DNA from: Phycisphaerales bacterium
GTDB lineage: Bacteria; Planctomycetota; Phycisphaerae; Phycisphaerales; UBA1924
Assembly (NCBI GenBank): GCA_029260295.1
Contig: JAJDDN010000003.1
Coordinates: forward strand, 124,001-188,000
Direction: 5' to 3'
DNA length: 64,000 nt
The notes below the pieces were generated by a model, which saw only the letters and a list, made by a program, of their open reading frames with translations, searched no databases and had not been told where the DNA came from. Below are positions 1-64,000 of this stretch, piece after piece. The first letter of the stretch is position 1, and the number at the start of each line of letters is the position of its first letter. Made by a program: the position numbers and the translations under genes.

Positions 1-105
1 GATGTAGATCGCGTTGTAGATATCAGGGAGGTCCCCCTCGGGGAACTGTGCATCGAATGTTGATCCGATGACCTGCGTGATGGTGCCTTTGGTTCCAGCT
101 GCCAT
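1..105 (-). CDS. atpD: ATP synthase F1 subunit beta, N-terminal fragment
   Basis: This is a partial gene cut by the window edge; only the first 35 codons are present. The leftward translation starts MAAGTKGTITQVIG and continues through FPEGDLPDIYNAI, the conserved N-terminal beta-barrel of the F1 beta subunit (family pattern: QVIGxVVDVxFPEGxLPxIYNAL). The start ATG at 105 is preceded by a good purine-rich ribosome site (GAAAGGAAA). The family forms the catalytic subunits of F1Fo ATP synthase at the inner membrane. The nucleotide-binding domain lies outside the window. The rest of an atp operon probably lies around it, but this cannot be seen. Confidence 0.93.
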   Translation of the reverse strand, partial: MAAGTKGTITQVIGSTFDAQFPEGDLPDIYNAIYI

Positions 106-224
106 AGCGGTTTCCTTTCGGTGAAATCGCGTGATTCGCTCACTTCTGGGCTGCATTCCAGGCGCAACCCAGTGGGCCCCAACGATAGGGCCTCGGATCC
201 TCCATTGCCTAGCATGAAGGCGTG

Positions 225-2081
225 ATGAAACAAAAAACACACCCAATTCGTCCCACCGCATTCCTCAGAATGTCCACGGCTCTCCTGATCCTCATGGGCA
301 CCCTATCTGGGCTCTCCACACAGGCCTTCGCCCAAGAGGTCGGCTCTGAGAACCAGGCCCACAACACCCAAGCCGCCAGCTCACCAGAATCAGGACTCCA
401 GTCCCCTCAAGACACCCTCCGTACCTTTCTTACGGGCATTACAAGCCAACCAAGCGGGCTCGACAACGCCCTCCGCTGCCTCGATTTCCCCGCCGGGCTC
501 CTCCACTCAGCCAAGGCCGCGACCGCAAATGAACTCTACGAGGTCTTCAACCGCCTCGAATACATCTCATACAGCGACCACCCCGCCTCCCTAGACGCCG
601 ATTCCTACATCTTCTATCCAGACACCGCCCGATCCCTCACCCACCTCGACTGGTCACGGAAATACGACGCCGGCGGGATCGCCCTGACCCGCGATGATCA
701 AGGCTCCTGGCGGTTCTCCCGATCGACCGTCGAGACCATCCACGCTCTCTGGATCGCTACAGAGGGGGAAGCCCTGGCTGTCGAATCCGACATTGACCGC
801 CCCATGATCCAAAGCATCCGAGGCTCGGTCCCCAACGCCCTCAAAGGCCGGCTCTTCATCGGACTCGAAGCGTGGCAATGGGTCGGGATCCTCCTGGTCA
901 TCTTTATGGGCATGATCGCAGACCACATCGTCCGCGCCATCCTCCGCACCGGTTGGCACCGCTTTGAACTCAAACGGGGCAAGCCGGTCGAAAAACTCTC
1001 CCTAGGCCGAGCAGTCCGACCCTTCGGGCTCCTCGCCGCCGCGGGGATCTGGTACCTCGCCCTCGATCAAGGGCTCCTCCCACCCACCGCCACCACCATC
1101 CTGCTCGTCGCGGTCCGCCTGTTCTTTATGATTTCGATGGTCTGGGCCGCTTTCAGGGTCACCGATCTGGTCGGGGACTGGCTCTCCGCACAAGCCGCCA
1201 AAACCGAAACCAAGTTCGACGACCTCCTCGTCCCCATGATCAAACGCACCGCCAAGCTCTTCATCGCCGCCATCGGGCTCATCTACATCGCCAGCGCCTT
1301 CCAAATAGAAATCATGCCCCTGCTCACCGGCCTAGGCATCGGAGGCCTCGCCTTCGCCTTCGCCGCCAAGGACACCATCGAGAACCTCTTCGGCTCCATC
1401 GCGGTGATTCTGGACCGCCCCTTTGAAATAGGCGACTGGGTCGTCGTCAACGATGTCGAAGGCACCGTCGAAGGCCTCGGATTCCGCTCAACACGAATCC
1501 GCACCTTCTACAACTCCCTCGTCACCGTCCCCAACGCAACCCTCGTCCGCGCCAAAGTAGACAACTACGGCCGCCGACAATACCGACGCTTCACGACAAA
1601 GTTAAATGTCACCTACGACACCCACCCCGACAAAATCGAAGCCTTCTGCGCCGGCATCCGCGAGATCGTCAAGCTCCACCCATACACCCGCAAAGACTAT
1701 TACCATGTCTGGCTCAACGGATTCGGCCCCCACTCCCTCGACATCCTCGTCTACATCTTCTTCGAATGCCCAGACTGGTCCATCGAACTCCGCGAAAAAC
1801 ACCGCTTCATGCTCGATGTGGTCCGCCTAGCCGACCGCCTAGGAGTCGAGTTCGCGTTCCCAACACAGAAACTCCATGTCGTCCAGGACGACCCAACCCA
1901 ACTCCATTCCCCAATGGACGCCCCAGACTCAGCCGCCGAACGCCGCTCCGTCCTCGACGGCCGCAAAGCCGCCCGAGAAATCACCAGCGAACAACCCTGG
2001 AAACAAGACCTCCCCGGCGCCGTCCTCTTCGCCCAAGAGTTCGACTCCGAACACGAAGCCCGAGGCGACGGCGGCGGGTAA
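225..2081 (+). CDS. MscS-family mechanosensitive ion channel
   Basis: A protein of about 618 residues with a signal peptide (cleavage likely after QAFA, near residue 37), a roughly 160-residue periplasmic domain, then transmembrane helices from about residue 210. The MscS core is clear: a Gly/Ala-rich pore helix GLGIGGLAFAFAAKDTIENL near residue 370, followed by the beta-domain motif RPFEIGDWV and the stretch GLGFRSTRIRTF. Such channels open under membrane tension and release solutes on osmotic downshock. It is longer than E. coli MscS (286 residues) because of the N-terminal domain and a polar C-terminal tail. ATG 225 is preferred over GTG 222 because GAAGG lies 4 bases before it. It is divergent from atpD. 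The gene ends just before a palindromic repeat cluster. Confidence 0.9.
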   Translation: MKQKTHPIRPTAFLRMSTALLILMGTLSGLSTQAFAQEVGSENQAHNTQAASSPESGLQSPQDTLRTFLTGITSQPSGLDNALRCLDFPAGLLHSAKAATANELYEVFNRLEYISYSDHPASLDADSYIFYPDTARSLTHLDWSRKYDAGGIALTRDDQGSWRFSRSTVETIHALWIATEGEALAVESDIDRPMIQSIRGSVPNALKGRLFIGLEAWQWVGILLVIFMGMIADHIVRAILRTGWHRFELKRGKPVEKLSLGRAVRPFGLLAAAGIWYLALDQGLLPPTATTILLVAVRLFFMISMVWAAFRVTDLVGDWLSAQAAKTETKFDDLLVPMIKRTAKLFIAAIGLIYIASAFQIEIMPLLTGLGIGGLAFAFAAKDTIENLFGSIAVILDRPFEIGDWVVVNDVEGTVEGLGFRSTRIRTFYNSLVTVPNATLVRAKVDNYGRRQYRRFTTKLNVTYDTHPDKIEAFCAGIREIVKLHPYTRKDYYHVWLNGFGPHSLDILVYIFFECPDWSIELREKHRFMLDVVRLADRLGVEFAFPTQKLHVVQDDPTQLHSPMDAPDSAAERRSVLDGRKAAREITSEQPWKQDLPGAVLFAQEFDSEHEARGDGGG

Positions 2082-2108
2082 ACCACTCTTGTCCCTCCCC
2101 CAACTCTT

Positions 2109-2160
2109 GCCCCTCCCCCTGCCCCAGGGGGAGGTGTCATGCGCAGCATGACGGAGGGGG
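2109..2160 (+). repeat. GC-rich palindromic repeat, unit 1
   Basis: First of five related units around the DUF559 gene. It starts with a C-rich arm (GCCCCTCCCCCTGCCCC), continues with its complement (GGGGGAGGT), a small palindrome (TCATGCGCAGCATGA) and ends CGGAGGGGG. This copy is the most divergent of the five in its first arm. Confidence 0.75.
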
Positions 2161-2184
2161 TTCTTACTCTTCACACCCCACCAA

Positions 2185-2243
2185 GACACCCCTCCGACCT
2201 CGGCTTCGCCGAGCCCACCTCCCCGCGGGGCGCGGGGAGGGAC
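2185..2243 (-). repeat. GC-rich palindromic repeat, unit 2 (inverted)
   Basis: Same element as the other units but in reverse orientation: GACACCCCTCCG, then a hairpin CTCGGCTTCGCCGAG, then CCACCTCCCCGCGGGGCGCG and GGGAGGGAC. It lies 39 bases before the start of the DUF559 nuclease gene. Confidence 0.85.
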
Positions 2244-2281
2244 ATAAAGGTGCCGAACAAATTTCTGATACACTTCATTGC

Positions 2282-2692
2282 ATGATGGATCATCGGACTT
2301 ACCGAGCTCGCACAAAGCCCACAGATCAGGCGAAACTCCGTGCCAGTGCACTCCGTGATGAAATAACACCTCCAGAAAAACTACTCTGGTCAGTCCTCCG
2401 CAACAACCAAATCGATGGTTTGTCCTTCCGGTCACAACACGCCACCGGCCCATACATCGCCGACTTCTACTGCCGCGATGCCCGGCTTGTGATCGAGATC
2501 GATGGCAAGACCCATCATGGTGAACAACTCGAACATGACCACCATCGAGACCAATGGATGCAATCGTCCGGCATCCATGTCCTCCGCGTCCAAGCCCGCG
2601 AGGTCTTCGCCGAACTCGAAGCCGTCGTCCGAACCATTCATTCAATCGCCATTCAGCGAGCAGAAGACATCAAAAACTACAAACCCTCCTGA
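2282..2692 (+). CDS. DUF559-domain nuclease-like protein
   Basis: A protein of 136 residues matching the DUF559 family (related to the Vsr and restriction-endonuclease fold). Visible family features are an N-terminal basic region with TPPEKLLWSVLRN, then FRSQHATGPYIADFYC and the acidic strand LVIEIDGKTHH, where Asp and His would be active-site residues, and a C-terminal strand GIHVLRVQAREV. The first of two adjacent ATG codons is used. The family is annotated as nuclease-like and its cellular role is mostly unknown. The gene stands alone between MscS and ftsY and is bracketed by five copies of one palindromic repeat, three of them downstream. This suggests that gene and repeats move or are maintained together (inference). 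Confidence 0.85.
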   Translation: MMDHRTYRARTKPTDQAKLRASALRDEITPPEKLLWSVLRNNQIDGLSFRSQHATGPYIADFYCRDARLVIEIDGKTHHGEQLEHDHHRDQWMQSSGIHVLRVQAREVFAELEAVVRTIHSIAIQRAEDIKNYKPS

Positions 2693-2694
2693 CT

Positions 2695-2751
2695 GTCCCT
2701 CCCCACGCCCCGCGGGGAGGTAGGCCGACGAAATCAGGTCGGAGGGGTGTC
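2695..2751 (+). repeat. GC-rich palindromic repeat, unit 3
   Basis: Begins 3 bases after the DUF559 stop codon. It reads GTCCCTCCCCACGCCCCGCG, then GGGAGGT, a variable centre of about 20 bases and CGGAGGGGTGTC. Forward orientation. Confidence 0.85.
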
Positions 2752-2754
2752 TTT

Positions 2755-2808
2755 GCCCCTCCCTGCGCCCCGCGGGGAGGTGCCGAGTCTTCGAGGCGGA
2801 GGGGTGTC
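2755..2808 (+). repeat. GC-rich palindromic repeat, unit 4
   Basis: Direct repeat of unit 3, three bases after it. The two arms (CCCTCC...CGCCCCGCGGGGAGGT and CGGAGGGGTGTC) are conserved, while the central 20 bases differ (TGCCGAGTCTTCGAGG). Confidence 0.85.
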
Positions 2809-2850
2809 TTCAAAATATACCCAATCACTGCCAACAATAAAGCAGTCAAA

Positions 2851-2903
2851 GACCCCTCCGTCACGCTGCGCGTGCCACCTCCCCGCGGGGCGCGGGGAGG
2901 GAC
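2851..2903 (-). repeat. GC-rich palindromic repeat, unit 5 (inverted)
   Basis: Inverted copy like unit 2: GACCCCTCCG, a small hairpin CACGCTGCGCGTG, then CCACCTCCCCGCGGGGCGCG and GGGAGGGAC. It lies between the repeat cluster and the 3' end of ftsY. Confidence 0.85.
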
Positions 2904-2931
2904 AAGATATCACTTCGCTAGTTGCTGATAG

Positions 2932-3855
2932 TTATTCCGCAAACATCGCCTCGACAAACTGCTCCGGATCAAACGCCTCAACATCCTCAGGCGTCTCCCC
3001 CAGCCCAATAAACTTCACCGGGATATTCGTCGCTTCTTTGATCGCCACGACGATCCCCCCTCTTGCCGTCCCGTCGAGCTTGCTCAAGAAAATCCCCGTC
3101 ACCCCCGCCGCCGCATCAAACTCCTCGGCTTGCCTCAAAGCATTCTGCCCACTCGTCGAATCAAGCACCAGTAAAGTCTCATGCGGGCCACCGGGGATCT
3201 GCTTATCGATCACCCGCCGGATCTTGGTCAACTGATTCATTAGCCCCGACTGCGTCTGTAGACGCCCGGCCGTATCAATAATCAACACATCAACCCCACG
3301 AGATTTGGCAGCAGCGCACGCATCAAACGCGACGGCCGCCGGATCCCCGCCCTGCTGGCCCTTGACCACCTCAACCCCGAGCCGCTCGCCCCAGATCTCA
3401 AGCTGCCGCACCGCCCCCGCACGGAAAGTATCACACGCCCCAAGCAGCACAGTCTTGCCTTCACCGGTGAGTTGGTTGCAGAGCTTCGAGATCGAAGTCG
3501 TTTTGCCCACGCCGTTAACGCCGGTCATCAGGATGACCATGGGCTTTGTATCGCTGGTGTTGAGCGTGCGATCCTGGGCAGGCCACATCGCTTTGAGTTC
3601 CGTCTTGAGGTACTCGATGACATCCTCGCCCTTGGTGAGCGTGCCCGCTTTGTAATCCGCCTTGATCCCGTCGATCAGCTTGGCCGTTGCCACCACGCCG
3701 ACATCGGATTCAATTAGCCGCTTCTCGATCTCTTTGATCAGGTCATCGTCGAGCTGCTTGCCAGACAACACCGACCGCAACGACGACACAAAGGTCTGAC
3801 GGGTCTTACCCAATCCCTTTTTAAGTTTGTCGAGTGTCTTGCGGAAGATCGCCAT
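2932..3855 (-). CDS. ftsY: signal recognition particle receptor FtsY
   Basis: A protein of 307 residues with the SRP GTPase NG domain: N-terminal helical part (residues 1-90), then P-loop GVNGVGKTTS near residue 110, DTFRAGAVRQL, DTAGRLQTQ, SKLDGTARGG (guanine specificity, usually TKLDG) and a terminal GLGETPEDVEAFDPEQFVEA. It receives ribosome-SRP complexes at the membrane for co-translational targeting. The acidic A domain found in E. coli FtsY is absent, as in many bacteria. It is the last gene of a leftward ribH-nusB-ftsY group, 3 bases after nusB, so it is probably co-transcribed. Confidence 0.97.
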   Translation of the reverse strand: MAIFRKTLDKLKKGLGKTRQTFVSSLRSVLSGKQLDDDLIKEIEKRLIESDVGVVATAKLIDGIKADYKAGTLTKGEDVIEYLKTELKAMWPAQDRTLNTSDTKPMVILMTGVNGVGKTTSISKLCNQLTGEGKTVLLGACDTFRAGAVRQLEIWGERLGVEVVKGQQGGDPAAVAFDACAAAKSRGVDVLIIDTAGRLQTQSGLMNQLTKIRRVIDKQIPGGPHETLLVLDSTSGQNALRQAEEFDAAAGVTGIFLSKLDGTARGGIVVAIKEATNIPVKFIGLGETPEDVEAFDPEQFVEAMFAE

Positions 3856-3858
3856 GGG

Positions 3859-4347
3859 TCACAACTCCGCAGATTCAGCAGCCGCTTTGTCCGCTTGGGC
3901 CAATACCCGTTTAAGCACCTTGTCGAGCAAGCCATTCACAAACCCGGGAGACTCCGCCGTTGAGAACTGCTTGGCGAGCTCGATCGCTTCGTTCACGCTT
4001 GCCTTGGGCTTCGGATCAGCGATCATCGTCATCTCGTAATGAGCCAGACGCAGGATCGCCCTATCGACAGCGGGCATCCGGTGGACCGCCCAATCAGCCG
4101 AAAGCTCATTAAACTCCGCATCGGCGACCTCGATATTGGCGTACGCCCCCTTGGCCGACTCAAACGCATTGTCACGGTCCTTCTCGCTGAGCTTCGATGA
4201 CGGATCAGCAAAGCTGAGCCCCTCGCTCAAAAAAGTGTCTGTGTCGTCAAGCGAACTGCGGATGAGCTCGGTATCGAGCCCCGCCCGAGCATCGAGCTGG
4301 TACAACGCCATCAAGGCCAATCTTCGGATGTCTCTCGGTGAACCCAT
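3859..4347 (-). CDS. nusB: transcription antitermination protein NusB
   Basis: A protein of 162 residues. The N-terminus (PRDIRRLALMALYQLD) and the C-terminal helices (VDRAILRLAHYEM, ASVNEAIELAKQFSTAESPGFVNGLLDKV) are characteristic of NusB. With NusE (S10) it binds boxA RNA and supports antitermination in rRNA operons. The central part has an insertion of about 15 residues relative to short NusB proteins. It sits between ribH and ftsY with 3-base gaps on both sides. A ribH-nusB pair is a very common bacterial arrangement. Confidence 0.95.
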   Translation of the reverse strand: MGSPRDIRRLALMALYQLDARAGLDTELIRSSLDDTDTFLSEGLSFADPSSKLSEKDRDNAFESAKGAYANIEVADAEFNELSADWAVHRMPAVDRAILRLAHYEMTMIADPKPKASVNEAIELAKQFSTAESPGFVNGLLDKVLKRVLAQADKAAAESAEL

Positions 4348-4350
4348 GTA

Positions 4351-4902
4351 TCAAACACCCTTGCCGGCGACGCCGGCCTTATCAGGAACTTCAAAGCCCG
4401 GAGCGTAACGAATCCCCGGCGTGTTGTTATTCTTCGCTTCAACCAACGCGCCAATCGCGCCCGCCGCACCAAGCACCGCGACCATCGCCTCAGCACCCTT
4501 ATTCCCCACATCGCCCCCAGCGCGAGCACGCGCCTGCTCAATCGTGTTGGTCGTCAACACCCCGAACGCCACAGGCACCCCCGTCTTGATCGAAATCTCA
4601 ACAAGCCCATTAGCAACCGCACCCGAAATATGCACATCGTGATCCGTCTCCCCCTTGATCACGCACCCAAGACACACCACCGAGTCATACAACCCAGACC
4701 CCGCAGCGGCACTTGCAATCGAAACCAGCTCATAGGCCCCGGGCGCCTCAAGAATCGCCAGTGATCCATCTTCGCCCCCAGCGGCCAAATACGCCCGAGC
4801 AGCCCCGTCAAGCATCACCGAGGTGATCGAGTCGTTGTAGCGGGACACCACAATGGCGCACGGTCCCGGTCTACTGGCTGGATTGGAAGAATCAGAGGTC
4901 AT
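4351..4902 (-). CDS. ribH: 6,7-dimethyl-8-ribityllumazine synthase
   Basis: A protein of 183 residues; the enzyme joins 5-amino-6-ribitylaminouracil with dihydroxybutanone phosphate in riboflavin synthesis. Family features are SRYNDSITSVML near the N-terminus, the PGAYEL loop, CLGCVIKGETDHD with the catalytic His, PVAFGVLTTNTIEQARARAG, and NKGAEAMVAVL. The N-terminal extension of about 15 residues is Ser/Pro-rich. The C-terminal tail of about 35 residues is longer than usual. It is the first gene of the leftward ribH-nusB-ftsY group. No FMN riboswitch is visible upstream, where only 58 bases separate it from the divergent UbiA gene. Confidence 0.95.
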   Translation of the reverse strand: MTSDSSNPASRPGPCAIVVSRYNDSITSVMLDGAARAYLAAGGEDGSLAILEAPGAYELVSIASAAAGSGLYDSVVCLGCVIKGETDHDVHISGAVANGLVEISIKTGVPVAFGVLTTNTIEQARARAGGDVGNKGAEAMVAVLGAAGAIGALVEAKNNNTPGIRYAPGFEVPDKAGVAGKGV

Positions 4903-4960
4903 AGGGGGGATGGTAGACCCCCAACCCCCAAGCGATGTTGGAATTGCATACCATCACCGT

Positions 4961-5944
4961 ATGCTCTACTGGGTCCGCAAAGCCGCGCCGATGCTCAAGC
5001 TCACCCGGGTCACCACCGGGTTCGGGGCCGTGGGCAACCTGTGGTTCGTGATCCTCTGGTCCAGAACCACCCCAGGCGAGCATCTCCCCGCTTACCTCAG
5101 CGAAGAACCCCTCTGGGTTGCTCTGACAGGCGGGCTGCTGGTCGGCCTCGGGCTCTATTCGTTCGGTGCCGCGCTCAACGACCTGCTCGACATCCACAAG
5201 GACCGGGCACTGGGCACACCAGGACACCCGATCGTCGATGGCTCGGCCTCACTAGAACTGGCCATCTGTGCCGTTGCTGGCGCATTAATGCTTGCAATCC
5301 TCGGGGCCACCTTCTTCGGCACCGGCGCGATCCTCCTCACGCTGGTCCTGGCCGTGGCGATCCTAATCTTCAACGCGCTGGGCAAGTATGTCCCAGGCAT
5401 GGGGATGGTCCTCCTGAGTCTGATCTACGCCGGCCACATGCTGATTCCCAATATCTGGATGCGTTTCATGCTCCCCGTCTGGCTCGTGATGACCCACGCG
5501 ATGATCGTCCTCGCACTCGCTCAATATCTTGGCCGCCGGTCACCACCGATCTCTCGAAGGGCCGCGATCTTCGCCGGCGTCGGATGGGGGATCGGATCGC
5601 TCATGCTCCTAGCACTGGCGTGGGACCGAAAAGGAACCGATGGGCTCTGGCCAAACGCGGTCCCGATGACCGCGCTCATCTATCCCTCCGCCTGCGTGAT
5701 TCTCTTCGGCGCATTCATCTACAGAAAGACCAAACGCCACGGCACCGGCCCAAAGCTCGGAGAACGCATATCCCGCTACGGCGCCATCTGGCCAACCCTC
5801 TACGGCGTCGGCTGGCTCTTTGGCGCTGGACATCACCAAGCCGCCCTACTCATGACCGGGCTCAGTGCAATCGGATTCCTCTCAATGACCGTACTCAGAG
5901 AGCTCTACGCCCTCATCGACGAACCCGTCGGCTATCGACTCTGA
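4961..5944 (+). CDS. UbiA-family prenyltransferase
   Basis: An integral membrane protein of 327 residues with about eight or nine hydrophobic segments. The first Asp-rich motif NDLLDIHKD near residue 72 fits the UbiA NDxxDxxxD signature for binding prenyl diphosphate with magnesium. It is followed by GHPIVDGSAS, where typical members have RPI. The second Asp motif is not clear. Family members attach isoprenoid chains to quinone precursors, haem or other acceptors; the acceptor here cannot be told. Upstream in-frame starts would overlap ribH, so ATG 4961 is preferred. It stands alone, not beside quinone genes, and converges on the propeller-protein gene. Confidence 0.8.
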   Translation: MLYWVRKAAPMLKLTRVTTGFGAVGNLWFVILWSRTTPGEHLPAYLSEEPLWVALTGGLLVGLGLYSFGAALNDLLDIHKDRALGTPGHPIVDGSASLELAICAVAGALMLAILGATFFGTGAILLTLVLAVAILIFNALGKYVPGMGMVLLSLIYAGHMLIPNIWMRFMLPVWLVMTHAMIVLALAQYLGRRSPPISRRAAIFAGVGWGIGSLMLLALAWDRKGTDGLWPNAVPMTALIYPSACVILFGAFIYRKTKRHGTGPKLGERISRYGAIWPTLYGVGWLFGAGHHQAALLMTGLSAIGFLSMTVLRELYALIDEPVGYRL

Positions 5945-5958
5945 GAATGGCTCAAACT

Positions 5959-8013
5959 TTATGGGCATCCGCCCTGAAAGAGCGTTAAAAACGCGGAGAT
6001 GTCAAAGAAATCCAGTTCGCCATCACCATTGAAATCCGCCATCAGATTTGACTCCCCGAAATGCTGCAAGAACAGAACTATATCAAAGAAATCCAGTGCC
6101 CCATCCCCCGTCAGGTCACCAGGGCATTCCCCACAGCTGGCACCAAGATCGACAATCTCGAGCCCTAAATCCCTTGAGGTGATATACATCTTGCTCTCTA
6201 CGATCCGTATCCCCGTTGCCTCATTCTCATTTGCAAAGCTCCCGACGAGCACCGGCGATGTGGGGTCCTGAATATCAATCAACTGCACCCCGTGATTGTT
6301 CTCTGCCACATACGCAATATCGCCAACAAGCTCCAGATCGACCGCGACACCACCGACATCAAATGTCCCAACGATCGACATACTCACCGGATCAGCAATA
6401 TCAACAATCACAAGCCCAGTATCTCGTGCTGCGACATACGCATACGGCCAACGCACCCGCGTCGCCAGCGCCGTGTTTGGAAGGTCAATCGAACCGAGCA
6501 ACAAAGGATTCAACGGGTCACCCAAATCAATCACATCAAGCCCAACGCTGGTAAACGATCCGACATACGCCCTCCCATCACTGACCTCAATCGAACTCGA
6601 GTTCTCATCTATTGAAACCGAACCAACGACAACTGGATTACCCACATCGCTCACATCAACAACCTTCATCAGATCAACGCCGGCATCGGTGATATACGCA
6701 TACTGCCCATCAACGAAGACATCCGTGATTGAATCTTCAAGACCAGTGAGACGCCCGGCAACCAAAATATTCGCCGGATCGCTCACATCCCAAATACTCA
6801 AGCCAAGATGCCCGCGGGCAACAAACGCATGGTGTCCAGACTCATGAACATTCCGGCCGCTCCCAGGCGAAGAATGAACGATCAGCGGGCTATCAATATC
6901 CGATACATCAACAAACTTTGTCCCACCAAAGCTGTCCGCCACGATCACCAGGTCACCGATCACCCCAAGACCGAGGGCATCTGATGTCTCAACACTCCCG
7001 GCATAAGGATTCGCAGGATTGGATACATCAATCAACTCAAATCCATCACCACCACTCAGTAACACCCTTTGGTCTTTAGCGATCACCCCCGCAACCGAAG
7101 ACTGCGTGTCGTATGACCCGACCAATACCGGGGCAAATGGGTTGCTCTGATCAACAACTTGCACTGCTGAAAACCCATCACTGATGTAGATCATGCCGCC
7201 ATTGATCGTCAGACTCTGGCCACTGACCCCGGCCAACGACGATTGAAGAACAGGAAATCCCGGGTTTGAAATATCGTACAGAAACAATCCTGCCGACTGG
7301 TCAAGCACATACACAACCGACCCAGATATAGCCAGCGTTGCAAAGCTTGTAGTCGTATCGTTGAAGCGAATAATCTCTGTAGAGAGCAGAATCCTGTTTG
7401 CCAAATCCGTGATGTCCCATGCTTCGAGCGAGAGTGTCCCGGCAACATCCGTGACGAGGTATGCGATTGTCCCGTCGATCCCATACCCCTCAAGCTCGCC
7501 ACCGACCGGGTGCTGCAAGCCCTCGACGACAAACGGCAAGCTCGGATTTGACGCGTCCACATAAAGAATACTATTAAAAACATTGAGGATCACACGCCCA
7601 CCATCACCAACGCCCAGATCACTCCCCAAAACAAAATCCGGCAAGCTCCCAAGCAGCCCGGGAGAACTCGGGTCATTGACATCTATTATTTTTAATAGAC
7701 CAATACTCGGCACGACATACGCCAAGCCATCGCGAACCATGACATGCTCGATGTTCGCCTCTCCAATATCCAAACTCCCAACCACAACAGGATTCGAAAT
7801 ATCGGACACATCAAAGACTGTAAATATCCCATTCTCAGACACGCTGTACGCAGTATTCCCCGCACGCTCAGTCGCTCTGTAAGTTTCACCAACGAGCACC
7901 GAACCGAGGTAATCGTCAAAGATGCAGGGCTCCTCAACCATTTGAGCCATACTCGTAACCAGCGGCAAGCATAAAGCGATCCCAATAGACATCATAACTT
8001 GATTCATTTGCAC
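5959..8013 (-). CDS. secreted LVIVD-repeat beta-propeller protein with dockerin-like C-terminus
   Basis: A protein of 684 residues. A signal peptide (ALCLPLVTSMAQ) is followed by about 12 repeats of 40-45 residues with the pattern VDVSDxxxPxxVGS...AYVA, typical of LVIVD-type propeller repeats found in bacterial surface proteins. The last 55 residues hold two calcium-binding dockerin-like segments, GDLTGDGALDFFDIVLFLQH and DFNGDGELDFFDISAFLTLF, ending with Gly-Gly-Cys-Pro. Dockerin-like ends of this kind are common in planctomycete secreted proteins, probably as sorting or anchoring signals rather than cellulosome parts. The gene is alone and convergent with the UbiA gene. The binding partner or substrate is unknown. 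Confidence 0.85.
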   Translation of the reverse strand: MQMNQVMMSIGIALCLPLVTSMAQMVEEPCIFDDYLGSVLVGETYRATERAGNTAYSVSENGIFTVFDVSDISNPVVVGSLDIGEANIEHVMVRDGLAYVVPSIGLLKIIDVNDPSSPGLLGSLPDFVLGSDLGVGDGGRVILNVFNSILYVDASNPSLPFVVEGLQHPVGGELEGYGIDGTIAYLVTDVAGTLSLEAWDITDLANRILLSTEIIRFNDTTTSFATLAISGSVVYVLDQSAGLFLYDISNPGFPVLQSSLAGVSGQSLTINGGMIYISDGFSAVQVVDQSNPFAPVLVGSYDTQSSVAGVIAKDQRVLLSGGDGFELIDVSNPANPYAGSVETSDALGLGVIGDLVIVADSFGGTKFVDVSDIDSPLIVHSSPGSGRNVHESGHHAFVARGHLGLSIWDVSDPANILVAGRLTGLEDSITDVFVDGQYAYITDAGVDLMKVVDVSDVGNPVVVGSVSIDENSSSIEVSDGRAYVGSFTSVGLDVIDLGDPLNPLLLGSIDLPNTALATRVRWPYAYVAARDTGLVIVDIADPVSMSIVGTFDVGGVAVDLELVGDIAYVAENNHGVQLIDIQDPTSPVLVGSFANENEATGIRIVESKMYITSRDLGLEIVDLGASCGECPGDLTGDGALDFFDIVLFLQHFGESNLMADFNGDGELDFFDISAFLTLFQGGCP

Positions 8014-8135
8014 TCCGATATCTGACTAATAAGCCAAGAAGATAGCAGATAATCAGACCGGCAACAATCAAATTCTCACATGTGCGCATTAAAATCAAGC
8101 GGTGTTATGCTGTTGAGAATACGGCAATAAACCAA

Positions 8136-8999
8136 TCAGAATAACTCAAGAGCGAAGAACATCGCCGTAAACACAAGGTCGGCGACCACGATCGCGACAA
8201 TGCACTCGACCACCGTGTAGGTCGTCGCCCGCCCGACCCCCGCCGCCCCGCCTGTGACGCGCAGCCCGTTGGTGCACGCGATGATCCCGATAAGCGTCCC
8301 GAACACCGCGCCCTTAGCGACCCCGGTCCAGAAGTCGACCATCTTGGCCTGCGTAAGCATGTTGTCCATGTAAGTGTCATAAGGAATATCGAGCACCGTA
8401 ATCGCGATACCCATCGATGCGACGATGGCCGCAAAGCTGGACATGACCCCGAGCATCGTCATCGAAATCGTCGACGCCAAAACCCGAGGCACCACCAAGA
8501 ACCGGATCGGATTGAGCGCGTGGGCCTCGAGGGCCTCGATCTCTTCGGACACCACCATCGTCCCGATCTCCGCCGCAATCGACGCCCCAGCAAACCCCGT
8601 CAGCACAATGGCGCCGATCAACGGCCCGAGCTCGCGCAGCACCGCAACAGCGATGATATTGGCCACCTTGTCCTTGGAACCAAACTCTTCAAGCGGAGGC
8701 GACAACTGCAAAGCCAAAATCAAACCAACCGCACCAGACACAATCATCACAATAAAGATCGAACGCACACCGATCCGAACCACCTGAGAAATGATGGCGC
8801 TGCGCCCGAGTCGATATTTTTTATTCGTCAGACCCCTGTAAACCCATTTGCTGGCAGTCGCCAGCAAGTAAAAAACTTCACCCGTGTGCGACACAATCCC
8901 AAGCACCCGCCGCCCGAGCATCGCGATCGGATACAACACCACCAGCACGAGCAGCGGGAGTCGCGATCGGGTTTCCTCTGGTGGGGGTGGGGTACTCAT
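8136..8999 (-). CDS. MlaE-family ABC transporter permease
   Basis: A protein of 287 residues with five to six membrane segments. The MlaE (DUF140) signature is clear: REGPLIG-like core VLRELGPLIGAIVLTGFAGA, SIAAEIGTMVVSEEIEALEA, NPIRFLVVPRVLA, and a C-terminal GLRVTGGAAGVGRATTYTVV. In characterised systems MlaE with MlaF (ATPase), MlaD and MlaB moves phospholipids between the outer and inner membranes. No MlaF or MlaD gene is next to it in this window. It lies 11 bases after a STAS-domain gene, so that protein may be an MlaB-like partner. Confidence 0.92.
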   Translation of the reverse strand: MSTPPPPEETRSRLPLLVLVVLYPIAMLGRRVLGIVSHTGEVFYLLATASKWVYRGLTNKKYRLGRSAIISQVVRIGVRSIFIVMIVSGAVGLILALQLSPPLEEFGSKDKVANIIAVAVLRELGPLIGAIVLTGFAGASIAAEIGTMVVSEEIEALEAHALNPIRFLVVPRVLASTISMTMLGVMSSFAAIVASMGIAITVLDIPYDTYMDNMLTQAKMVDFWTGVAKGAVFGTLIGIIACTNGLRVTGGAAGVGRATTYTVVECIVAIVVADLVFTAMFFALELF

Positions 9000-9010
9000 C
9001 GATAGGCTGC

Positions 9011-9361
9011 TCAGGAATCCAGGGCTTCTTGGCGTGAATCCTTGATACTAAAGAACGCATCAAGACGGGCGATCTCAAAAATCGCGCGGACCTTGGGAGT
9101 CATCGATGCGAGATGCAACGCGATTGATTGGGTCTTAGCAATCCGCATCGCCTCGACCAGTGTCGCAAGCCCGGATGAATCCATGTATTGAACATCGGAG
9201 AGATCAATGATCATCCGATCGAGCCCCGCTTTGAGTTCTCCCTTGATCGCTGTGCGGAGAACCGGCGACCGGCTCATATCTACATCAGCCATGGGCGAAA
9301 TCACCACCACCCCCGCTGCCGGCTGTTCTGTACGGATGAAATCGTTATCTGAAGAAGCCAT
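9011..9361 (-). CDS. STAS-domain protein (anti-sigma factor antagonist or MlaB-like)
   Basis: A protein of 116 residues. The STAS fold is seen in VVVISPMADVDMSRSPVLRT, MIIDLSDVQYMDSSGLATLV and ALHLASMTPKVRAIFEIARL. The Ser-Ser-Gly at about residue 60 is where SpoIIAA/RsbV proteins are phosphorylated by their cognate kinase. ATG 9361 is chosen because GAAGGGA lies just upstream. Two readings are possible: an RsbV-type antagonist working with the RsbW-like ATPase 110 bases upstream, or an MlaB subunit of the MlaE transporter 11 bases downstream. The neighbourhood supports both. Confidence 0.88.
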   Translation of the reverse strand: MASSDNDFIRTEQPAAGVVVISPMADVDMSRSPVLRTAIKGELKAGLDRMIIDLSDVQYMDSSGLATLVEAMRIAKTQSIALHLASMTPKVRAIFEIARLDAFFSIKDSRQEALDS

Positions 9362-9471
9362 CGTGTCCCTTCTGTGCCCCGCGATCGTCCGCTTGGCCAA
9401 ATGACCATGCACGCATAACCCGCCAAATCAACAAAGCATGGCAGGAACGACCGGGAGTTATTCAGATGGTA

Positions 9472-9993
9472 TCAGGAAACTTGGCGTTGCGCAGGGGTCG
9501 AGCCCGACGATATTTGCCCGATGCGCGGTGCCTGGTCGGGTCTGGGGGCGGATTTACTCATCCGCAGCCGCATCCCTTTGCCCTTACGCTTCTCGAAGAG
9601 CACCTCGTCCATCACCTCACGCATGATGTGAACGCCCAATCCTCCAGGCTTGATGTCGCTCAGGTCACGCCCGATGATCGTATCGGGATTGATCTGTTTG
9701 GCCTCGTCCTCGATGACGATCTCGATGCCGCCGAAGGTCGTTTCGTCGGGCTTCTGAGGATAAATAGTCAGCCAGATCGGGCGATCGGTCTGCCGCTGGT
9801 ATCCGTGACGGATGACATTGCACATCGCCTCATCGAGGGCAAGCGCGATCTTCGAACATTCCATATCCCCAAACCCCACCCGGTGAGCAATACACGAAAC
9901 GAGCTCGCGAGCCCCGCACAAGTACATCGGATCAGAGACAAGCTCGATCTTGATGGGTTTGACTTCGGTATGTTGTGCGGCTTTCTTCTTCAT
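9472..9993 (-). CDS. RsbW-like anti-sigma factor / histidine-kinase-type ATPase
   Basis: A protein of 173 residues with a HATPase_c (GHKL) domain: N box LALDEAMCNVIRHGYQ near residue 55 and G box DIKPGGLGVHIMREVMDEV near residue 110. This pattern matches the SpoIIAB/RsbW serine kinases that bind a sigma factor and phosphorylate a STAS antagonist. The C-terminus adds about 40 basic and polar residues. It precedes the STAS gene on the same strand, a typical partner-switch arrangement. No sigma-factor gene is nearby, so the output is unknown. Confidence 0.85.
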   Translation of the reverse strand: MKKKAAQHTEVKPIKIELVSDPMYLCGARELVSCIAHRVGFGDMECSKIALALDEAMCNVIRHGYQRQTDRPIWLTIYPQKPDETTFGGIEIVIEDEAKQINPDTIIGRDLSDIKPGGLGVHIMREVMDEVLFEKRKGKGMRLRMSKSAPRPDQAPRIGQISSGSTPAQRQVS

Positions 9994-10061
9994 GGGCAGA
10001 GTTGTTCGTCGTCGTTAATCCTTGTGACAAAGACTAGATACATCCAAAGTTCATTGGGGGT

Positions 10062-10490
10062 TCACCCCTCGGTGTTGTTTATCCCAGAATCATCGGTCTC
10101 ATTCTTCATCGGCGAATCGTCCTGACCCTCATCATCACCATTCTCAGGGCCCGATAAGCCGATACGCTCTCGCCATCGCTCGATGGCCTCGAGCCGCTCC
10201 CACTGCGGGGCGGCGTGTTCATAGTCAAGTGTCGTCCCTTCACGCTGCTCAAGGGCTCGGATCGCCAGCATCCGCTCGGCGGGGTCGTTTGACCCGAGTT
10301 TCTCAACAAGCTGTATCCGAGACTCCTGGTCATCCTCCTGAGATGCAAGGGCAATCGCGTCCAAACGCTTGGCAGGAGCAGGCGAATCGAACCCTATCTG
10401 AGGGCTCGGGCATCCACCCATCCCGATCGGCACTATCAAGAGTGTCCCTATCAATCCCGTCACTCGCAACCCACGATACATGCTCAACAT
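10062..10490 (-). CDS. putative lipoprotein, unknown function
   Basis: A protein of 142 residues. An N-terminal hydrophobic segment ends in a lipobox-like IGMGGC, so it is probably lipid-anchored. The middle part KLGSNDPAERMLAIRALEQREG resembles a single HEAT-type repeat. The C-terminus is acidic and Asn/Asp-rich (GPENGDDEGQDDSPMKNETD). I do not recognise a named family. It is upstream of the RsbW-like gene on the same strand, about 70 bases away, and divergent from guaA. Confidence 0.7.
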   Translation of the reverse strand: MLSMYRGLRVTGLIGTLLIVPIGMGGCPSPQIGFDSPAPAKRLDAIALASQEDDQESRIQLVEKLGSNDPAERMLAIRALEQREGTTLDYEHAAPQWERLEAIERWRERIGLSGPENGDDEGQDDSPMKNETDDSGINNTEG

Positions 10491-10653
10491 GCGGCAATGC
10501 TATGCCCCCAGCATCCAGAGCGTCTATTCGGACCAAACCCACCACCAGTTCCCCCCCAACCCCCCAAAGTAGAACCAGCGTGTGCCTAGACTCATCCCTA
10601 GCTCCCAAAAGAACCCAAATGGGCCGTTATCGGACCATAGCACGGAACCAACC

Positions 10654-12213
10654 ATGCATATCCACGATGAAACAATCCCGGTTCTCGACTTCGGCTCCCA
10701 AACAGCACAGCTCATCTGCCGCCGTGTCCGCGATGCCGGCGTCCACTCGGTTCTGGTTGCCTCGAGCATCACCGCAACCGAACTCAAAGCGATGAACCCC
10801 AAGGGCATCATCCTCTCCGGCGGCCCCTCCTCCGTCTCCGACAACAACGCCCCCACCATGGATCCCGAGATCCTCGAACTCGGCATCCCAATCCTGGGCA
10901 TCTGCTACGGCATGCAACTGAGCTGCAAACTCCTCGGAGCATCAGTCACCAAAGCCGACCACTCCGAGTTCGGACGCGCCATCCTCAAAGTCCACGCACA
11001 CACCCGAGGCTTCTTTGGAGCCGTCCCCGAATCCACACAAGTATGGATGTCCCACGGCGACCAGATCGACAACCTCGGAAACGCCCACCTCGAATCCATC
11101 GCCTCAACAGACACCTGCCCAAACGCAGCCGTCCGCTCCACCAACTCAAACCACAACTTCGTCGGCGTCCAGTTCCACCCAGAAGTCACCCACACCCACC
11201 ACGGCCCGGACCTCTTCCGAAACTTCCTCTACGAAATCTGCAAATGCTCCGGCCTCTGGAAAATGGCCGACTTCGCCGAAGAAGCCGCCCGCAAGGTCAA
11301 AGAAGCCGTCGGAGACAAACGTGTTATCTGTGGCTTGTCCGGCGGGGTCGATTCATCCGTCGTCGCCGCCTTGCTTCACAAAGCCATCGGTGATCAACTC
11401 ACCTGCGTCTTCGTAGACAACGGGCTCCTCCGCAAAAAAGAACGCGACCTCGTAGAACACACCTTCAACGACCACTTCCAGATCGACCTCCGCGTCGTCG
11501 ATGCCTCCAAAGAATTCCTAGGCGATCTCGAAGGCATCTCAGACCCGCAAGAGAAACGCCGACTCATCGGGCACCGGTTTATTGATGTGTTCAAGGAAGC
11601 CGCAGACAGTATCCCAGACGCCGACTTCCTCGCCCAAGGCACCCTCTACCCCGATGTCATCGAATCCGGCCACGGCCACTCCGGAAACTCCGCAAACATC
11701 AAACTCCACCACAATGTCGGAGGGCTCCCCGAAGAACTCGGATTCAAACTCATCGAACCCGTCCGCGAACTCTTCAAAGACGAAGTCCGAGCCCTCGGCA
11801 CAGTCCTCGGAGTCCCCGACACCATCGTCTGGCGACATCCATTCCCCGGCCCAGGTCTCGCGGTCCGTGTGCTTGGCGACATCACCGAAGATAAACTCGA
11901 AATCGTCCGCAACGCCGACGAGATCCTGCTCGAAGAAATCGTGGCCGCCGGTTTGTACCGCAAAACCAGCCAGGTCTTCGCCGTCCTCCTCCCGATCCAC
12001 TCCGTAGGCGTCATGGGCGACGGCCGAACCTACGAGCGGGTCATCGCACTCAGGGCCGTCGAAACCCAAGACTTCATGACCGCAGACTGGGCACGAATCC
12101 CATTCGATGTCCTCGCAAGAATCTCCACCCGCATCATCAACGAAGTCACCGGCGTCAACCGCGTCGTCTACGACATTTCAAGTAAACCCCCAGCGACGAT
12201 TGAGTGGGAGTGA
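10654..12213 (+). CDS. guaA: GMP synthase (glutamine-hydrolysing)
   Basis: A protein of 519 residues that aminates XMP to GMP. The class I glutaminase domain comes first ([18 protein letters not shown]; nucleophile motif [18 protein letters not shown]), then the PP-loop ATP pyrophosphatase domain ([16 protein letters not shown] near residue 230) and the C-terminal dimerisation domain ending [18 protein letters not shown], the usual GuaA end. The start at 10654 gives the family's normal length. The nucleophile loop lacks one Gly compared with GICYGMQ(L/W) variants only marginally and looks functional. It overlaps the next gene at a GTGA junction. Confidence 0.97.
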
Positions 12214-12671
12214 GCGTGGCCAGTTCGCCGTTCAATACACCTCAACGGATTATCTGCATCCATTGTCAGTACGAACGGGCGATCAACGACGGCATCGAAG
12301 TCTGCCCCGAATGCGGAAAGCAGGGCCTTGTTCACCAGCACCACTTCGCCCCACGCATGCGCCGACTCCGCCGCTGGGTCTGGGGCGCGGTGTTTATGGC
12401 CGTGCTTATGCTTGGGTCTCTGCTGACGATGATCATCCCCGGCCCAATCCGAATCCTCGCGGGTCTCTTCCCAATCCTGCTACTCTTGGCAACGCTCCAG
12501 GGCTTCATAGGCATCTTCATCGCCGGATCAACATACGATCGAAAGGGGCTGCATAAAAACTCATCGCTCCGAAAGCACACATGGATTGGAATGACCCTTT
12601 CGATACTGATGCTCTGCTCAATCCCGATCACAATTGGTATTGTGGTTCTCTTTGCAGTGATATTCGGATAG
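12210..12671 (+). CDS. small zinc-ribbon membrane protein, unknown function
   Basis: A protein of about 153 residues. Near the N-terminus is a CIHC...CPECG zinc ribbon (two CxxC pairs 17 residues apart), followed by three hydrophobic segments ([20 protein letters not shown] and two more). The GTG at 12210 overlaps the guaA stop codon as GTGA, which suggests translational coupling; GTG codons at 12204 and 12216 are also possible starts. Proteins of this layout are common in planctomycetes without an assigned role. Two other zinc-ribbon membrane proteins are in the window, at 32.2 and 48.2 kb. Confidence 0.75.
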
Positions 12672-12680
12672 CGAGCTCAA

Positions 12681-13262
12681 TCAGATCTGCACAGTCATCC
12701 CCCACCGCTCATGATCTTCCCATCGCCCCTGAATCTGCAAATACTTCTCCGACAACCCCTCACGCACAAACCCCACCTTCTCCAGCACCCGACGCGACGC
12801 CACATTCCTCGCCAGCGTATTGGCACACACCCGGTGCAATCCCAATCCCCCATCCTCAATCTTCGCAAACGCATGACCCACCGCCAGCGACAACCCTTCG
12901 CTCATCAATCCTTGCCCCGCGAAATCCGCCCCAATCCAGTACCCAAACCGCCCGTTCTGGAACGGCCCCCGCTCAATATTCCCCAGCCCGATCCGCCCGA
13001 CGATCTCATTGGTCTCCTTCAAACACATCAACCACCGCTGCTCCCGTTCCGTGTTGCTGGTCTCAAGCTCCCGATCGAAGGCCTCGGGTGAGTACAGATC
13101 CAGCCCCGACGGCGGGATCGGCTCCCACTGCTCTAAATGCTCACGCGAAGCCCGCCGAAGTGCCACAAACTGCTCACAATCCGTAATTACGGGGTGCCGA
13201 AGGATGAGCCTGGGTCCGATAGCGATGGGCGGGGATGGATTGATCGAAGAAGACATATTCAC
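12681..13262 (-). CDS. GNAT-family N-acetyltransferase (RimJ/RimL-like)
   Basis: A protein of 193 residues with the Acetyltransf_3 pattern: GPRLILRHPVITDCEQFVAL at the N-terminus, GRIGLGNIERGPFQNGRFGY with WIGADFAGQGLMSEGL (acetyl-CoA loop), and LHRVCANTLARNVASRRVLE followed by KVGFVREG, the classic RimJ signature. These enzymes acetylate protein N-termini or small amines; the target here is unknown. It converges on the small zinc-ribbon gene. Confidence 0.9.
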   Translation of the reverse strand: MNMSSSINPSPPIAIGPRLILRHPVITDCEQFVALRRASREHLEQWEPIPPSGLDLYSPEAFDRELETSNTEREQRWLMCLKETNEIVGRIGLGNIERGPFQNGRFGYWIGADFAGQGLMSEGLSLAVGHAFAKIEDGGLGLHRVCANTLARNVASRRVLEKVGFVREGLSEKYLQIQGRWEDHERWGMTVQI

Positions 13263-13605
13263 ATTCTATTCGGCACCTGATTCTTTTTCGTTCGCAACCA
13301 GCTTTGGGGTATAATACTCTATTTTCGCACATTACAGTTTCAAAAAGTACGATTCAACCAGACACGCCCCCGGACCACCATGTCCGGTTTGAAAATGCCG
13401 ATAAACTCTTTTTATTTCAGCATTTAAGTGTTGATTACGCACGGATCGAGTTGTAATATTGATGTAAGCCCGGTTAAATGGGCCCGCCGAAGACGTTTCG
13501 GTGATAGAGAAAGCAAGAGATGGCCGATGGAGAACGGCCAATCTCATGAGGGAAATGCCCGCCGGAAATAGAGAGCCGCGCGGGCCATGAAAAGGGAGAA
13601 CTCCA
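13263..13605 (+). promoter_or_regulatory. promoter and long structured 5' leader of the 13.6-kb PEP-CTERM-like gene
   Basis: A 343-base gap with no convincing gene. A perfect TATAAT is at 13310-13315 with only a weak -35 (TTCGTT) 17 bases upstream, so transcription would start near 13322 and leave a leader of about 280 bases. Two stable hairpins are visible: 13517-13545 (GAGATGGCCG pairing with CGGCCAATCTC, one bulge) and 13557-13584 (GCCCGCCGG with CCGCGCGGGC). A ribosome site GGGAG lies 7 bases before the ATG. The leader matches no riboswitch I know. Confidence 0.5.
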
Positions 13606-14217
13606 ATGACGCGTCAAACGCTCAGCATCTTTACGATTGCATTTTTATCAGGATCTGCGATCGCAGCTCCGGTCAACTTCAACAGCGATAGCTTCAACAG
13701 CTCTGAAGCCACAGGATCGGCATACACCGGTTCGATGGACTACATCTACGACGGCGGCAACAACGGCACGCTATCGATCTCACTCACCAACATGACCGAC
13801 CCGGTCATCGGCGGGTTCCTCACCGGGTTTGTATTCAACATCGACAGCATCGACAACGGAGCCTTCGCTTCGCTCTTGACCGCCTCAGATGCTGATTTCT
13901 TGGATACCGAAATCGAGAGCGCGGGATCATTTGGAAGCTTTGATGCCGGGGCTGCACTCGGAGCAGACTTCAACGGCGGCGGCACCCCCTCCTTCGGGAT
14001 GGGCGACGGCATTTCCGAATCATTCGTATTCTCAATCGTCGCATCCGACGCGAGCCTCCTGTCATCGTCGAGCTTCATGAGCAGCACCAACGACTTCTAT
14101 GTCCGCTTCCGAGGCCTCACCAACGGTGGCTCCGATATGGTCGGAACCATCCCCTCACCAGGCACCGGCGCACTGGCACTCCTCGGCCTCGCCTGCATGA
14201 CACGCCGTCGTCGCTAA
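13606..14217 (+). CDS. secreted PEP-CTERM-like protein
   Basis: A protein of 203 residues with a signal peptide (FLSGSAIA, cleavage near residue 20), a Ser/Asn/Gly-rich beta-type body (NSDSFNSSEATGSAYTGSMD) and a C-terminal sorting signal: IPSPGTGALALLGLACMTRR then two more Arg. This is the PEP-CTERM layout (Pro motif, membrane helix, Arg cluster) recognised by exosortases. No exosortase gene is in the window. It is less similar to the three family members at 17.8, 20.0 and 21.1 kb than they are to each other. A terminator follows directly. Confidence 0.8.
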   Translation: MTRQTLSIFTIAFLSGSAIAAPVNFNSDSFNSSEATGSAYTGSMDYIYDGGNNGTLSISLTNMTDPVIGGFLTGFVFNIDSIDNGAFASLLTASDADFLDTEIESAGSFGSFDAGAALGADFNGGGTPSFGMGDGISESFVFSIVASDASLLSSSSFMSSTNDFYVRFRGLTNGGSDMVGTIPSPGTGALALLGLACMTRRRR

Positions 14218-14244
14218 TCACAGATTTCAATAAGAACTCCTCTG

Positions 14245-14272
14245 ACCCAGCCCCGCGTGGCTGGGTTTTTTC
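14245..14272 (+). terminator. rho-independent terminator after the 13.6-kb gene
   Basis: Stem ACCCAGCC/GGCTGGGT with a CCGCGT loop, followed by TTTTTT. It lies 28 bases after the stop codon. Confidence 0.85.
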
Positions 14273-14297
14273 ATGGGAGGATCTTGGCAGACGCTGA

Positions 14298-15269
14298 CTA
14301 TTCCCCGTAATCCGCGTACGGATCGTACTCGCCCGCTTCGCCCGATCCGTTCTCAATCAGATCATGCTCATGATACGACAACGCCGCCGCTCCCCCGAGC
14401 AGCAACGACGCGATGCCCACGCGGATCAAGATGTATTTAAATACCGACTTGCCATCAAAGTGAATCAACCCGCTGCACACCGCCCCGATCAACAGAATCG
14501 CGGCCGGGAGTGACCGGAGTTCAGAATGCACACTCGAACCAATCATCACCACAAGCACAGCACCGATCAACGCTGTCACCGCGCCACGCGAGAGCGTTAA
14601 CGGCTTGCATATCAGCCCCACCACCGCGACGGGCCCAAGGACCGCCAGCACACCGGGAAGGACTGTTGAACCAGTTGCATTCCCATTGAAAAACAGCGTC
14701 GGCATCATCCCGCCCAAAACCAGCATCCAGCACCCGGCATCAACCCACCCCGGAGCCTTCTCCGAACTCTGCTCATGGAGCGTTGCCAAGAGTGCCGGAA
14801 TCAACGCCGCGATCGCCCACCATCCAAAGTACGCCCAATCATCAGCAAACACGACCTCGCTGGACCGGTACCCAGAAGCAAGCAGCCAGAACACCCATGC
14901 AAAGGCAAGCACCCGAAGGAGAAAGGCCGAGGGTGTTGAGATTCGGACGAATCCTTCGAGCATCCCCAAAATCCCGACCACAATCATCGCGTGAGGCAAG
15001 CGATACGAGTTGTCCGCCGGCCACCACTGGAACGAAGGGAACTGCGCACTCACCGCACCAACAAACCCAACCACTATCAAAATCGGCAACAGCCAGACCG
15101 GGCCACTTTGGGCAACGGGTTCGTCGATCGATTCATCCTCAGAATTCTCATCGACCCACATCGCCTTGCGCGTGTGAATCCACCAAAAAACAAGAAGCAG
15201 AACGATCGAGAGCCCCGCTGGAAACGCGCCGCCCCAGATCATCAGTTGCTGCTGGACTTGTGGATCCAT
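14298..15269 (-). CDS. polytopic membrane protein, unknown function
   Basis: A protein of 323 residues with about nine or ten hydrophobic segments and short connecting loops. A basic and acidic stretch (RKAMWVDENSEDESIDEP) follows the first helix and would be cytoplasmic. The C-terminus is acidic (GSGEAGEYDPYADYGE). I do not recognise a family. It precedes the YceI gene's terminus on the same strand order (YceI gene lies 30 bases upstream), so the two may be co-transcribed. Confidence 0.7.
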   Translation of the reverse strand: MDPQVQQQLMIWGGAFPAGLSIVLLLVFWWIHTRKAMWVDENSEDESIDEPVAQSGPVWLLPILIVVGFVGAVSAQFPSFQWWPADNSYRLPHAMIVVGILGMLEGFVRISTPSAFLLRVLAFAWVFWLLASGYRSSEVVFADDWAYFGWWAIAALIPALLATLHEQSSEKAPGWVDAGCWMLVLGGMMPTLFFNGNATGSTVLPGVLAVLGPVAVVGLICKPLTLSRGAVTALIGAVLVVMIGSSVHSELRSLPAAILLIGAVCSGLIHFDGKSVFKYILIRVGIASLLLGGAAALSYHEHDLIENGSGEAGEYDPYADYGE

Positions 15270-15299
15270 AATGTCCCCTCAATATAATTTGTGTGTGTA

Positions 15300-15983
15300 T
15301 TAAACACCGGATTCGACGGCCACGGTCAGCTCAACGGTATTACCCAACGGGCCGGCCTCTGAAAGATCGTCCGCCAAGTACTTCATGATCCCAAAGTCCG
15401 AACGCAGGATCGAGAACTTGGCCTCAAACCCAAGCACATCACGGTCGCGGAACCGCCCGGTGAGCACATCGTTGAGCGAGGCACTAATTTCTTTGGTAAT
15501 GCCATGGAGGGTCAGGTTCCCCGTAAGCGTGTATGAACCGGACCCGTTGGATGTAATAGAGGTGGACTCGAAGGTGATGTCCTTAAACTGGCGGGCGTTA
15601 AAGAACTCAGCATCTTTGATATGCCCGTCGCGGGTCCCGCTGTTGGTGTCCACCGACGACACAGGGATCTTAAAGCTCATCGTCGAGTTGGTGATGTCTT
15701 TGCCGTCGTATTCAATGGTGCCATCAACCTGATTGAACCGGCCATAAAAATTCGTCACGCCCGCGTGACGGATCTTGAAAATCGCGTTGGTGTGGACCGG
15801 ATCAGCGGTATATGTTGTAAACCCTGCAGCAGACTCGGTCCCAATGGTGGATTCGATCTTGCTTTCAGTGCCTGTTTCGATGCTTGTCTCGATAGCCCCG
15901 CTATTGAGCCCGAAGCCCGCAAGCCCTGCCCCAAGAGCCGAGAGTGCCAAGCCAGAGGCGATCAGTGTTCGTGTGCGATTCAT
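15300..15983 (-). CDS. YceI-family periplasmic protein
   Basis: A protein of 227 residues. After a signal peptide (LIASGLALSALGAGLAGFGL) and a Thr/Glu-rich spacer comes the YceI lipocalin-like domain: YTADPVHTNAIFKIRHAGVT, FNQVDGTIEYDGKDI, SGTRDGHIKDAEFFNARQFK and LTLHGITKEISASL. YceI proteins bind polyisoprenoid-type lipids in the periplasm. Both the HIKDxxFFxxxxFP-like and LTxHGVTK-like motifs are present, so the fold is well supported. It is upstream of the membrane protein gene on the same strand. Confidence 0.92.
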   Translation of the reverse strand: MNRTRTLIASGLALSALGAGLAGFGLNSGAIETSIETGTESKIESTIGTESAAGFTTYTADPVHTNAIFKIRHAGVTNFYGRFNQVDGTIEYDGKDITNSTMSFKIPVSSVDTNSGTRDGHIKDAEFFNARQFKDITFESTSITSNGSGSYTLTGNLTLHGITKEISASLNDVLTGRFRDRDVLGFEAKFSILRSDFGIMKYLADDLSEAGPLGNTVELTVAVESGV

Positions 15984-16188
15984 ATTGAGTGTCCTATATG
16001 CTCAGGCAGTTTGCCCGATGGTTTTCGATCAGTGATTGAGCATAGCAGAACGCTCGTTCAGCAGGAAGTATTTCATACACCTTCAATAAATCCATCCGGG
16101 ATCGGGGTTGCACCCAATCAAGACCACTTCCTCCATTTGCCCCAGATCACGCCTGAATCCACCACCAACACAGGCATATCCTTCACTC

Positions 16189-17643
16189 ATGATCACCAAG
16201 CTCCTACTGACCACCCTCCTCCCCCTCACCGGCTGTGCCACAACACAACTCTCCACCGATGAGCCCCAAACCTCCACACCCCCGCCCGCCCAGATCATCC
16301 TCGACGGCGACCTAAGCGACTGGTACGGACAAACCGGCCTCCGCGCAGATTCCGACGAACTCTTCATCTGTTTCGAATCATTCGACGAATCCCAAGCGAT
16401 CCAAGCCGCCGATTTCACCACACGCATCCGCATCGACGCAGACGCCAACCCAACCACAGGCAGAAGACAGATGTACAACGCCGGGACCCAAAGCATGATG
16501 CTCTCCCAAGGGGTAGACCTCACCATACTCGTCTCCCCACCAAGCAAAGAGTTCGGAGAACTCAAAGGCGGCGCGCAGCTCAAATCCCACACAACAGACA
16601 CCACTACCAAAATCGGCCACAGCGACGCGGGGTTCTACTTCCTCCCCACCCACAACGCCCCCCGCTACGAAGCCCGCATCGACCGCACGATGCTCACCAA
16701 CCTCCAGCACGACGGCCCGATCTCCGTCGTCGTAGAACACCTCGCCATCGGCGGCGAAGTCCTCAAAACACAATCCTTCACCACCACACTCCCCCGCTAC
16801 GCACCAAGCAAACCCATCAACGAACCGATCGCACCAAACCCTGATAGCGGCGTACGAGTCATGAGCACCAATGTGCTCTTCTCCTCACCGCTCAAAGACC
16901 CAGAACCATTCGTCCGTGTCCTCGATGCACTCAATCCAGATGTCATCCTCTACCAAGAATGGTTCAAAACCACCCAAGAAGATGTCCGAGACTGGATCGA
17001 CGAGAACCTCGGCAAAGACTGGTCCCTCATTATGATGGACGACCGCAGCGGCGTCGCCATCGCCACCAAGCTCAAAGTCGTTGAATCAATCACCAAACCA
17101 CTCGTTGCTCATGGCAGCAACCGCCCAAGCCGCGTTGTGGCGGCGGTCGTTGAAACCAAAGACAACGACCACCTCATCCTCGTATCGCTCCACCTCAAAT
17201 GCTGCGGCGGAGCCGGTTCAGACGAAGACGCCAAACGCATTGCCCAAGCGCACCAGATCCACGGCCTCATCCTCGAACTCCGTGAAAAATACCCAGACAC
17301 CGGCGTCGTCATCGGCGGAGACTTCAACCTCGTCGGCACACGCAAACCACTCGAAATGATGATCGCCAACCTCGGGATCGACAAACAAGACCTCACCCCA
17401 GTCCCAACAACAGTCCTCGGCACCCAGTCCATGCTCACCTGGACCAACGCGGGCAGCTCCTACACCCCAGGCCGCCTCGACTGGCTCCTGGTTGACGACC
17501 ACGCCTGGACCCCGATCCGCTCATGGAGCCTCGACACCGCTCGGCTCAGCGACGAAGCCCTCGAAAGCTCCGGGCTTAAGCGCGAGGATTCAAGAGCAAC
17601 CGATCACCTTCCGATCGTGGTTGATCTGATCCCGGTAAAATAG
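16189..17643 (+). CDS. lipoprotein with endonuclease/exonuclease/phosphatase domain
   Basis: A protein of 484 residues. The start at 16189 gives a lipoprotein signal peptide ending LPLTGC. The N-terminal half (from IILDGDLSDWYGQ) resembles a CBM9-like beta-sandwich, with RIRIDADANPTTGRR typical of that fold. The C-terminal half from about residue 220 is an EEP domain: VRVMSTNVLFSS, ALNPDVILYQEW (metal-binding Glu), VIGGDFNLVG, and TDHLPIVVDL with the catalytic His (family: SDHxP). The EEP family includes DNases, phospholipases and phosphatases; the substrate cannot be deduced. Its lipid anchor implies an extracytoplasmic role. Confidence 0.85.
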   Translation: MITKLLLTTLLPLTGCATTQLSTDEPQTSTPPPAQIILDGDLSDWYGQTGLRADSDELFICFESFDESQAIQAADFTTRIRIDADANPTTGRRQMYNAGTQSMMLSQGVDLTILVSPPSKEFGELKGGAQLKSHTTDTTTKIGHSDAGFYFLPTHNAPRYEARIDRTMLTNLQHDGPISVVVEHLAIGGEVLKTQSFTTTLPRYAPSKPINEPIAPNPDSGVRVMSTNVLFSSPLKDPEPFVRVLDALNPDVILYQEWFKTTQEDVRDWIDENLGKDWSLIMMDDRSGVAIATKLKVVESITKPLVAHGSNRPSRVVAAVVETKDNDHLILVSLHLKCCGGAGSDEDAKRIAQAHQIHGLILELREKYPDTGVVIGGDFNLVGTRKPLEMMIANLGIDKQDLTPVPTTVLGTQSMLTWTNAGSSYTPGRLDWLLVDDHAWTPIRSWSLDTARLSDEALESSGLKREDSRATDHLPIVVDLIPVK

Positions 17644-17708
17644 AGGCTGTTGCCCCTTTGATCACCCTGACCTGCACTACATTTAGCCAAATTGCGACCA
17701 GAATATCA

Positions 17709-17736
17709 TTGACGCTCATGCCATTTCGGGTACATT
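17709..17736 (+). promoter_or_regulatory. sigma-70-type promoter of the 17.8-kb gene
   Basis: TTGACG at 17709-17714 and TACATT at 17731-17736 with a 16-base spacer, 50 bases before the start codon. A Leu/AT-rich stretch follows it. Confidence 0.5.
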
Positions 17737-17786
17737 AGATAACAGTTTCTATATATTATTAGCTCGAGCTGAATGAGGGAATCATC

Positions 17787-18395
17787 ATGAAAATCGCCGC
17801 CATCACACTCGCCGCATCCGCAGGACTCACCATGGCATCGCCGTATTTATCCTCTGTCAGCGGCAACGAGGGTGCTGACCCATTCGTTGCCGGCACCGGC
17901 TTCATTCAGACCATCGACCTCTCAGGAGTGAACAGCTGGGACCTCCTAGGCGATGCGAATAATGAACACCTCTCACTATTGGTTGGAGCAGGAGGTGTAC
18001 ATATTATGTCAATCGGCTGGGATGTGCACATCATGACACAAGGTTCGTCATGGCTCTCCGAGCCAGTCATCGACATCGAAGGCGAACTCTTCCTCACACC
18101 TGGTCTCGGCGATGACTTTGCTGGCACCAGGAGCTACAGCTCGGGCGGGATGCTTGATCTAGTAAGCTTGGGACTTGATTTTATCGTCAGTGCTGATGGC
18201 ATATTAAACTTTGAGTTCTTCGAATCCTTTGACGACATCGACGGCGAGATCGACGCGGTCTTCGGCGCTGGATCTGCAATCTATGTCCAGTATGTCCTCA
18301 CCCCCCCAACCCCCGGCGCCGCGATGACCCTCGCCCTCGGTGGATTGATCGCCGGCCGCCGCCGCCGAACCCCTTGGCCGGCACACACCGCCTGA
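17787..18395 (+). CDS. secreted PEP-CTERM-like protein, family copy A
   Basis: A protein of 202 residues and the first member of a three-gene family. Signal peptide ITLAASAGLTMAS, then TIDLSGVNSWDLLGDANNEH, IGWDVHI, SWLSEPVIDIEG, FLTPGLGDDFAGTRSYSSGG and FEFFESFDDIDGEIDAVFGA, nearly all shared with copy C at 21.1 kb. The C-terminus PPTPGAAMTLALGGLIAGRR carries two more Arg and then nine extra residues (TPWPAHTA end), so the Arg cluster is not terminal. The stop codon lies one base from the rnc stop. The function is unknown; secretion and surface sorting are inferred. Confidence 0.8.
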   Translation: MKIAAITLAASAGLTMASPYLSSVSGNEGADPFVAGTGFIQTIDLSGVNSWDLLGDANNEHLSLLVGAGGVHIMSIGWDVHIMTQGSSWLSEPVIDIEGELFLTPGLGDDFAGTRSYSSGGMLDLVSLGLDFIVSADGILNFEFFESFDDIDGEIDAVFGAGSAIYVQYVLTPPTPGAAMTLALGGLIAGRRRRTPWPAHTA

Positions 18396-18396
18396 T

Positions 18397-19119
18397 CTAG
18401 TCCGCCATGTGGGCGTTGCCCTCGTCGCAGATCTCCACGACACCCATCGCCTGAAGCGCGTTCTTCGCCGCTTCTTGCTCGGCCTGCTTCTTGGATTGCC
18501 CCCAGCTCGGCTCGTAGTTCTCGCCGTGCACTTCAACACCGATCTTAAACGACTTGGCGTGGTCGGGCCCCTTCTCATCGAGGATGTGATAGCTCGGCGA
18601 CACCCCATGCAACCTCTGGACATGCTGCTGGAGCACGCTCTTAAAATTGTGCTGATGCCCAGAATCCACAGCCGCATCAATCAACGGATCGATCAGCGGC
18701 TCAAGAAACAACCGGACCGCCTCCATCCCGCCATCGATATACAAAGCCGCAATCACCGCCTCGGTAATCGCCGCCGCCAGCGATGATGGCAGCGTGGGCT
18801 GGCTCTGCATCCCCTTGCCGACCCGGATGAGCTGGTCGAGCCCGACATCAATCGCCAGCGTCGCGCAGGTCGCACGAGAAACCGCGTGCGATTTAATCTT
18901 GGTCATCTCGCCTTCAAGGTAGTTGGGGTACCGCGTAAAGATCCGTTCGCACACAAACATCCCAAGGATCGCATCACCAAGAAACTCAAGGCGTTCATTA
19001 GAATCGAGCCTCGAATCGGTCACCGAGGCATGGACAAACGACCGCTGAAGCAGGTCCTGGTCTGAAAATGTGTGCTTGAGGATCAACTGAGCTTGATTCA
19101 ACTGCTCTTGATTCAGCAT
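18397..19119 (-). CDS. rnc: ribonuclease III
   Basis: A protein of 240 residues that cleaves double-stranded RNA in rRNA and mRNA maturation. The signature NERLEFLGDAILGMFV is at about residue 40, with the catalytic acidic residues, and the second acidic motif AAAITEAVIAALYID near 115. The C-terminal double-stranded RNA-binding domain is seen in NFKSVLQQHVQRLHGVSPSY, ... FKIGVEVHG and GQSKKQAEQEAAKNALQAMG. Length and domain order are normal. It is convergent with copy A of the PEP-CTERM-like family and divergent from rpmH. Confidence 0.97.
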   Translation of the reverse strand: MLNQEQLNQAQLILKHTFSDQDLLQRSFVHASVTDSRLDSNERLEFLGDAILGMFVCERIFTRYPNYLEGEMTKIKSHAVSRATCATLAIDVGLDQLIRVGKGMQSQPTLPSSLAAAITEAVIAALYIDGGMEAVRLFLEPLIDPLIDAAVDSGHQHNFKSVLQQHVQRLHGVSPSYHILDEKGPDHAKSFKIGVEVHGENYEPSWGQSKKQAEQEAAKNALQAMGVVEICDEGNAHMAD

Positions 19120-19457
19120 GGCGGCTCCGGATTGTCATGTTGAGCCGCTGGCGCACCAGAATGGCGTCGCCCAAACAGAACCCAACTACAAGAGCCGCCG
19201 TCCATGATCCAACGATCACTCGCTCAGCGTCCATACATAGAAAGTACCAAGGACGACGAACGAGTACCCGCAGCGATCAGCCGAGCGAGGACTCTTTACT
19301 ATCAGTATGGGCGATTTCCAATCTAATTTCCAGTCAAGAATCTAAATTGTGATCGCGCCCCCGATTTGGTGCTAGACCTTTGGGGGGGCAGGGTCTACAG
19401 TCGGAGCCCGAATCGACCAGGCTTCAAGCAGTCGGTGCGGATATTGGAGATTTAGCG
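19120..19457. other. intergenic region between rnc and rpmH
   Basis: A 338-base gap with divergent genes on both sides. No gene is supported. A possible rpmH promoter is TTGTGA and TGCTAG with a 17-base spacer near 19346-19375, followed by a G-run (CTTTGGGGGGGCAGG). No known ncRNA structure was recognised. Confidence 0.4.
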
Positions 19458-19598
19458 ATGGCAATACACTACCCAAGACGAGTCAGCAACATCAAACGCC
19501 GCCGTACTGTTGGCTTCCGGGCACGCATGCGGACAAAGAGCGGTCGCAAGATCATCAACGGTCGTCGTCGCATCGGTCGCAAGGTCGGCTGCAAGTAA
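19458..19598 (+). CDS. rpmH: 50S ribosomal protein bL34
   Basis: A 46-residue basic protein. Residues SNIKRRRTVGFRARMRTKSG and the Arg/Lys-rich end match bL34 (family: SNIKRKRTHGFRARMATKxGR). The N-terminus MAIHYPRR differs from the usual MKRTYQPS. The start ATG at 19458 fits the family length of about 45. In most bacteria rpmH is followed by rnpA; here a terminator and then a PEP-CTERM-like gene follow, so rnpA has been separated. Confidence 0.95.
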   Translation: MAIHYPRRVSNIKRRRTVGFRARMRTKSGRKIINGRRRIGRKVGCK

Positions 19599-19638
19599 GC
19601 ACCCGACCCAGCTGACCCCACATACGAACTGAATCATG

Positions 19639-19665
19639 AGCCCCGGTAGACCCGGGGCTTTTTTT
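19639..19665 (+). terminator. rho-independent terminator after rpmH
   Basis: Stem AGCCCCGG/CCGGGGCT with loop TAGAC and a run of seven T, 40 bases after the rpmH stop. Confidence 0.92.
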
Positions 19666-20009
19666 GAACACTCACCACATCGAAATGGATGTGGCCTTTT
19701 CGCACAGCCCCATACACAATATTGGTTATCGGTACAGCCTGACACATTCCTGGGCTAAATCGCCGTCGAGTCGTTGAAACCAAGCCTCATAATCGGCATC
19801 AATTTGCCAATATTTAGCCCAAATTCAAGACGCTTTCGTGGCACATCACCCGTTCTGGCGCATTCTTAACCCGTAAGCGGTGTCTCAAAGACCCCGATCT
19901 GCTGCTGCACCCAACTGGGCGCTCTCATTATGAACGCCAGCAGAGCGAGGCCATCAAGGCACCCGGTGTTCGAGAACTGATGTTTTTCAAGAACGGAAGA
20001 GGCGAATAT
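19666..20009. other. intergenic region upstream of family copy B
   Basis: About 340 bases with no supported gene. It should hold the promoter of the 20.0-kb gene, but no convincing -35/-10 pair was seen. The start codon is preceded by GGAAGAGGCG. Confidence 0.35.
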
Positions 20010-20624
20010 ATGAAAATTGCACTTGCTACCATTGCTGCACTCTCAGGGATCGCTACAGCTTCGACATACCTGTCAAGCGACGATTCTGAGTCACTCAATA
20101 TCGAAGGCACTGCTGGCGGTTCCGCCGCGGTCGCCACCATCACACTTGATCTCTCAGGGATCACAACATGGGACCTGCTCGGAGATGGTGACAACCTCGT
20201 CATGATCCTCGACGGTGGACCATTTGCCAACGAGCTCTCGCAAGTCATCGGAGTTGGCTGGGATGTCACTCTTGAAACATTCGGAGGCTCATGGCTCTCT
20301 GAAGCCACGATCGGTGTCGAAAACTCAGATCAGAGCGGCAGCTTCTTCGTAGGTCCAGGCTCAGGAGTCGATACCAGCGGAATCCAAGCATTCAGCTCAG
20401 GCGGCCTTATCAGCCTGGTCAGCGAAGGGCTTGATTTCAATCTCAACGAAGACGGCGATTTCCGAGTTGAGTTCTTCGAAACCTTCGATGACAACTCAAA
20501 TGAGATTGATGCCGAGTTCCTCGCAGGATCCACTCTTCGAATCCAATACACCATCATCCCAGCACCCGGAGCCATGGCTCTTCTAGGCCTTGGCGGGCTT
20601 GTGAGCGTTCGTCGAAGACGATAA
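20010..20624 (+). CDS. secreted PEP-CTERM-like protein, family copy B
   Basis: A protein of 204 residues. Signal peptide MKIALATIAALSGIATAS, then the family landmarks TLDLSGITTWDLLGDGDN, GVGWDVTLETFGGSWLSE, FVGPGSGVDTSGIQAFSSGG and RVEFFETFDDNSNEIDAEF. The C-terminus IPAPGAMALLGLGGLVSVRR with two further Arg is a textbook PEP-CTERM-like sorting signal. It is the most divergent of the three family members. ATG 20010 is preferred because upstream in-frame codons do not extend the signal peptide sensibly. A terminator follows. Confidence 0.82.
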   Translation: MKIALATIAALSGIATASTYLSSDDSESLNIEGTAGGSAAVATITLDLSGITTWDLLGDGDNLVMILDGGPFANELSQVIGVGWDVTLETFGGSWLSEATIGVENSDQSGSFFVGPGSGVDTSGIQAFSSGGLISLVSEGLDFNLNEDGDFRVEFFETFDDNSNEIDAEFLAGSTLRIQYTIIPAPGAMALLGLGGLVSVRRRR

Positions 20625-20679
20625 GCTATTGAAAAAACAACTACTTATACTCATAGTGGCTAAACCTAGAAATCAACCG

Positions 20680-20711
20680 ACCCCGTTTGGAGAACCCAGG
20701 CGGGGTTTTTC
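20680..20711 (+). terminator. rho-independent terminator after family copy B
   Basis: Stem ACCCCG/CGGGGT with a loop of about 14 bases (TTTGGAGAACCCAGG) and TTTTT. The loop holds a second possible pairing. Confidence 0.7.
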
Positions 20712-21084
20712 AATAGCCAGCGATCTCCAAGAGTATGGGTTCCATTTGTGTGCGACCGGCCAGATGTAAACTTAGGCAATCTAGGCAAAGTCCGTAATGT
20801 ATTCGTTGACAATGATTTATTGAATTAAGAACAATTCATTGATCAATTCCCCGCAATGCTATTGACAGCGGCCGGATTTCGCTTATTCTATACATGACCC
20901 GGCACATCTGTAACCCAGTGTCGTGTTCGCACAACATCCGTTCAGTGTTTTCAGAGAGAAGAGAGAACCCCGAACATTCTGGAGTGCTTCCCCACTTGAG
21001 GGGGTTAATAGGGTTTGTGTCAAGTTCAGGTGTGTTGCCTGTAACTTGCTAGTGTGTTTGATTCAAACGAAAGAGAGATAAAAA
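20712..21084 (+). promoter_or_regulatory. promoter region and leader of family copy C
   Basis: A 373-base AT-rich region with no gene. A strong promoter is TTGACA at 20862-20867 and TTCTAT at 20886-20891 (18-base spacer). A second TTGACA is at 20806-20811. The transcript would carry a leader of about 190 bases, with a small hairpin at CCCCACTTGAGGGG (20991-21004) and a purine-rich ribosome site GAAAGAGAG before the start. The combination suggests strong expression. Confidence 0.55.
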
Positions 21085-21663
21085 ATGAAGATCGCAATCA
21101 CTGCTATCGCTGCAATCGCAGGTGCTGCAACCGCATCACCTTACTTCACCGCTGCTAACGGCAACCAGGGCGTAGGCTCGGCTCCTGCTGGCGTAGTCGC
21201 CACCATGACCATCGACCTCTCGGGTGTCAACAACTGGGACCTCCAGGGTGGTGCACTCAACGAAACCATCTCGGCGATGGTTGCTGCAGACGCTCACATC
21301 ATCGGCCTCGGCTGGGATGTAAACATCGCTAGCTTCGGTGCATCATGGCTCTCAGAAGCTGTTATGGACCTCGGCGGCGCCGTATTCCTGACTCCTGGTC
21401 TCGGCGACGACTTCGCTGGCTCCGCATCGTACTCCTCAGGCGGCATCTTGGACCTCGTAGGCACCGGCCTTGACTTCGTCCTCGCTGCTGATGGCCTCCT
21501 GAACATCGAGTTCTTCGAGTCATTCGATGACGTCTCAAGCGCTATCGATTCCACCTACGGTGCTGGCTCATCCATCACCATCCAGTACACCGCTATCCCA
21601 GCACCAGGTGCACTCGCAATGCTCGGCCTCGGCGGCATCGTCGCTGGTCGTCGTCGCCGGTAA
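21085..21663 (+). CDS. secreted PEP-CTERM-like protein, family copy C
   Basis: A protein of 192 residues, close to copy A over its whole length (TIDLSGVNNWDLQGGALNET, SWLSEAVMDLGGAVFLTPGL, DDFAGSASYSSGGILDLVG, LNIEFFESFDDVSSAIDS). The signal peptide ends GAATAS and the C-terminus is IPAPGALAMLGLGGIVAGRR plus two Arg. Unlike its neighbours it uses many GCT and GGT codons and almost no rare ones, which together with a TTGACA promoter and long leader suggests a highly expressed surface or matrix protein. No exosortase gene is in the window. The function is unknown. Confidence 0.85.
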   Translation: MKIAITAIAAIAGAATASPYFTAANGNQGVGSAPAGVVATMTIDLSGVNNWDLQGGALNETISAMVAADAHIIGLGWDVNIASFGASWLSEAVMDLGGAVFLTPGLGDDFAGSASYSSGGILDLVGTGLDFVLAADGLLNIEFFESFDDVSSAIDSTYGAGSSITIQYTAIPAPGALAMLGLGGIVAGRRRR

Positions 21664-21773
21664 TCGGTGACCGATACAACCCCGTCTTCTAGTCGGGATC
21701 GTATCTGCTTTGTTTCTCGAACATGACCCACTCGGTCGTATACCGGGCGTTCGAAATATAAACAAACACACTC

Positions 21774-21810
21774 AGGCCCTCAGCTTCGTGCTGAGGGCCT
21801 GTTCTTTTTT
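21774..21810 (+). terminator. rho-independent terminator after family copy C
   Basis: Perfect stem AGGCCCTCAG/CTGAGGGCCT with loop CTTCGTG, then GTTCTTTTTT. It is about 110 bases after the stop codon. Confidence 0.93.
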
Positions 21811-21855
21811 AAACCCATAACACATCACATCAACCACATCACAAAAAACCAAGCA

Positions 21856-21884
21856 CAAAAAACAAGGATGCCCAGGCATCCTTG
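21856..21884 (-). terminator. rho-independent terminator after nuoB
   Basis: On the minus strand AAGGATGCC/GGCATCCTT with a short loop is followed by GTTTTTT. It faces the copy C terminator, so the two convergent units are insulated. Confidence 0.85.
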
Positions 21885-21910
21885 AAGTGTTCAGTTCGTT
21901 GTAACTTCAA

Positions 21911-22474
21911 TCAGGACTGTGTCAATCCAACGGGCTGAGGGTTCACGCTGTGGGTCGGATCAACAACGACGCCCAAAGGCATCCGCTTGCCGCCACTCAT
22001 CGGTGGCATCCCCTCGGTATCAATATGACGCTGGATCGCCATCACACCCTCAAGCAGCATCTCAGGACGCGGCGGACACCCAGGAACATACACATCAACC
22101 GGGAGGAACTGGTCAACCCCTTGGACGGTCGCGTAGGTATCAAACACGCCACCAGTCGAAGCACACGCGCCCATCGAGATCACCCATTTGGGCTCCGTCA
22201 TCTGCTCATAGATCCGCTGAAGCACGGGGAGCATCTTGACAGAGATCCGCCCGGCAACAATCAAGAGGTCCGCCTGGCGAGGGGAGAACGACATACGCTC
22301 CATCCCAAAGCGGGCGATGTCATAACGGGACGACGCGGTCGCCATCAACTCGATACCACAGCACGCCGTCGCAAACGGCATAGGCCACATGCTCGAACGA
22401 CGGCCCCAGTTGACGACATGTCGCAGTTGGGTGGTCAGAAAGTTATCGGTCGGGATCGCGGCTTCAATACCCAT
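21911..22474 (-). CDS. nuoB: NADH-quinone oxidoreductase subunit B
   Basis: A protein of 187 residues carrying the NuoB (20 kDa) [4Fe-4S] cluster N2 ligands: [11 protein letters not shown] (adjacent Cys pair), [14 protein letters not shown] and [16 protein letters not shown]. The N-terminus ([20 protein letters not shown]) also matches. The family passes electrons from the peripheral arm of complex I to quinone. The C-terminal tail of about 25 residues is an extension. It stands alone with its own terminator and is not next to nuoA or nuoC, which is unusual for bacteria with a full nuo operon. Confidence 0.95.
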
Positions 22475-22566
22475 GAGATCGCCCTTTCAATCACGCACAA
22501 ATCAGAACTCGCGTGTGCCATAGTGTACGCAGGAAATCACACCTGTGGGCATTGATCAAACAACCA

Positions 22567-23034
22567 TCAGGCCGCCGATTCGCTCGCCGAATCGTCAGTC
22601 GCTTCTGTCTTGGGCCAGTCGGCGTCGTCGATCAAATCCATCGCACGGTCGTGCTCATCAAACCGCATTACACACACCGGACCATCAATCCCCTCGGCCG
22701 AGGGGATCAGGTAGCAGTACCGGATATTGATCCGGTTGTCGGCCATCAACACCGAAAGATCGCGGATCATGCCCGGACGGTTCTGGACACTCACGCCAAC
22801 GACCGGTGCTTCCACAATCGGACCAATCCCAGCATCCACCAGCGACTCACACATCTGTCGCAAGGATTGCTCAGGGGTACCGAGCAATCGCACGCAGCCG
22901 CGGTCTTGGTATTCGGTCGTTGAAATTGAAGTTATCTGAACACCGGCCCCCTTGGCGGCATCAAGCACCCCGGCAAGCTCGCCCGGACGCTGCTGAAGAT
23001 AAACGCTAAACTCTGACATCTGTATTCTTTGCAT
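22567..23034 (-). CDS. tandem ACT-domain protein
   Basis: A protein of about 155 residues with two ACT-type modules: FSVYLQQRPGELAGVLDAAK and GVSVQNRPGMIRDLSVLMAD. Both carry the PGxLxxVL-like helix start seen in ACT domains that bind amino acids. Similar short proteins are annotated as ACT-domain or acetolactate-synthase-regulatory-like proteins; the ligand here is unknown. The start at 23034 has AGGG five bases upstream; ATG 23019 (MSEFSVYL) is an alternative. The C-terminus is acidic. Confidence 0.8.
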   Translation of the reverse strand: MQRIQMSEFSVYLQQRPGELAGVLDAAKGAGVQITSISTTEYQDRGCVRLLGTPEQSLRQMCESLVDAGIGPIVEAPVVGVSVQNRPGMIRDLSVLMADNRINIRYCYLIPSAEGIDGPVCVMRFDEHDRAMDLIDDADWPKTEATDDSASESAA

Positions 23035-23154
23035 AGGAACCCTGATTCTAGGCACAAACCCGGCTCTCTTCCCGTTAAACAGGGATAAACAAGAGCGCAA
23101 GGGATCATATATACCGATCGGATAGCCCTGCGGTTCGCTCTGTTCAAATCTGAT

Positions 23155-24600
23155 TTATGCCAGAAGTTCGGACAATGTTTGCTGCCCCATAGACGCCCGT
23201 GCCGCCCCCAGGATCGAACCCGGGATGTTGGCACGGGACTGGTCGCGGAATCGGTCCAGATGGCCCCCCGCATCAAGCAGATCGCTGAGCTTGATCTGGT
23301 CGCCAGGCCTTGCGAGTGTAAAGGCATCATCCGCGTCATCGCCCTGAGCGATGAGATTGAGCAGCCCAGCTGCCTGCAGGGCGTCCATCAGTTTGGCGGC
23401 CAGTGACGGATCAATATCCAAGCCCCCAGCGAGCTGGTCAGGCGTGGTCGTCTGGCCATCGACAAACCTTCGCCCGATGAAGGCACCGGCCGCGACGAGA
23501 ATGAGCGGATCGAGCAGCACCGGGCTCGCCGAATCGGCATCCCCGGTCAGAGCCGCCAGACCAGAGTTGACCAAACGGGTGAAATGCTGGAGCGCGTGGG
23601 TCATCTGCATACCGAGCAGAACAATCACCCAGGTGACATAGACCCAAAGCAAGAAAAGCGGAAGAATCGCCAGCGACCCATAGAACTTGGTGTAGCCGGT
23701 CGCGGATTTGAGGTAAAGCGTGAACCCAGACTTGCCAAGCTCCCACATAATCGCCGCCATAAACGCCCCGGCCAATGCCGGACGGATCTTGATCTTGGTG
23801 TTGGGGATCGTAAGGAACGCGACCAGAAGCAAGACGGTCGAAATCAGCACCGAGACCCCGAAACTGGCAAAGGTCGCCCCGATCATCCCGCCGGTCCCGC
23901 CGCTATCGCCTGAGACAGAAATGATCCATCTCCCGAGCGCATCGCCGACGATAAAGGTCGCCGCCAGCAGCAGCGTCCCCAGCGTCAGCATCGTCCAGTA
24001 CAGCATCAAACGCCTAAGCCAAGGCCTCCCCGAAGGCGCGGCGGTCAACTGGTTAAACGATTTTTCGATCTCGATCAGCATCGACATCGCGGCATAAATC
24101 AGCACGATCAACGAAGCCATCGCGATCCACCCCGTCGGCACATTGCGGAGCGAAGTGTTCACCCTATTGATCAAATCAGAAATCAGTTCTTCGATATTGG
24201 CCGACGACGCGGCCGGCTCCTGGGAAGGGTCTTCGGTGATCGGCTGGATGTCCTGCGGATTGAAGATCGGCTCAGGACCCATCTCAGTTGGTTCTTCTGG
24301 CACTTCCTCTATAGGAGCAGCAGCGATCTGCGAGATCCCCGCGTAATCAAGCACACGCCGAACCCCGGTATCCACCTCATCTTCAGACACGAACGACCCG
24401 AAAATCAGCAGCCCGATCGCCATGACCGGAATAATTGAGAAAATGGTGCGGTACGACATCGCCGCGGCCATGCGCGGGATCTGTGAACGGTGCAACCCGT
24501 TAATCCCCAACCTGCATACCGAGTTGAGCCGACGCCACTCCTCTTTCCAACGCGTTACTGTTGGCTCAGATTCCTGGGCTTCTGGGGTTGGCGTTGTCAT
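23155..24600 (-). CDS. YihY/BrkB-family inner-membrane protein
   Basis: A protein of 481 residues. The YihY pattern is seen in IPRMAAAMSYRTIFSIIPVM near residue 40, PSGRPWLRRLMLYWTMLTLG, AGAFMAAIMWELGKSGFTLY and YGSLAILPLFLLWVYVTWVI. Five to six membrane segments are present. A Pro/Glu-rich insertion (EEVPEEPTEMGPEPIFNPQD) follows the first helix and should be extracytoplasmic. The C-terminal 130 residues are soluble and contain a winged-helix-like stretch (LDIDPSLAAKLMDALQAAGL). The function of the family is not settled; older ties to RNase BN are not supported. Confidence 0.88.
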   Translation of the reverse strand: MTTPTPEAQESEPTVTRWKEEWRRLNSVCRLGINGLHRSQIPRMAAAMSYRTIFSIIPVMAIGLLIFGSFVSEDEVDTGVRRVLDYAGISQIAAAPIEEVPEEPTEMGPEPIFNPQDIQPITEDPSQEPAASSANIEELISDLINRVNTSLRNVPTGWIAMASLIVLIYAAMSMLIEIEKSFNQLTAAPSGRPWLRRLMLYWTMLTLGTLLLAATFIVGDALGRWIISVSGDSGGTGGMIGATFASFGVSVLISTVLLLVAFLTIPNTKIKIRPALAGAFMAAIMWELGKSGFTLYLKSATGYTKFYGSLAILPLFLLWVYVTWVIVLLGMQMTHALQHFTRLVNSGLAALTGDADSASPVLLDPLILVAAGAFIGRRFVDGQTTTPDQLAGGLDIDPSLAAKLMDALQAAGLLNLIAQGDDADDAFTLARPGDQIKLSDLLDAGGHLDRFRDQSRANIPGSILGAARASMGQQTLSELLA

Positions 24601-24638
24601 TGGCGGTTCCGTGCTCGGTTGGTGCTCAGTTAAAGAGC

Positions 24639-25709
24639 TCAGTTGCTGTCCTTCGGTGGGCGCCGTTTGATCGGTGCCGCCCTCGGTCCTCGGCTGGTGT
24701 TGGTGTTCCCGCCCTCGGGCGAAAGCGACGCCCGGTTAATCGCGTTCTTGATCGATCGACGACGGACACCCTTGGCAGGGCCGGATCGTGGATCGACATA
24801 CGGGACTTTCGGCTTATTCCCGCCCCTGTGTGACGGAGAATCCTGATGTTCGCCGAGTTTCATCGCCGCCGCCTTTTTGAGCAGCTTGATCTCATCTCGG
24901 CTCAGCTCACGCCAAGCACCACGAGCGACCCCCTTGAGCTCGACAGGCCCCATCGCCACGCGTTCGAGCTTGCGGACCGGAAATCCCACCGCAGCAAGCA
25001 TCCGCCGGACCTGACGATTCCGCCCCTCGCGGAGAGTCAGATCCATAATTGTGCTGTCACGATCCTGAGCAATCAGCTTGATCTCGACATGTGCGGTCCG
25101 CTTGGCCCCCTGGGTCCGCCCTTCGCTACGCTGGGCGAGGAAAATACCACGCTCGAGTTCATGGATCGCTTCCTGATCAAGCTTGCCCTTGACCGTAACA
25201 CGATAAGTCTTGGGCACCCCATACCGGGGATGTGTGAGCCTATTTGCAAGCTCGCCGTCGTTGGTCAGCAGAATCAGTCCCACGGTCTCGTAATCGAGCC
25301 TTCCGACCGGAAAAAGTCGAGCCGCTGCCGGGTGGTTCACCAACTCGGTCACGGTCCGGCGGTCGTACCCAGGCTCGTCCTTGACGGCACTAAGTGTCCG
25401 GGGTGGCTTGTTGAGCATGACATAAAGCAGCCGCTCGGCTTGCTCTAACACCTTATTTTGCACGACGATACGATCAACAGAAGGATCCACCCAGATCGGA
25501 AGATTTGTCTCGATTTTACCATTGACAGAGACATCCCCGGCTTCGATCATTGCTTCACATGTTCGGCGGGAACCCACGCCGGCATCGGCCATCACGCGCT
25601 GGAGCCGCTCGCCCCGGCTTGCGTCTCGGAGATCGGCGACCTTCTTGGATGGTCGGGAGTTTGGTTTATGGGATTGATTGCTCACGGATGAGTGTACGCC
25701 TCGGGTCAC
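24639..25709 (-). CDS. rRNA pseudouridine synthase (RluB/RsuA family)
   Basis: A protein of 356 residues. An N-terminal S4 RNA-binding domain (RGERLQRVMADAGVGSRRTC) precedes the catalytic domain: FPVGRLDYETVGLILLTNDG with the catalytic Asp, ELANRLTHPRYGVPKTYRVT, and EGRNRQVRRMLAAVGFPVRK. The family converts a specific uridine of 16S or 23S rRNA to pseudouridine; the order S4 plus RsuA fold matches RluB. The C-terminal 80 residues are basic and low-complexity (SHRGGNKPKVPYVDPRSGPA). Starts are ambiguous (GTG 25709 or GTG 25685). It lies 38 bases upstream of the YihY gene on the same strand. Confidence 0.92.
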   Translation of the reverse strand: MTRGVHSSVSNQSHKPNSRPSKKVADLRDASRGERLQRVMADAGVGSRRTCEAMIEAGDVSVNGKIETNLPIWVDPSVDRIVVQNKVLEQAERLLYVMLNKPPRTLSAVKDEPGYDRRTVTELVNHPAAARLFPVGRLDYETVGLILLTNDGELANRLTHPRYGVPKTYRVTVKGKLDQEAIHELERGIFLAQRSEGRTQGAKRTAHVEIKLIAQDRDSTIMDLTLREGRNRQVRRMLAAVGFPVRKLERVAMGPVELKGVARGAWRELSRDEIKLLKKAAAMKLGEHQDSPSHRGGNKPKVPYVDPRSGPAKGVRRRSIKNAINRASLSPEGGNTNTSRGPRAAPIKRRPPKDSN

Positions 25710-25858
25710 TCAGAATGGCGCAAGAGGGTGCATAGGTATCCTTACAGCGCGTTGTTTTTCGAGTTATCCGGTCGTGATTGCCGAGATAGAGGGTTACGCA
25801 CTGGTTCTGAACCCGGCGTTTGTGCTCCAACACCCCCACCGTCCACAGAGGTCTCGGT

Positions 25859-27448
25859 ATGAATACGCAATCAACACCCGCAAACCCATCCACCACAACG
25901 GCCACTGCAACTGCCAACAACAAGGCAGAAACGATCGTTGAGCCGCATTCACTCAGCACCCGGGCGGCACTGCCGACCAACGAAGATATGTTCCTCTCGC
26001 CTCGGGTCATGGACGCGGGAACCTTCGCGCGGTACTCAGAGATGCTCAAATCGATCATCGCCCAGTCCACCTCCCAAGGCCGAACGCTCGAAGATTTCTC
26101 GGCAGATGCCGAAGAGATGATCCGCCGGTCAGGTGAATCCGTCACGACGCTCGACAAACGATTGCAAGCGGGTGTCCGGATGCTGCGGATGATCGACGAG
26201 CGCGTTGATCGCACCGATGAGGTGCTCGACAAGGTCCGCGACATCCTTCCCGACGCCGAGTCGATGCGTTTGCAGTATGAAACGATGATGAACGACACGC
26301 TCGAAAGAGCCCAGAAACAACTCGATGGCATGGTCAGGGACGCGGATATCCGGGCCCAAGCCGCCGAACACCGGGCGCGGGTCGCGATGCAACGCGCCGA
26401 CGACCAGACGATCAAACTCGAAGCGATCAACAGCGACCTCGACATGCGCATGAGCGCGATCGAACTCCGCATGGTCGAGGCTGAAACCCAGAGCGGGCAG
26501 ACCATCGGGCTTATTGACCGCCGATTGGTTTCCTTCCAAGAGGAGCTCAGCTCCCAAATCGATCAGGTCATCCAGCAGGCCAATGAATCCACCTCAGGGA
26601 TCGAGGACCGCGTCATCAACGCGAGCCGGATCACCGAAGAGCGTGTTGTTGCCCTTGGAAAATCGATCGTTCCTCTTCAATCCGCCGCCGAGCAGGCGAT
26701 GCGATCGCTCGGGATCGACCCAGAAAACCCACGGTTTGAAGACTCTCCGCTCGCCAAGATCGAATCGCTCGTTGAGCGTGGCGAGTCGCACATCGCAGGC
26801 GTTGACCGGTTGCTGCGCCAGCTCGACGAACTCCGCAACCAGGCCGAGGGTGTCAAGGGCGAGTTCGGGATGTGGCTGCTGGACTCGGCAACCAAGCTCG
26901 ATCAGCTCGAAGCACGCAAGGACCTGCTCGAAGGCCCGATCCACAACGCGGCCGTCCGCATCGGAGAAATCGGCCCGGACCTGGAAGACAAGCTCGAACT
27001 GGCCTCCAACAAACTCGAACACCTCAGCACCCAGTCCACCGAACTCAAGGACTCGATCAACTTCTCATCGAGTGTCGCCGATCGCGCCACCGACAAACTG
27101 GTCAACCAGACCTCGCAACTCCAAGCACTCCTCGATGGCTCGCTGCATCGCTTGACCCAGCGGGTTGAGCAGGCGGGGGTTTGGCTCGGATCGCTGATCA
27201 CCCAGGCCCAGCAAGCCGGACGCGAACTCGGCGTGCCAACAAGCGAAGCATCAGCCGAAGTGCTTCGGAGCGTTGAGAATCTCCAATCTAAGGTGCTCGA
27301 GCTCAACAATCCGATCGATTCGGTTTCAATCACCGAACCAAAGGCACAACCCGCCAACATCCCCAACCGATGCCATATTGACTCGATCTCGTTTGATGGC
27401 TCACCGGTCGTCATCGAGTACAACGATGGGACACAAGGGGCAGACTGA
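25859..27448 (+). CDS. long coiled-coil protein, unknown function
   Basis: A protein of 529 residues dominated by alpha-helical heptads from about residue 60 to 480 (EMIRRSGESVTTLDKRLQAG, EAINSDLDMRMSAIELRMVE, QIDQVIQQANESTSGIEDRV). No signal peptide or membrane segment is seen. The N-terminal 40 residues are Thr/Ala/Asn-rich and disordered. The C-terminus ends in a short beta-type stretch, IDSISFDGSPVVIEYNDGTQ. I do not recognise a family; a scaffold or cell-structure role is possible. The secretin gene starts 440 bases downstream on the same strand. Confidence 0.75.
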   Translation: MNTQSTPANPSTTTATATANNKAETIVEPHSLSTRAALPTNEDMFLSPRVMDAGTFARYSEMLKSIIAQSTSQGRTLEDFSADAEEMIRRSGESVTTLDKRLQAGVRMLRMIDERVDRTDEVLDKVRDILPDAESMRLQYETMMNDTLERAQKQLDGMVRDADIRAQAAEHRARVAMQRADDQTIKLEAINSDLDMRMSAIELRMVEAETQSGQTIGLIDRRLVSFQEELSSQIDQVIQQANESTSGIEDRVINASRITEERVVALGKSIVPLQSAAEQAMRSLGIDPENPRFEDSPLAKIESLVERGESHIAGVDRLLRQLDELRNQAEGVKGEFGMWLLDSATKLDQLEARKDLLEGPIHNAAVRIGEIGPDLEDKLELASNKLEHLSTQSTELKDSINFSSSVADRATDKLVNQTSQLQALLDGSLHRLTQRVEQAGVWLGSLITQAQQAGRELGVPTSEASAEVLRSVENLQSKVLELNNPIDSVSITEPKAQPANIPNRCHIDSISFDGSPVVIEYNDGTQGAD

Positions 27449-27888
27449 GCTTTTGGGGGTGCGGGGTTCTCGGAACCCTATCGCTCTGGCTGAATCGCCT
27501 TTGGCAACATTTTGGGTCACATTTGGATCTATGACCGCAATCAACCACGAGAGCGGGCGTTGATCCATTAGTGCCCAATGGGCACATCACCATTTTGACG
27601 ATTTTTGCACAAAGACCGCCGCAACAACAACTTAGCAATGCCAAAGACTCCTTTCTGCTCGCAAGATACACGAGCAGTACTCCAGCCTTGGTCCTTTCAA
27701 AGATCGAAAGAATGCAATGTTTGCCGTGACACCAGGTATCAAACTCACGGCACACCACGATGCGCTCCGAAAAGAGTGTATCAAGCGGCGATTTTGCCCG
27801 GCGCGTCTACCATCATTGCCCCAGCATATTGGGCATGACAGGCAGTATGAATTACTATGGAGTTCGGCCAGTGATTGAACAACTACAC
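27449..27888. other. intergenic region upstream of the secretin gene
   Basis: A 440-base gap with no supported gene. It holds a perfect palindrome GTGCCCAATGGGCAC at 27571-27585 and, further on, a related interrupted palindrome TGCCCCAGCATATTGGGCA at 27817-27835. Two inverted TGCCC/GGGCA sites upstream of a secretion operon could be operator half-sites (inference). A possible -35 TTGACG is at 27595, with no good -10. Confidence 0.4.
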
Positions 27889-30456
27889 ATGATCAAAGAG
27901 ACCACCCTTGCCATGCTTTGCACCGGATTGCTATCCACCGGGCTCGCCATTGGCCAGCCCTCCGACCAGCCTGCAAATGATCCCGCTGAAAAAGAGATCG
28001 AGCCGCTGCTGGATTGGGGGGACCAGAAAGCTCCCAAACGCCAACCGCCTGTGATCAAACGAAGCGACCAAAGCAACACACGCGGAAAACGCGAACCAAT
28101 GGTGTCATTCGGAGCGTTCTCTGAACCCATCGAGCTGACCACGCTGATCGAATATGTCGGCACATCGCTCAACATCAACATCACCGTCAAGGGCGCACCC
28201 ACAGGCGAGATCACCTTCCACGCGCCCGTCCAGATTGCAAAAAGCAAACTCATCGACCTGCTCGACGCGATGCTCGAACAATATTCCTTCACGATCTCCC
28301 ATGAGCCGATCTCCAACTTCTGGATCGTCCAACCCATCTCCGATATCCGATCAACCCTGGGCTCAGACCGTGCCAGCACTCAGATTATTCCGACGCCCAA
28401 CATCAAGCCCTCGCTCATCAAGCCCGCGCTCGACGCAGCTCTTATCGGTGGCAACACCGCTAAAGCCAGCGGCAACTCGATCCAACCAGTCGACGAGCTC
28501 GGCGTACTGATCATCAACGCCCCACCTCGCGATATTCAGCGGATCCAAGAACTTGTTAATCAGCTCATCCAGATTGATGACGACCAGCGGTACATCCGCT
28601 TTGAACTTCTGCACCTAGCCGCACCGGTCGCCCTAGAACGCGCCGTCGGGCTCACCGGCGGGAACGCATCAGGCAACCAACGCTTGACAGCAAGTCCCGG
28701 GGGCGGGCAACCCAGTATCGGGCTTTCCTCGGCGTCGCTCTCCAACATGGCCGATCGAATCACCGTGGACCCGCAAGGCAACGCACTGATCTTCAAAGGC
28801 ACAGACTTCGAAATTGCCCGGGTCCAAGAAGTCCTCGATGTCATCGATGTCCCAAACACACTCGACCCCAAGAGCTACTTCGCAGGATCCTCAGCAGCAC
28901 AGATCGCCGACATCGCAAGAAACCGCGGGCTCGGCGAGGTCATCTCAATCGATGATCAGCAGCAGAACACCTTCGGGCAAACCAACATCAGAATCCAACA
29001 ACAGGGCGGGTTCCAGTCCCAGCAGTCATCAACCGCGACCGGTGGCCCGGTCATGGTCGTGGATACCACACGCGGCAACATCATCTACTACGGCACACCC
29101 GCACAGCAACAACAACTCGCCGACCTGCTCGTAGAACTCGGCACCGAAGATGAACGCATCGTCATCAAGGACTATGTCCTGAGCCACTCCGACGCCGAGA
29201 TCGTCGCCGAGCTCATGACCGCGATCATCACCGGCGAACAACGCACCGGCGATTCAGATTTCCTCCCAGGATCCACAGGTGGCGGCCGCGGGTCAACCCC
29301 GCAATCAGCCGCGAGGCTCTTTGGGAACAGCGGCGGCGGATCAGAAGTTTCAGCCGCGTTTGATCCTGATGTCGTCTCGGTGATCGCCGACCCAGATAAC
29401 AATCAAGTGCTCGTCACCGCTCCGATCAAGCAGCAAGACGAACTCGCCAAACTCATCGCAAGGCTCGACCGCCGCAAGGCGCAGGTATTCCTGCAGGCGT
29501 TGATTGTTTCGGTGTCAGACACAGAGAACTTCACGCTCGCCTTTGAGTCTCAGATCAACGCCGGTCAGTTCGGGCTCAACACAGGGAGCACCCTCTCTGG
29601 ATTGGCCGACACCGCGACCTTCGGCGATCTCAGAACAGTCAACCCCGGGCTCGCCGGGATGACCGCGGCCGTCATCATGACCAACCAGATCCCCATCATC
29701 ATCAACGCCAACCAGACCAACTCAGATGTCCGCATCCTCTCGGCCCCCCAACTCCTGGTCAACGATAACCAAGAAGCAACGATCGTTTCGCTCTCAGAGC
29801 AGCCCTTCCAGCAGATCACACCAAGCAACAGCGGCACCGTCGCCTCCTTCGGCGGATTCGAAGAAGCGGGTACTACTCTTACTGTCACACCATCCATCTC
29901 AGACGGCGGATTCCTCAGGCTCGACTACTTCGTTGAACTCTCAAACTTCACCGCAACCCAAGGCACCGATGGCTCCCCTCCTCCCCGCGACCGAAACACA
30001 ATCGAGGGCACCGCGACCATCCCAACAGACGCGACCATCGTCATCGGCGGAATCACCGTCGATAATGTCCGCGACACGGTCATCAAGGTCCCACTGCTCG
30101 GTGACATCCCGATTGTCGGCGAGCTGTTTAAAAACACAAGCAAGATCAACACCAAGTCCAAGCTCTATGTCTTCCTGACGCCGCGGATCATGACCGATCC
30201 AAACTTCATGGACCTCAAGCTGATGTCCGAAGGCCCGTATGCAGAAATGGAACTGGACCCACGCGTGCCAGATCTCCGAAGCGTATCAATCAACGCCTCG
30301 TCTGTTCTCAACACCGATCCAAACCAGAGCCCATTCGAAATGGACACCTCACCGCTCCCAAGCTCACCGGAACCCACCGATGGCTCCCCGACACTCTCGC
30401 CGGTACTCATCGATCCAAACACGGTCGGTTCAAACTCCAACCGGAACATGGATTAA
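27889..30456 (+). CDS. secretin (GspD/PilQ-type outer-membrane channel)
   Basis: A protein of 855 residues with signal peptide MIKETTLAMLCTGLLSTGLA. The periplasmic half has N-domain repeats (VGTSLNINITVKGAPTGEIT, SYFAGSSAAQIADIARNRGL, IVAELMTAIITGEQ). The secretin core spans about residues 525-770: DVRILSAPQLLVNDNQEATI, VASFGGFEEAGTTLTVTPSI and the diagnostic VPLLGDIPIVGELFK. A Ser/Pro-rich tail follows. Such proteins form the outer-membrane ring for type II secretion or type IV pili. The gene starts 4 bases before the ATPase gene end-to-start and is clearly co-transcribed with it. Longer in-frame starts exist but lack a signal peptide at the right place. Confidence 0.93.
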   Translation: MIKETTLAMLCTGLLSTGLAIGQPSDQPANDPAEKEIEPLLDWGDQKAPKRQPPVIKRSDQSNTRGKREPMVSFGAFSEPIELTTLIEYVGTSLNINITVKGAPTGEITFHAPVQIAKSKLIDLLDAMLEQYSFTISHEPISNFWIVQPISDIRSTLGSDRASTQIIPTPNIKPSLIKPALDAALIGGNTAKASGNSIQPVDELGVLIINAPPRDIQRIQELVNQLIQIDDDQRYIRFELLHLAAPVALERAVGLTGGNASGNQRLTASPGGGQPSIGLSSASLSNMADRITVDPQGNALIFKGTDFEIARVQEVLDVIDVPNTLDPKSYFAGSSAAQIADIARNRGLGEVISIDDQQQNTFGQTNIRIQQQGGFQSQQSSTATGGPVMVVDTTRGNIIYYGTPAQQQQLADLLVELGTEDERIVIKDYVLSHSDAEIVAELMTAIITGEQRTGDSDFLPGSTGGGRGSTPQSAARLFGNSGGGSEVSAAFDPDVVSVIADPDNNQVLVTAPIKQQDELAKLIARLDRRKAQVFLQALIVSVSDTENFTLAFESQINAGQFGLNTGSTLSGLADTATFGDLRTVNPGLAGMTAAVIMTNQIPIIINANQTNSDVRILSAPQLLVNDNQEATIVSLSEQPFQQITPSNSGTVASFGGFEEAGTTLTVTPSISDGGFLRLDYFVELSNFTATQGTDGSPPPRDRNTIEGTATIPTDATIVIGGITVDNVRDTVIKVPLLGDIPIVGELFKNTSKINTKSKLYVFLTPRIMTDPNFMDLKLMSEGPYAEMELDPRVPDLRSVSINASSVLNTDPNQSPFEMDTSPLPSSPEPTDGSPTLSPVLIDPNTVGSNSNRNMD

Positions 30457-30460
30457 CCGC

Positions 30461-32176
30461 ATGGGCAAATCAAACGGACTGATCAAACGAAACAAACCGG
30501 GTGCCTCAGGGCTCACCCGTGCCAAAGATGCGGCCCCCATCGTCGTTGACGCATGGGACGACGCGGCCCGCGCGCTGGGCCCGCTCAAACTCAGCGGCGA
30601 TCAGCTCAAAGCCTTCGCAGCAATCGACGGCTCAGACGACGAGCCCTGGGATGTGATGCTGCAGTCGATGGCAATCGACGAATCCAGTGCACTCAAGCTC
30701 CTCGCCGAACGCACCGGTCTGCCCTACCAGCAAGACCCGAAACTCTCAGAATCCGCCAGCCGGTTCTACGAACTCATTGACCCGGTCAAGGCACGGAGTG
30801 TGCAAGTCGCGTGCATCGAGCGCGAAGGCCCCGTCTACATACTCGCCACCTCACGCCCGATGCAACCCAGCGTGTTCACCATGCTCGAAGACGAGCTCGA
30901 CGCGCCCATCCGCATCGTCCTGTCTCCCAGAGCCGCCGTCGCCAACCTCATCAACCGTGGCTACGAACAACGCGGCGACCTCGTCACCGAAATCGTCGAA
31001 GACATCCCGCTGGATCAGTCCGCTATCGAATCCGCCGCAGGCGCGATCGGCAAAACCACCGACCTCCTCGCACAGGCCCGCCAGACGCCCGTCATCCGAC
31101 TCGTCAACATGATCCTCTTCGAAGCCCTCCGACGCGGCGCCTCCGATGTCCATGTCCACCCAATGGAAGAACGCCTCACCATCCGCCTCCGCATCGACGG
31201 CATGCTCGTCGACGCCTTCTCCCCACCACTCACCCTCGCCCCAGCGATCTCCTCGCGACTCAAAGTCATGACCGAGCTCGACATCGCCAACCGGCACGCC
31301 CCCCAAGACGGCCAGACCACCGTCCGCATCGGCTCAAAGAAAATCGACATCCGCCTTTCAGTCATCCCCACAATCTACGGCGAACGAATCGTCCTCCGCC
31401 TCCTTGATCAATCCAACCAAGAACTCGACCTCGACGCCGTCGGCATGGCCAAACCAATGCAGACCAAACTCATGGACTGCGTCGAGCGTCCCAACGGCAT
31501 CCTCCTCGTCACCGGACCAACCGGTTCAGGCAAAACAACCACGCTCTACGCCGCCCTCGGACGCATCGACCGCGACACCCGAAATGTCATGACCATCGAG
31601 GACCCCGTCGAATACCGCATGGACGGCATCTCACAGATGCAGGTCAATGTCAAACGACAGGTCACCTTCGCAACTGGTTTGCGATCACTCCTGCGCCAAG
31701 ACCCCGATGTGATTCTCGTCGGCGAAATCCGCGACCCAGAAACCGCACAACTCGCCATCCAAGCATCCCTCACCGGCCACTTCGTCCTGGCAACCCTCCA
31801 CACCAACGACGCCCCCAGCGCGATCCCCCGCCTGCTCGACATCGGCGTCGAACCCTACCTCGTCACCAGTTCGCTCTTGGGCGTCCTCGCCCAGCGTCTC
31901 ATGCGCCGCCTGTGCCCAACCTGCAACGGCTCGGGCCGCCACGAGGGCGAAAGCTGCGAAACCTGCTTCGGTTCAGGATACAAAGGCCGCCTCGCGGCCC
32001 ACGAACTCATGCTCATGAACGACACCCTCCGCCAGCTCACCTCAAAGCGAGCCGACGGCGTAACACTCTACGAAGCCGCCGTCGAATCCGGATTCGAACC
32101 CATGAAAATCGACGCGATGCGCAAGGTCAAAGAAGGCCTCACCGACGAAGCAGAAGTCTTCCGCGTCCTGCACTAA
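30461..32176 (+). CDS. GspE/PilB-type secretion ATPase
   Basis: A protein of 571 residues. The N-terminal MshEN-like domain (LLAERTGLPYQQDPKLSESA) is followed by the ATPase: Walker A GPTGSGKTTTLYA near residue 351, MTIEDPVEYRMDGISQMQVN, Walker B ILVGEIRDPETAQLA, the His box ATLHTNDAPSAIPRL, and the zinc-binding CPTCNG...CETCFGSGYKGR near 490. It powers pseudopilus or pilus assembly at the inner membrane. It begins 4 bases after the secretin gene. The last 35 bases are part of a 37-bp direct repeat that recurs at 34076, and a foreign-looking block is inserted directly after the stop codon. Confidence 0.95.
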   Translation: MGKSNGLIKRNKPGASGLTRAKDAAPIVVDAWDDAARALGPLKLSGDQLKAFAAIDGSDDEPWDVMLQSMAIDESSALKLLAERTGLPYQQDPKLSESASRFYELIDPVKARSVQVACIEREGPVYILATSRPMQPSVFTMLEDELDAPIRIVLSPRAAVANLINRGYEQRGDLVTEIVEDIPLDQSAIESAAGAIGKTTDLLAQARQTPVIRLVNMILFEALRRGASDVHVHPMEERLTIRLRIDGMLVDAFSPPLTLAPAISSRLKVMTELDIANRHAPQDGQTTVRIGSKKIDIRLSVIPTIYGERIVLRLLDQSNQELDLDAVGMAKPMQTKLMDCVERPNGILLVTGPTGSGKTTTLYAALGRIDRDTRNVMTIEDPVEYRMDGISQMQVNVKRQVTFATGLRSLLRQDPDVILVGEIRDPETAQLAIQASLTGHFVLATLHTNDAPSAIPRLLDIGVEPYLVTSSLLGVLAQRLMRRLCPTCNGSGRHEGESCETCFGSGYKGRLAAHELMLMNDTLRQLTSKRADGVTLYEAAVESGFEPMKIDAMRKVKEGLTDEAEVFRVLH

Positions 32177-32178
32177 AC
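32142..32178 (+). repeat. 37-bp direct repeat, left copy (gspE-like 3' end)
   Basis: Perfect 37-bp match to 34076-34112, running from the last 12 codons of the ATPase gene through its stop codon plus AC. It is the left boundary of the inserted block. Wider, imperfect similarity extends about 70 bases further upstream in both copies. Confidence 0.92.
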
Positions 32179-32199
32179 CAAGTTAGTTGCATCCTGAGA

Positions 32200-33135
32200 T
32201 TAGAACAGTATGGAACGCGCGACGCTTTCAGGTAAAACTGCCGTAATCCACGCTATCCATAATGGGGCACACATCATCACAAAACAACCAAACAACAACA
32301 ACAGAAACCCTACCCAGCGTTTTCTGGATCTTTTGAGTGCCTTGAAATCATGATTGTCTTTGCCACACTCAGGACAAACCGCCGCAGACTCACCAGCCCG
32401 TGAATACCCACACTCCCCGCAATATCCGAACCGCAACGCACCATCACTAGCGTATTTATTGAGTAGCAAATAACTACAACCCAAATACATAGTCACCCCC
32501 CCCAATGCTACTAATATTTGGGGAACTGTCTGCAATGCAACAGGGATCAAACCCGGCGATGTTGTCTGAAAGTATGCCAGCCCTTGGTTGACTACAAACT
32601 CGCTATTAATTGTATCCGCATAAAATATCCAGTACACTTTGACCCACAGCATCCATGCGAGATTGGATGCCAGTATTGATACCGACGCAATACTTGTTGC
32701 AAGAATCCATATTTTTAAAAATGCATGCCGGTATCTGACGCACTTGATCCAGGAAGCAATTGGCTCATTTTGCGATCTCAAGTAAATCAACACAAACTGG
32801 ATCGATACAAATGCAATTGCCGCTAGTTTACAAACAAATATACCAACTGACGGCAACCTTGTGCCCAACTGATCTTCCCACAACGAAAACGAACGACTTA
32901 TGGCCAACCTCATCCCTTGAGGCTGGCCATAATCAGGAAGTGGTACGCTTCCAAGAGGAACCTGGCCGTAAATCAGCATGCTTGCCATTTCAAGCGGCTC
33001 GTTAACAAGTGGCCAATATTCAGTCCCGAACGAAATCGATCCTGACGAATGCCCCGCGCCAAAAGATTTGACAACTGACACAGAACAAAGAAGACTGATG
33101 ACACATATCGCAATATATTGTAGTAACTTTGTCAT
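32200..33135 (-). CDS. zinc-ribbon membrane protein inside the insertion
   Basis: A protein of 311 residues if started at ATG 33135 (MTKLLQYIAICVISLLCSVS); longer in-frame starts give a poorer N-terminus. It has about six hydrophobic segments and a C-terminal CGECGYSRAG...CPECGKD zinc ribbon between the last two. The ribbon layout resembles that of the proteins at 12.2 and 48.2 kb. Base composition is clearly lower in GC than the neighbours, with many AAT, ATA and TTT codons. The function is unknown. Confidence 0.72.
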   Translation of the reverse strand: MTKLLQYIAICVISLLCSVSVVKSFGAGHSSGSISFGTEYWPLVNEPLEMASMLIYGQVPLGSVPLPDYGQPQGMRLAISRSFSLWEDQLGTRLPSVGIFVCKLAAIAFVSIQFVLIYLRSQNEPIASWIKCVRYRHAFLKIWILATSIASVSILASNLAWMLWVKVYWIFYADTINSEFVVNQGLAYFQTTSPGLIPVALQTVPQILVALGGVTMYLGCSYLLLNKYASDGALRFGYCGECGYSRAGESAAVCPECGKDNHDFKALKRSRKRWVGFLLLLFGCFVMMCAPLWIAWITAVLPESVARSILF

Positions 33136-33178
33136 CAGAATTTGATTTTCCAAATAAAACCACTTCGAACTAACGCCA

Positions 33179-33810
33179 TTATCGCGGATAACCAAGTGGA
33201 ATCTCGGACCCCCACCTAATATTAGCTGTGCCAGGAGGCGTTGCAGCACATGATTCACCTGGCAGCAGTGGACCATCTTGAGCCATCTCAAAGCCAGTGC
33301 TTATTTGGGTATCTGCACAATCCAAGCAAAAAAATGTTTTTCCCGTTGACACAACTGTCTTCGTTGATGGACGAGTCCAACGACATACTGGCCCACCAGC
33401 CAAATTTACAGTCATCGGAGGAGTCCAAGGGCCCGTAGGTGCATATGTAGGAACCGATACGCATACACATGGCCATTGGCAGTTTCTCTCTTGCGATAAA
33501 TCTACGCCAAAAGTCAATAATGATTCTGCCCGAGCGTATAAATCCCGAAGCATCATCATCATCGTGCTTCCATGCATATGTTGTAAATGCGTCCTGAAAC
33601 TTGTCATACTCGTGCCAAAGAAGGGACACATTCTGCCCCACCGTATTGGTTTCTGTCCAGGAAAGAAACCCGAGTACTTCTGAATCTCCCGCCACAGCAG
33701 GAGCGAATGCCCACCCAATGGTGTCAAACCGAACCGCGCTAATCTCTTGTGCTACAAGATTAGAGCAAGCCAGCATCAAGAAGCCAAGAAGCCAAGAAGC
33801 CGTTTTTCAT
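33179..33810 (-). pseudogene. broken or phase-variable lipoprotein gene
   Basis: From ATG 33810 the code reads MKNGFLASWLLDAGLL and stops at 33760, because three 8-bp units (GGCTTCTT on the coding strand) follow the third codon. With four units (or one) the frame would join to LMLACSNLVAQEISAVRFD, a good lipoprotein signal with an LMLAC lipobox. Downstream, the sequence reads well in one frame to about 33550 (IGWAFAPAVAGDSEVLGFLS) and then in another to the stop at 33179 (ARAESLLTFGVDLSQ, PTYAPTGPWTPPMTVNLAGG, ending SEIPLGYPR). So at least two frame changes separate it from a protein of about 195 residues. It is either a decaying gene or one controlled by repeat slippage. Confidence 0.55.
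33778..33801 (-). repeat. octanucleotide tandem repeat in a signal-peptide coding region
   Basis: Three perfect copies of AAGAAGCC on the plus strand (GGCTTCTT in the coding direction), starting 9 bases into the lipoprotein gene. Eight is not a multiple of three, so each gain or loss of one unit changes the frame. Confidence 0.85.
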
Positions 33811-33934
33811 AATGAATCTCCGTATTGAATGCCAATACCATATTGGACACAACTACATGCTAACAAACTATTTTATGTTTGTCAAATCTCAGAATACCCC
33901 TACTATCTATTATCTCTCAAGCCCCCACATGCCC

Positions 33935-33997
33935 AAAAGCACGCTCCTCCTGCCAGTACTGGCGGGGGGGGGGGCAACAATGAGGAGCATGGCTTCA
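33935..33997 (+). repeat. hairpin repeat E1 with an 11-base G run
   Basis: Matches 34735-34790: AAAAGCACGC, a C-rich arm, a G-rich arm, then GGGGGCAA and AATGAGGAGCAYGGCTTCA. In this copy the G-rich arm contains 11 consecutive G (33964-33974). It lies between the broken lipoprotein gene and the copied gspE end. Confidence 0.7.
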
Positions 33998-34005
33998 GCC
34001 GCGGT

Positions 34006-34112
34006 CGAATCCGGGTTCGAATCCGGGTTCGAATCCATGCAGATCGACGCCATGCGGAAGGTCAAGCAAGGCTGGCCGACGAAGCAGAAGTCTTCCGCGT
34101 CCTGCACTAAAC
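34006..34112 (+). pseudogene. duplicated 3' end of the GspE-like gene
   Basis: About 105 bases similar to the end of the ATPase gene: it encodes VESGFESGFESMQIDAMRKV and then, with one small frame change, the end DEAEVFRVLH plus stop. The last 37 bases are identical to 32142-32178. A 12-base unit (GAATCCGGGTTC) is repeated within it, giving the doubled SGFE. It is a fragment, not a functional gene. Confidence 0.85.
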
Positions 34113-34148
34113 TCGTAGATGCCCAGCTCACACAACCGACTCAACCCG

Positions 34149-34724
34149 ATGGCCGTTGCCCCTGTCACACTCTCCAACACCATCGTCACCCTCGAACCCA
34201 TCGCCCTGACGCACGCCGATGACTTCGTTGACGCCATGGACGACTCCGTCTTCGCCTACATGCCCATGCGGTCATCCGTCCGCACCAAAAACGAAGTCCG
34301 CCGCTACATCGAGTTCCAGATGGCTCGCCCAAGCACCATCGTCTTCACCGTCATCGACAACGCAACCAACCGCGCCATCGGATCCACCAGCTACATGAAC
34401 ATCCGCCCCGACCACCACGGCCTCGAAATCGGATCCACCTGGATCACCACCCCCGCCCGAGGCACCAAGATCAACCCCGCAATGAAACACCTCATGCTCA
34501 AGCACGCATTCGAGGAACTCAACGCGATCCGCGTCGAGCTCAAGACCGATGCCCGCAACGCGCAATCACGCGCGGCAATTCTGAAACTCGGCGCTGAGTT
34601 CGAAGGCATCCTCCGCAACCACATCATCATGCCCGACGGGCACCTCCGAGGCTCAGCAACATACTCCATCACCCCAGATCAATGGCCAGCAATCAGCGAG
34701 CAACTCCTCGAACGCATCGGATAA
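34149..34724 (+). CDS. GNAT-family N-acetyltransferase
   Basis: A protein of 191 residues of the Acetyltransf_3/RimJ type: NTIVTLEPIALTHADDFVDA, TNRAIGSTSYMNIRPDHHGL, IGSTWITTPARGTKINPAMK, LNAIRVELKTDARNAQSRAA and AILKLGAEFEGILRNHIIMP. The last motif is the usual acetyl-CoA end of the family. The target is unknown. ATG 34149 is preferred over 34119, which starts inside the duplicated gspE tail region. The gene lies between hairpin repeats E1 and E2 and has normal GC content. Confidence 0.9.
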   Translation: MAVAPVTLSNTIVTLEPIALTHADDFVDAMDDSVFAYMPMRSSVRTKNEVRRYIEFQMARPSTIVFTVIDNATNRAIGSTSYMNIRPDHHGLEIGSTWITTPARGTKINPAMKHLMLKHAFEELNAIRVELKTDARNAQSRAAILKLGAEFEGILRNHIIMPDGHLRGSATYSITPDQWPAISEQLLERIG

Positions 34725-34731
34725 GCAGTTT

Positions 34732-34790
34732 AAAAAAAGCACGCCCCCGCCTGTGGGAGCAGGCGGGGGCAATGAGGAGCACGGCTTCAA
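34732..34790 (-). terminator. hairpin repeat E2, terminator for aroC
   Basis: A perfect 11-bp stem GCCCCCGCCTG/CAGGCGGGGGC with loop TGGGAG (34743-34770). On the minus strand it is followed by GTGCTTTTTTT, so it should end transcription coming from aroC. The same element as E1 at 33935, with conserved flanks AAAAGCACGC and AATGAGGAGCACGGCTTCA. The 205 bases between it and aroC hold nothing recognisable. Confidence 0.75.
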
Positions 34791-34995
34791 ACCCCGAAGG
34801 GCAAAGCCGCACGAGAGAGAGCGACTGATCACGCGGATACACATCGCGCCGAATCAAGTTCATCGTCTAGCCCGCCGCATCTATGCCACCATTGCACCCC
34901 CCAAACCTGCCAAAGCTACCCAGCTTCACACGATCGGCAAAATCTGCGTGCATGTTCGCACCGCGTTTGTATGTTTGAGCGCAGTAAGGAGCCGA

Positions 34996-36216
34996 TCAGG
35001 CAATGACCGTATCCGGGTTGCCCCCGGCCAGATCGATCGGAAGCGTCCGCGCGACATCAAGGAACGCATCAAAGTTCCCCCGCGTCTCGATCACACTGTC
35101 GCCCCCAAACTTATCCATGAACGCCGCCGCGACCTCGAAGGCCACCACATTCTCCATCACCACACTCGCCGCCGACACCGCACAGATGTCGCTCCGCTCG
35201 TACTGCGAGTCCTCGGGCTTCTTCGTGTTGAGATCAACACTCGGCAACCCCTTGAGCAGCGTCGCGATCGGTTTCATCGTCCCGGTCACCACGATCGGCT
35301 GCCCGTTGGTCATCCCGCCTTCTAGACCACCCGCGTTATTCGACGACCGCACAAACCCAAGTGATGGCGTATTGATCTTGGACGAATCAAACGCGATCGG
35401 ATCATGAAGCTTCGACCCAAGCCGCTTGGAACACTCCGCCCCCAGCCCAACACCCACGGCCTTGAACGCCTGGATCCCCATCACCGCACCGGCAATCCGC
35501 GAGTCCAGCTTCTCATACCAGTTCATCGAAGAACCAATCCCGGGAGGGCAGTTAAACACATGGCACTCCACATCCCCACCCACCGTGTCCTTATCCGACT
35601 TGGTCTGCCGAATGATGGCACACTGTTTGTCAGTCGTCGCAGGATCGAGTGTGTAGGTCGCCGATTCATCACGATTCATAATGAGTTCGCTCATCGTCTC
35701 GTGCGTCACCACCATGTCAGTCTGCGCATCAAGAATCGAACGCACAAAGCCAAAGACATCCACATCGAATATCTGCTTGAGCATCAGCCGCCCGATGCAG
35801 CACGCCGCCACCCGCGCCGCCGTCTCGCGCGCACTAGCCCGTTCGAGTGTTTCCCGGCAATCAGTAGTCAGCCATTTGATCGACCCCGCCAGATCCGCAT
35901 GCCCAGGCCTCGGCCGGTACACCGGAGGCGTGGCTTCAAGATCATCGAGCCGCGAGTCGCGGTTTTTAACCAACATCGTGATCGGCGCCCCGATGGACTT
36001 TCCGAGCCGGACCCCGGTAAGGATCTCGACAGTGTCGGTCTCAAGCTTCTGGCGTCCGCCCCGCCCGTACCCGCCCTGGCGTCGGGCGAGCTCGCGGTTG
36101 ATGATCTCCGTATCGATCTCCACCCCCGCCGGGACCCCGAGAACAGTGGCGACGAGGGACGGCCCGTGGGATTCACCGGCGGTCTGGTACGAGAGTCTTT
36201 GAGCGTGTGGTGTCAT
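34996..36216 (-). CDS. aroC: chorismate synthase
   Basis: A protein of 406 residues. It makes chorismate from 5-enolpyruvylshikimate 3-phosphate using reduced FMN, the last step of the shikimate pathway. Family signatures are YQTAGESHGPSLVATVLGVP at the start, GYGRGGRQKLETDTVEILTG, RPGHADLAGSIKW, ERASARETAARVAACCIGRL, and GGLEGGMTNGQPIVVTGTMK. The start chosen is the natural one and the length is normal for longer AroC types. It is downstream of the spermidine-synthase-like gene on the same strand, 40 bases away; the pathway partner pheA lies at 43-44 kb. Confidence 0.97.
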   Translation of the reverse strand: MTPHAQRLSYQTAGESHGPSLVATVLGVPAGVEIDTEIINRELARRQGGYGRGGRQKLETDTVEILTGVRLGKSIGAPITMLVKNRDSRLDDLEATPPVYRPRPGHADLAGSIKWLTTDCRETLERASARETAARVAACCIGRLMLKQIFDVDVFGFVRSILDAQTDMVVTHETMSELIMNRDESATYTLDPATTDKQCAIIRQTKSDKDTVGGDVECHVFNCPPGIGSSMNWYEKLDSRIAGAVMGIQAFKAVGVGLGAECSKRLGSKLHDPIAFDSSKINTPSLGFVRSSNNAGGLEGGMTNGQPIVVTGTMKPIATLLKGLPSVDLNTKKPEDSQYERSDICAVSAASVVMENVVAFEVAAAFMDKFGGDSVIETRGNFDAFLDVARTLPIDLAGGNPDTVIA

Positions 36217-36255
36217 CTGATCATCCGATCGGCCCGTTGAAGGCGTGGGTTGATG

Positions 36256-38562
36256 CTATTTATTGAACAGCGAGAGGATGTTTGAGTATTGGTCCGTCCA
36301 CATGCGGACTTCGGTTTCTGGGAACATCATTTTCTGCATCCCATTCTCAAACAGAACCTGGGCCGCTTGCGGGTCTTTGGTGAGCACCATCCATGTCGAT
36401 TGGAGCCAGTAGGCCCGCCGCCCCTCTTCGATCTCGTTGTCGAACTGGTCCTGGTACAAAACCGCCGCCTGATGCGCAGTCCCGAGTTCAAACAAAAGCG
36501 GATGCAGATCCAGATGCCTGTTCGAAATATGAAGCAGGATTACACCATCGCTTGCCAGCCGATCAAAGTACAACCCGATCGCCTCGTAGGTCAGCAGATG
36601 GACCGGGATCGAGTCCGAACTAAACGCGTCGATCACCAGCATGTCATAGACCGACTCTCCAGCCCGGAGCTCTTCTTCGAGCAGCAGCCGCCCGTCGCCA
36701 AGCACGACCTCAACGCGCCCCTGTGCCCCACTCAGGTAACCGAAGTATTCAGGATTCTCCGCAATCTCGGCGACCCCAGGATCAATCTCAAAGTACCGGA
36801 TCAAATCTGTCGGACGGTTGTATGCAGATATCGCCCCGGTCCCCAGCCCCACCGCGCCCATCCGCATCCCATCGGGATGGAGCGACTGAATCCCATTGAT
36901 CGCTGTCCCGCACGGGCCCTGCGGGTGGTAGTACCCCAGCGGCACGCCCTGATTGTCCGGCCCGATGTACTCGACCCCGTGGTCGGTCGTCCCATGGAGC
37001 AGCTTTCGGATCACAACATGCTGCTCGATGATTGGATCAAAGTAGGGCTCGTTGACCACACTGAGCACACCATAAAATGTCCGCTCACGGTGCTGGATCT
37101 TCGGATCAGTCAGATCGTCGTACGCCGCACCCATCAGCGGCACAATCAACACCAGCCCGCACGCCAGCCCATCCTTCCATGCAAGGTAAATAAGCAACGC
37201 GGGAACAAAGATCATCAACCCAAAACCTAAAGTCAGCTCGTTGACCAGCCCGACCCCTAAAAATCTCAAAATATCACCCGCAAAGAATCCCATAAATAAC
37301 AAGTACGCCACACTCAATACCGGCAGCCCAAACCGGACAAGCATCGCCCTCCGTTTGAATTTCGCATCGGCGATCTCACCGATCCGCCTCCACGGAAGCA
37401 ACGCCGCAGTGCACACCAACGCAATCTGATACTCCAGCGTTGTCTCAAACACCAACGGCGCCACGACCCCATTAAACAACCCCCCCAACGCACCGCCGAT
37501 CGACATCATCAGATAAAACTCGGTAAGGTGCGACGCGCCGGGACGGTCACGAGAAAGCAACCCGTGCCCCATCAACCCAACAACCCCAAGCACCAACAAC
37601 TGCACAGCAACAAGAGCCTTGATCGGCGCATACGCCTGAGCGTCCGAGGCCAGCACCAATATTGTCGCGCCGATTACCGCCATCACCAAAGGACGCCGGA
37701 TCGACTCGACCAGCTTATGAGCATCCACAGCAAACGCCACGATCATCGTGATCAAATACACCGCCAAAGGCAGCACCCAGAGCAAAGGGAACGAAGCAAT
37801 ATCCATCGAAATATGGCTCGTCACACCAAGAAGCATCGACGACGGGACAAACGCATAAAACACCCAACGCAACCGACGCCCCCAGTCGATCGGCCGATCA
37901 GATCCGCGCGATTGATCACCACTTTCAACCGGCGCAAGCACATCGCCCGGCGGTGCGTGGGGATCCTCTGTATGCCCTTTCCGGGTCATCAGAATCGCGC
38001 CCGCGCTGAGCACAATAAACACGCCAAACCCACCAAGCCACACCGACCGCTGCGTATCAAGCCCAAGCATCGGCTCGATCACAAACGGATACGCCAGCAG
38101 CCCAATCAAACTCCCCCCATTACTCGCGGCATACAAAAAATACGGATCATGCGATCGCCCATGACCCGTCCGAGCAAACCAACCCTGAACCAAAGGCCCC
38201 GCACTCGAAATCATAAAGAACGGCAACCCAGACACCAACGCCAACTGCAAAATTAACCAGGGCACCGGAAACACCGACGCCTCAGCAGGAGCCACAGGCG
38301 TATCAAACATATACCCCGCAGTCAGTGCAACGATCAGCATCGACACATGACCGATCAACTGCACACGCCGAGGCACCCGCTTCATCACAAAGTGAGCGTA
38401 CAAATACCCAAGCAACAACACCGTCTGGTAGAACAACATACAAGTCGTCCACACCGACGAACTCCCACCAAACACCGGCAGCAGCGTCTTGGCAACCATC
38501 GGCTGCATCGAAAACAGCAGCGTAGCCGAGAGGAACACCGTTGCAATAAAGTAAAGAACCAT
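36256..38562 (-). CDS. membrane protein with C-terminal spermidine-synthase-like domain
   Basis: A protein of 768 residues. Residues 1-500 hold about twelve hydrophobic segments of the kind seen in fused MFS/spermidine synthases (LFSMQPMVAKTLLPVFGGSS, YASNGGSLIGLLAYPFVI). The C-terminal part, from about residue 560, has the SAM-type fold: VGLGTGAISAY, FEIDPGVAEIAENPEYFGYL, VEVVLGDGRLLLEEEL and MLVIDAFSSDSIPVHLLTYE. The family is widespread but its reaction is not established; polyamine synthesis is only one option. A basic and acidic loop joins the helices near residue 210. Confidence 0.88.
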   Translation of the reverse strand: MVLYFIATVFLSATLLFSMQPMVAKTLLPVFGGSSSVWTTCMLFYQTVLLLGYLYAHFVMKRVPRRVQLIGHVSMLIVALTAGYMFDTPVAPAEASVFPVPWLILQLALVSGLPFFMISSAGPLVQGWFARTGHGRSHDPYFLYAASNGGSLIGLLAYPFVIEPMLGLDTQRSVWLGGFGVFIVLSAGAILMTRKGHTEDPHAPPGDVLAPVESGDQSRGSDRPIDWGRRLRWVFYAFVPSSMLLGVTSHISMDIASFPLLWVLPLAVYLITMIVAFAVDAHKLVESIRRPLVMAVIGATILVLASDAQAYAPIKALVAVQLLVLGVVGLMGHGLLSRDRPGASHLTEFYLMMSIGGALGGLFNGVVAPLVFETTLEYQIALVCTAALLPWRRIGEIADAKFKRRAMLVRFGLPVLSVAYLLFMGFFAGDILRFLGVGLVNELTLGFGLMIFVPALLIYLAWKDGLACGLVLIVPLMGAAYDDLTDPKIQHRERTFYGVLSVVNEPYFDPIIEQHVVIRKLLHGTTDHGVEYIGPDNQGVPLGYYHPQGPCGTAINGIQSLHPDGMRMGAVGLGTGAISAYNRPTDLIRYFEIDPGVAEIAENPEYFGYLSGAQGRVEVVLGDGRLLLEEELRAGESVYDMLVIDAFSSDSIPVHLLTYEAIGLYFDRLASDGVILLHISNRHLDLHPLLFELGTAHQAAVLYQDQFDNEIEEGRRAYWLQSTWMVLTKDPQAAQVLFENGMQKMMFPETEVRMWTDQYSNILSLFNK

Positions 38563-38658
38563 TCAAACTCCCAGCAATCGTGATCCGGTCACACAACCCC
38601 AAATCACCCCCCATACAATAGCACAACTCACCCGCCCACTTCAAACCGAGCCATAGCC

Positions 38659-38937
38659 ATGAAACCAAACGACGATGTATGCCTCTGCTTCCATGTCCCC
38701 CTCATCAAGATACGCACCTACCTCGCCCGCGAGGACCCCAAGGTCGCCTCGCTCATCTCAGAGTGCCTCGGGGCCGGAACCGGCTGCGGCTGGTGCGTCC
38801 CCTACCTCAAAGACCTCCACGCCCAGCACAAAGCCGGCTCCCCCCAAACCCCCACCATCGAAGGCACCGCCCAGGACTACACCGAGGGCCGCCTCGCCTT
38901 CAAAGAATCCGGCAAACGAGACGACCCAGCACAATAA
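38659..38937 (+). CDS. BFD-type [2Fe-2S]-binding protein
   Basis: A protein of 92 residues. The N-terminal half has the bacterioferritin-associated ferredoxin fold: VCLCFHVP (Cys-x-Cys), a helical stretch LISECLGAGTG and CGWCVPYL (Cys-x-x-Cys), the four expected [2Fe-2S] ligands. The C-terminal 40 residues are polar and low-complexity. BFD proteins pass electrons, for example to release iron from bacterioferritin. No bacterioferritin gene is nearby. It is divergent from the spermidine-synthase-like gene and convergent with the TPR gene. Confidence 0.85.
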   Translation: MKPNDDVCLCFHVPLIKIRTYLAREDPKVASLISECLGAGTGCGWCVPYLKDLHAQHKAGSPQTPTIEGTAQDYTEGRLAFKESGKRDDPAQ

Positions 38938-38961
38938 AAAAACCGGGCACAAGGCCCGGTC
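38935..38961 (-). terminator. rho-independent terminator after the TPR/alpha-CTD gene
   Basis: On the minus strand ACCGGGC/GCCCGGT with a CTTGT loop is followed by TTTTTTT. It lies 20 bases after the stop codon of the leftward gene and overlaps the end of the BFD gene on the other strand. Confidence 0.85.
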
Positions 38962-38982
38962 ATTCATTGCTGTCAGTTTCGC

Positions 38983-39924
38983 TTATTCGTCGTCTTCAAT
39001 AATCCGAAGCGACAAACCAAAGTTCGTCAGCTTCTCGTGGATCTCAACGAGCGAGGTCGAACCGAAGTTCTTGACGCCCATCAGCTCAGCCTCGGTGTGC
39101 GAGCACAGATCACCAATACTCTGGATATTGAGCATCTGCAGCGCCTTGCGAGCACGCACAGTGAGCTGGAGCTCAGAAACAGGCTTGCCAAGAAGCTGCT
39201 CCTTGCCCGAACCCTTGAGCTTCTCAAGGATCTGACGCCGTGCAACGCGGTGGGCGTCTTCATGGCCCTGACCGAGCTTCAAACCCTTGATGCTGAGCAT
39301 CCGCTTGATCTCATCAAGCGAGGACTCGCCGAAGTTCTTGTAGCTCATGAGTTCTGATTCATTGATACGGATCAGATCGCCGAGCGAGCGGATGTTCATC
39401 TTCTTAAGACATGTACGAGCACGAACGGTCAACTCAAAGTCCGTCACAGGCGTATCAAGCAACGCACGACGCTTCATCACATCGCGTTCGTTCTCTTCTT
39501 CAACCATCATCCCCTTAGACGCGAGCACATCGGTCATAAACAGACGGGCGCGTGCGTGGTTCGGGTTAGTATCAAGAATCTGACGCAAGCAACGCTCAGC
39601 GCGAACATAGTCGCCCTGATCTTCATACAGAACCGAGAGGTTCATCAGTGCGTTGATCGGAGCCGGCGAGTGCTCGCAGACACGCTCGTAGAGCGCAAGC
39701 GCCTCGTCCTCGTCGCCCGACAAATCAAGCTGGTACGCGAGCTGGAACGCGATGTCCAAGCTCTGCGGATCGGCAGCCAGTGCCGAACGCATCGTGCTGA
39801 TGCCCTCAACGCGCTGCCCATCATTGAACATCGCTTTGGCTTTCTCGAAAAGATCAAGGGCGGTCTGAGCATCGGCAGCAGCGGCCGAAGCCCCGATTAC
39901 CATGTCCATGGGATCGTTGGTCAT
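38983..39924 (-). CDS. TPR protein with two RNA polymerase alpha C-terminal domains
   Basis: A protein of 313 residues. TPR-like helices fill about residues 20-145 (AFQLAYQLDLSGDEDEALAL, NALMNLSVLYEDQGDYVRAE). Two alpha-CTD domains follow: residues 162-220 (DFELTVRARTCLKKMNIRSL, NFGESSLDEIK) and 247-305 (LTVRARKALQMLNIQSIGDL, NFGSTSLVEIH). By alignment with E. coli alpha, Arg265, Gly296, Ser299 and Glu302 are kept in both, but Lys298 is Ser or Thr and Asn268 is Thr or Lys. There is no alpha N-terminal domain, so it cannot replace the polymerase subunit. It may bind DNA or regulators beside RNA polymerase (inference). Confidence 0.9.
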   Translation of the reverse strand: MTNDPMDMVIGASAAAADAQTALDLFEKAKAMFNDGQRVEGISTMRSALAADPQSLDIAFQLAYQLDLSGDEDEALALYERVCEHSPAPINALMNLSVLYEDQGDYVRAERCLRQILDTNPNHARARLFMTDVLASKGMMVEEENERDVMKRRALLDTPVTDFELTVRARTCLKKMNIRSLGDLIRINESELMSYKNFGESSLDEIKRMLSIKGLKLGQGHEDAHRVARRQILEKLKGSGKEQLLGKPVSELQLTVRARKALQMLNIQSIGDLCSHTEAELMGVKNFGSTSLVEIHEKLTNFGLSLRIIEDDE

Positions 39925-40028
39925 GTGTTCTCCAAGTCAATCTGGTCATAAAGGCCCGAAATCTCCTTCAGGCGGTCGTAAGTCTAGGCCCACAACCCCC
40001 CAAACGCAAGTCTCATGCAGCCAACGCA

Positions 40029-41663
40029 TTAGCCGCTTGTCAGGGTCGGATCAGGCAAAACATCGTCAAACGGGTCCAGATCAGGCTTGGCATCAGGATC
40101 GATCAGCGTCATCGTCTTCCACTTCCCGCCATAGAACCGGAATCCCAACGCAATCCCCAGCCCGATGATGTACAACGACGCCCCGATCCAAGGCCCGATC
40201 GAGCCCAGTTGGGGTGCCAGTTCAATCAGCGCGTACCCAATCCCCGGGATGCACACCCACGACAGAATAATCGTCGCCACCCCCGGCCAAACAGTATCGC
40301 CGGCCCCTCGAAGAGCACCGGTCAGCGTAATGGCCACCGCATCAAAGATCTGGAACACCGCCGCCGCGATCATGATCAGCACACCGATCTCGATCAGCCT
40401 CGCCGTCTCCTCAGCAGATGTCCCATCATTAATAAACACCTCGATGAGCGGCTCACGGAACACCACAAAGCACAGCGCGCACAGCCCCATATACCCAAGC
40501 GTGATCTTGAGCGCAAGCATTGTTCTTGCCAGAGCGATATCAGGACGCCCCATCCCCATCGCCTTGCCCACCATCGCCTGGGTCGCTATAGAAATCCCAA
40601 CCGCAGGCATAAAGCTCAAATGCATGTACTGCAGCGCAATCCACCCAACCGTGTTGTGAAGCACCGGATCATCACCCACCGCCTTGCCCCCCTGAGGCAC
40701 AAGCCACACCAGCAAAATCGTCCAGCACACCATCTCATTAACAAACATAAAACCCGGCGCCGTCCCGACCTTCACAAGATCCTTGATGCACTTGGCGCTC
40801 ACCTTCCACGCCTTCCGCGTCCCAAAGAGCCGCGCGTATCTGGGGCTTAAAAACAACAAGAACGGCACCACAAACTCCACAGCACTCCCCATCAGCGTAC
40901 CAATAGCAGCACCCGTGATCCCCATCGCCTGGATTCCAAGCGACGAGGCCAGCGAAGCGATCGGCTCACTAATCGGCCCGATGACATAACTCCCCAGCCA
41001 CCCCTCAGGCACAGGCATCCCCGCATCACCAAAGATCAGCAACAGGTTCACCACCAGATTCGTAATGTTCCCCAGCACCGCAGAAATCAAAACCACATTG
41101 GCCCGGTGCATGCCATAAAAATAATGATGCAGCGACCGCGCCCCGATCACAAACACCCCGCCAAGCAACACAACCTGCGCATACTCCGTGCTGAGCCCGG
41201 CAAGTTGTGCATCATTCCCAAACATCCAAGACTGCGAAAACAACCCCGGGATCATCCAGTACATCGGCACCATCAACACCAAAAAATACACCAGCCCAAC
41301 CCACAGCCCGTTCCACGCGTACGCCGCCCCCCGCTCCGCCTTGCCCGCCCCAAGGTTCTGGGACACAAACGAGTTGATCACCCCGTTCATCCCAAGCACA
41401 TACGCCATGAACATCCACACAAACATCGACCCGTTGGACTGCGCAGAGATGTACACCGGGTCCTCGCCGATGTCCTTGACCATGAACTTATCAACAAACG
41501 CCATGATCGTATAAGAAGTCATCGTCGCCACCGATGGGATCGCGATCGTCAGCATCTCCCGAAGCGCAGCCGAATCCCGCCCGCCTGTTTCCGGGTTCGA
41601 GGGTTCTATAGACGGCGAATCGGCAACCCGATCAACCGAAGCTGGTTCGTGTAATTCTGTCAT
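40029..41663 (-). CDS. MATE-family efflux transporter
   Basis: A protein of 544 residues with twelve hydrophobic segments in the MATE arrangement: REMLTIAIPSVATMTSYTIM at the start, GMNGVINSFVSQNLGAGKAE, GAAIGTLMGSAVEFVVPFLL, GISIATQAMVGKAMGMGRPD and FDAVAITLTGALRGAGDTVW, the last a strong family motif. MATE proteins export drugs or metabolites against Na+ or H+; the substrate is unknown. ATG 41663 (MTELHEPA) is preferred over the longer in-frame start. The C-terminal tail is acidic. Confidence 0.93.
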   Translation of the reverse strand: MTELHEPASVDRVADSPSIEPSNPETGGRDSAALREMLTIAIPSVATMTSYTIMAFVDKFMVKDIGEDPVYISAQSNGSMFVWMFMAYVLGMNGVINSFVSQNLGAGKAERGAAYAWNGLWVGLVYFLVLMVPMYWMIPGLFSQSWMFGNDAQLAGLSTEYAQVVLLGGVFVIGARSLHHYFYGMHRANVVLISAVLGNITNLVVNLLLIFGDAGMPVPEGWLGSYVIGPISEPIASLASSLGIQAMGITGAAIGTLMGSAVEFVVPFLLFLSPRYARLFGTRKAWKVSAKCIKDLVKVGTAPGFMFVNEMVCWTILLVWLVPQGGKAVGDDPVLHNTVGWIALQYMHLSFMPAVGISIATQAMVGKAMGMGRPDIALARTMLALKITLGYMGLCALCFVVFREPLIEVFINDGTSAEETARLIEIGVLIMIAAAVFQIFDAVAITLTGALRGAGDTVWPGVATIILSWVCIPGIGYALIELAPQLGSIGPWIGASLYIIGLGIALGFRFYGGKWKTMTLIDPDAKPDLDPFDDVLPDPTLTSG

Positions 41664-41854
41664 CTTGCTAATCCAAATATATCGAGGGATATGAAAGCTG
41701 GTACCGACGCTCACCGCATCAGGCTGCAAAGAGGGATGCGGGATCGTTCACATTAGTGTCAAAATTTGACGGGTCGTGATGTCAGTACTTGAGTTTCATA
41801 GTCACCGATGGTACCAGAAATACCGCCGTTGTCAAACCGCTCACTACAAATCGC

Positions 41855-42904
41855 TTACCAAACCCGCTCGCCGCACCGAGCCCCGCACAACTCCACGGCC
41901 AGATCAATCGCATGAGCCATCGACCCAGGATCCGCGATCCCCCGCCCCGCAATATCAAACGCCGTCCCATGATCCGGAGAAGTCCGCACCACATCCCCAA
42001 GCCCCAGCGTCACATTCACAGCCAAATCCCGCTCCAGCAGCTTGATCGGGATCAACCCCTGATCGTGGTACATCGCCACAACCAGATCAAACTTCCCGTC
42101 CATCGCAGGCCGGTAAATCGTGTCAGCGGGAAACGGCCCATCGACATGAATCCCCGTCCCCTTGGCCAGATCAATCGCAGGCTTGATCAGCCGTATCTCT
42201 TCATCCCCCATCAGCCCGTCCTCACCCGCATGCGGATTCAACCCGCACACCGCAATCCGAGGCCTCTTGATCCCAAGATCCAGACACGCCTGATTCCCCA
42301 GATCAATCGCCGTATGCACCTTCCCGATCGTCAACACATCGCGGATGTCATTGAGCGCGATATGCACCGTCGCCAAAACCACCCGCAGCTTATCACCCAC
42401 AAACATCATCGCAAACCGCCGCTCACCAAGCGTCCGAGCGATCAGCTCCGTATGCCCAGGATATTTCTTCCCCGCCATCGACCATGCGAGTTTATTAATC
42501 GGCCCCGTCACAATCGCGCTGGATTTCAACGGATCACCCTCATCCCGCATCGTGTCCTCGATCGCCCGCATCACCCACCGGAAGCTCATCGCCCCAGAAA
42601 CCGTATCGGCCCTAGGAACCATCGAAAGCTCAACACCCTCGTCCTTCATCTGCGGATCCGAATCCATCAACACCACCGGATGCGCGTCAAGAGTAGTCGC
42701 CAGAGGCGATCTCGCATCCACCTGCCACCAGAACGGATCAACCCCGCACACCTGCGCCGCATGATGCATCACCATCGCCGATCCATGAATCTGATACCGA
42801 GCATGCTTCCGCCGCCCGTTCTCTGCGAGCGCCTTGACCAACACCTCAGGTCCGATCCCACCGGGATCGCCCATCGAAACCGAGATGGTTGGGAGCGTAC
42901 TCAT
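41855..42904 (-). CDS. pdxA: 4-hydroxythreonine-4-phosphate dehydrogenase
   Basis: A protein of 349 residues. It oxidises 4-phosphohydroxy-L-threonine in pyridoxal phosphate synthesis. Family signatures are SVSMGDPGGIGPEVLVKAL, GPINKLAWSMAGKKYPGHTE (with the metal-binding His), VCGLNPHAGEDGLMGDEE and YHDQGLIPIKLL, followed by VNVTLGLGDVVRTSPDHGTA. ATG 42904 gives the usual family length; an upstream ATG at 42964 would add 20 residues lying in a palindromic repeat. No other pdx gene is in the window. Confidence 0.96.
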   Translation of the reverse strand: MSTLPTISVSMGDPGGIGPEVLVKALAENGRRKHARYQIHGSAMVMHHAAQVCGVDPFWWQVDARSPLATTLDAHPVVLMDSDPQMKDEGVELSMVPRADTVSGAMSFRWVMRAIEDTMRDEGDPLKSSAIVTGPINKLAWSMAGKKYPGHTELIARTLGERRFAMMFVGDKLRVVLATVHIALNDIRDVLTIGKVHTAIDLGNQACLDLGIKRPRIAVCGLNPHAGEDGLMGDEEIRLIKPAIDLAKGTGIHVDGPFPADTIYRPAMDGKFDLVVAMYHDQGLIPIKLLERDLAVNVTLGLGDVVRTSPDHGTAFDIAGRGIADPGSMAHAIDLAVELCGARCGERVW

Positions 42905-42935
42905 CTGAACAACTGTACGCACCATCCCCCGTTGC

Positions 42936-43038
42936 GGGTGCCACTGCTTGACCGTCTTCGGCAAGCAGTGTCTTCAGATACCATATTGATCCGCTTTCAA
43001 AGAAACGCCTTGCCGAAGACGGTCAAGGCGTGGCACCC
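42936..43038. repeat. pair of inverted hairpin repeats between pdxA and pheA
   Basis: Left arm 42936-42970 (GGGTGCCACTGCTTGACCGT and CTTCGGCAAGCAGTG) and right arm 43005-43038 (CGCCTTGCCGAAGACGGTCA and AGGCGTGGCACCC) are near-perfect inverted copies 34 bases apart. Each arm can itself fold (CTTG...CAAG). Similar GTGCCA-flanked palindromes occur in several bacterial genomes as dispersed repeats. Confidence 0.85.
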
Positions 43039-43043
43039 CAGAA

Positions 43044-44225
43044 TCAAAGAATCCGCTGCGACCTCGGGAACGACCCCAGCACATGGATCTCCTTACAATG
43101 CACCGAAGCATCCGAAAGCGCCTTGACCATCTCCGGATCATCACGATGCCCCGTCGCATCAATATAAAAAGTATAGTTCCAGTTCTCGCGTCCCGACGGC
43201 CGCTTATCAATATGGCTCAGGTTCACCCCCGCGTTATGAAACGACTGGAGCACCTCAACCAACGCCCCATGTTTATCTTCCGTAACGAAAGTAATCGCGG
43301 TCTTGTCGTCCCCTGTCCGCCCCGCCTTCTCCTGCGAGATCACATAGAAACGCGTAATGTTGTCCGGGTTGTCCTCGATGCTGTTCTGCAAGCAAGGCAG
43401 CCCATACAACTCACCCGCAAGCTCCGATGCTATCGCCGCCGCGCCCGGCTCAGCACCAATCTCACGAGCGGTTTTGTTCTCTTCAAGCGCGGTCATCACC
43501 GCCTGGCTCGTCGAAGCATCGGGACACAGCACCGCGTTCGGATAGTTCGCATTGATCCACGCCCGGCACTGCTCAAACACCTCAGGCTTCGAATGAATCC
43601 TTCGAATATCCTTCGGATCCGCATCACTCAAGAACATATGATGGATCGCGATCTGGATCTCCGCATACACCCGCACCTTCCCCGCATTCTCACGCAGAGC
43701 ATCGAGCGTCTCGGTAATCCCCCCGCCGATCGAGTTCTCGATCGGGACTAAACCGTAATTCACATGCCCCCGCCGAACCTCAGAAAACACCGACCCAATC
43801 CGCCGCAAATCTGAATACTCCACCGACGAACCAAACTGCTTCACCGACGCCTGGTGCGAGTAGCTCCCCGGAGGCCCAAGAAACCCAATACTCAACGGCC
43901 GCTCCAAGGCAAACGACCCCGACATCATCTCCCGGTAAATCGCCTCGATCGTCCGATTCGGCAGCGGCCCATCGTTATTATCCAAGGCCCGCTGAAGCAC
44001 CGCCGCCTCGCGGTGTGGTGCATAAATCGGCGTATCAGAGCCGCGCTTGATATCCCCCACTTCAACCACAAACCCCGCCCGCTCGTTGAGCATCGCCACG
44101 AGCTTTTTGTCGATGGTGTCAATCTTGTTGCGCAGGCCATCAAGAGCCGCCGAATCAATCGCAGATTCTTCTCCGGCCTTATTTGAGGATTCGTTTGAGC
44201 TTCCGTGTGTGTTCTTTTTCGCCAT
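43044..44225 (-). CDS. pheA: bifunctional chorismate mutase / prephenate dehydratase
   Basis: A protein of 393 residues in the phenylalanine branch. The N-terminal AroQ chorismate mutase helix is LRNKIDTIDKKLVAMLNERA, with ALERPLSIGFLGPPGSYSHQ marking the junction near residue 120. The prephenate dehydratase domain has GLVPIENSIGGGITETLDAL and the ENKTAREIGAEPGAAAIASE region. The C-terminal ACT domain (SFHNAGVNLSHIDKRPSGRE) senses phenylalanine, so feedback inhibition is expected. ATG 44225 starts just before the Ser/Asn-rich leader; an earlier in-frame ATG exists. Confidence 0.96.
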   Translation of the reverse strand: MAKKNTHGSSNESSNKAGEESAIDSAALDGLRNKIDTIDKKLVAMLNERAGFVVEVGDIKRGSDTPIYAPHREAAVLQRALDNNDGPLPNRTIEAIYREMMSGSFALERPLSIGFLGPPGSYSHQASVKQFGSSVEYSDLRRIGSVFSEVRRGHVNYGLVPIENSIGGGITETLDALRENAGKVRVYAEIQIAIHHMFLSDADPKDIRRIHSKPEVFEQCRAWINANYPNAVLCPDASTSQAVMTALEENKTAREIGAEPGAAAIASELAGELYGLPCLQNSIEDNPDNITRFYVISQEKAGRTGDDKTAITFVTEDKHGALVEVLQSFHNAGVNLSHIDKRPSGRENWNYTFYIDATGHRDDPEMVKALSDASVHCKEIHVLGSFPRSQRIL

Positions 44226-44372
44226 AGATACGACCATATCGCCAAACCAGCCCACAATCGTCAATCAACATGCCCGATTCGTGTATGATTGTCCGATATT
44301 TCATCCATTCTCAGCGTTCTGATCCCCAGACCGCCCCAGAAACCATTCCCCCGTAATCCCCAAGAATACATC

Positions 44373-45335
44373 ATGGACTCACCGACCGCAATCGATACAT
44401 CGCTCACCCTCGCACAGTCCCTCCCAGAAGGCGGCTCGATCTCCCTCTTCTTCCTCCTCGCCGGCGGCCTCCTACTCTGGCTCTTTGGTGCCAAGATCGT
44501 CAAACCCGTCTTCTTCATCTTCGGCGTCGCCATCGGCGGATTCGTAGGCACCACCATCCTCCCCCTCACCGGGCTCCCCCCCTTCGAACTCGGAGGCTTC
44601 ACCATCACACCCGGATTCACAGGCCTCCTCGCCGGCGCCATCATCGGCGGCCTCGTCATGCTCGCCATGTTCCGCATGGTCATCACCTTGACAGCCGCCA
44701 TCGCCTTCGGAGCAGCAGGACTCCTGGGCGCCATGGTCTACCTGAGCTTCAACCCAACAGCCACCACCGACCTATCCCCCAACGAATCCGCCATCGTGGA
44801 CTCCGGCGATGCAATGACCAACGCCCTAGACGCCACCACCGACGCGATCGCGCGCGAAGCCGCCGAACGCTCGGTCGATATGCTCAACTCGGGGACAGAC
44901 GATCCACTGATCGACGACGAGACCAAGAACGACATCCTCGACGCCGCAGAGCGATCGCGAGCCTTTGCCACCCGCGTCTGGGACACAGTAACCAATGACC
45001 TCGACAAACGCCCCACGCGCGATAAGATGATCGCCTTCTCCTCCATGTTCGCAGGCATCGGACTCGGACTCCTCATCGGCGTCGTCATGCCCAACCGCGC
45101 CGCCGCACTCGTCACCAGCCTCACAGGATCAGCCGCATGGATCGGCGCCGGAATCGCCCTGCTCACCGCCCGCAACGGCGAGATCCCCGCCTTCCTCGAC
45201 CGCTCTGCAGTGGTCTGGGCCGCCGCATGGATCATCATCGCGATTCTGGGCCTGTTCGTGCAACTCGGCTTCCTGGGCAAAAATACACTCAAACCTACAA
45301 GATCCAGACCCGATGATGACGATGACGATGAGTAA
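44373..45335 (+). CDS. membrane protein, unknown function
   Basis: A protein of 320 residues. Residues 20-135 form three or four Gly-rich hydrophobic segments (LFFLLAGGLLLWLFGAKIVK, PGFTGLLAGAIIGGLVMLAM) of the DUF4203/TMEM198 kind. A hydrophilic helical middle (DALDATTDAIAREAAERSVD) is followed by three more hydrophobic segments. The C-terminus is RSRPDDDDDDE. No function is known. ATG 44373 is chosen because upstream codons run through the pheA promoter region. Confidence 0.7.
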   Translation: MDSPTAIDTSLTLAQSLPEGGSISLFFLLAGGLLLWLFGAKIVKPVFFIFGVAIGGFVGTTILPLTGLPPFELGGFTITPGFTGLLAGAIIGGLVMLAMFRMVITLTAAIAFGAAGLLGAMVYLSFNPTATTDLSPNESAIVDSGDAMTNALDATTDAIAREAAERSVDMLNSGTDDPLIDDETKNDILDAAERSRAFATRVWDTVTNDLDKRPTRDKMIAFSSMFAGIGLGLLIGVVMPNRAAALVTSLTGSAAWIGAGIALLTARNGEIPAFLDRSAVVWAAAWIIIAILGLFVQLGFLGKNTLKPTRSRPDDDDDDE

Positions 45336-45536
45336 CCCCGGTTTGTGGCCCCATTTTGGCGAGAATTTGGGGGGTTTAACGGGTTATGCCGGGCGATACC
45401 GGCAAGTTTCGCTCATCGATCCGACCCGATTTGACTCCGGGCACCCAACATGGGACAATTACCCCTTCGGAACGGACCGATACCTTGGGAGAGGTTTTTA
45501 GAGAGAGACACAATGCCAACACCACACGGAGGCGAC

Positions 45537-45896
45537 ATGTCCACGATTACCAAACCAATGAATGCTTCATCCATAGCCCTAGGCATCAACGACTCGGCAA
45601 CCAACACACACTCCGCCGACAACACCCGTCTCGATCTCAACAAACAACAAATCCTCTCTCAAACAACCCACCGTCGCGACGAAGCAACCAAACTCCTCTC
45701 AACGCTCCTCGACGCCAAGAAGATCTCCGAAAGCAATCTCGCCGCGATCCACCAGGACGACCTCCTCAAACGAGTCACAGGCAACTCATCGATGGACAAC
45801 GCAATCGCCTCGACCCGCAAACTCATCGACTCCTTCAACCGCGTCATCGACGATCTCCGCCGAAACCTCACCGACGAAGAACTCGCGATCCACTAA
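45537..45896 (+). CDS. small hypothetical protein
   Basis: A protein of 119 residues, or 127 if started at ATG 45513. GGAGG lies 4 bases before ATG 45537. The body is helical and polar (DLNKQQILSQTTHRRDEATK, LIDSFNRVIDDLRRNLTDEE) with no signal peptide or membrane segment. I do not recognise a family. A weak GACCCG/CGGGTC hairpin follows at 45918-45947. Confidence 0.65.
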   Translation: MSTITKPMNASSIALGINDSATNTHSADNTRLDLNKQQILSQTTHRRDEATKLLSTLLDAKKISESNLAAIHQDDLLKRVTGNSSMDNAIASTRKLIDSFNRVIDDLRRNLTDEELAIH

Positions 45897-45969
45897 AGAT
45901 CCCCAGCCGGGTGCCCCGACCCGCTGCCTTGGGCGCGTCGGGTCTTCATTCCACACCTATCCTCCCCCC

Positions 45970-46461
45970 ATGCCCCCTATCCAAACAACCCCCGCCTCCG
46001 GCCAATCCACCGCCACCGTCCGCTTCATGAAGCTCGACGACCGTGCCACCATCCCGCAGTACCAATCACTTCTCGCCGCAGGTCTTGATCTGGCCGCCTG
46101 CCTCCCGCGTCATGACGCCTCCCAAACCGTCACCGCAAACCCCGGCGAGATCGTCAAGATCCCCCTCGGATTCGCCTGCGCCATCCCCCCAGGATTCGAA
46201 GGCCAGGTCCGCCCCCGATCAGGACTCGCAACAAAGCACGGCCTCACCGTCCCCAACGCCCCAGGAACCATCGACGCCGACTACCGAGGCGAACTCTTCG
46301 TCGCACTCATTAACCTCGGCAAAGAACCCATCGACATCACCCACAATATGCGCATCGCCCAACTCGTCATCGCACCGGTCTCACACGCGACCATCATCGA
46401 AGTCGATTCACTCGACGAAACCACCCGAGGCACCGGAGGCTTCGGCTCCACCGGCGCATAA
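45970..46461 (+). CDS. dut: dUTP diphosphatase
   Basis: A protein of 163 residues with the five dUTPase motifs in order: AAGLDLAAC, RPRSGLATKHGL, NAPGTIDADYRGEL (catalytic Asp), IAQLVIAPV and RGTGGFGSTG (P-loop-like C-terminus). It hydrolyses dUTP to dUMP, protecting DNA from uracil and feeding dTMP synthesis. The N-terminal 19 residues are a Pro/Thr-rich extension. The start ATG has no Shine-Dalgarno sequence. A terminator follows the stop directly. Confidence 0.97.
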   Translation: MPPIQTTPASGQSTATVRFMKLDDRATIPQYQSLLAAGLDLAACLPRHDASQTVTANPGEIVKIPLGFACAIPPGFEGQVRPRSGLATKHGLTVPNAPGTIDADYRGELFVALINLGKEPIDITHNMRIAQLVIAPVSHATIIEVDSLDETTRGTGGFGSTGA

Positions 46462-46491
46462 AAAAGACACGGACCCCATCCCGTGTCTTTA
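46462..46491 (+). terminator. bidirectional terminator after dut
   Basis: Stem AAAGACACGG/CCGTGTCTTT with loop ACCCCAT. The A-rich left flank and T-rich right side let it work in both directions, ending dut and the leftward gene at 46515. Confidence 0.75.
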
Positions 46492-46514
46492 AGAGAGCTA
46501 TTCAATCGACCCGA

Positions 46515-47318
46515 TCAGTTCAGAGCCGTCCCGCCCCAGCACTTCGAGTATTCCTCGCAGTGGATCACCAGAGACTTGTACCCGTCGAGTGAACTAACAC
46601 CCTTGATCAGGTACTCCGACTGCCCCTTAACACTCGTAAGTGTCGCAAACTCAAGCCCGCCATCAGCAGCGTTCTTGCCACTGACCTGCTTCATGTCCAT
46701 AGGCGAAAGAATCAGCAGCAAATCAGGCATCTTCTTGGTCTTGAAATCACTCCCAAGACGAAGCACCAAGCCCGCGTCGGTCTTGGCGATCTCCCAGTGC
46801 CCCGTGATCTTGCTCGACTTCTTGGTCCAGCTCCCGCCATGAGCAACAAGCTCGCCCGAGTTGATCGGAGCCGAGCCCCAAAGCTTGGTCTTGAGCTCGC
46901 AGTGCACAAGCAATGATTTATACGACGAAGCGTTCACGCCCGCAGGAAGCTTGAACTCCTGAGCGCCCGAGAACGATTTGAGCTTGCCAACAATCAACCC
47001 GCCCTTGAGTGCGGTCTTGGCCTTGACGCTCGTGTAGTCCGTCGGCGAGAGCACAAACTTGAGATCCGGACCCTTCTTGGTTTCAAAGTCAGATTCAATG
47101 ACCAAATAAGTCCCATCGTCCCGTTCCTCAAAGCGGAACCCGCCGTCAACCGCATACTTGCCCTTCTTCCACATCGACCCAGAATCGGTCACCGTGGTGG
47201 CTTGGAACGCTGCAATCGATTCAGTCTCTGCAACTGTATCAAAGGTTGCGGTGGTCATGGCTACTGAAGTCAGCATTGTGGATGCGGCAAAAATAGCCGC
47301 GGCGATAGTTGTCACCAT
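46515..47318 (-). CDS. secreted protein with two DM13-like domains
   Basis: A protein of 267 residues. After a signal peptide (AAAIFAASTMLTSVAMTTA) come two copies of one domain of about 105 residues: GSMWKKGKYAVDGGFRFEER to LLVHCELKTKLWGSAPIN, and GSWTKKSSKITGHWEIAKTD to LVIHCEEYSKCWGGTALN. Their layout (GPDLKFVLSP, SSYKSLLVHCE) fits the DM13 domain, proposed in the literature to be a redox-active, cytochrome-like beta fold with a conserved Cys. Each copy has one HCE. No electron-transfer partner is near. The function is unknown. Confidence 0.8.
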   Translation of the reverse strand: MVTTIAAAIFAASTMLTSVAMTTATFDTVAETESIAAFQATTVTDSGSMWKKGKYAVDGGFRFEERDDGTYLVIESDFETKKGPDLKFVLSPTDYTSVKAKTALKGGLIVGKLKSFSGAQEFKLPAGVNASSYKSLLVHCELKTKLWGSAPINSGELVAHGGSWTKKSSKITGHWEIAKTDAGLVLRLGSDFKTKKMPDLLLILSPMDMKQVSGKNAADGGLEFATLTSVKGQSEYLIKGVSSLDGYKSLVIHCEEYSKCWGGTALN

Positions 47319-47400
47319 ATCGGGATCTCCTAAGGTCGTTTGGTTGTATAAATAACAAAGGCTTGGTCTGCCGCAATGGACAACACCTCAACCAACCAAA

Positions 47401-48144
47401 CTATTCCGCCTCAGAGCCCAACTCTTGCTCAATCTCTGGATCAGGCTTAGAAATCGGATTCTGGAACGGCTTCGGGTCCCGAGTACAAAGCTCATAACCC
47501 CACCAGATCAGAATAATCCCGAGGAACTCACCAAGATACAACGCCTCCACATACCCCGCCTTGGCCATCGAGCCACCAATCCCCGGAAGCAACGCCCCCA
47601 ACGCGATCAACGCGGTCCCATACGCACGCTGACGCATCGCGGGATTTTCAAAGAAGTGCAGGCTCGACTGGATCGCCCCGCCGATCAAGAAGAACGCCGC
47701 GTACAAGTTAATCACCGGCGTCAACATCCGGATCCAGGTCCACTCAATCACATTCCCGCTCGGTTTAGCAGTGTTAAGATTCTCTGCAATCAAAGGCGTC
47801 ATAAACACCGCCACCGTCGCCACAATAACAACGGTCAGCGAAAGCCCCGTCAGGATATTGGCGACTATCCGCTTGTGGAGCAGATACACCGACCCCGTCG
47901 CCAGCGGGTACCCGCCAAGAATCGCCCCCGCCCAGTACCACCACCGATTGAGCGCAAGCGTGTTGCCGTTGATCGTGATAATAGATTCAAGCAGCGTCCC
48001 AAGCCCATAAAAGAAGACCCCAATAATCCACCAGTTCAAGTGCGGCGGCCAATCCCGCTTCTTGGCGCGGATCGTCAGAGCGACCATAAAGAGAATACAA
48101 ATGAAAGTGGAACCGATCGGGAGGTAGTGCAGAAGTTCGATCAT
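47401..48144 (-). CDS. seven-segment membrane protein, unknown function
   Basis: A protein of 247 residues if started at ATG 48144 (MIELLHYLPIGS). About seven hydrophobic segments are spread evenly (STFICILFMVALTIRAKKRD, RWWYWAGAILGGYPLATGSV, FLIGGAIQSSLHFFENPAMR). The C-terminal tail is acidic and Pro-rich. Trp-rich loops (HLNWWIIG, NRWWYWAG) are notable. I do not recognise a family. It lies 82 bases upstream of the DM13 gene on the same strand. Confidence 0.7.
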   Translation of the reverse strand: MIELLHYLPIGSTFICILFMVALTIRAKKRDWPPHLNWWIIGVFFYGLGTLLESIITINGNTLALNRWWYWAGAILGGYPLATGSVYLLHKRIVANILTGLSLTVVIVATVAVFMTPLIAENLNTAKPSGNVIEWTWIRMLTPVINLYAAFFLIGGAIQSSLHFFENPAMRQRAYGTALIALGALLPGIGGSMAKAGYVEALYLGEFLGIILIWWGYELCTRDPKPFQNPISKPDPEIEQELGSEAE

Positions 48145-48226
48145 ACAAGAATCCTTCTCCACAGGACAAGAATAATCCACCTTTAGATCCGTTATTTCTC
48201 GTTAATTTTGCCTGGGCAGGAAACCA

Positions 48227-49570
48227 TCACCCGCCCTCACCGCCCTCAGATGCCGATTCGATGACGATGGTATGATTCAAATCAATCGTCCGAACCCAAA
48301 GCGGCTTGTTCTTGAACACACCCTCCCCATCTTCGTCCCACACAAAGGTCAGTAGATCCTTGATATCGGTAAGCACCACAACGACCCGCCCCCGCACCAC
48401 AACCTCTCCGGGATGCTCAGCCTTGATCAAGTAGAACGGGCGATTCGATGGATCATCAGCAACAGACCCAGACCGATACAAGTCCTCGTGCAAATATTTC
48501 CACCATCGATACTCCTTGCTCCCCGAATAAAGTGTCGAGTCTTCGCCAAGTTCAAAGCCGCGAAAGAAGTAAAAGACCGCAAACGAAGATCCCGGCGTAT
48601 TCAACTCCGTTGATTCAAGACTAATCTCAGTCTCATCGCCAACACGCATCACCGTTGGCCCCGCAATCAGGATCGGCGGCACGCCCTCCATAATCGCCTC
48701 GATCTGATCCTCTGTCAATTTACCGGCCACCTTTCGACCCCCGAGCCAATCTCGTTGTGGAGATCCCAGCCAGTTGCTTTGGCCCCATTTGATAAGCGAT
48801 TCCGTCAACTCGTTGGACTCCTCAGCCGACATCGGGTTCTGTGTATATCGCTCAAACGCTTCGTCATTGGTGATCGCCATTGCTTTCAAAGCCGGCGAAG
48901 GCAAAACATCATACAATATGTCCGAACGAACGAAACCGAAATACAACCCCATTCCACCAAAGAACACGAGCAATACCCCAAACTTCGACAGCCACGGGAA
49001 ATCAATACGCGGGCAATATGTGGTGTACTGAGCCTCGAGGACGGACACCCCGCATTCCGGGCACATGCAAGGCAACACGAGCCCAACAAGCGGATACGAG
49101 CAGGCATCACAACTAATCTGCCCGGGCTGGCGCCCTCGTCGAGAAACCGCAATCAAAGCAAAGCCACTAGATAGAATCCACACACCACCCATAAGCGGAA
49201 TCAAAGACAACCCTATATCCGTCATCATCGGCAATAACAACGAAATCCCGATCCCAGCCGAGACAGCACGGTATTTCATACCATCAACAAACGGTATGCA
49301 CCACTCATCTTTCTTCATCTTCTTGAGCGACTCTCTGTACCGAACGAATAGAGCAACCCAGATCGATAACCCAACGAGCATGGTGCCGATCAGTACAAAG
49401 ATGCTTGGATGAATAAAGACAAACCCGATCGCGATGACGACATAGATCGGGATGAACACATATCCGAGCCGAACAAACTTCCGCACAATCGCCAGCACTT
49501 GAGCATCAATCCTCGGCTCAATCTCCGGGATCGCCTCGCCAACCACAATATCAGGATGCACATACTTCAT
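48227..49570 (-). CDS. zinc-ribbon membrane protein with extracytoplasmic domain
   Basis: A protein of 447 residues. Four hydrophobic segments flank a central CDACSYPLVG...CPECG zinc ribbon near residue 155; a fifth segment (FGVLLVFFGGMGLYFGFVRS) leads into a C-terminal domain of about 225 residues that is mostly beta-type and ends EGGEGG. The family role is unknown. The layout (membrane part, ribbon, large domain) differs from the two other zinc-ribbon proteins in the window, which lack the domain. Confidence 0.75.
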   Translation of the reverse strand: MKYVHPDIVVGEAIPEIEPRIDAQVLAIVRKFVRLGYVFIPIYVVIAIGFVFIHPSIFVLIGTMLVGLSIWVALFVRYRESLKKMKKDEWCIPFVDGMKYRAVSAGIGISLLLPMMTDIGLSLIPLMGGVWILSSGFALIAVSRRGRQPGQISCDACSYPLVGLVLPCMCPECGVSVLEAQYTTYCPRIDFPWLSKFGVLLVFFGGMGLYFGFVRSDILYDVLPSPALKAMAITNDEAFERYTQNPMSAEESNELTESLIKWGQSNWLGSPQRDWLGGRKVAGKLTEDQIEAIMEGVPPILIAGPTVMRVGDETEISLESTELNTPGSSFAVFYFFRGFELGEDSTLYSGSKEYRWWKYLHEDLYRSGSVADDPSNRPFYLIKAEHPGEVVVRGRVVVVLTDIKDLLTFVWDEDGEGVFKNKPLWVRTIDLNHTIVIESASEGGEGG

Positions 49571-49591
49571 CGCCCAAAGTATACACCAAAC

Positions 49592-49623
49592 AAAAAACCG
49601 CCCGCAATCAAATCACGGGCGGC
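49592..49623 (-). terminator. rho-independent terminator upstream of the 49-kb gene pair, for rpsA
   Basis: On the minus strand the stem GCCGCCCG/CGGGCGG with loop TGATTTGATTG is followed by TTTTTTG, 30 bases after the rpsA stop codon. Confidence 0.87.
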
Positions 49624-49652
49624 AATATAATATTCAGTTTCTCAAACCACGC

Positions 49653-51113
49653 TCAAAGCTTCAGATCCCCGAGCCCCATGCCCATCCCGCCCGAGCTCCC
49701 GAGCCCGCCGCCCTTTTTCTGAACAACCGGGTTCTGCTTGGCCTTCTCACGCATCCGACGCAGTTCCGGAGTCTCCTCCTTCACGACCGCTTCATCACGC
49801 CCGCCGCGACCTCCGCCGCGTCCACGCCCACCACCGCCGCCGCCTTCTTGCTGCGGACGATCCTTGAGCTGCTTCATCGACAACGAGATCTTGCGATCCT
49901 CAGCACTAACACTCAGCACCTTGACCTGAACAACCTCGCCCTCCTGAACCACATCGCTCACCGTGTTCACACGCTTCCAGTCGAGCTCAGAAATATGCAC
50001 AAGGCCTTCAACGCCAGGAGCAACCTCGACGAATGCGCCGAAGTCCATGATTTTAGTAACCTTGCCGGTGACCTCCGCACCCTCAACAACCTCAGACGCG
50101 ACCGCGCTATACGGATCAGCCTGGAGCTGCTTCATCCCGAGCCCGATCCGGTTCTCCTCCCAGTCGAGCTTCAGAATCTGCACGCTCACTTTCGAGCCCT
50201 CGGTGACAAACCGTTCGATGTTCTTGGCGCCATGGTTGATGCGTTCGTGGGCAAGATCGTTGATATGGATCAACCCATCAACGCCGCCAAGATCGACAAA
50301 CGCGCCAAAGTCCATGATCTTGCGGACCGTACCCTCAAGCGTGTCACCAATCTTGAGCGAGTCCTTGAGGGTCGCCATCGCACCCTCACGCTCCTTCATC
50401 AAAATCTCGCGGCGTGAACAGATAATGTTCCCCGCACCACGCCGGTCAATCTTCTGAATCGTGCAAGTAATCTTCTCACCAACATACACACCCAGATCAG
50501 CAATATGATTCAAATCAACCTGCGACGCAGGCATAAACGCACGATGCGACGCCACCTCAAGCTCGAGCCCGCCCTTGTTGGTCCCGCTCACGCGAGCCTC
50601 AACAACCTGCCCGACCTGAAGCATCTCCCAATCAGCCTTCTGGACCGAGCCTGGGAGAACACAGATGTACAACGACTCACCCGCATCAAACCGCTGGACA
50701 ACAACCTCAAGCTGATCGCCCGCGTTTGGCTTGGCATCCTTGAACTGTGTAATGTCAACGACACCGAGCTCCTTAGGACCAAACTCAACAAACACATCGG
50801 TCGCACCAACAGAAACCACCGCTCCGGTCCGGTGCTCACGCCCGCCCTTGACCTCACGCGGACCACGGATCTTGCCCTGAGCCTTGGGCGCGTCGGCCCC
50901 GCCCATTTCAGAAAGTTCAGACATCGCCGCTTCAATCTCGGCCTCGGTCTGAGCGTCGAGTTTGGTTTCATTCTCAGTCGACGAAACCGGCACCGCGACC
51001 GCTTCAGGCTTGGGCTCAGTCATCGCTGGCTGAACAACAGGCGCGAGCAATGGCTCGGTTGGTGATGTCGAAGGGGCGGGGTCTTGGGGAGTCGGATTCG
51101 GTGTGTCGGTCAT
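49653..51113 (-). CDS. rpsA: 30S ribosomal protein S1 (four S1 domains)
   Basis: A protein of 486 residues with a Pro/Thr-rich N-terminus of about 90 residues and four S1 domains, the last two the most typical: [20 protein letters not shown] near residue 290 and [20 protein letters not shown] near 380, each followed by the family's WKRV or GLGMKQL pattern. S1 binds mRNA leaders on the 30S subunit. Four domains instead of six is normal for many non-enterobacterial S1 proteins. The C-terminus is Gly/Arg-rich ([20 protein letters not shown]), unlike E. coli S1. Confidence 0.93.
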
Positions 51114-51185
51114 TAGCTTTGGGTCCTGGGTGGTCGGGGAATGGTGAACATTTGTACAAATGAAACGAGTAAAAAACAACTTCTA

Positions 51186-52265
51186 TTAAGATAACGCGGG
51201 CGAGGTCTTGGCTCCGAGCGAGGTTCCAATAGCCGCAACGATCCGCTCAGCAGTCCGCACATTGGCAAACCCAGCTTCCGCATCAATCGCAGGCTGCTCG
51301 CCGGTACGCACCGCATCGAGGAACGCCTCGATCTCTTTGACAATCGGCTCGCCGCCATCAATCGTCAAAGGCTCAATATTGACAAGCTCGGTCCAATCAA
51401 CATCAGTCAGGTCCTTACCCGAACCGAGCTGCTCGCGAACCTCACGCATCTGGATCTCGTTGGCGGTCTTGCGGATGATCGTCCCGGTCTTGCCCGCGTA
51501 ATCGATCTTGATGTACCCGCCCTCGCCGGTGATCCGGGTCACGCGTTCGGTCTTCATCGCAAGCCGCGACGCGGTGATGTTGGCAACACATTGCCCGCCG
51601 CCGTCGCTCTCGGGGATGTTCCAGACAAGCCGTGCGTTGCAGATATCCTCAAACTCAGAGATCACCGCAACACCAGACGCCTGGATCTCGTCGGGCTCGC
51701 GCCCGCCCATCAGCATCAGGACAACATCAAGATCGTGGATCATCATGTCCATGACCACGCCGATGTCCATCGAACGGAAGGTCATCGGTGAAACCCGGTG
51801 CACTTCCATAAACCGCGGAGTGATCGGCTCGCCGGTGCTCGCCGTCGCCGTCTGCATGGCGCGCATAATCGGGTTGAACCGCTCGATATGCCCCACCATC
51901 AGGCACGCGTCGTGGTTTTCAGCAAGGTGTTTGATTTTCTCGGCCTCATCGGCGCCCTGCGCCAATGGCTTCTCGATCAGACACGCCACACCAGCCTTAA
52001 GAAACGGCTCAGCGCTCTTGAGGTGAAAGGTCGTCGGGACCGCAATCGACACAGCGTCTACACCAGCATCAAGCAGCTCCTGCTCGGTCGCAAACGCCTT
52101 GCACCCGTGCTTGGCGGCGATCTCTTTGGCCCGATCAAAGTTGGCGTCCACAACGCCGACCAACTCGACGCCTTCCATATCCGCATAAACACGCGCATGG
52201 TGCTGCCCCATCCGGCCAACCCCAACGGCGCCGCATTTGAGCGGTGTACTTTGTGTGCTAGTCAT
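51186..52265 (-). CDS. Gfo/Idh/MocA-family oxidoreductase
   Basis: A protein of 359 residues. An N-terminal Rossmann fold is clear: CGAVGVGRMGQHHARVYADM, DANFDRAKEIAAKHGCKAFA, DAVSIAVPTTFHLKSAEPFL and LIEKPLAQGADEAEKIKHLA with the catalytic Lys-Pro. The C-terminal domain has the family's GVVMDMMIHDLDVVLMLMGG. Such enzymes oxidise or reduce sugars and related compounds with NAD(P); the substrate is unknown. It lies 72 bases after rpsA's start region on the same strand and probably has its own promoter. Confidence 0.9.
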   Translation of the reverse strand: MTSTQSTPLKCGAVGVGRMGQHHARVYADMEGVELVGVVDANFDRAKEIAAKHGCKAFATEQELLDAGVDAVSIAVPTTFHLKSAEPFLKAGVACLIEKPLAQGADEAEKIKHLAENHDACLMVGHIERFNPIMRAMQTATASTGEPITPRFMEVHRVSPMTFRSMDIGVVMDMMIHDLDVVLMLMGGREPDEIQASGVAVISEFEDICNARLVWNIPESDGGGQCVANITASRLAMKTERVTRITGEGGYIKIDYAGKTGTIIRKTANEIQMREVREQLGSGKDLTDVDWTELVNIEPLTIDGGEPIVKEIEAFLDAVRTGEQPAIDAEAGFANVRTAERIVAAIGTSLGAKTSPALS

Positions 52266-52318
52266 GAACTCAACTCCTCAGAATTTCTAGTCGTGTGAAT
52301 CAGTCAGAAGCGGCGCGA

Positions 52319-52648
52319 TCAAACAAGCGAATCCATCGCTTCGACGATATCTTCTTTCTTGGTCAACCCCACGAACTGCTTAGCAATCTCGCCGTTCTTG
52401 AATATCAAAACTGTTGGGATCGCGCTGATATTGAACTTCATCGCAACCTCTTTGTTGTTATCAATATCAATCTTGCCGATCTTCGCCTTCCCCTGGTAGG
52501 TATCAGCGACCTCGTCGATTGTGGCCGCCAGCATCTTACAAGGCTGACACCACTCCGCCCAGAAATCGACCAGCACAGGCTGATCAGCACTGAGAACATT
52601 CTCGCTAAAGTTACCGTCGTTGAACTCGAGTGTATTTGCACCGGCCAT
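52319..52648 (-). CDS. trxA: thioredoxin
   Basis: A protein of 109 residues: a disulfide reductase of the cytoplasm. The active site is WAEWCQPCKML, that is Cys-Gln-Pro-Cys instead of the usual Cys-Gly-Pro-Cys; this changes the redox potential in studied variants. Flanking motifs VLVDFWAEWC, IDEVADTYQGKAKIGKIDID and ISAIPTVLIFKNGEIAKQFV are those of TrxA. Length and fold are complete. Confidence 0.95.
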   Translation of the reverse strand: MAGANTLEFNDGNFSENVLSADQPVLVDFWAEWCQPCKMLAATIDEVADTYQGKAKIGKIDIDNNKEVAMKFNISAIPTVLIFKNGEIAKQFVGLTKKEDIVEAMDSLV

Positions 52649-52802
52649 GGGTGTGTGCCCTTTCGCTTCTCATCAATAGAAGCCGTTTCAATAGTCTTTA
52701 GATTCATCGGCAACACCGCCGATGCGCAAGTTTCACCTGCGGACCCAAATCGTAGCACATCCCCCCGCCAATTAGCCAATTGAATCGCCGAATCAGCATC
52801 CC

Positions 52803-53708
52803 CTATCGGCCCCCACGATCCGCCCAAGCCCGATCCAACGCCAGCCGGTGCTCCGACACATCATGAACCCGGAATATCCGGGCCCCCGCTCCCAGATGCG
52901 CCAAAGAAAGCCCCACCGTTGCATCAACACGCTCGCTCGGCTCAGAATCACGCCCAAGCACCGCCCGCCCCACAAAGCTCTTCCTGCTCAACCCACTCAT
53001 CACCGGGCAACCAAGATCTCCAATCTCCCCAGTCCGGCTGATCAACGCCATGTTGTCCTCAACCGACTTCCCGAACCCCAACCCCGGATCCAGCACAACC
53101 CGGTCCATCAACACCCCCGCCTCAATAGCCGCATCCCGCTGCAATCTCAGCACCCTGCAGACTTCATCAACAACATCCCCGTACACCGGATCCTCGTCGT
53201 ACCGATCAGAATAAGAGTCCAGATCAGAACTCAGAAGCCGGTGCATCAGCACCACACCGCACCCCACACCAGCCGCCACCCCGAGCATCTCAGGGTCCTC
53301 GGTCATCGCAGAAACATCATTAATCGCATCAGCCCCCGCACCCAGCGCCGCCCGCGCAACCACGCTCCGGGTCGTATCAACAGAAATCGGGATCTCAATA
53401 CCCCTCTTACGGATCGCCTCAATAATCGGCACCACCCTCCGGATCTGCTCGCCATCATCCACCCGCGACGCGCCAGGACGCGTCGACTCCCCACCAATAT
53501 CCAGCATGTCGGCCCCCTGATCAATCGCCTCCCTCGCCCGCTCGACCGCCAAAGGCACCGTGTTGTACTCCCCGCCATCAGCAAACGAATCAGGCGTCGC
53601 ATTCAATATACAAACAACACACGGGCGATCGACCTCGATCGCCCGTGTGTTTGAGAGTTTCCATACTGGCATTGGGCCTGGCCGCATGCCCGATTGTGTC
53701 AGGATCAA
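52803..53708 (-). CDS. folP: dihydropteroate synthase
   Basis: A protein of 301 residues. It condenses p-aminobenzoate with dihydropterin pyrophosphate in folate synthesis and is the sulfonamide target. Signatures are VVCILNATPDSFADGGEYNT, GADMLDIGGESTRPGASRVD, GADAINDVSAMTED, DRVVLDPGLGFGKSVEDNMA and MSGLSRKSFVGRAVLGRDSE. The start chosen gives a normal length. It is followed on the same strand by the trxA gene after 155 bases; no other folate gene is close. Confidence 0.95.
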   Translation of the reverse strand: MILTQSGMRPGPMPVWKLSNTRAIEVDRPCVVCILNATPDSFADGGEYNTVPLAVERAREAIDQGADMLDIGGESTRPGASRVDDGEQIRRVVPIIEAIRKRGIEIPISVDTTRSVVARAALGAGADAINDVSAMTEDPEMLGVAAGVGCGVVLMHRLLSSDLDSYSDRYDEDPVYGDVVDEVCRVLRLQRDAAIEAGVLMDRVVLDPGLGFGKSVEDNMALISRTGEIGDLGCPVMSGLSRKSFVGRAVLGRDSEPSERVDATVGLSLAHLGAGARIFRVHDVSEHRLALDRAWADRGGR

Positions 53709-53748
53709 GCAGCCGAATCAACCGCCAAACTCAAGTATGAGCCATAAA

Positions 53749-53778
53749 TGACCCAGACCTGACCCAGACCTGACTCAG
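53749..53778. repeat. short tandem repeat before folP's upstream gene
   Basis: Two perfect copies of TGACCCAGACC and a partial third between folP and the 53.8-kb gene, whose coding end it overlaps slightly. Probably neutral. Confidence 0.7.
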
Positions 53779-55553
53779 AACGACATATCGCCATCGTCAT
53801 CCTCATCGCTGTCCCAATCGTCATCCCCCCCGCCACCAAGCATGTCCAAGGCTTCTGGTGGCACCATCTCCATCACGGACTTTACAGTGTTGAGTGGCAA
53901 AACCGTCCGGATCAACATCCCGCCACCATCAGCGGTCGCGCCGAATGCCAGCGGGGTCAGCCCTTCCATTGGCTCAAACTCTGGGATAATCCCAAACATC
54001 ATCAGCATCGGGCCAACCGTATTGAGAATGTGATCAACACCAACATACGCCTCCATGACCCGGTTATCAGGGAGCAATGCAGCCGCCGAGGCAATGCCGT
54101 TGTTGCTCATCATCGTGTTCTCGCCGTTAGCAGCATTGACCGCCGTTGACAACATGCCCGCGTCCTGCGAGAAAGTAAACACCAGCCCGTCGCCCGCCTT
54201 GGCGGTGTAGCCCGCAGGACCGCCAGGGCCAAACACCATCTGCATAATCATCGCCGGATCGGGCATCCCCATCCCGCCGCCCATACCGGCCGAGTCGATT
54301 TCAATGCTCATCGAGTGGGCGTACGCATTGACGCCGTTGACATCCTCAGACTCATCAGCAAACGAAGCGTCAACAGACACTCCGGGCGCTTCAACATTGC
54401 CCATGGTGCTGTACAGTGTTTTCATTGCTTGTATTACGGCGTCTGGGTTCTCGCCCTCGGTGTACATCACGCTGTTGCCCAGCAGCCCATTCATCGCCAT
54501 GATGTTCGTCCCGCCCACGACGACTGCGCCGCCCTGGAACTGACTGAGCAGTTCTTCGAGTTCAATTCCAACGATCATGCCAGAGGTGTCGAGTCCCTCG
54601 ATAATCTCAAAGTATCCGTCAAACATCTTCTGGATACCCACGCCGCTCAGGTCGAACGCCTGGGCAAAGAAGAAGTCCATATCAGGCACATGGTCAAAGA
54701 ACGAGTCAGCGTTCCCTTCGTTATTGAACAAAGCCGCCGATTCGCTGCCATCAGAGAACTGCAGCCCGAAATCGAACGCAAACCCAGAATCAGCATCAAA
54801 GCTAAACCCGCCAACAACCGCCTGCCCATCGGCCACCGCGGTCTTGTAGAGCCCCATAAAGGTATCAAACCCCTGAGCAGCCTCGGGGCCGGCCATCATC
54901 TCGATCATCTCCCCCTGCTCTTCGAGCTCAACAAACGATTCTTCGAGCATCGGACGCAGCCCATCAAAATTCACATAAATCATCACATCGTTGGCCTCAG
55001 CAACCCGGCTCCCCGCAGCACCAAGTGTCGCCTGGATCTCTTCGATCGTATTAGACGCAGGAACAAACCCCGAGAGCACACCAGTGTCGTTGCTCATCGC
55101 AGCAAACCCGCCACCCAGATCACTAAAGTAAATCGTATCATTGCCCATCGGGAACTCAACGAGCCCATCAACCGCCTCGCGGCCCTGGGTCAGATCACCA
55201 AAGTTCGAAACCGGAAGAATAACGACCGCATCGGGCTCACCCTCCCAGTCGTCGGTCATATCAAGCACAATCGCAGCCGACCCATCAAGATGAATCCCAG
55301 GCATCCCGCGGACCATCGAGGTCACCATCATGATCTCGCCATTGCCCATGTCCCCCAGCAATGCGTTGATCGTATTGATGTCACCCAGCAGCTCACCAAG
55401 ATTTGGCAGCACAACCACCATCTCTGCATCCCCAGGCACCAAGGTCAATGCCTTGGGTGTCCCCGCAAGCGCCGGGAGCGTCAGAAGTGCAATCGAGCCC
55501 GCAGCAATCGCGGCCCGCCGGCATGAAGTGATGGATTTCAGTGAGGTCAGCAT
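53775..55553 (-). CDS. large secreted protein, unknown function (DUF3352-like)
   Basis: A protein of 592 residues with signal peptide AGSIALLTLPALAG. The body is mixed alpha/beta and rich in Asp, Met and Gly (VPGDAEMVVVLPNLGELLGD, DAVVILPVSNFGDLTQGREA), in the style of DUF3352 proteins, but the family cannot be assigned with confidence. The C-terminus is GGGGDDDWDSDEDDDGDMSF, acidic and probably disordered. It lies between folP and ftsK on the same strand. The function is unknown. Confidence 0.65.
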   Translation of the reverse strand: MLTSLKSITSCRRAAIAAGSIALLTLPALAGTPKALTLVPGDAEMVVVLPNLGELLGDINTINALLGDMGNGEIMMVTSMVRGMPGIHLDGSAAIVLDMTDDWEGEPDAVVILPVSNFGDLTQGREAVDGLVEFPMGNDTIYFSDLGGGFAAMSNDTGVLSGFVPASNTIEEIQATLGAAGSRVAEANDVMIYVNFDGLRPMLEESFVELEEQGEMIEMMAGPEAAQGFDTFMGLYKTAVADGQAVVGGFSFDADSGFAFDFGLQFSDGSESAALFNNEGNADSFFDHVPDMDFFFAQAFDLSGVGIQKMFDGYFEIIEGLDTSGMIVGIELEELLSQFQGGAVVVGGTNIMAMNGLLGNSVMYTEGENPDAVIQAMKTLYSTMGNVEAPGVSVDASFADESEDVNGVNAYAHSMSIEIDSAGMGGGMGMPDPAMIMQMVFGPGGPAGYTAKAGDGLVFTFSQDAGMLSTAVNAANGENTMMSNNGIASAAALLPDNRVMEAYVGVDHILNTVGPMLMMFGIIPEFEPMEGLTPLAFGATADGGGMLIRTVLPLNTVKSVMEMVPPEALDMLGGGGDDDWDSDEDDDGDMSF

Positions 55554-55766
55554 TGTGAGCGTCCTTTCGTATGAACGATCGTGGTCAGTGTTCTAAGCCA
55601 CAATCCCCCCCGGCACTCGCCGGATCGGTCTTGCAACAATCTCTATCGTATTTCTATAGGAACTACGCCGTCAGAGTTTCACTACTCAAAAGAGAATTCT
55701 CTCCAAGAATCTGCCCAAACAGCACAACCCACCACCAATCCCGGATTTAGGCCTTCTCTGCCCCCA

Positions 55767-58700
55767 TTAAGCCCCATTCGGCTGAGTCTCAGCAAGGGAC
55801 TCCTCTTCTTCATCTTCGTACTCTTCTTCGGATTCGTCTGATTCGTCCTCGGCTTCATCTTCAACCTCGTACTCGTCCTCATCCATATCCTCAGGATCGA
55901 TCGGGTTCCCGTCCTCATCGACATACTCGTACTCGACGACTTCTTCCTCTTCTTCCTCCTCAAGCCCGTCCTCCGCCTCGTCAACAGGCTCTACTTCCTC
56001 GTCTTCGTCCTCTTCTTCAAGCTCTCCCTCGACGCAGACCTCTCCATCTTCGTCTACCTCTTCTTCGTCAACCTCATCGACTTCCTCGCCCTCGTCCTCT
56101 TCGTACTCATCTTCATCCTCTTCGTATTCATCCTCAACTTCAGCTTCCGCCTCTTCGATCGCCCCATGCACCTCTACAGCATGCTGATTCGCAACCACCT
56201 CAAACGGCACCTCGTCAATATCAGAATCCGCCGCCGCGAGCCCTTCTTCATCCTCTTCTGATCCCGCTTCGGGCTCATCGGTAGCAAACATCGTCGATTG
56301 ATGCCCGTCCTCAGAATCACCGCCATAAGCGACCTCATCCTGAACCCCGCCAGACCGCTGCTCGGCCTCCATCTCAGCCGCCATCTCCTTCATCAACTCC
56401 CATTCCTCTACAGTGATCATCACACTCCGCGCCTGCGAACCATTGTGCTCCGAGATAATCCCAGAAATCCCCATCAGATCAATCAAACGCGAAGCCCGCG
56501 TATACCCAATCGCCAGCCGACGCTGCAGCAGCGACACCGATCCACGCTTGGTTTCAAGCACAATCTCCACAGCACGATCAAACAACGGATCCTCCTGAGC
56601 CGCAGCAAGCGACGCCGAAGAGTTGTTTTCAGTTTCGAGCAAGCGATCATCATCGCACCCATTCTCGCCCCGAACCTGCATAAGCGACCGCTCAAAGCTC
56701 GGCGCCGCGATGTCCTTGAGGAACTTGACAACCCTACGAATCTCTTTGTCATCAACAAGCGTCCCCTGAGCACGCGACAACTTATGACTGCTCGGCGACA
56801 ACTGCAACATATCGCCCTGACCAAGCAACAACTCCCCGCCCTTCTGGTCCAGCACAATCCGCGAGTCCATCCCAGACGCAACCTTAAACGCAATCCGGCA
56901 AGGCATATTCGACTTGATCAACCCCGTCACAACATTCGCCTGAGGCCTCTGCGTCGCAAGAATCAAGTGAATCCCCACCGCACGCGCCTTCTGAGCGATC
57001 CGAATAATCGAACCCTCAACCTCCTTGGTCGTCATCATCAAATCCGCAAGCTCATCAATAATGAACACCATATAAGGCAGCTGCTTCGGAGTCCGAGCGG
57101 CCTTCTCCTCGGTCTGAATATCCAGCCGTTCCTTAAGCTCATCCCACTCAAGCTCGTTGTACCCAGCAATATCACGCACGCCCGCCGCCGCCAGCAGCTC
57201 GTACCGCTCGTCCATCTTGGTCATCGCCCACTCAAGAATCGCCGCCGCCTTAGGCATCTCCGTCACAACAGGACACATCAGGTGCGGAATATCCTTAAAC
57301 TGCGACATCTCCACCATCTTGGGATCAACCAGAATCAGCTTGAGTTCATTAGGCTTCTTCGTATACAAGAAGCTCATGATGATCGTGTTCATACACACGG
57401 ACTTACCAGAACCAGTCGTCCCCGCGATCAACATATGCGGCATCTTGGTCAAGTCACTAATCAAAGGCTCACCCGCCGCATCCTTCCCAAGGAACATCGG
57501 CAGCTTCATATCCTCAAACTTGCTCCGGTTACTCATCAGTTCTTTGAGCCGCACGCGTTCCTTGGTCGGATTCGGAACCTCGATACCAATCGTGTCCCGC
57601 CCTTCCATGTTGGACACCACGCGGATATTGACCGCCTTGAGCGAACGCGCCAGATCGCTCTCAATCGCATTGATCTGCGAAACCTTCGTCCCCGGCGCAA
57701 GCCGGATGTGGTACAGCGTAATCGCAGGACCCGATTCAATATCCACAACCTCGCCATCGATCTTGTACTGCGTAAGCGCATGCTCCAAAGCCTCAGCCTG
57801 ACCGCGCACCAAATCCTCAAGCTTCTGATTGAACCCAACCTCGGGCTCCTCAAGCAGCTCCATCGTCGGGAACCGGTACCCCTCAAGCGACTGAACATCC
57901 TGATACTCCGCCAGATCCTCATCCGACGCCATCTCCATGTTCTGCTGGGCAAACCGCACCGGAAGCGCATCAATCTTCTCGCGCAGCTTCTCACGGTCAA
58001 ACACCTGCGGCGCCCCCACCACATCCTCTTCATCATCCTCTTCAACCTGCTGAGGCACAGGAGTCACCACCCGCCGCGGCTTCTTGCCACGCGGGAGTGG
58101 CTTGGGCTCCTCAGCCTCAGGCTTGATCTCCACCATCGTCTCATCAATATCATTCACCCGAACCATCACAGGCTTCGTCTTCCGCATCAACCCAGTAAGA
58201 CCACCAAGCAGCCCCCCACCAGCCTTGCGTGTCCCAACCGACGCAACATCAGCCGCACTATTGGCCTGCCCAGCAACACTCCCCGCCAAACGCCCGGCCC
58301 CGCGTCCGGTGAGCGCAAGCCCAGGAGCAATCTTGTTCCACACCGCAATCGGAACTTCCCAAAGGTGCTTATCACAAGTCACAAGCAACCCAATAACCGT
58401 CAACACCCCAACCCACACCAAGGTCCCAGGCACCGCAAACCGAGGCACCAACTCCCCACTACCAACCCGACCAATCGTCCCCCCACTCATCCCAGGCAGC
58501 GACCCAACATTGGCCAGCGACACCCCCATCAGCGTACAAAGCGAAGCCGTCAGCACAAGAGCCCCAACCGCCCGGATCCCAGGCTGCGTCATCGGCTTCC
58601 CGATAATCTTGAGCACCAACATCACCAACGCAAACACCATCGGCACCGCAATCCCAAACCCAAACAACCGCAAGATCCCATACGACACATGAGCCCCCAC

Positions 58701-58925
58701 AGGCCCAGTCCAGTTCTGCGTAACCGCATTATGCGGATACACCACATGCGACGGAGCATCCCCAGCATTGAAACTCACCAGCCCAGCAAAAAGGAACAGC
58801 CACACCGCCCCTAAGGCCAACCACCCCACCCGGCTAGCCAAAATCTGCCCCTCAGTAGCCGGCTCGGACCGATCTTTGACCTTGTAGGGCTTCTTGGATT
58901 TACGCTTCTTTGGAGACTGTGCCAT
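55767..58925 (-). CDS. ftsK: DNA translocase FtsK with a long acidic tail
   Basis: A protein of 1,052 residues. Four N-terminal membrane segments are followed by a linker with KKP-rich and Pro-rich parts, then the motor domain: Walker A GTTGSGKSVCMNT near residue 500, Walker B FIIDELADLMM near 622, and RPQANVVTGLIKSNMPCRIA. The gamma domain (SLLQRRLAIGYTRASRLIDL) binds KOPS-like DNA sequences. FtsK pumps chromosome termini through the division septum. The last 190 residues (about 860-1,052) are almost entirely Glu and Asp, an unusual addition of unknown role. ATG 58925 (MAQSPKK) is the first good start. Confidence 0.95.
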   Translation of the reverse strand: MAQSPKKRKSKKPYKVKDRSEPATEGQILASRVGWLALGAVWLFLFAGLVSFNAGDAPSHVVYPHNAVTQNWTGPVGAHVSYGILRLFGFGIAVPMVFALVMLVLKIIGKPMTQPGIRAVGALVLTASLCTLMGVSLANVGSLPGMSGGTIGRVGSGELVPRFAVPGTLVWVGVLTVIGLLVTCDKHLWEVPIAVWNKIAPGLALTGRGAGRLAGSVAGQANSAADVASVGTRKAGGGLLGGLTGLMRKTKPVMVRVNDIDETMVEIKPEAEEPKPLPRGKKPRRVVTPVPQQVEEDDEEDVVGAPQVFDREKLREKIDALPVRFAQQNMEMASDEDLAEYQDVQSLEGYRFPTMELLEEPEVGFNQKLEDLVRGQAEALEHALTQYKIDGEVVDIESGPAITLYHIRLAPGTKVSQINAIESDLARSLKAVNIRVVSNMEGRDTIGIEVPNPTKERVRLKELMSNRSKFEDMKLPMFLGKDAAGEPLISDLTKMPHMLIAGTTGSGKSVCMNTIIMSFLYTKKPNELKLILVDPKMVEMSQFKDIPHLMCPVVTEMPKAAAILEWAMTKMDERYELLAAAGVRDIAGYNELEWDELKERLDIQTEEKAARTPKQLPYMVFIIDELADLMMTTKEVEGSIIRIAQKARAVGIHLILATQRPQANVVTGLIKSNMPCRIAFKVASGMDSRIVLDQKGGELLLGQGDMLQLSPSSHKLSRAQGTLVDDKEIRRVVKFLKDIAAPSFERSLMQVRGENGCDDDRLLETENNSSASLAAAQEDPLFDRAVEIVLETKRGSVSLLQRRLAIGYTRASRLIDLMGISGIISEHNGSQARSVMITVEEWELMKEMAAEMEAEQRSGGVQDEVAYGGDSEDGHQSTMFATDEPEAGSEEDEEGLAAADSDIDEVPFEVVANQHAVEVHGAIEEAEAEVEDEYEEDEDEYEEDEGEEVDEVDEEEVDEDGEVCVEGELEEEDEDEEVEPVDEAEDGLEEEEEEEVVEYEYVDEDGNPIDPEDMDEDEYEVEDEAEDESDESEEEYEDEEEESLAETQPNGA

Positions 58926-59241
58926 AACAGCTTCGTATCGACCAGACCGCCCCAATATCCCCACAATCAGCCCAATATCGACTCCCTACCCTCAGTTTTG
59001 TCTCATCTGGAGCTTTCCCAGCACAATCCGACAATTTTCCCTAATCGTCACAACCCCAACTCAAGTCGCCCAATAACTCCACCGATAACACCATTGCCAG
59101 GGATGGCAGCGTAAGCCGGTGGAATCGGCGACCAGCAACAAACTATGCACCAAGCAAACTGCGGAACCCTCCGCATCAGGCCATCGGTGCGCACCGCGTC
59201 CACAAACGCACAATCCCCAGGGATCGGGAGGAACATTCACA

Positions 59242-59736
59242 ATGAGCAATCAATCAAACCAACAGTCCACTCAGCAGTCGAGCCCAGAGATGACCGTCAT
59301 CGGCACCGACACACGCATCAAAGGCGAAATGTTCTTCGAAAAATCAGCCAAAATCCTTGGCGGGTTCGAAGGCAAAATCACCGCCCAAGGCGAGGTCCAG
59401 ATCGCAAACGGTGCCCAGTGCAACGCCGCCATCGAAGCCCAGTCAGTCATCGTTGACGGCCAGGTCACCGGACCAATCATCGCCCTCGGCCAGCTCACCT
59501 TGACCGCAAACGCACAAGTCCAAGGCGACCTCACCGCAGCCACCCTCGTCGTCGCACAAGGCGCAAGCTTCGTAGGCCACTGCAATGTCGGCCCCGCCGC
59601 CCAAGAACTCATGAACACCAACCAAAGCTCCATGAACACAACCCAAGAGCCAAAGAACAACATGACAAACATGACCAACAAGGTCGACCTCACCCCCCCA
59701 TGGGCAAACCAAACACAAGAAGCACAGTCAGCATAA
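59242..59736 (+). CDS. bactofilin (polymer-forming cytoskeletal protein), first copy
   Basis: A protein of 164 residues with the DUF583 core: TVIGTDTRIKGEMFFEKSAK, LGGFEGKITAQGEVQIANGA, IIALGQLTLTANAQVQGDLT and VVAQGASFVGHCNV. Bactofilins self-assemble into filaments that organise cell shape or polar structures. GGGAGG lies 9 bases before ATG 59242. The C-terminus is Asn/Met-rich and disordered. It pairs with the second bactofilin 89 bases downstream. Confidence 0.9.
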   Translation: MSNQSNQQSTQQSSPEMTVIGTDTRIKGEMFFEKSAKILGGFEGKITAQGEVQIANGAQCNAAIEAQSVIVDGQVTGPIIALGQLTLTANAQVQGDLTAATLVVAQGASFVGHCNVGPAAQELMNTNQSSMNTTQEPKNNMTNMTNKVDLTPPWANQTQEAQSA

Positions 59737-59790
59737 TCCGCTGATAGTACAGACAGAACGGGCCCCGCCCGACACGGACCACCCATCCCT

Positions 59791-59825
59791 GGCCGGTCTC
59801 GGTCAACACCGAGCCGGCCGTTTTT
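59791..59825 (+). terminator. terminator-like hairpin abutting the second bactofilin start
   Basis: GGCCGGTCTCGGT pairs with ACCGAGCCGGCC (one unpaired T) around a CAAC loop, then GTTTTT. The T run ends exactly at the ATG of the next gene. It is either a terminator with leaderless or re-initiated translation beyond it, or an RNA structure at the start of a shared transcript. Confidence 0.7.
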
Positions 59826-60443
59826 ATGGCCACATTCTTTAAGCCACCCAGATTCCTCATCCGCGACCGCGCCGTCCCGCGACCGCAATCGACCGCGCCC
59901 GTCGAGGTCACCTGCTACCGCTGCGCCAAACCTTCACACCACAGCCCCTTCGCAGAAACCGCCACCTGCCCCCACTGCGCCGGACGCCTCTGCATCGGCG
60001 ATGTCCACATCACCGCAGGTCACTGGGGCACCTCCATACAAACCACCGGCTCAGTCACCATCGAAGAAAACGCACAAGTCACCACAAATCTCATCATCTG
60101 CTCCGGAGACCTCCACATCGCAGGCAAAGTCCACGCCATGTGCATCTGCGGCCAAAACGCAACCATCACAAACACCGCCGATGTCCAAGGCGGCATCCGC
60201 ACCGCACATCTCGATCTCCATCAAGGCGCCACCATCCGAGGCTGCCTCATCGAAACCCAATCCCACGCCCTCGGGATCATCGATGTCGAAGCCGCCATGC
60301 GATCCGCGCCAGGCAAAGGCCAAGCCGCCCAAATCGAACTCAAACCACTCACCGCTCCCATCTCCTCAAATCAGGACATCGCCGCCCGGATCTACCCAGG
60401 CAAAGAAGGCCCAAGACAAGCCCAGCTCCGCGTCGTATCCTAA
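59826..60443 (+). CDS. bactofilin with an N-terminal zinc ribbon, second copy
   Basis: A protein of 205 residues. Residues 34-60 form a CYRCAKPSHHSPFAETATCP then HCAGR ribbon (CxxC and CxxC), followed by the bactofilin core VHITAGHWGTSIQTTGSVTI, VTTNLIICSGDLHIAGKVHA and ICGQNATITNTADVQGGIRT. The fusion of a zinc ribbon to a bactofilin suggests binding to another protein or to nucleic acid (inference). Its start codon touches the T run of a hairpin and has no ribosome site. It ends 6 bases before bioY. Confidence 0.85.
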   Translation: MATFFKPPRFLIRDRAVPRPQSTAPVEVTCYRCAKPSHHSPFAETATCPHCAGRLCIGDVHITAGHWGTSIQTTGSVTIEENAQVTTNLIICSGDLHIAGKVHAMCICGQNATITNTADVQGGIRTAHLDLHQGATIRGCLIETQSHALGIIDVEAAMRSAPGKGQAAQIELKPLTAPISSNQDIAARIYPGKEGPRQAQLRVVS

Positions 60444-60449
60444 CGACAC

Positions 60450-61076
60450 ATGATCCGACTCCAATCCAACTCCGATACCCTCACCACCGCGCACTCAATC
60501 GACCGCGCCACCCTCCGGTTCCTCACCGTCCCCGCCATGACCCTCCTCACCGCGATCGCCGCGCAAATAGCAATCCCCACCGAACCCTTCGGCATCCCCA
60601 TCACCCTCCAATCCCTCGCCGTCCTCCTCACCGCAATGACGCTGGGTTCAAAACTCGGATCAATCTCCATGCTCCTCTACCTCGTCACCGGCGCCATCGG
60701 CGTAGGAGTCTTCGCAGAAGGCAACTCCGGCTGGCTCACCATCATCGGACAGTCCGGAGGCTATCTGATTGGCTTCATTGCCTGCCAGCCCTTCGCACAC
60801 TGGATCATCCGCCGCAAAGATAAATCCATCCGAGGCTGGCTCGCCATCTTCACCGCAGGCCTCGTCGTCCACGCGGTCATCTTCGCCATCGGTGTCCCCT
60901 GGCTCTGGCTGGTTCGCAACAACGACTCCGGAACCGACCCAATGACAAATATGTCATGGTCCACCGCCATCCACTACGGCATGATCGTCTTCATCCCAGG
61001 AATGATCCTCAAATCCGGCATCGCCGCCGGCATCGGCGCCTGGTGCCTCCCCACCGTCGCCAAACGCCTCTGGTGA
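60450..61076 (+). CDS. bioY: BioY-family biotin transporter
   Basis: A protein of 208 residues with six hydrophobic segments. The family signature GSKLGSISMLLYLVTGAIGV with GVFAEGNSGWLTIIGQSGGY marks BioY, the membrane substrate-binding part of ECF biotin uptake. No EcfA or EcfT genes are near, so shared energising subunits or solo function would be needed. It begins 6 bases after the second bactofilin, an unusual partner. Confidence 0.9.
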   Translation: MIRLQSNSDTLTTAHSIDRATLRFLTVPAMTLLTAIAAQIAIPTEPFGIPITLQSLAVLLTAMTLGSKLGSISMLLYLVTGAIGVGVFAEGNSGWLTIIGQSGGYLIGFIACQPFAHWIIRRKDKSIRGWLAIFTAGLVVHAVIFAIGVPWLWLVRNNDSGTDPMTNMSWSTAIHYGMIVFIPGMILKSGIAAGIGAWCLPTVAKRLW

Positions 61077-61182
61077 GTTCTCGGGCCTTGCCGCGCAGGC
61101 TGTATCAGCCACCCTGCAACTGATTCACTACGATTTATAAGCCACCGTCACCGATCAAGCCCTACAGGCCGATCTTCAGAGC

Positions 61183-61722
61183 GTGACCCGACCCGATACC
61201 CACGCCCATCACGCTCGCCAAAATCGATCAGCGTTCTCGCTTATCGAGCTGGTTATCGTGGTCGTGATCATCGGGATCATCGGCGCTATCGCGATCCCAA
61301 GGATGTCGAGCAGCGCCGAGAACGCCGCCGTCAATGCCGTCATCGCCGATCGTTCAACCCTTCAGCGAGCTGTAGATCTCTATGAAATAGAACACGAGGG
61401 CGTGATGCTCCATGTCGGTGCCGCCAGCATCAAAGTCTTCTACTTCCGATTGCTCAAGCACTCCGACCTCGACGGCACCGTAAACGATCCCGGTGGCATC
61501 TACGGCCCATACATCAACAGAATCCCCACCAACCTCCACAACGGCATCCCCACCATCCGAGTCAACGGCGCCGCCGCCGGCGCAAACACCCACGGCTGGC
61601 GCTACGACTCCATCTCAGGACTCATCGAACCCGACCATACCAGCGGGCTCAGAACCTTCAAAGTCGGTGGCGATGCGATCGACAAAGACTCCGGAGATGT
61701 CGTCTCCAGACCCGGCGGCTAA
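61183..61722 (+). CDS. type II secretion / type IV pseudopilin
   Basis: A protein of 179 residues starting at GTG 61183. The prepilin signal is AFSLIELVIVVVIIGIIGAI with a cleavage site before Phe; position -1 is Ala rather than the usual Gly. The helical region continues with PRMSSSAENAAVNAVIADRS, as in GspG-type pseudopilins, followed by a small C-terminal domain. It probably works with the secretin and ATPase at 28-32 kb, which lie more than 29 kb away. Confidence 0.88.
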   Translation: MTRPDTHAHHARQNRSAFSLIELVIVVVIIGIIGAIAIPRMSSSAENAAVNAVIADRSTLQRAVDLYEIEHEGVMLHVGAASIKVFYFRLLKHSDLDGTVNDPGGIYGPYINRIPTNLHNGIPTIRVNGAAAGANTHGWRYDSISGLIEPDHTSGLRTFKVGGDAIDKDSGDVVSRPGG

Positions 61723-61754
61723 TCTTTCACATCCCGCAAGTTCTACAGTTCCCC

Positions 61755-62159
61755 ATGCCTGAGCTTTCGCCCTCACCAACCCACATCTACTACGACGGCT
61801 GGTGCTCCGCGTGCACAAAGTCCGCCGAGCTTTTCACCAAACTCGACAAAGCCCGCGGGCTCGTCGTCTGCATCGATTTCCGCACCGACACGCAACACAT
61901 GGAATCAGTCGATATAGATCCCGCCGCACTCGCCGCCTCGCTCCACACCATCGCCCCAGACGGCACCATCCATTGCGGCCCAGATGCCATCCGCCAAGCA
62001 TTCACAGTACTGGGCAAAGAACACACCGCCTCATGGACGGCCCTCCCCATCATCCGCCCGATCGTCAACACATGCTACCGCATCTTCGCCCGTAACCGCC
62101 TCCGCTGGTTCGCCAACCACCAGTGCAAAGACGGCTCATGCAAAGTCGATCATTCCTAA
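61755..62159 (+). CDS. DCC-family thiol-disulfide protein (DUF393)
   Basis: A protein of 134 residues with the family motif HIYYDGWCSACTKSAELFTK (DxxC and CxxC pattern) near the N-terminus and WFANHQCKDGSCKVDHS at the end. DCC proteins are thioredoxin-fold proteins of unsettled function. A second short Cys pair at the C-terminus is an extra. The stop codon overlaps the stop of the opposite-strand OsmC gene. Confidence 0.85.
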   Translation: MPELSPSPTHIYYDGWCSACTKSAELFTKLDKARGLVVCIDFRTDTQHMESVDIDPAALAASLHTIAPDGTIHCGPDAIRQAFTVLGKEHTASWTALPIIRPIVNTCYRIFARNRLRWFANHQCKDGSCKVDHS

Positions 62160-62563
62160 TCCTCAAGAAAAGATTTCATCGCAAGCTCACCAAGGATCGT
62201 TTTCTGAACCGGGCACGCGTTGGCGATCTCTTTGAGCCGAGCGCGTTGCTCGTCGCTCAGATCACCGGTAAAGCTCAGTGAAATCTCAACTAGCTCCGGG
62301 TTCCCGCGGCCGTTGGGTCGCGAGTGTTCCAGATCCAGCCGCACCGATTCGAGCGGCCAGCCCTTCCGATCCGCGTACATTCGAACAGTGATGGCTTTGC
62401 ATGCGCCGATTGATCCAAGCAGCATCCCATACGGATCGGGCGCGGTGTCCGTGCCCTTCATCGACGCCGGCTCATCGACATAAAAGGTATGCCCGCCGGC
62501 AACAATCTCGGTGCGGTACTGGTCGGTCCCAATCGTAACGGTCGCTGTGTTGTGATCACTCAT
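62156..62563 (-). CDS. OsmC-family protein
   Basis: A protein of 135 residues. The family pattern is GMLLGSIGACKAITVRMYAD with the conserved Cys, EHSRPNGRGNPELVEISLSF and CPVQKTILGE (second Cys). OsmC/Ohr proteins reduce organic peroxides with these two Cys residues. Its stop codon shares bases with the DCC gene on the other strand. Its normal length and both Cys suggest a functional protein. Confidence 0.9.
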   Translation of the reverse strand: MSDHNTATVTIGTDQYRTEIVAGGHTFYVDEPASMKGTDTAPDPYGMLLGSIGACKAITVRMYADRKGWPLESVRLDLEHSRPNGRGNPELVEISLSFTGDLSDEQRARLKEIANACPVQKTILGELAMKSFLED

Positions 62564-62592
62564 ACCAGATCATAACCAACGAAGCACGCCGC

Positions 62593-63072
62593 TTATTCCT
62601 CGCCAGATTCCACGCTGCAGCCATCCTTCCGGCACCCGCACCCAAGCGACGCCCCAAACATCGCCCCGAACACCCCAACCAATGGCTCAACAATATACAT
62701 CCAAGTCGGCGCCTGAGCCTTGGTCATCGCTTCCATATTTGGAGTATCACCAACACGAATCAGATCCTCGGCGGGTGTATCACGGCTCATCATATACGCC
62801 GTATTGGCGACGCCCAGAACCGCGATCACCACGATCAAAGAGATCACCGCCCCCTTGGACTTCCCGATCTTCGCGGTCACAAACCCACCGGCGAGTGCCG
62901 CGACGATCGAAACCACCGCCCACACCACCATCCATATCCCCGTCACTTCATATGTCCCCGCCTCAAACACCGTGTCTTGCCCCATAGCGAGGTAGACAAG
63001 TGTCAGTCCCCCCATCACGATAACCGCTAACACTACATACCCTAAAATCACTGCCAGTACTTTGCGTCCCAT
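62593..63072 (-). CDS. small membrane protein, unknown function
   Basis: A protein of 159 residues with four hydrophobic segments (VILGYVVLAVIVMGGLTLVY, ISLIVVIAVLGVANTAYMMS, IVEPLVGVFGAMFGASLGCG) and a Cys-rich end CGCRKDGCSVESGEE that could bind metal. AAAGGAG is 7 bases before the start. The gene upstream on the same strand overlaps its start by 25 bases. Confidence 0.72.
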   Translation of the reverse strand: MGRKVLAVILGYVVLAVIVMGGLTLVYLAMGQDTVFEAGTYEVTGIWMVVWAVVSIVAALAGGFVTAKIGKSKGAVISLIVVIAVLGVANTAYMMSRDTPAEDLIRVGDTPNMEAMTKAQAPTWMYIVEPLVGVFGAMFGASLGCGCRKDGCSVESGEE

Positions 63073-63677
63073 GTGAAGTCTCCTTTGTGTGCTTGTTCAA
63101 TGTACCAGAGATTGAAGCAAGAAGCATGGAGTTTCAATCCGCAGTTTGGAGGAGGCTTAAACTGGACAGGTATGTCTGCTACAAAATCGCGGCGAGGAGC
63201 GTTGAACTGGCGAGCCAACATATCCGGTGGGTTATGAAGTTTTTTCTGTTGATGAACGGGCATGATCCGCGGCTGAACAACTTTGCGAATGTGATTCGCG
63301 GCGTTCGGTTTGCGGGCTGGTTTGGGGCGCTGAGTTTTTGATGGCTTTAACAGAACGACCGCGGCTTTGCGCTGGGTTTCGGCGTGGGCGGGGGTAGTTG
63401 GTTTGTCTTTGAGGATGTCGGCGAGGCGGGCGGTTGCCAGGGCGCGGGCCTCGGGCTCGATGATGGTTTGGCGGGCGGTTGCGATTCTCGCGAGTGCAGC
63501 GGCGGCTTGTTTGAAGGATTCGGATTCGAGGATGGTTGCGAGCTCGACAAGGGTGAGCCGATGGATCTGGCACATTTCGAGGGCGGACATCGAGGGGTTG
63601 ATGAGGTCTTCGAGGAGCTCGTCGGTGAGCGAGGCGATTGATCTTGATTGGTCTGTTTGTTGCTGTGTGTGTTCCAT
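63048..63677 (-). CDS. hypothetical protein, coupled to the next gene
   Basis: A protein of about 209 residues from ATG 63677 (MEHTQQQ). Helical N-terminal half (TDELLEDLINPSMSALEMCQ, LARIATARQTIIEPEARALA), basic Pro/Lys-rich middle, and a C-terminus whose last 25 bases overlap the start of the next gene. No family is recognised and the C-terminal third is less convincing. The two genes may be translationally coupled. Confidence 0.55.
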   Translation of the reverse strand: MEHTQQQTDQSRSIASLTDELLEDLINPSMSALEMCQIHRLTLVELATILESESFKQAAAALARIATARQTIIEPEARALATARLADILKDKPTTPAHAETQRKAAVVLLKPSKTQRPKPARKPNAANHIRKVVQPRIMPVHQQKKLHNPPDMLARQFNAPRRDFVADIPVQFKPPPNCGLKLHASCFNLWYIEQAHKGDFTWDAKYWQ

Positions 63678-64000
63678 GTTGTAATTATCGCACGACGGCA
63701 TCGCGGCACAAGGATGGTGTGGTGGATTGGGGGTTGATTTGCGCACGGGAGTGGTCGGTCGGGGGAGATTTGTGATGGGAGGGTGCGGTGGGTGGTATTT
63801 ATGAAACTACTTAGGCCGGCGGTGAGTGGGGACACTCGGCACATCCTGCCAAGCCGTACACCGCCCATACATCCTCAATGGAGAATATAAAAATATGCGG
63901 GCTAGCAACCACGATATCAGAGGACAAATCAGGCATTAGTGTTTATTTAGTGCTTAAGGTGCAATAGTGTTGACATTTATGCCGTTGTACTGAATAATAA
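63678..64000. other. intergenic region at the right window edge
   Basis: 323 bases with no supported gene. The last 130 bases are AT-rich. A partial gene beyond the edge cannot be excluded. Confidence 0.4.

What the first reader, a model, noticed from the sequence alone, without database searches (positions are those of the whole stretch)
32142..34112. 1.9-kb block inserted exactly at the 3' end of the secretion ATPase gene, bounded by a 37-bp direct repeat
The last 12 codons plus stop codon of the ATPase gene are copied perfectly (37 bp) 1.9 kb downstream, with looser similarity over about 105 bp. The block between is visibly AT-richer and carries two genes unlike their neighbours. This is how site-specific integrated elements restore the gene they enter, but no integrase is visible, so it may be a non-autonomous element or a new kind of gene-end integration.
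Basis: partly seen in the sequence, partly recalled or inferred. Interest (0 to 1): 0.78.

Follow-up and report, generated by a model that had tools for sequence, protein, structure and literature searches.

The report
Stacked insert behind secretion ATPase gene
In a bacterium related to uncultured planctomycetes, extra genes sit between a secretion-motor gene and an older copy of that gene's last 105 bases, most simply because two versions of the same chromosomal spot were joined end to end; it is a small, neat case of how bacteria may add genes without a dedicated mobile element.

Summary
The repeat is real: the last 105 bp of gspE (32072-32176) recur at 34006-34110, with 37 bp exact, around a 47% G+C block. 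The rest changes. (1) The block's right end looks like host locus DNA, not element DNA: 33935-33997 is a diverged copy of the terminator-like sequence that follows GNAT, abutting the old gspE tail. (2) The gspE-GNAT gap is a variable slot: 9-41 bp in 6 of 14 genus members, ~540 bp in 4, 1.7-2.4 kb in 4. (3) Relative G005 has gspE, a PEP-CTERM-like ORF, a degraded gspE tail, then relatives of both block genes; each half occurs without the other elsewhere. (4) G147, of another genus, independently has a 143-bp gspE tail copy around a 1.6-kb block with one glycosyltransferase-like gene. (5) No integrase was found near. Best explanation: two versions of the locus were stacked by host recombination, leaving the old gspE end as a stub, much as proposed for T6SS immunity arrays. 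A decayed e14- or CIME-like element is the main rival. 2 of 98 scanned family gspE loci show a strong tail copy.

The parts
30239..32176 (+). gspE, type II/IV secretion ATPase (start codon mechanical, the true start is probably later); its last 105 bp (32072-32176) are copy 1
   Evidence: T2SSE PF00437 E 1.7e-127; repeat
32200..33135 (-). orfA, 311-aa protein, membrane protein by my reading, with a C-terminal CxxC...CxxC zinc-ribbon-like motif; relatives at E <= 1e-8 only in G000 and G005 of 163 family genomes
   Evidence: no curated family above its cut-off in Pfam/NCBIfam (scanned with the longer 363-aa reading); no match in viral, plasmid or phage collections
33179..33779 (-). orfB, broken gene; two frames match one G005 protein (limits are those of the mechanical ORFs)
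   Evidence: tblastn of the G005 fragment: residues 140-265 in frame -1 (E 1e-23) and 2-35 in frame -3 (E 1e-9); ORFs
33935..33997 (+). diverged copy of the terminator-like sequence that follows the GNAT gene; right end of the block
   Evidence: aligned to 34735-34789, score 44 against a maximum of 27 in 500 shuffles
33998..34112 (+). copy 2 of the gspE 3' end (stub); clear alignment from 34006; abuts the terminator copy and, downstream, the ancestral-type GNAT flank
34119..34724 (+). GNAT-family acetyltransferase, direct neighbour of gspE in empty-site relatives
   Evidence: PF13302 E 1e-17; next to gspE in 6 genus members
34735..34789 (+). terminator-like sequence between GNAT and the next gene, with matches in G001, G004, G006, G017 and G019; a 24-base core occurs once in the genome at up to 3 mismatches
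34996..36216 (-). conserved right neighbour, chorismate synthase by my reading (this ORF was not scanned against a family library)

Best explanation
Two alternative versions of one locus were joined head to tail. One version read gspE-orfA-orfB-terminator, the other gspE-GNAT-terminator. Recombination in the shared gspE sequence, or unequal crossing between the two versions, placed the first in front of the second, with an illegitimate right-hand junction that fell about 105 bp before the old gspE stop. gspE stays whole, the new genes lie behind it, and the old gspE end and GNAT remain as stub and neighbour. No dedicated recombinase is needed. Shown: the order of parts, both duplicated flanks, empty sites, a parallel case in G147, and relatives that carry one half without the other. 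Inferred: DNA exchange between strains as the source, and RecA-type recombination as the agent.
For: The block ends in a copy of the locus's own right-hand terminator-like sequence directly next to the old gspE tail, i.e. terminator|tail, the junction expected of head-to-tail joining. Copy 2 runs into a sequence that resembles, by eye, what follows gspE in empty-site relatives. Copy 2 differs 13.5% from copy 1 and from G001 and 18-24% from the 9 other relatives compared, so it belongs to this lineage. In G005 a degraded tail (score 6.7; one unrelated position among 3.1 million scanned scores as high) stands between a PEP-CTERM-like ORF (my reading) and orfA/orfB relatives. gspE followed directly by a PEP-CTERM-like ORF, without orfA or a tail copy, occurs in G009 and G014 (in G002 a further small ORF lies between); tail-orfA-orfB without PEP-CTERM is in G000. 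G001, G013 and G016 have gspE and chorismate synthase with no GNAT match between, as the proposed first version needs. In G147 copy 1 has foreign-looking last codons and copy 2 the last sense codons of its empty relative G148. A similar scheme is proposed in print for T6SS immunity arrays (PMC5361080, passages).
Against: The pure version gspE-orfA-orfB-terminator was not found in any genome searched. The terminator copy looks more diverged than G001's terminator and does not resemble it more closely (by eye). In homology-facilitated illegitimate recombination the usual outcome, as I recall it, is insertion with deletion. G147's 119/120 identity over the 5' part of the repeat needs a donor of the same species or later gene conversion. 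The G005 tail is short and degraded. The codon-position pattern of the copy differences is inconclusive (7 of 14 at third positions, p 0.15).
Confidence: 0.5

Rival explanations
1. A decayed or non-autonomous site-specific element (CIME- or e14-like) that integrates at the gspE 3' end and supplies the last codons, moved by an integrase in trans.
For: Repeat at a gene end, gene kept whole, AT-rich rare cargo and empty sites. In G147 four synonymous differences lie in the last 16 bp of copy 1, where copy 2 has the sense codons of empty-site G148, as when an element supplies the end; e14 leaves a 163-bp icd stub (PMC6379469 passages). Any crossover window common to G000 and G147 would lie about 16-37 bp before the stop (inference). 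Four tyrosine-recombinase hits exist elsewhere in G000 and five serine-recombinase hits in G147.
Against: No relative of the genome's four tyrosine recombinases in the window or 98 gspE loci (tblastn, E <= 1e-3). Repeat length varies and no shared block-end sequence is seen by eye. The right end of the block is host terminator-like DNA. The G000 and G147 cargos are different genes.
Confidence: 0.3
2. A local tandem duplication of gspE tail to terminator, followed by loss of GNAT from the first unit and of orfA/orfB from the second.
For: Terminator|tail junction. Zinc-ribbon-type ORFs stand in twos and threes in the same slot in G002, G009 and G014 (my reading), and G005 has two orfA relatives that share a stretch by eye. 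Short repeats are common in parts of this genome.
Against: Needs complementary losses; the block's DNA has no match in relatives except 65 bp in G005, so no GNAT remnant is seen; orfA and orfB have no match in G001, G004 or G006.
Confidence: 0.15
3. A chance repeat or an assembly error.
For: The genome is not closed (8 contigs, 92% complete).
Against: Score far above shuffles; the copies are diverged, so not an assembly duplicate; independent parallel in the one-contig genome G147.
Confidence: 0.02

Closest known systems
Displacement arrays of T6SS effector-immunity modules in Vibrio cholerae (proposed homology-facilitated illegitimate recombination; PMC5361080, passages read)
   Same: Anchor in a conserved gene part, new genes added directly behind it, an older 3' end and its neighbour shifted back, no integrase known.
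   Different: There the anchor gene is an effector whose 3' part is replaced and the cargo is toxin/immunity; here gspE is complete and its encoded end unchanged, and the cargo is unrelated to it.
e14 prophage in icd of E. coli (PMC6379469, passages read)
   Same: The insert supplies the gene's 3' end and leaves a stub of similar length (163 bp) at the far side; G147 fits closely.
   Different: e14 is a prophage of about 15 kb with its own recombination genes (the latter recalled); here the blocks are 1.6-1.9 kb and none was found in them.
CIME, cis-mobilizable element (PMC5704250, passages read)
   Same: No integration or transfer genes found, flanked by repeats at a gene end.
   Different: No related ICE or IME with the same ends was found; the right end is host locus DNA.

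Membership tests
CIME / decayed site-specific integrated element | attL and attR that match a related integrase-bearing element | tested here: inconclusive
   No relative of the genome's four tyrosine recombinases in 98 family gspE loci or the window; a Pfam scan of 130 of 264 neighbouring ORFs listed only 25 of 107 families, none a recombinase; orfA has no match in viral, plasmid or phage collections
CIME / decayed site-specific integrated element | flanking direct repeat at a gene end with an empty site in relatives | tested here: met
CIME / decayed site-specific integrated element | excision to a circle | not testable with these tools
   no reads available
e14-like gene-end integration | element supplies the terminal codons and the displaced end lies at the far side | tested here: inconclusive
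   met in G147 by comparison with G148; in G000 the last 35 bp of both copies are identical, so undecidable
e14-like gene-end integration | own integrase/excisionase | tested here: not met
   none found in the block: its ORFs have no recombinase family match and no tblastn match to the genome's tyrosine recombinases
Displacement stacking by one-sided homology | both half-arrangements exist separately in relatives | tested here: inconclusive
   gspE-GNAT alone: 6 of 14 genus members; gspE-PEP-CTERM-like without orfA: G009, G014; gspE-orfA-orfB-terminator without GNAT: not found
Displacement stacking by one-sided homology | stub of the old gene end directly left of its old neighbour | tested here: met
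Integron cassette array | integron integrase next to cassettes separated by attC sites | tested here: not met
   no tyrosine-recombinase hit on contig C3; the repeat is a gspE coding end

The most novel reading that the evidence does not exclude
The 3' end of gspE in this planctomycete-related family is a dedicated integration site for tiny integrase-free elements that are moved in trans, supply the last codons and can stack: a cassette-like system anchored on a secretion-motor gene.
Probability: 0.15. Interest if true: 0.7.

Novelty: new member of a known kind. Interest (0 to 1): 0.42.

Why it matters
It shows, in bacteria far from the usual models, how a conserved gene end can act as an anchor for adding rare genes while the anchor stays intact, and it leaves a stub that records the order of events. 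If a dedicated recombinase were behind the recurrence at gspE (two clear cases and one possible), it would be a new small cassette system.

Tried and rejected
Exact 37 bp as an att core: dropped, since the end of gspE varies little in the relatives compared. A four-copy repeat behind gspE in G056: dockerin-like coding repeats, by reading. Repeat clusters elsewhere in G000: those read were palindromic intergenic repeats and PEP-CTERM- or dockerin-like tails. Weak protein-level hits in G020, G153, G202 and others: taken as chance; the G020 one lies in its GNAT gene by my reading. Weak DNA hit in G190 (score 41 against a shuffle maximum of 33): not settled. Donor of the G147 codons: besides G147 itself no family genome within 1 mismatch, best 2. 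G147 cargo behind another gspE: its two other family relatives lie on other contigs than gspE. Fold of orfA: mean pLDDT 42, not used.

Limits of the counts: the 98 gspE loci are those of 163 family genomes whose tail could be placed and was fetched; G169 was fetched and dropped because its tail was not found; several loci stop early at contig ends. In the 697-ORF control, 11 ORFs other than gspE had a repeated tail: 2 in CRISPR-like arrays, 3 PEP-CTERM-like and 1 dockerin-like by reading, 3 with matches of only 19-23 bp, and 2 on G000 contig C3 that were not translated (they overlap repeat pairs of the PEP-CTERM-like group).
Full report
Setting. The window lies at G000:C3:124001-188000 of a 2.9-Mb genome. 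The six closest relatives of its GNAT gene (68-71% identity) come from records titled Phycisphaerales (3), Planctomycetota (1) or just bacterium (2). The gene with the repeat is a secretion ATPase, gspE (PF00437, E 1.7e-127), after a secretin-like gene (my reading).

Observation. The gspE 3' end occurs a second time 1.9 kb downstream. The alignment scores 135 against at most 30 in 200 shuffles. Copy 2 has a 12-bp tandem duplication (by reading) and a one-base loss, so it is a stub. The interval is 47% G+C, the last 1200 bp of gspE 62%. The exactness of the 37 bp is not evidence of an att core: the same end is conserved in 7 relatives compared, and the 5'/3' difference is not significant (Fisher p 0.13).

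Block content. orfA (32200-33135, minus) is a 311-aa protein, by my reading a membrane protein with a C-terminal zinc-ribbon-like motif; G005 has a 33% identical protein. No curated family passed its cut-off, there was no PHROG at E 0.1, and no match in plasmids, phages or viral contigs. A model from two sequences had mean pLDDT 42 and was not used. orfB is broken: parts of one G005 protein match in two frames. Left of copy 2, at 33935-33997, lies a diverged copy of the terminator-like sequence that follows GNAT (34735-34789): score 44, maximum 27 in 500 shuffles. A 24-base core of that sequence occurs once in the genome at up to 3 mismatches without gaps.

The slot in the genus. In 14 genus members with gspE and GNAT on one contig, the gap from the gspE stop to the start of GNAT similarity is 9-41 bp in 6 (G003, G004, G006, G008, G010, G017), 537-545 bp in 4 (G012, G015, G019, G020) and 1.7-2.4 kb in 4 (G000, G002, G009, G014). 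In the seven filled gaps other than G000's I read zinc-ribbon-type ORFs on the minus strand, and in G002, G009 and G014 also a PEP-CTERM-like ORF on the plus strand. G001, G013 and G016 have no GNAT match between gspE and chorismate synthase; G005 is split over two contigs; G018's contig ends 609 bp after gspE. G011 gave no gspE match and G007's weaker match was not fetched. On a gspE tree G000 pairs with G001 (support 100/98) and lies with the empty G004/G006 (86/64). In the empty G004, G006 and G017 the bases after the gspE stop resemble those after copy 2 by eye: copy 2 looks like the ancestral gspE-GNAT junction.

Parallels. G005 reads gspE, PEP-CTERM-like ORF, a degraded gspE end, an orfA relative, an orfB relative, contig end. 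Another contig (L045, taken to be G005 C107 by contig number and position) begins inside another orfA relative just before GNAT. The degraded end scores 6.7 on a tail matrix; among 3.1 million scanned positions one unrelated position scores as high, so it is suggestive, not proven. In another genus, G147 has 143 bp of its gspE end again 1616 bp after the stop (138/143 identical: 119/120, then 19/23), around a 53% G+C block (gspE 68%) with one gene of the PMT_2 glycosyltransferase family. G148 (93.5-96.5% identical DNA around it) has no match to the block and has copy 2's last sense codons, with another stop codon; the next 100-250 bp do not align well. Copy 1 has four synonymous differences in its last 16 bp. 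Of 98 family loci scanned, 2 (G000, G147) have a strong tail copy; a separate tail-model search of 163 genomes listed the same two pairs, its list being cut off.

Controls. Among 929 kb in 113 loci (many of them gspE neighbourhoods, some overlapping), 29 repeat pairs passed; 17 come from G056's dockerin-like coding repeats, and the only other pairs of 100 bp or more are the two gspE tails. In 864 kb of contiguous G147 and G000 sequence and the window, 45 pairs passed, 9 of them 100 bp or more: the gspE tail, four read as palindromic or dockerin-like repeats, one that overlaps PEP-CTERM-like paralogues, and three not identified (185 and 109 bp in G147, which overlap each other; 543 bp in G000). 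So repeats as such are not rare here; a stray gene end is what is unusual. Of 697 ORFs in 879 kb, 13 had a tail repeated within 5 kb downstream: the two gspE genes and 11 others, broken down in Tried and rejected.

Recombinases. Four Phage_integrase hits in G000, none on contig C3; no serine recombinase hit in G000 or G005, five in G147, the nearest more than 100 kb away; no relative of the four in the window or 98 loci at E <= 1e-3. A Pfam scan of 130 of 264 neighbouring ORFs showed no recombinase among the 25 of 107 families listed; single recombinases could be hidden in the rest.

Interpretation. The order gspE-orfA-orfB-terminator|gspE end-GNAT-terminator is what head-to-tail joining of two versions of one locus gives. 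G005 looks like the same thing with other halves. For T6SS arrays a related scheme is in print (PMC5361080, passages); transformation is also known to make merodiploids by alternative pairing (PMC3784515, passages). The main rival is a decayed site-specific element; the codon replacement in G147 and the precedents of e14 (PMC6379469, passages) and CIMEs (PMC5704250, passages) speak for it. The lack of a visible integrase, differing repeat length, host DNA at the block's right end and no shared ends by eye speak against. The data do not settle it.

Novelty. Searches for gspE with attachment site, genomic island and integrase (one paper in the listing, not read) and for Planctomycetes with islands, gene ends or direct repeats (listing only) showed no title or abstract start that reports this in the open-access library; most subscription papers are not held.

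Noticed in passing
L064 10767-10811 (G015, minus strand): In G015 the gspE gene has an in-frame TAA about ten codons before its usual end.
   Followed up: no
G147:C1 about 140-144 kb (L201-L202): A long array of ~36-bp near-exact repeats at ~71-bp spacing, CRISPR-like.
   Followed up: no
G000:C3 216-257 kb and C2 23-32, 166-178 kb (L226-L228, L230, L237): Clusters of repeats of 40-100 bp, those read being mostly palindromic and intergenic-looking.
   Followed up: partly
L127 (G056): Successive secreted-protein-like genes behind gspE share a ~190-bp dockerin-like coding end.
   Followed up: partly
L056 end and L045 start (G005 C44, C107): Two orfA relatives share a stretch of about 65 bp by eye at which the assembly appears to break, suggesting recent duplication in the slot.
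   Followed up: partly
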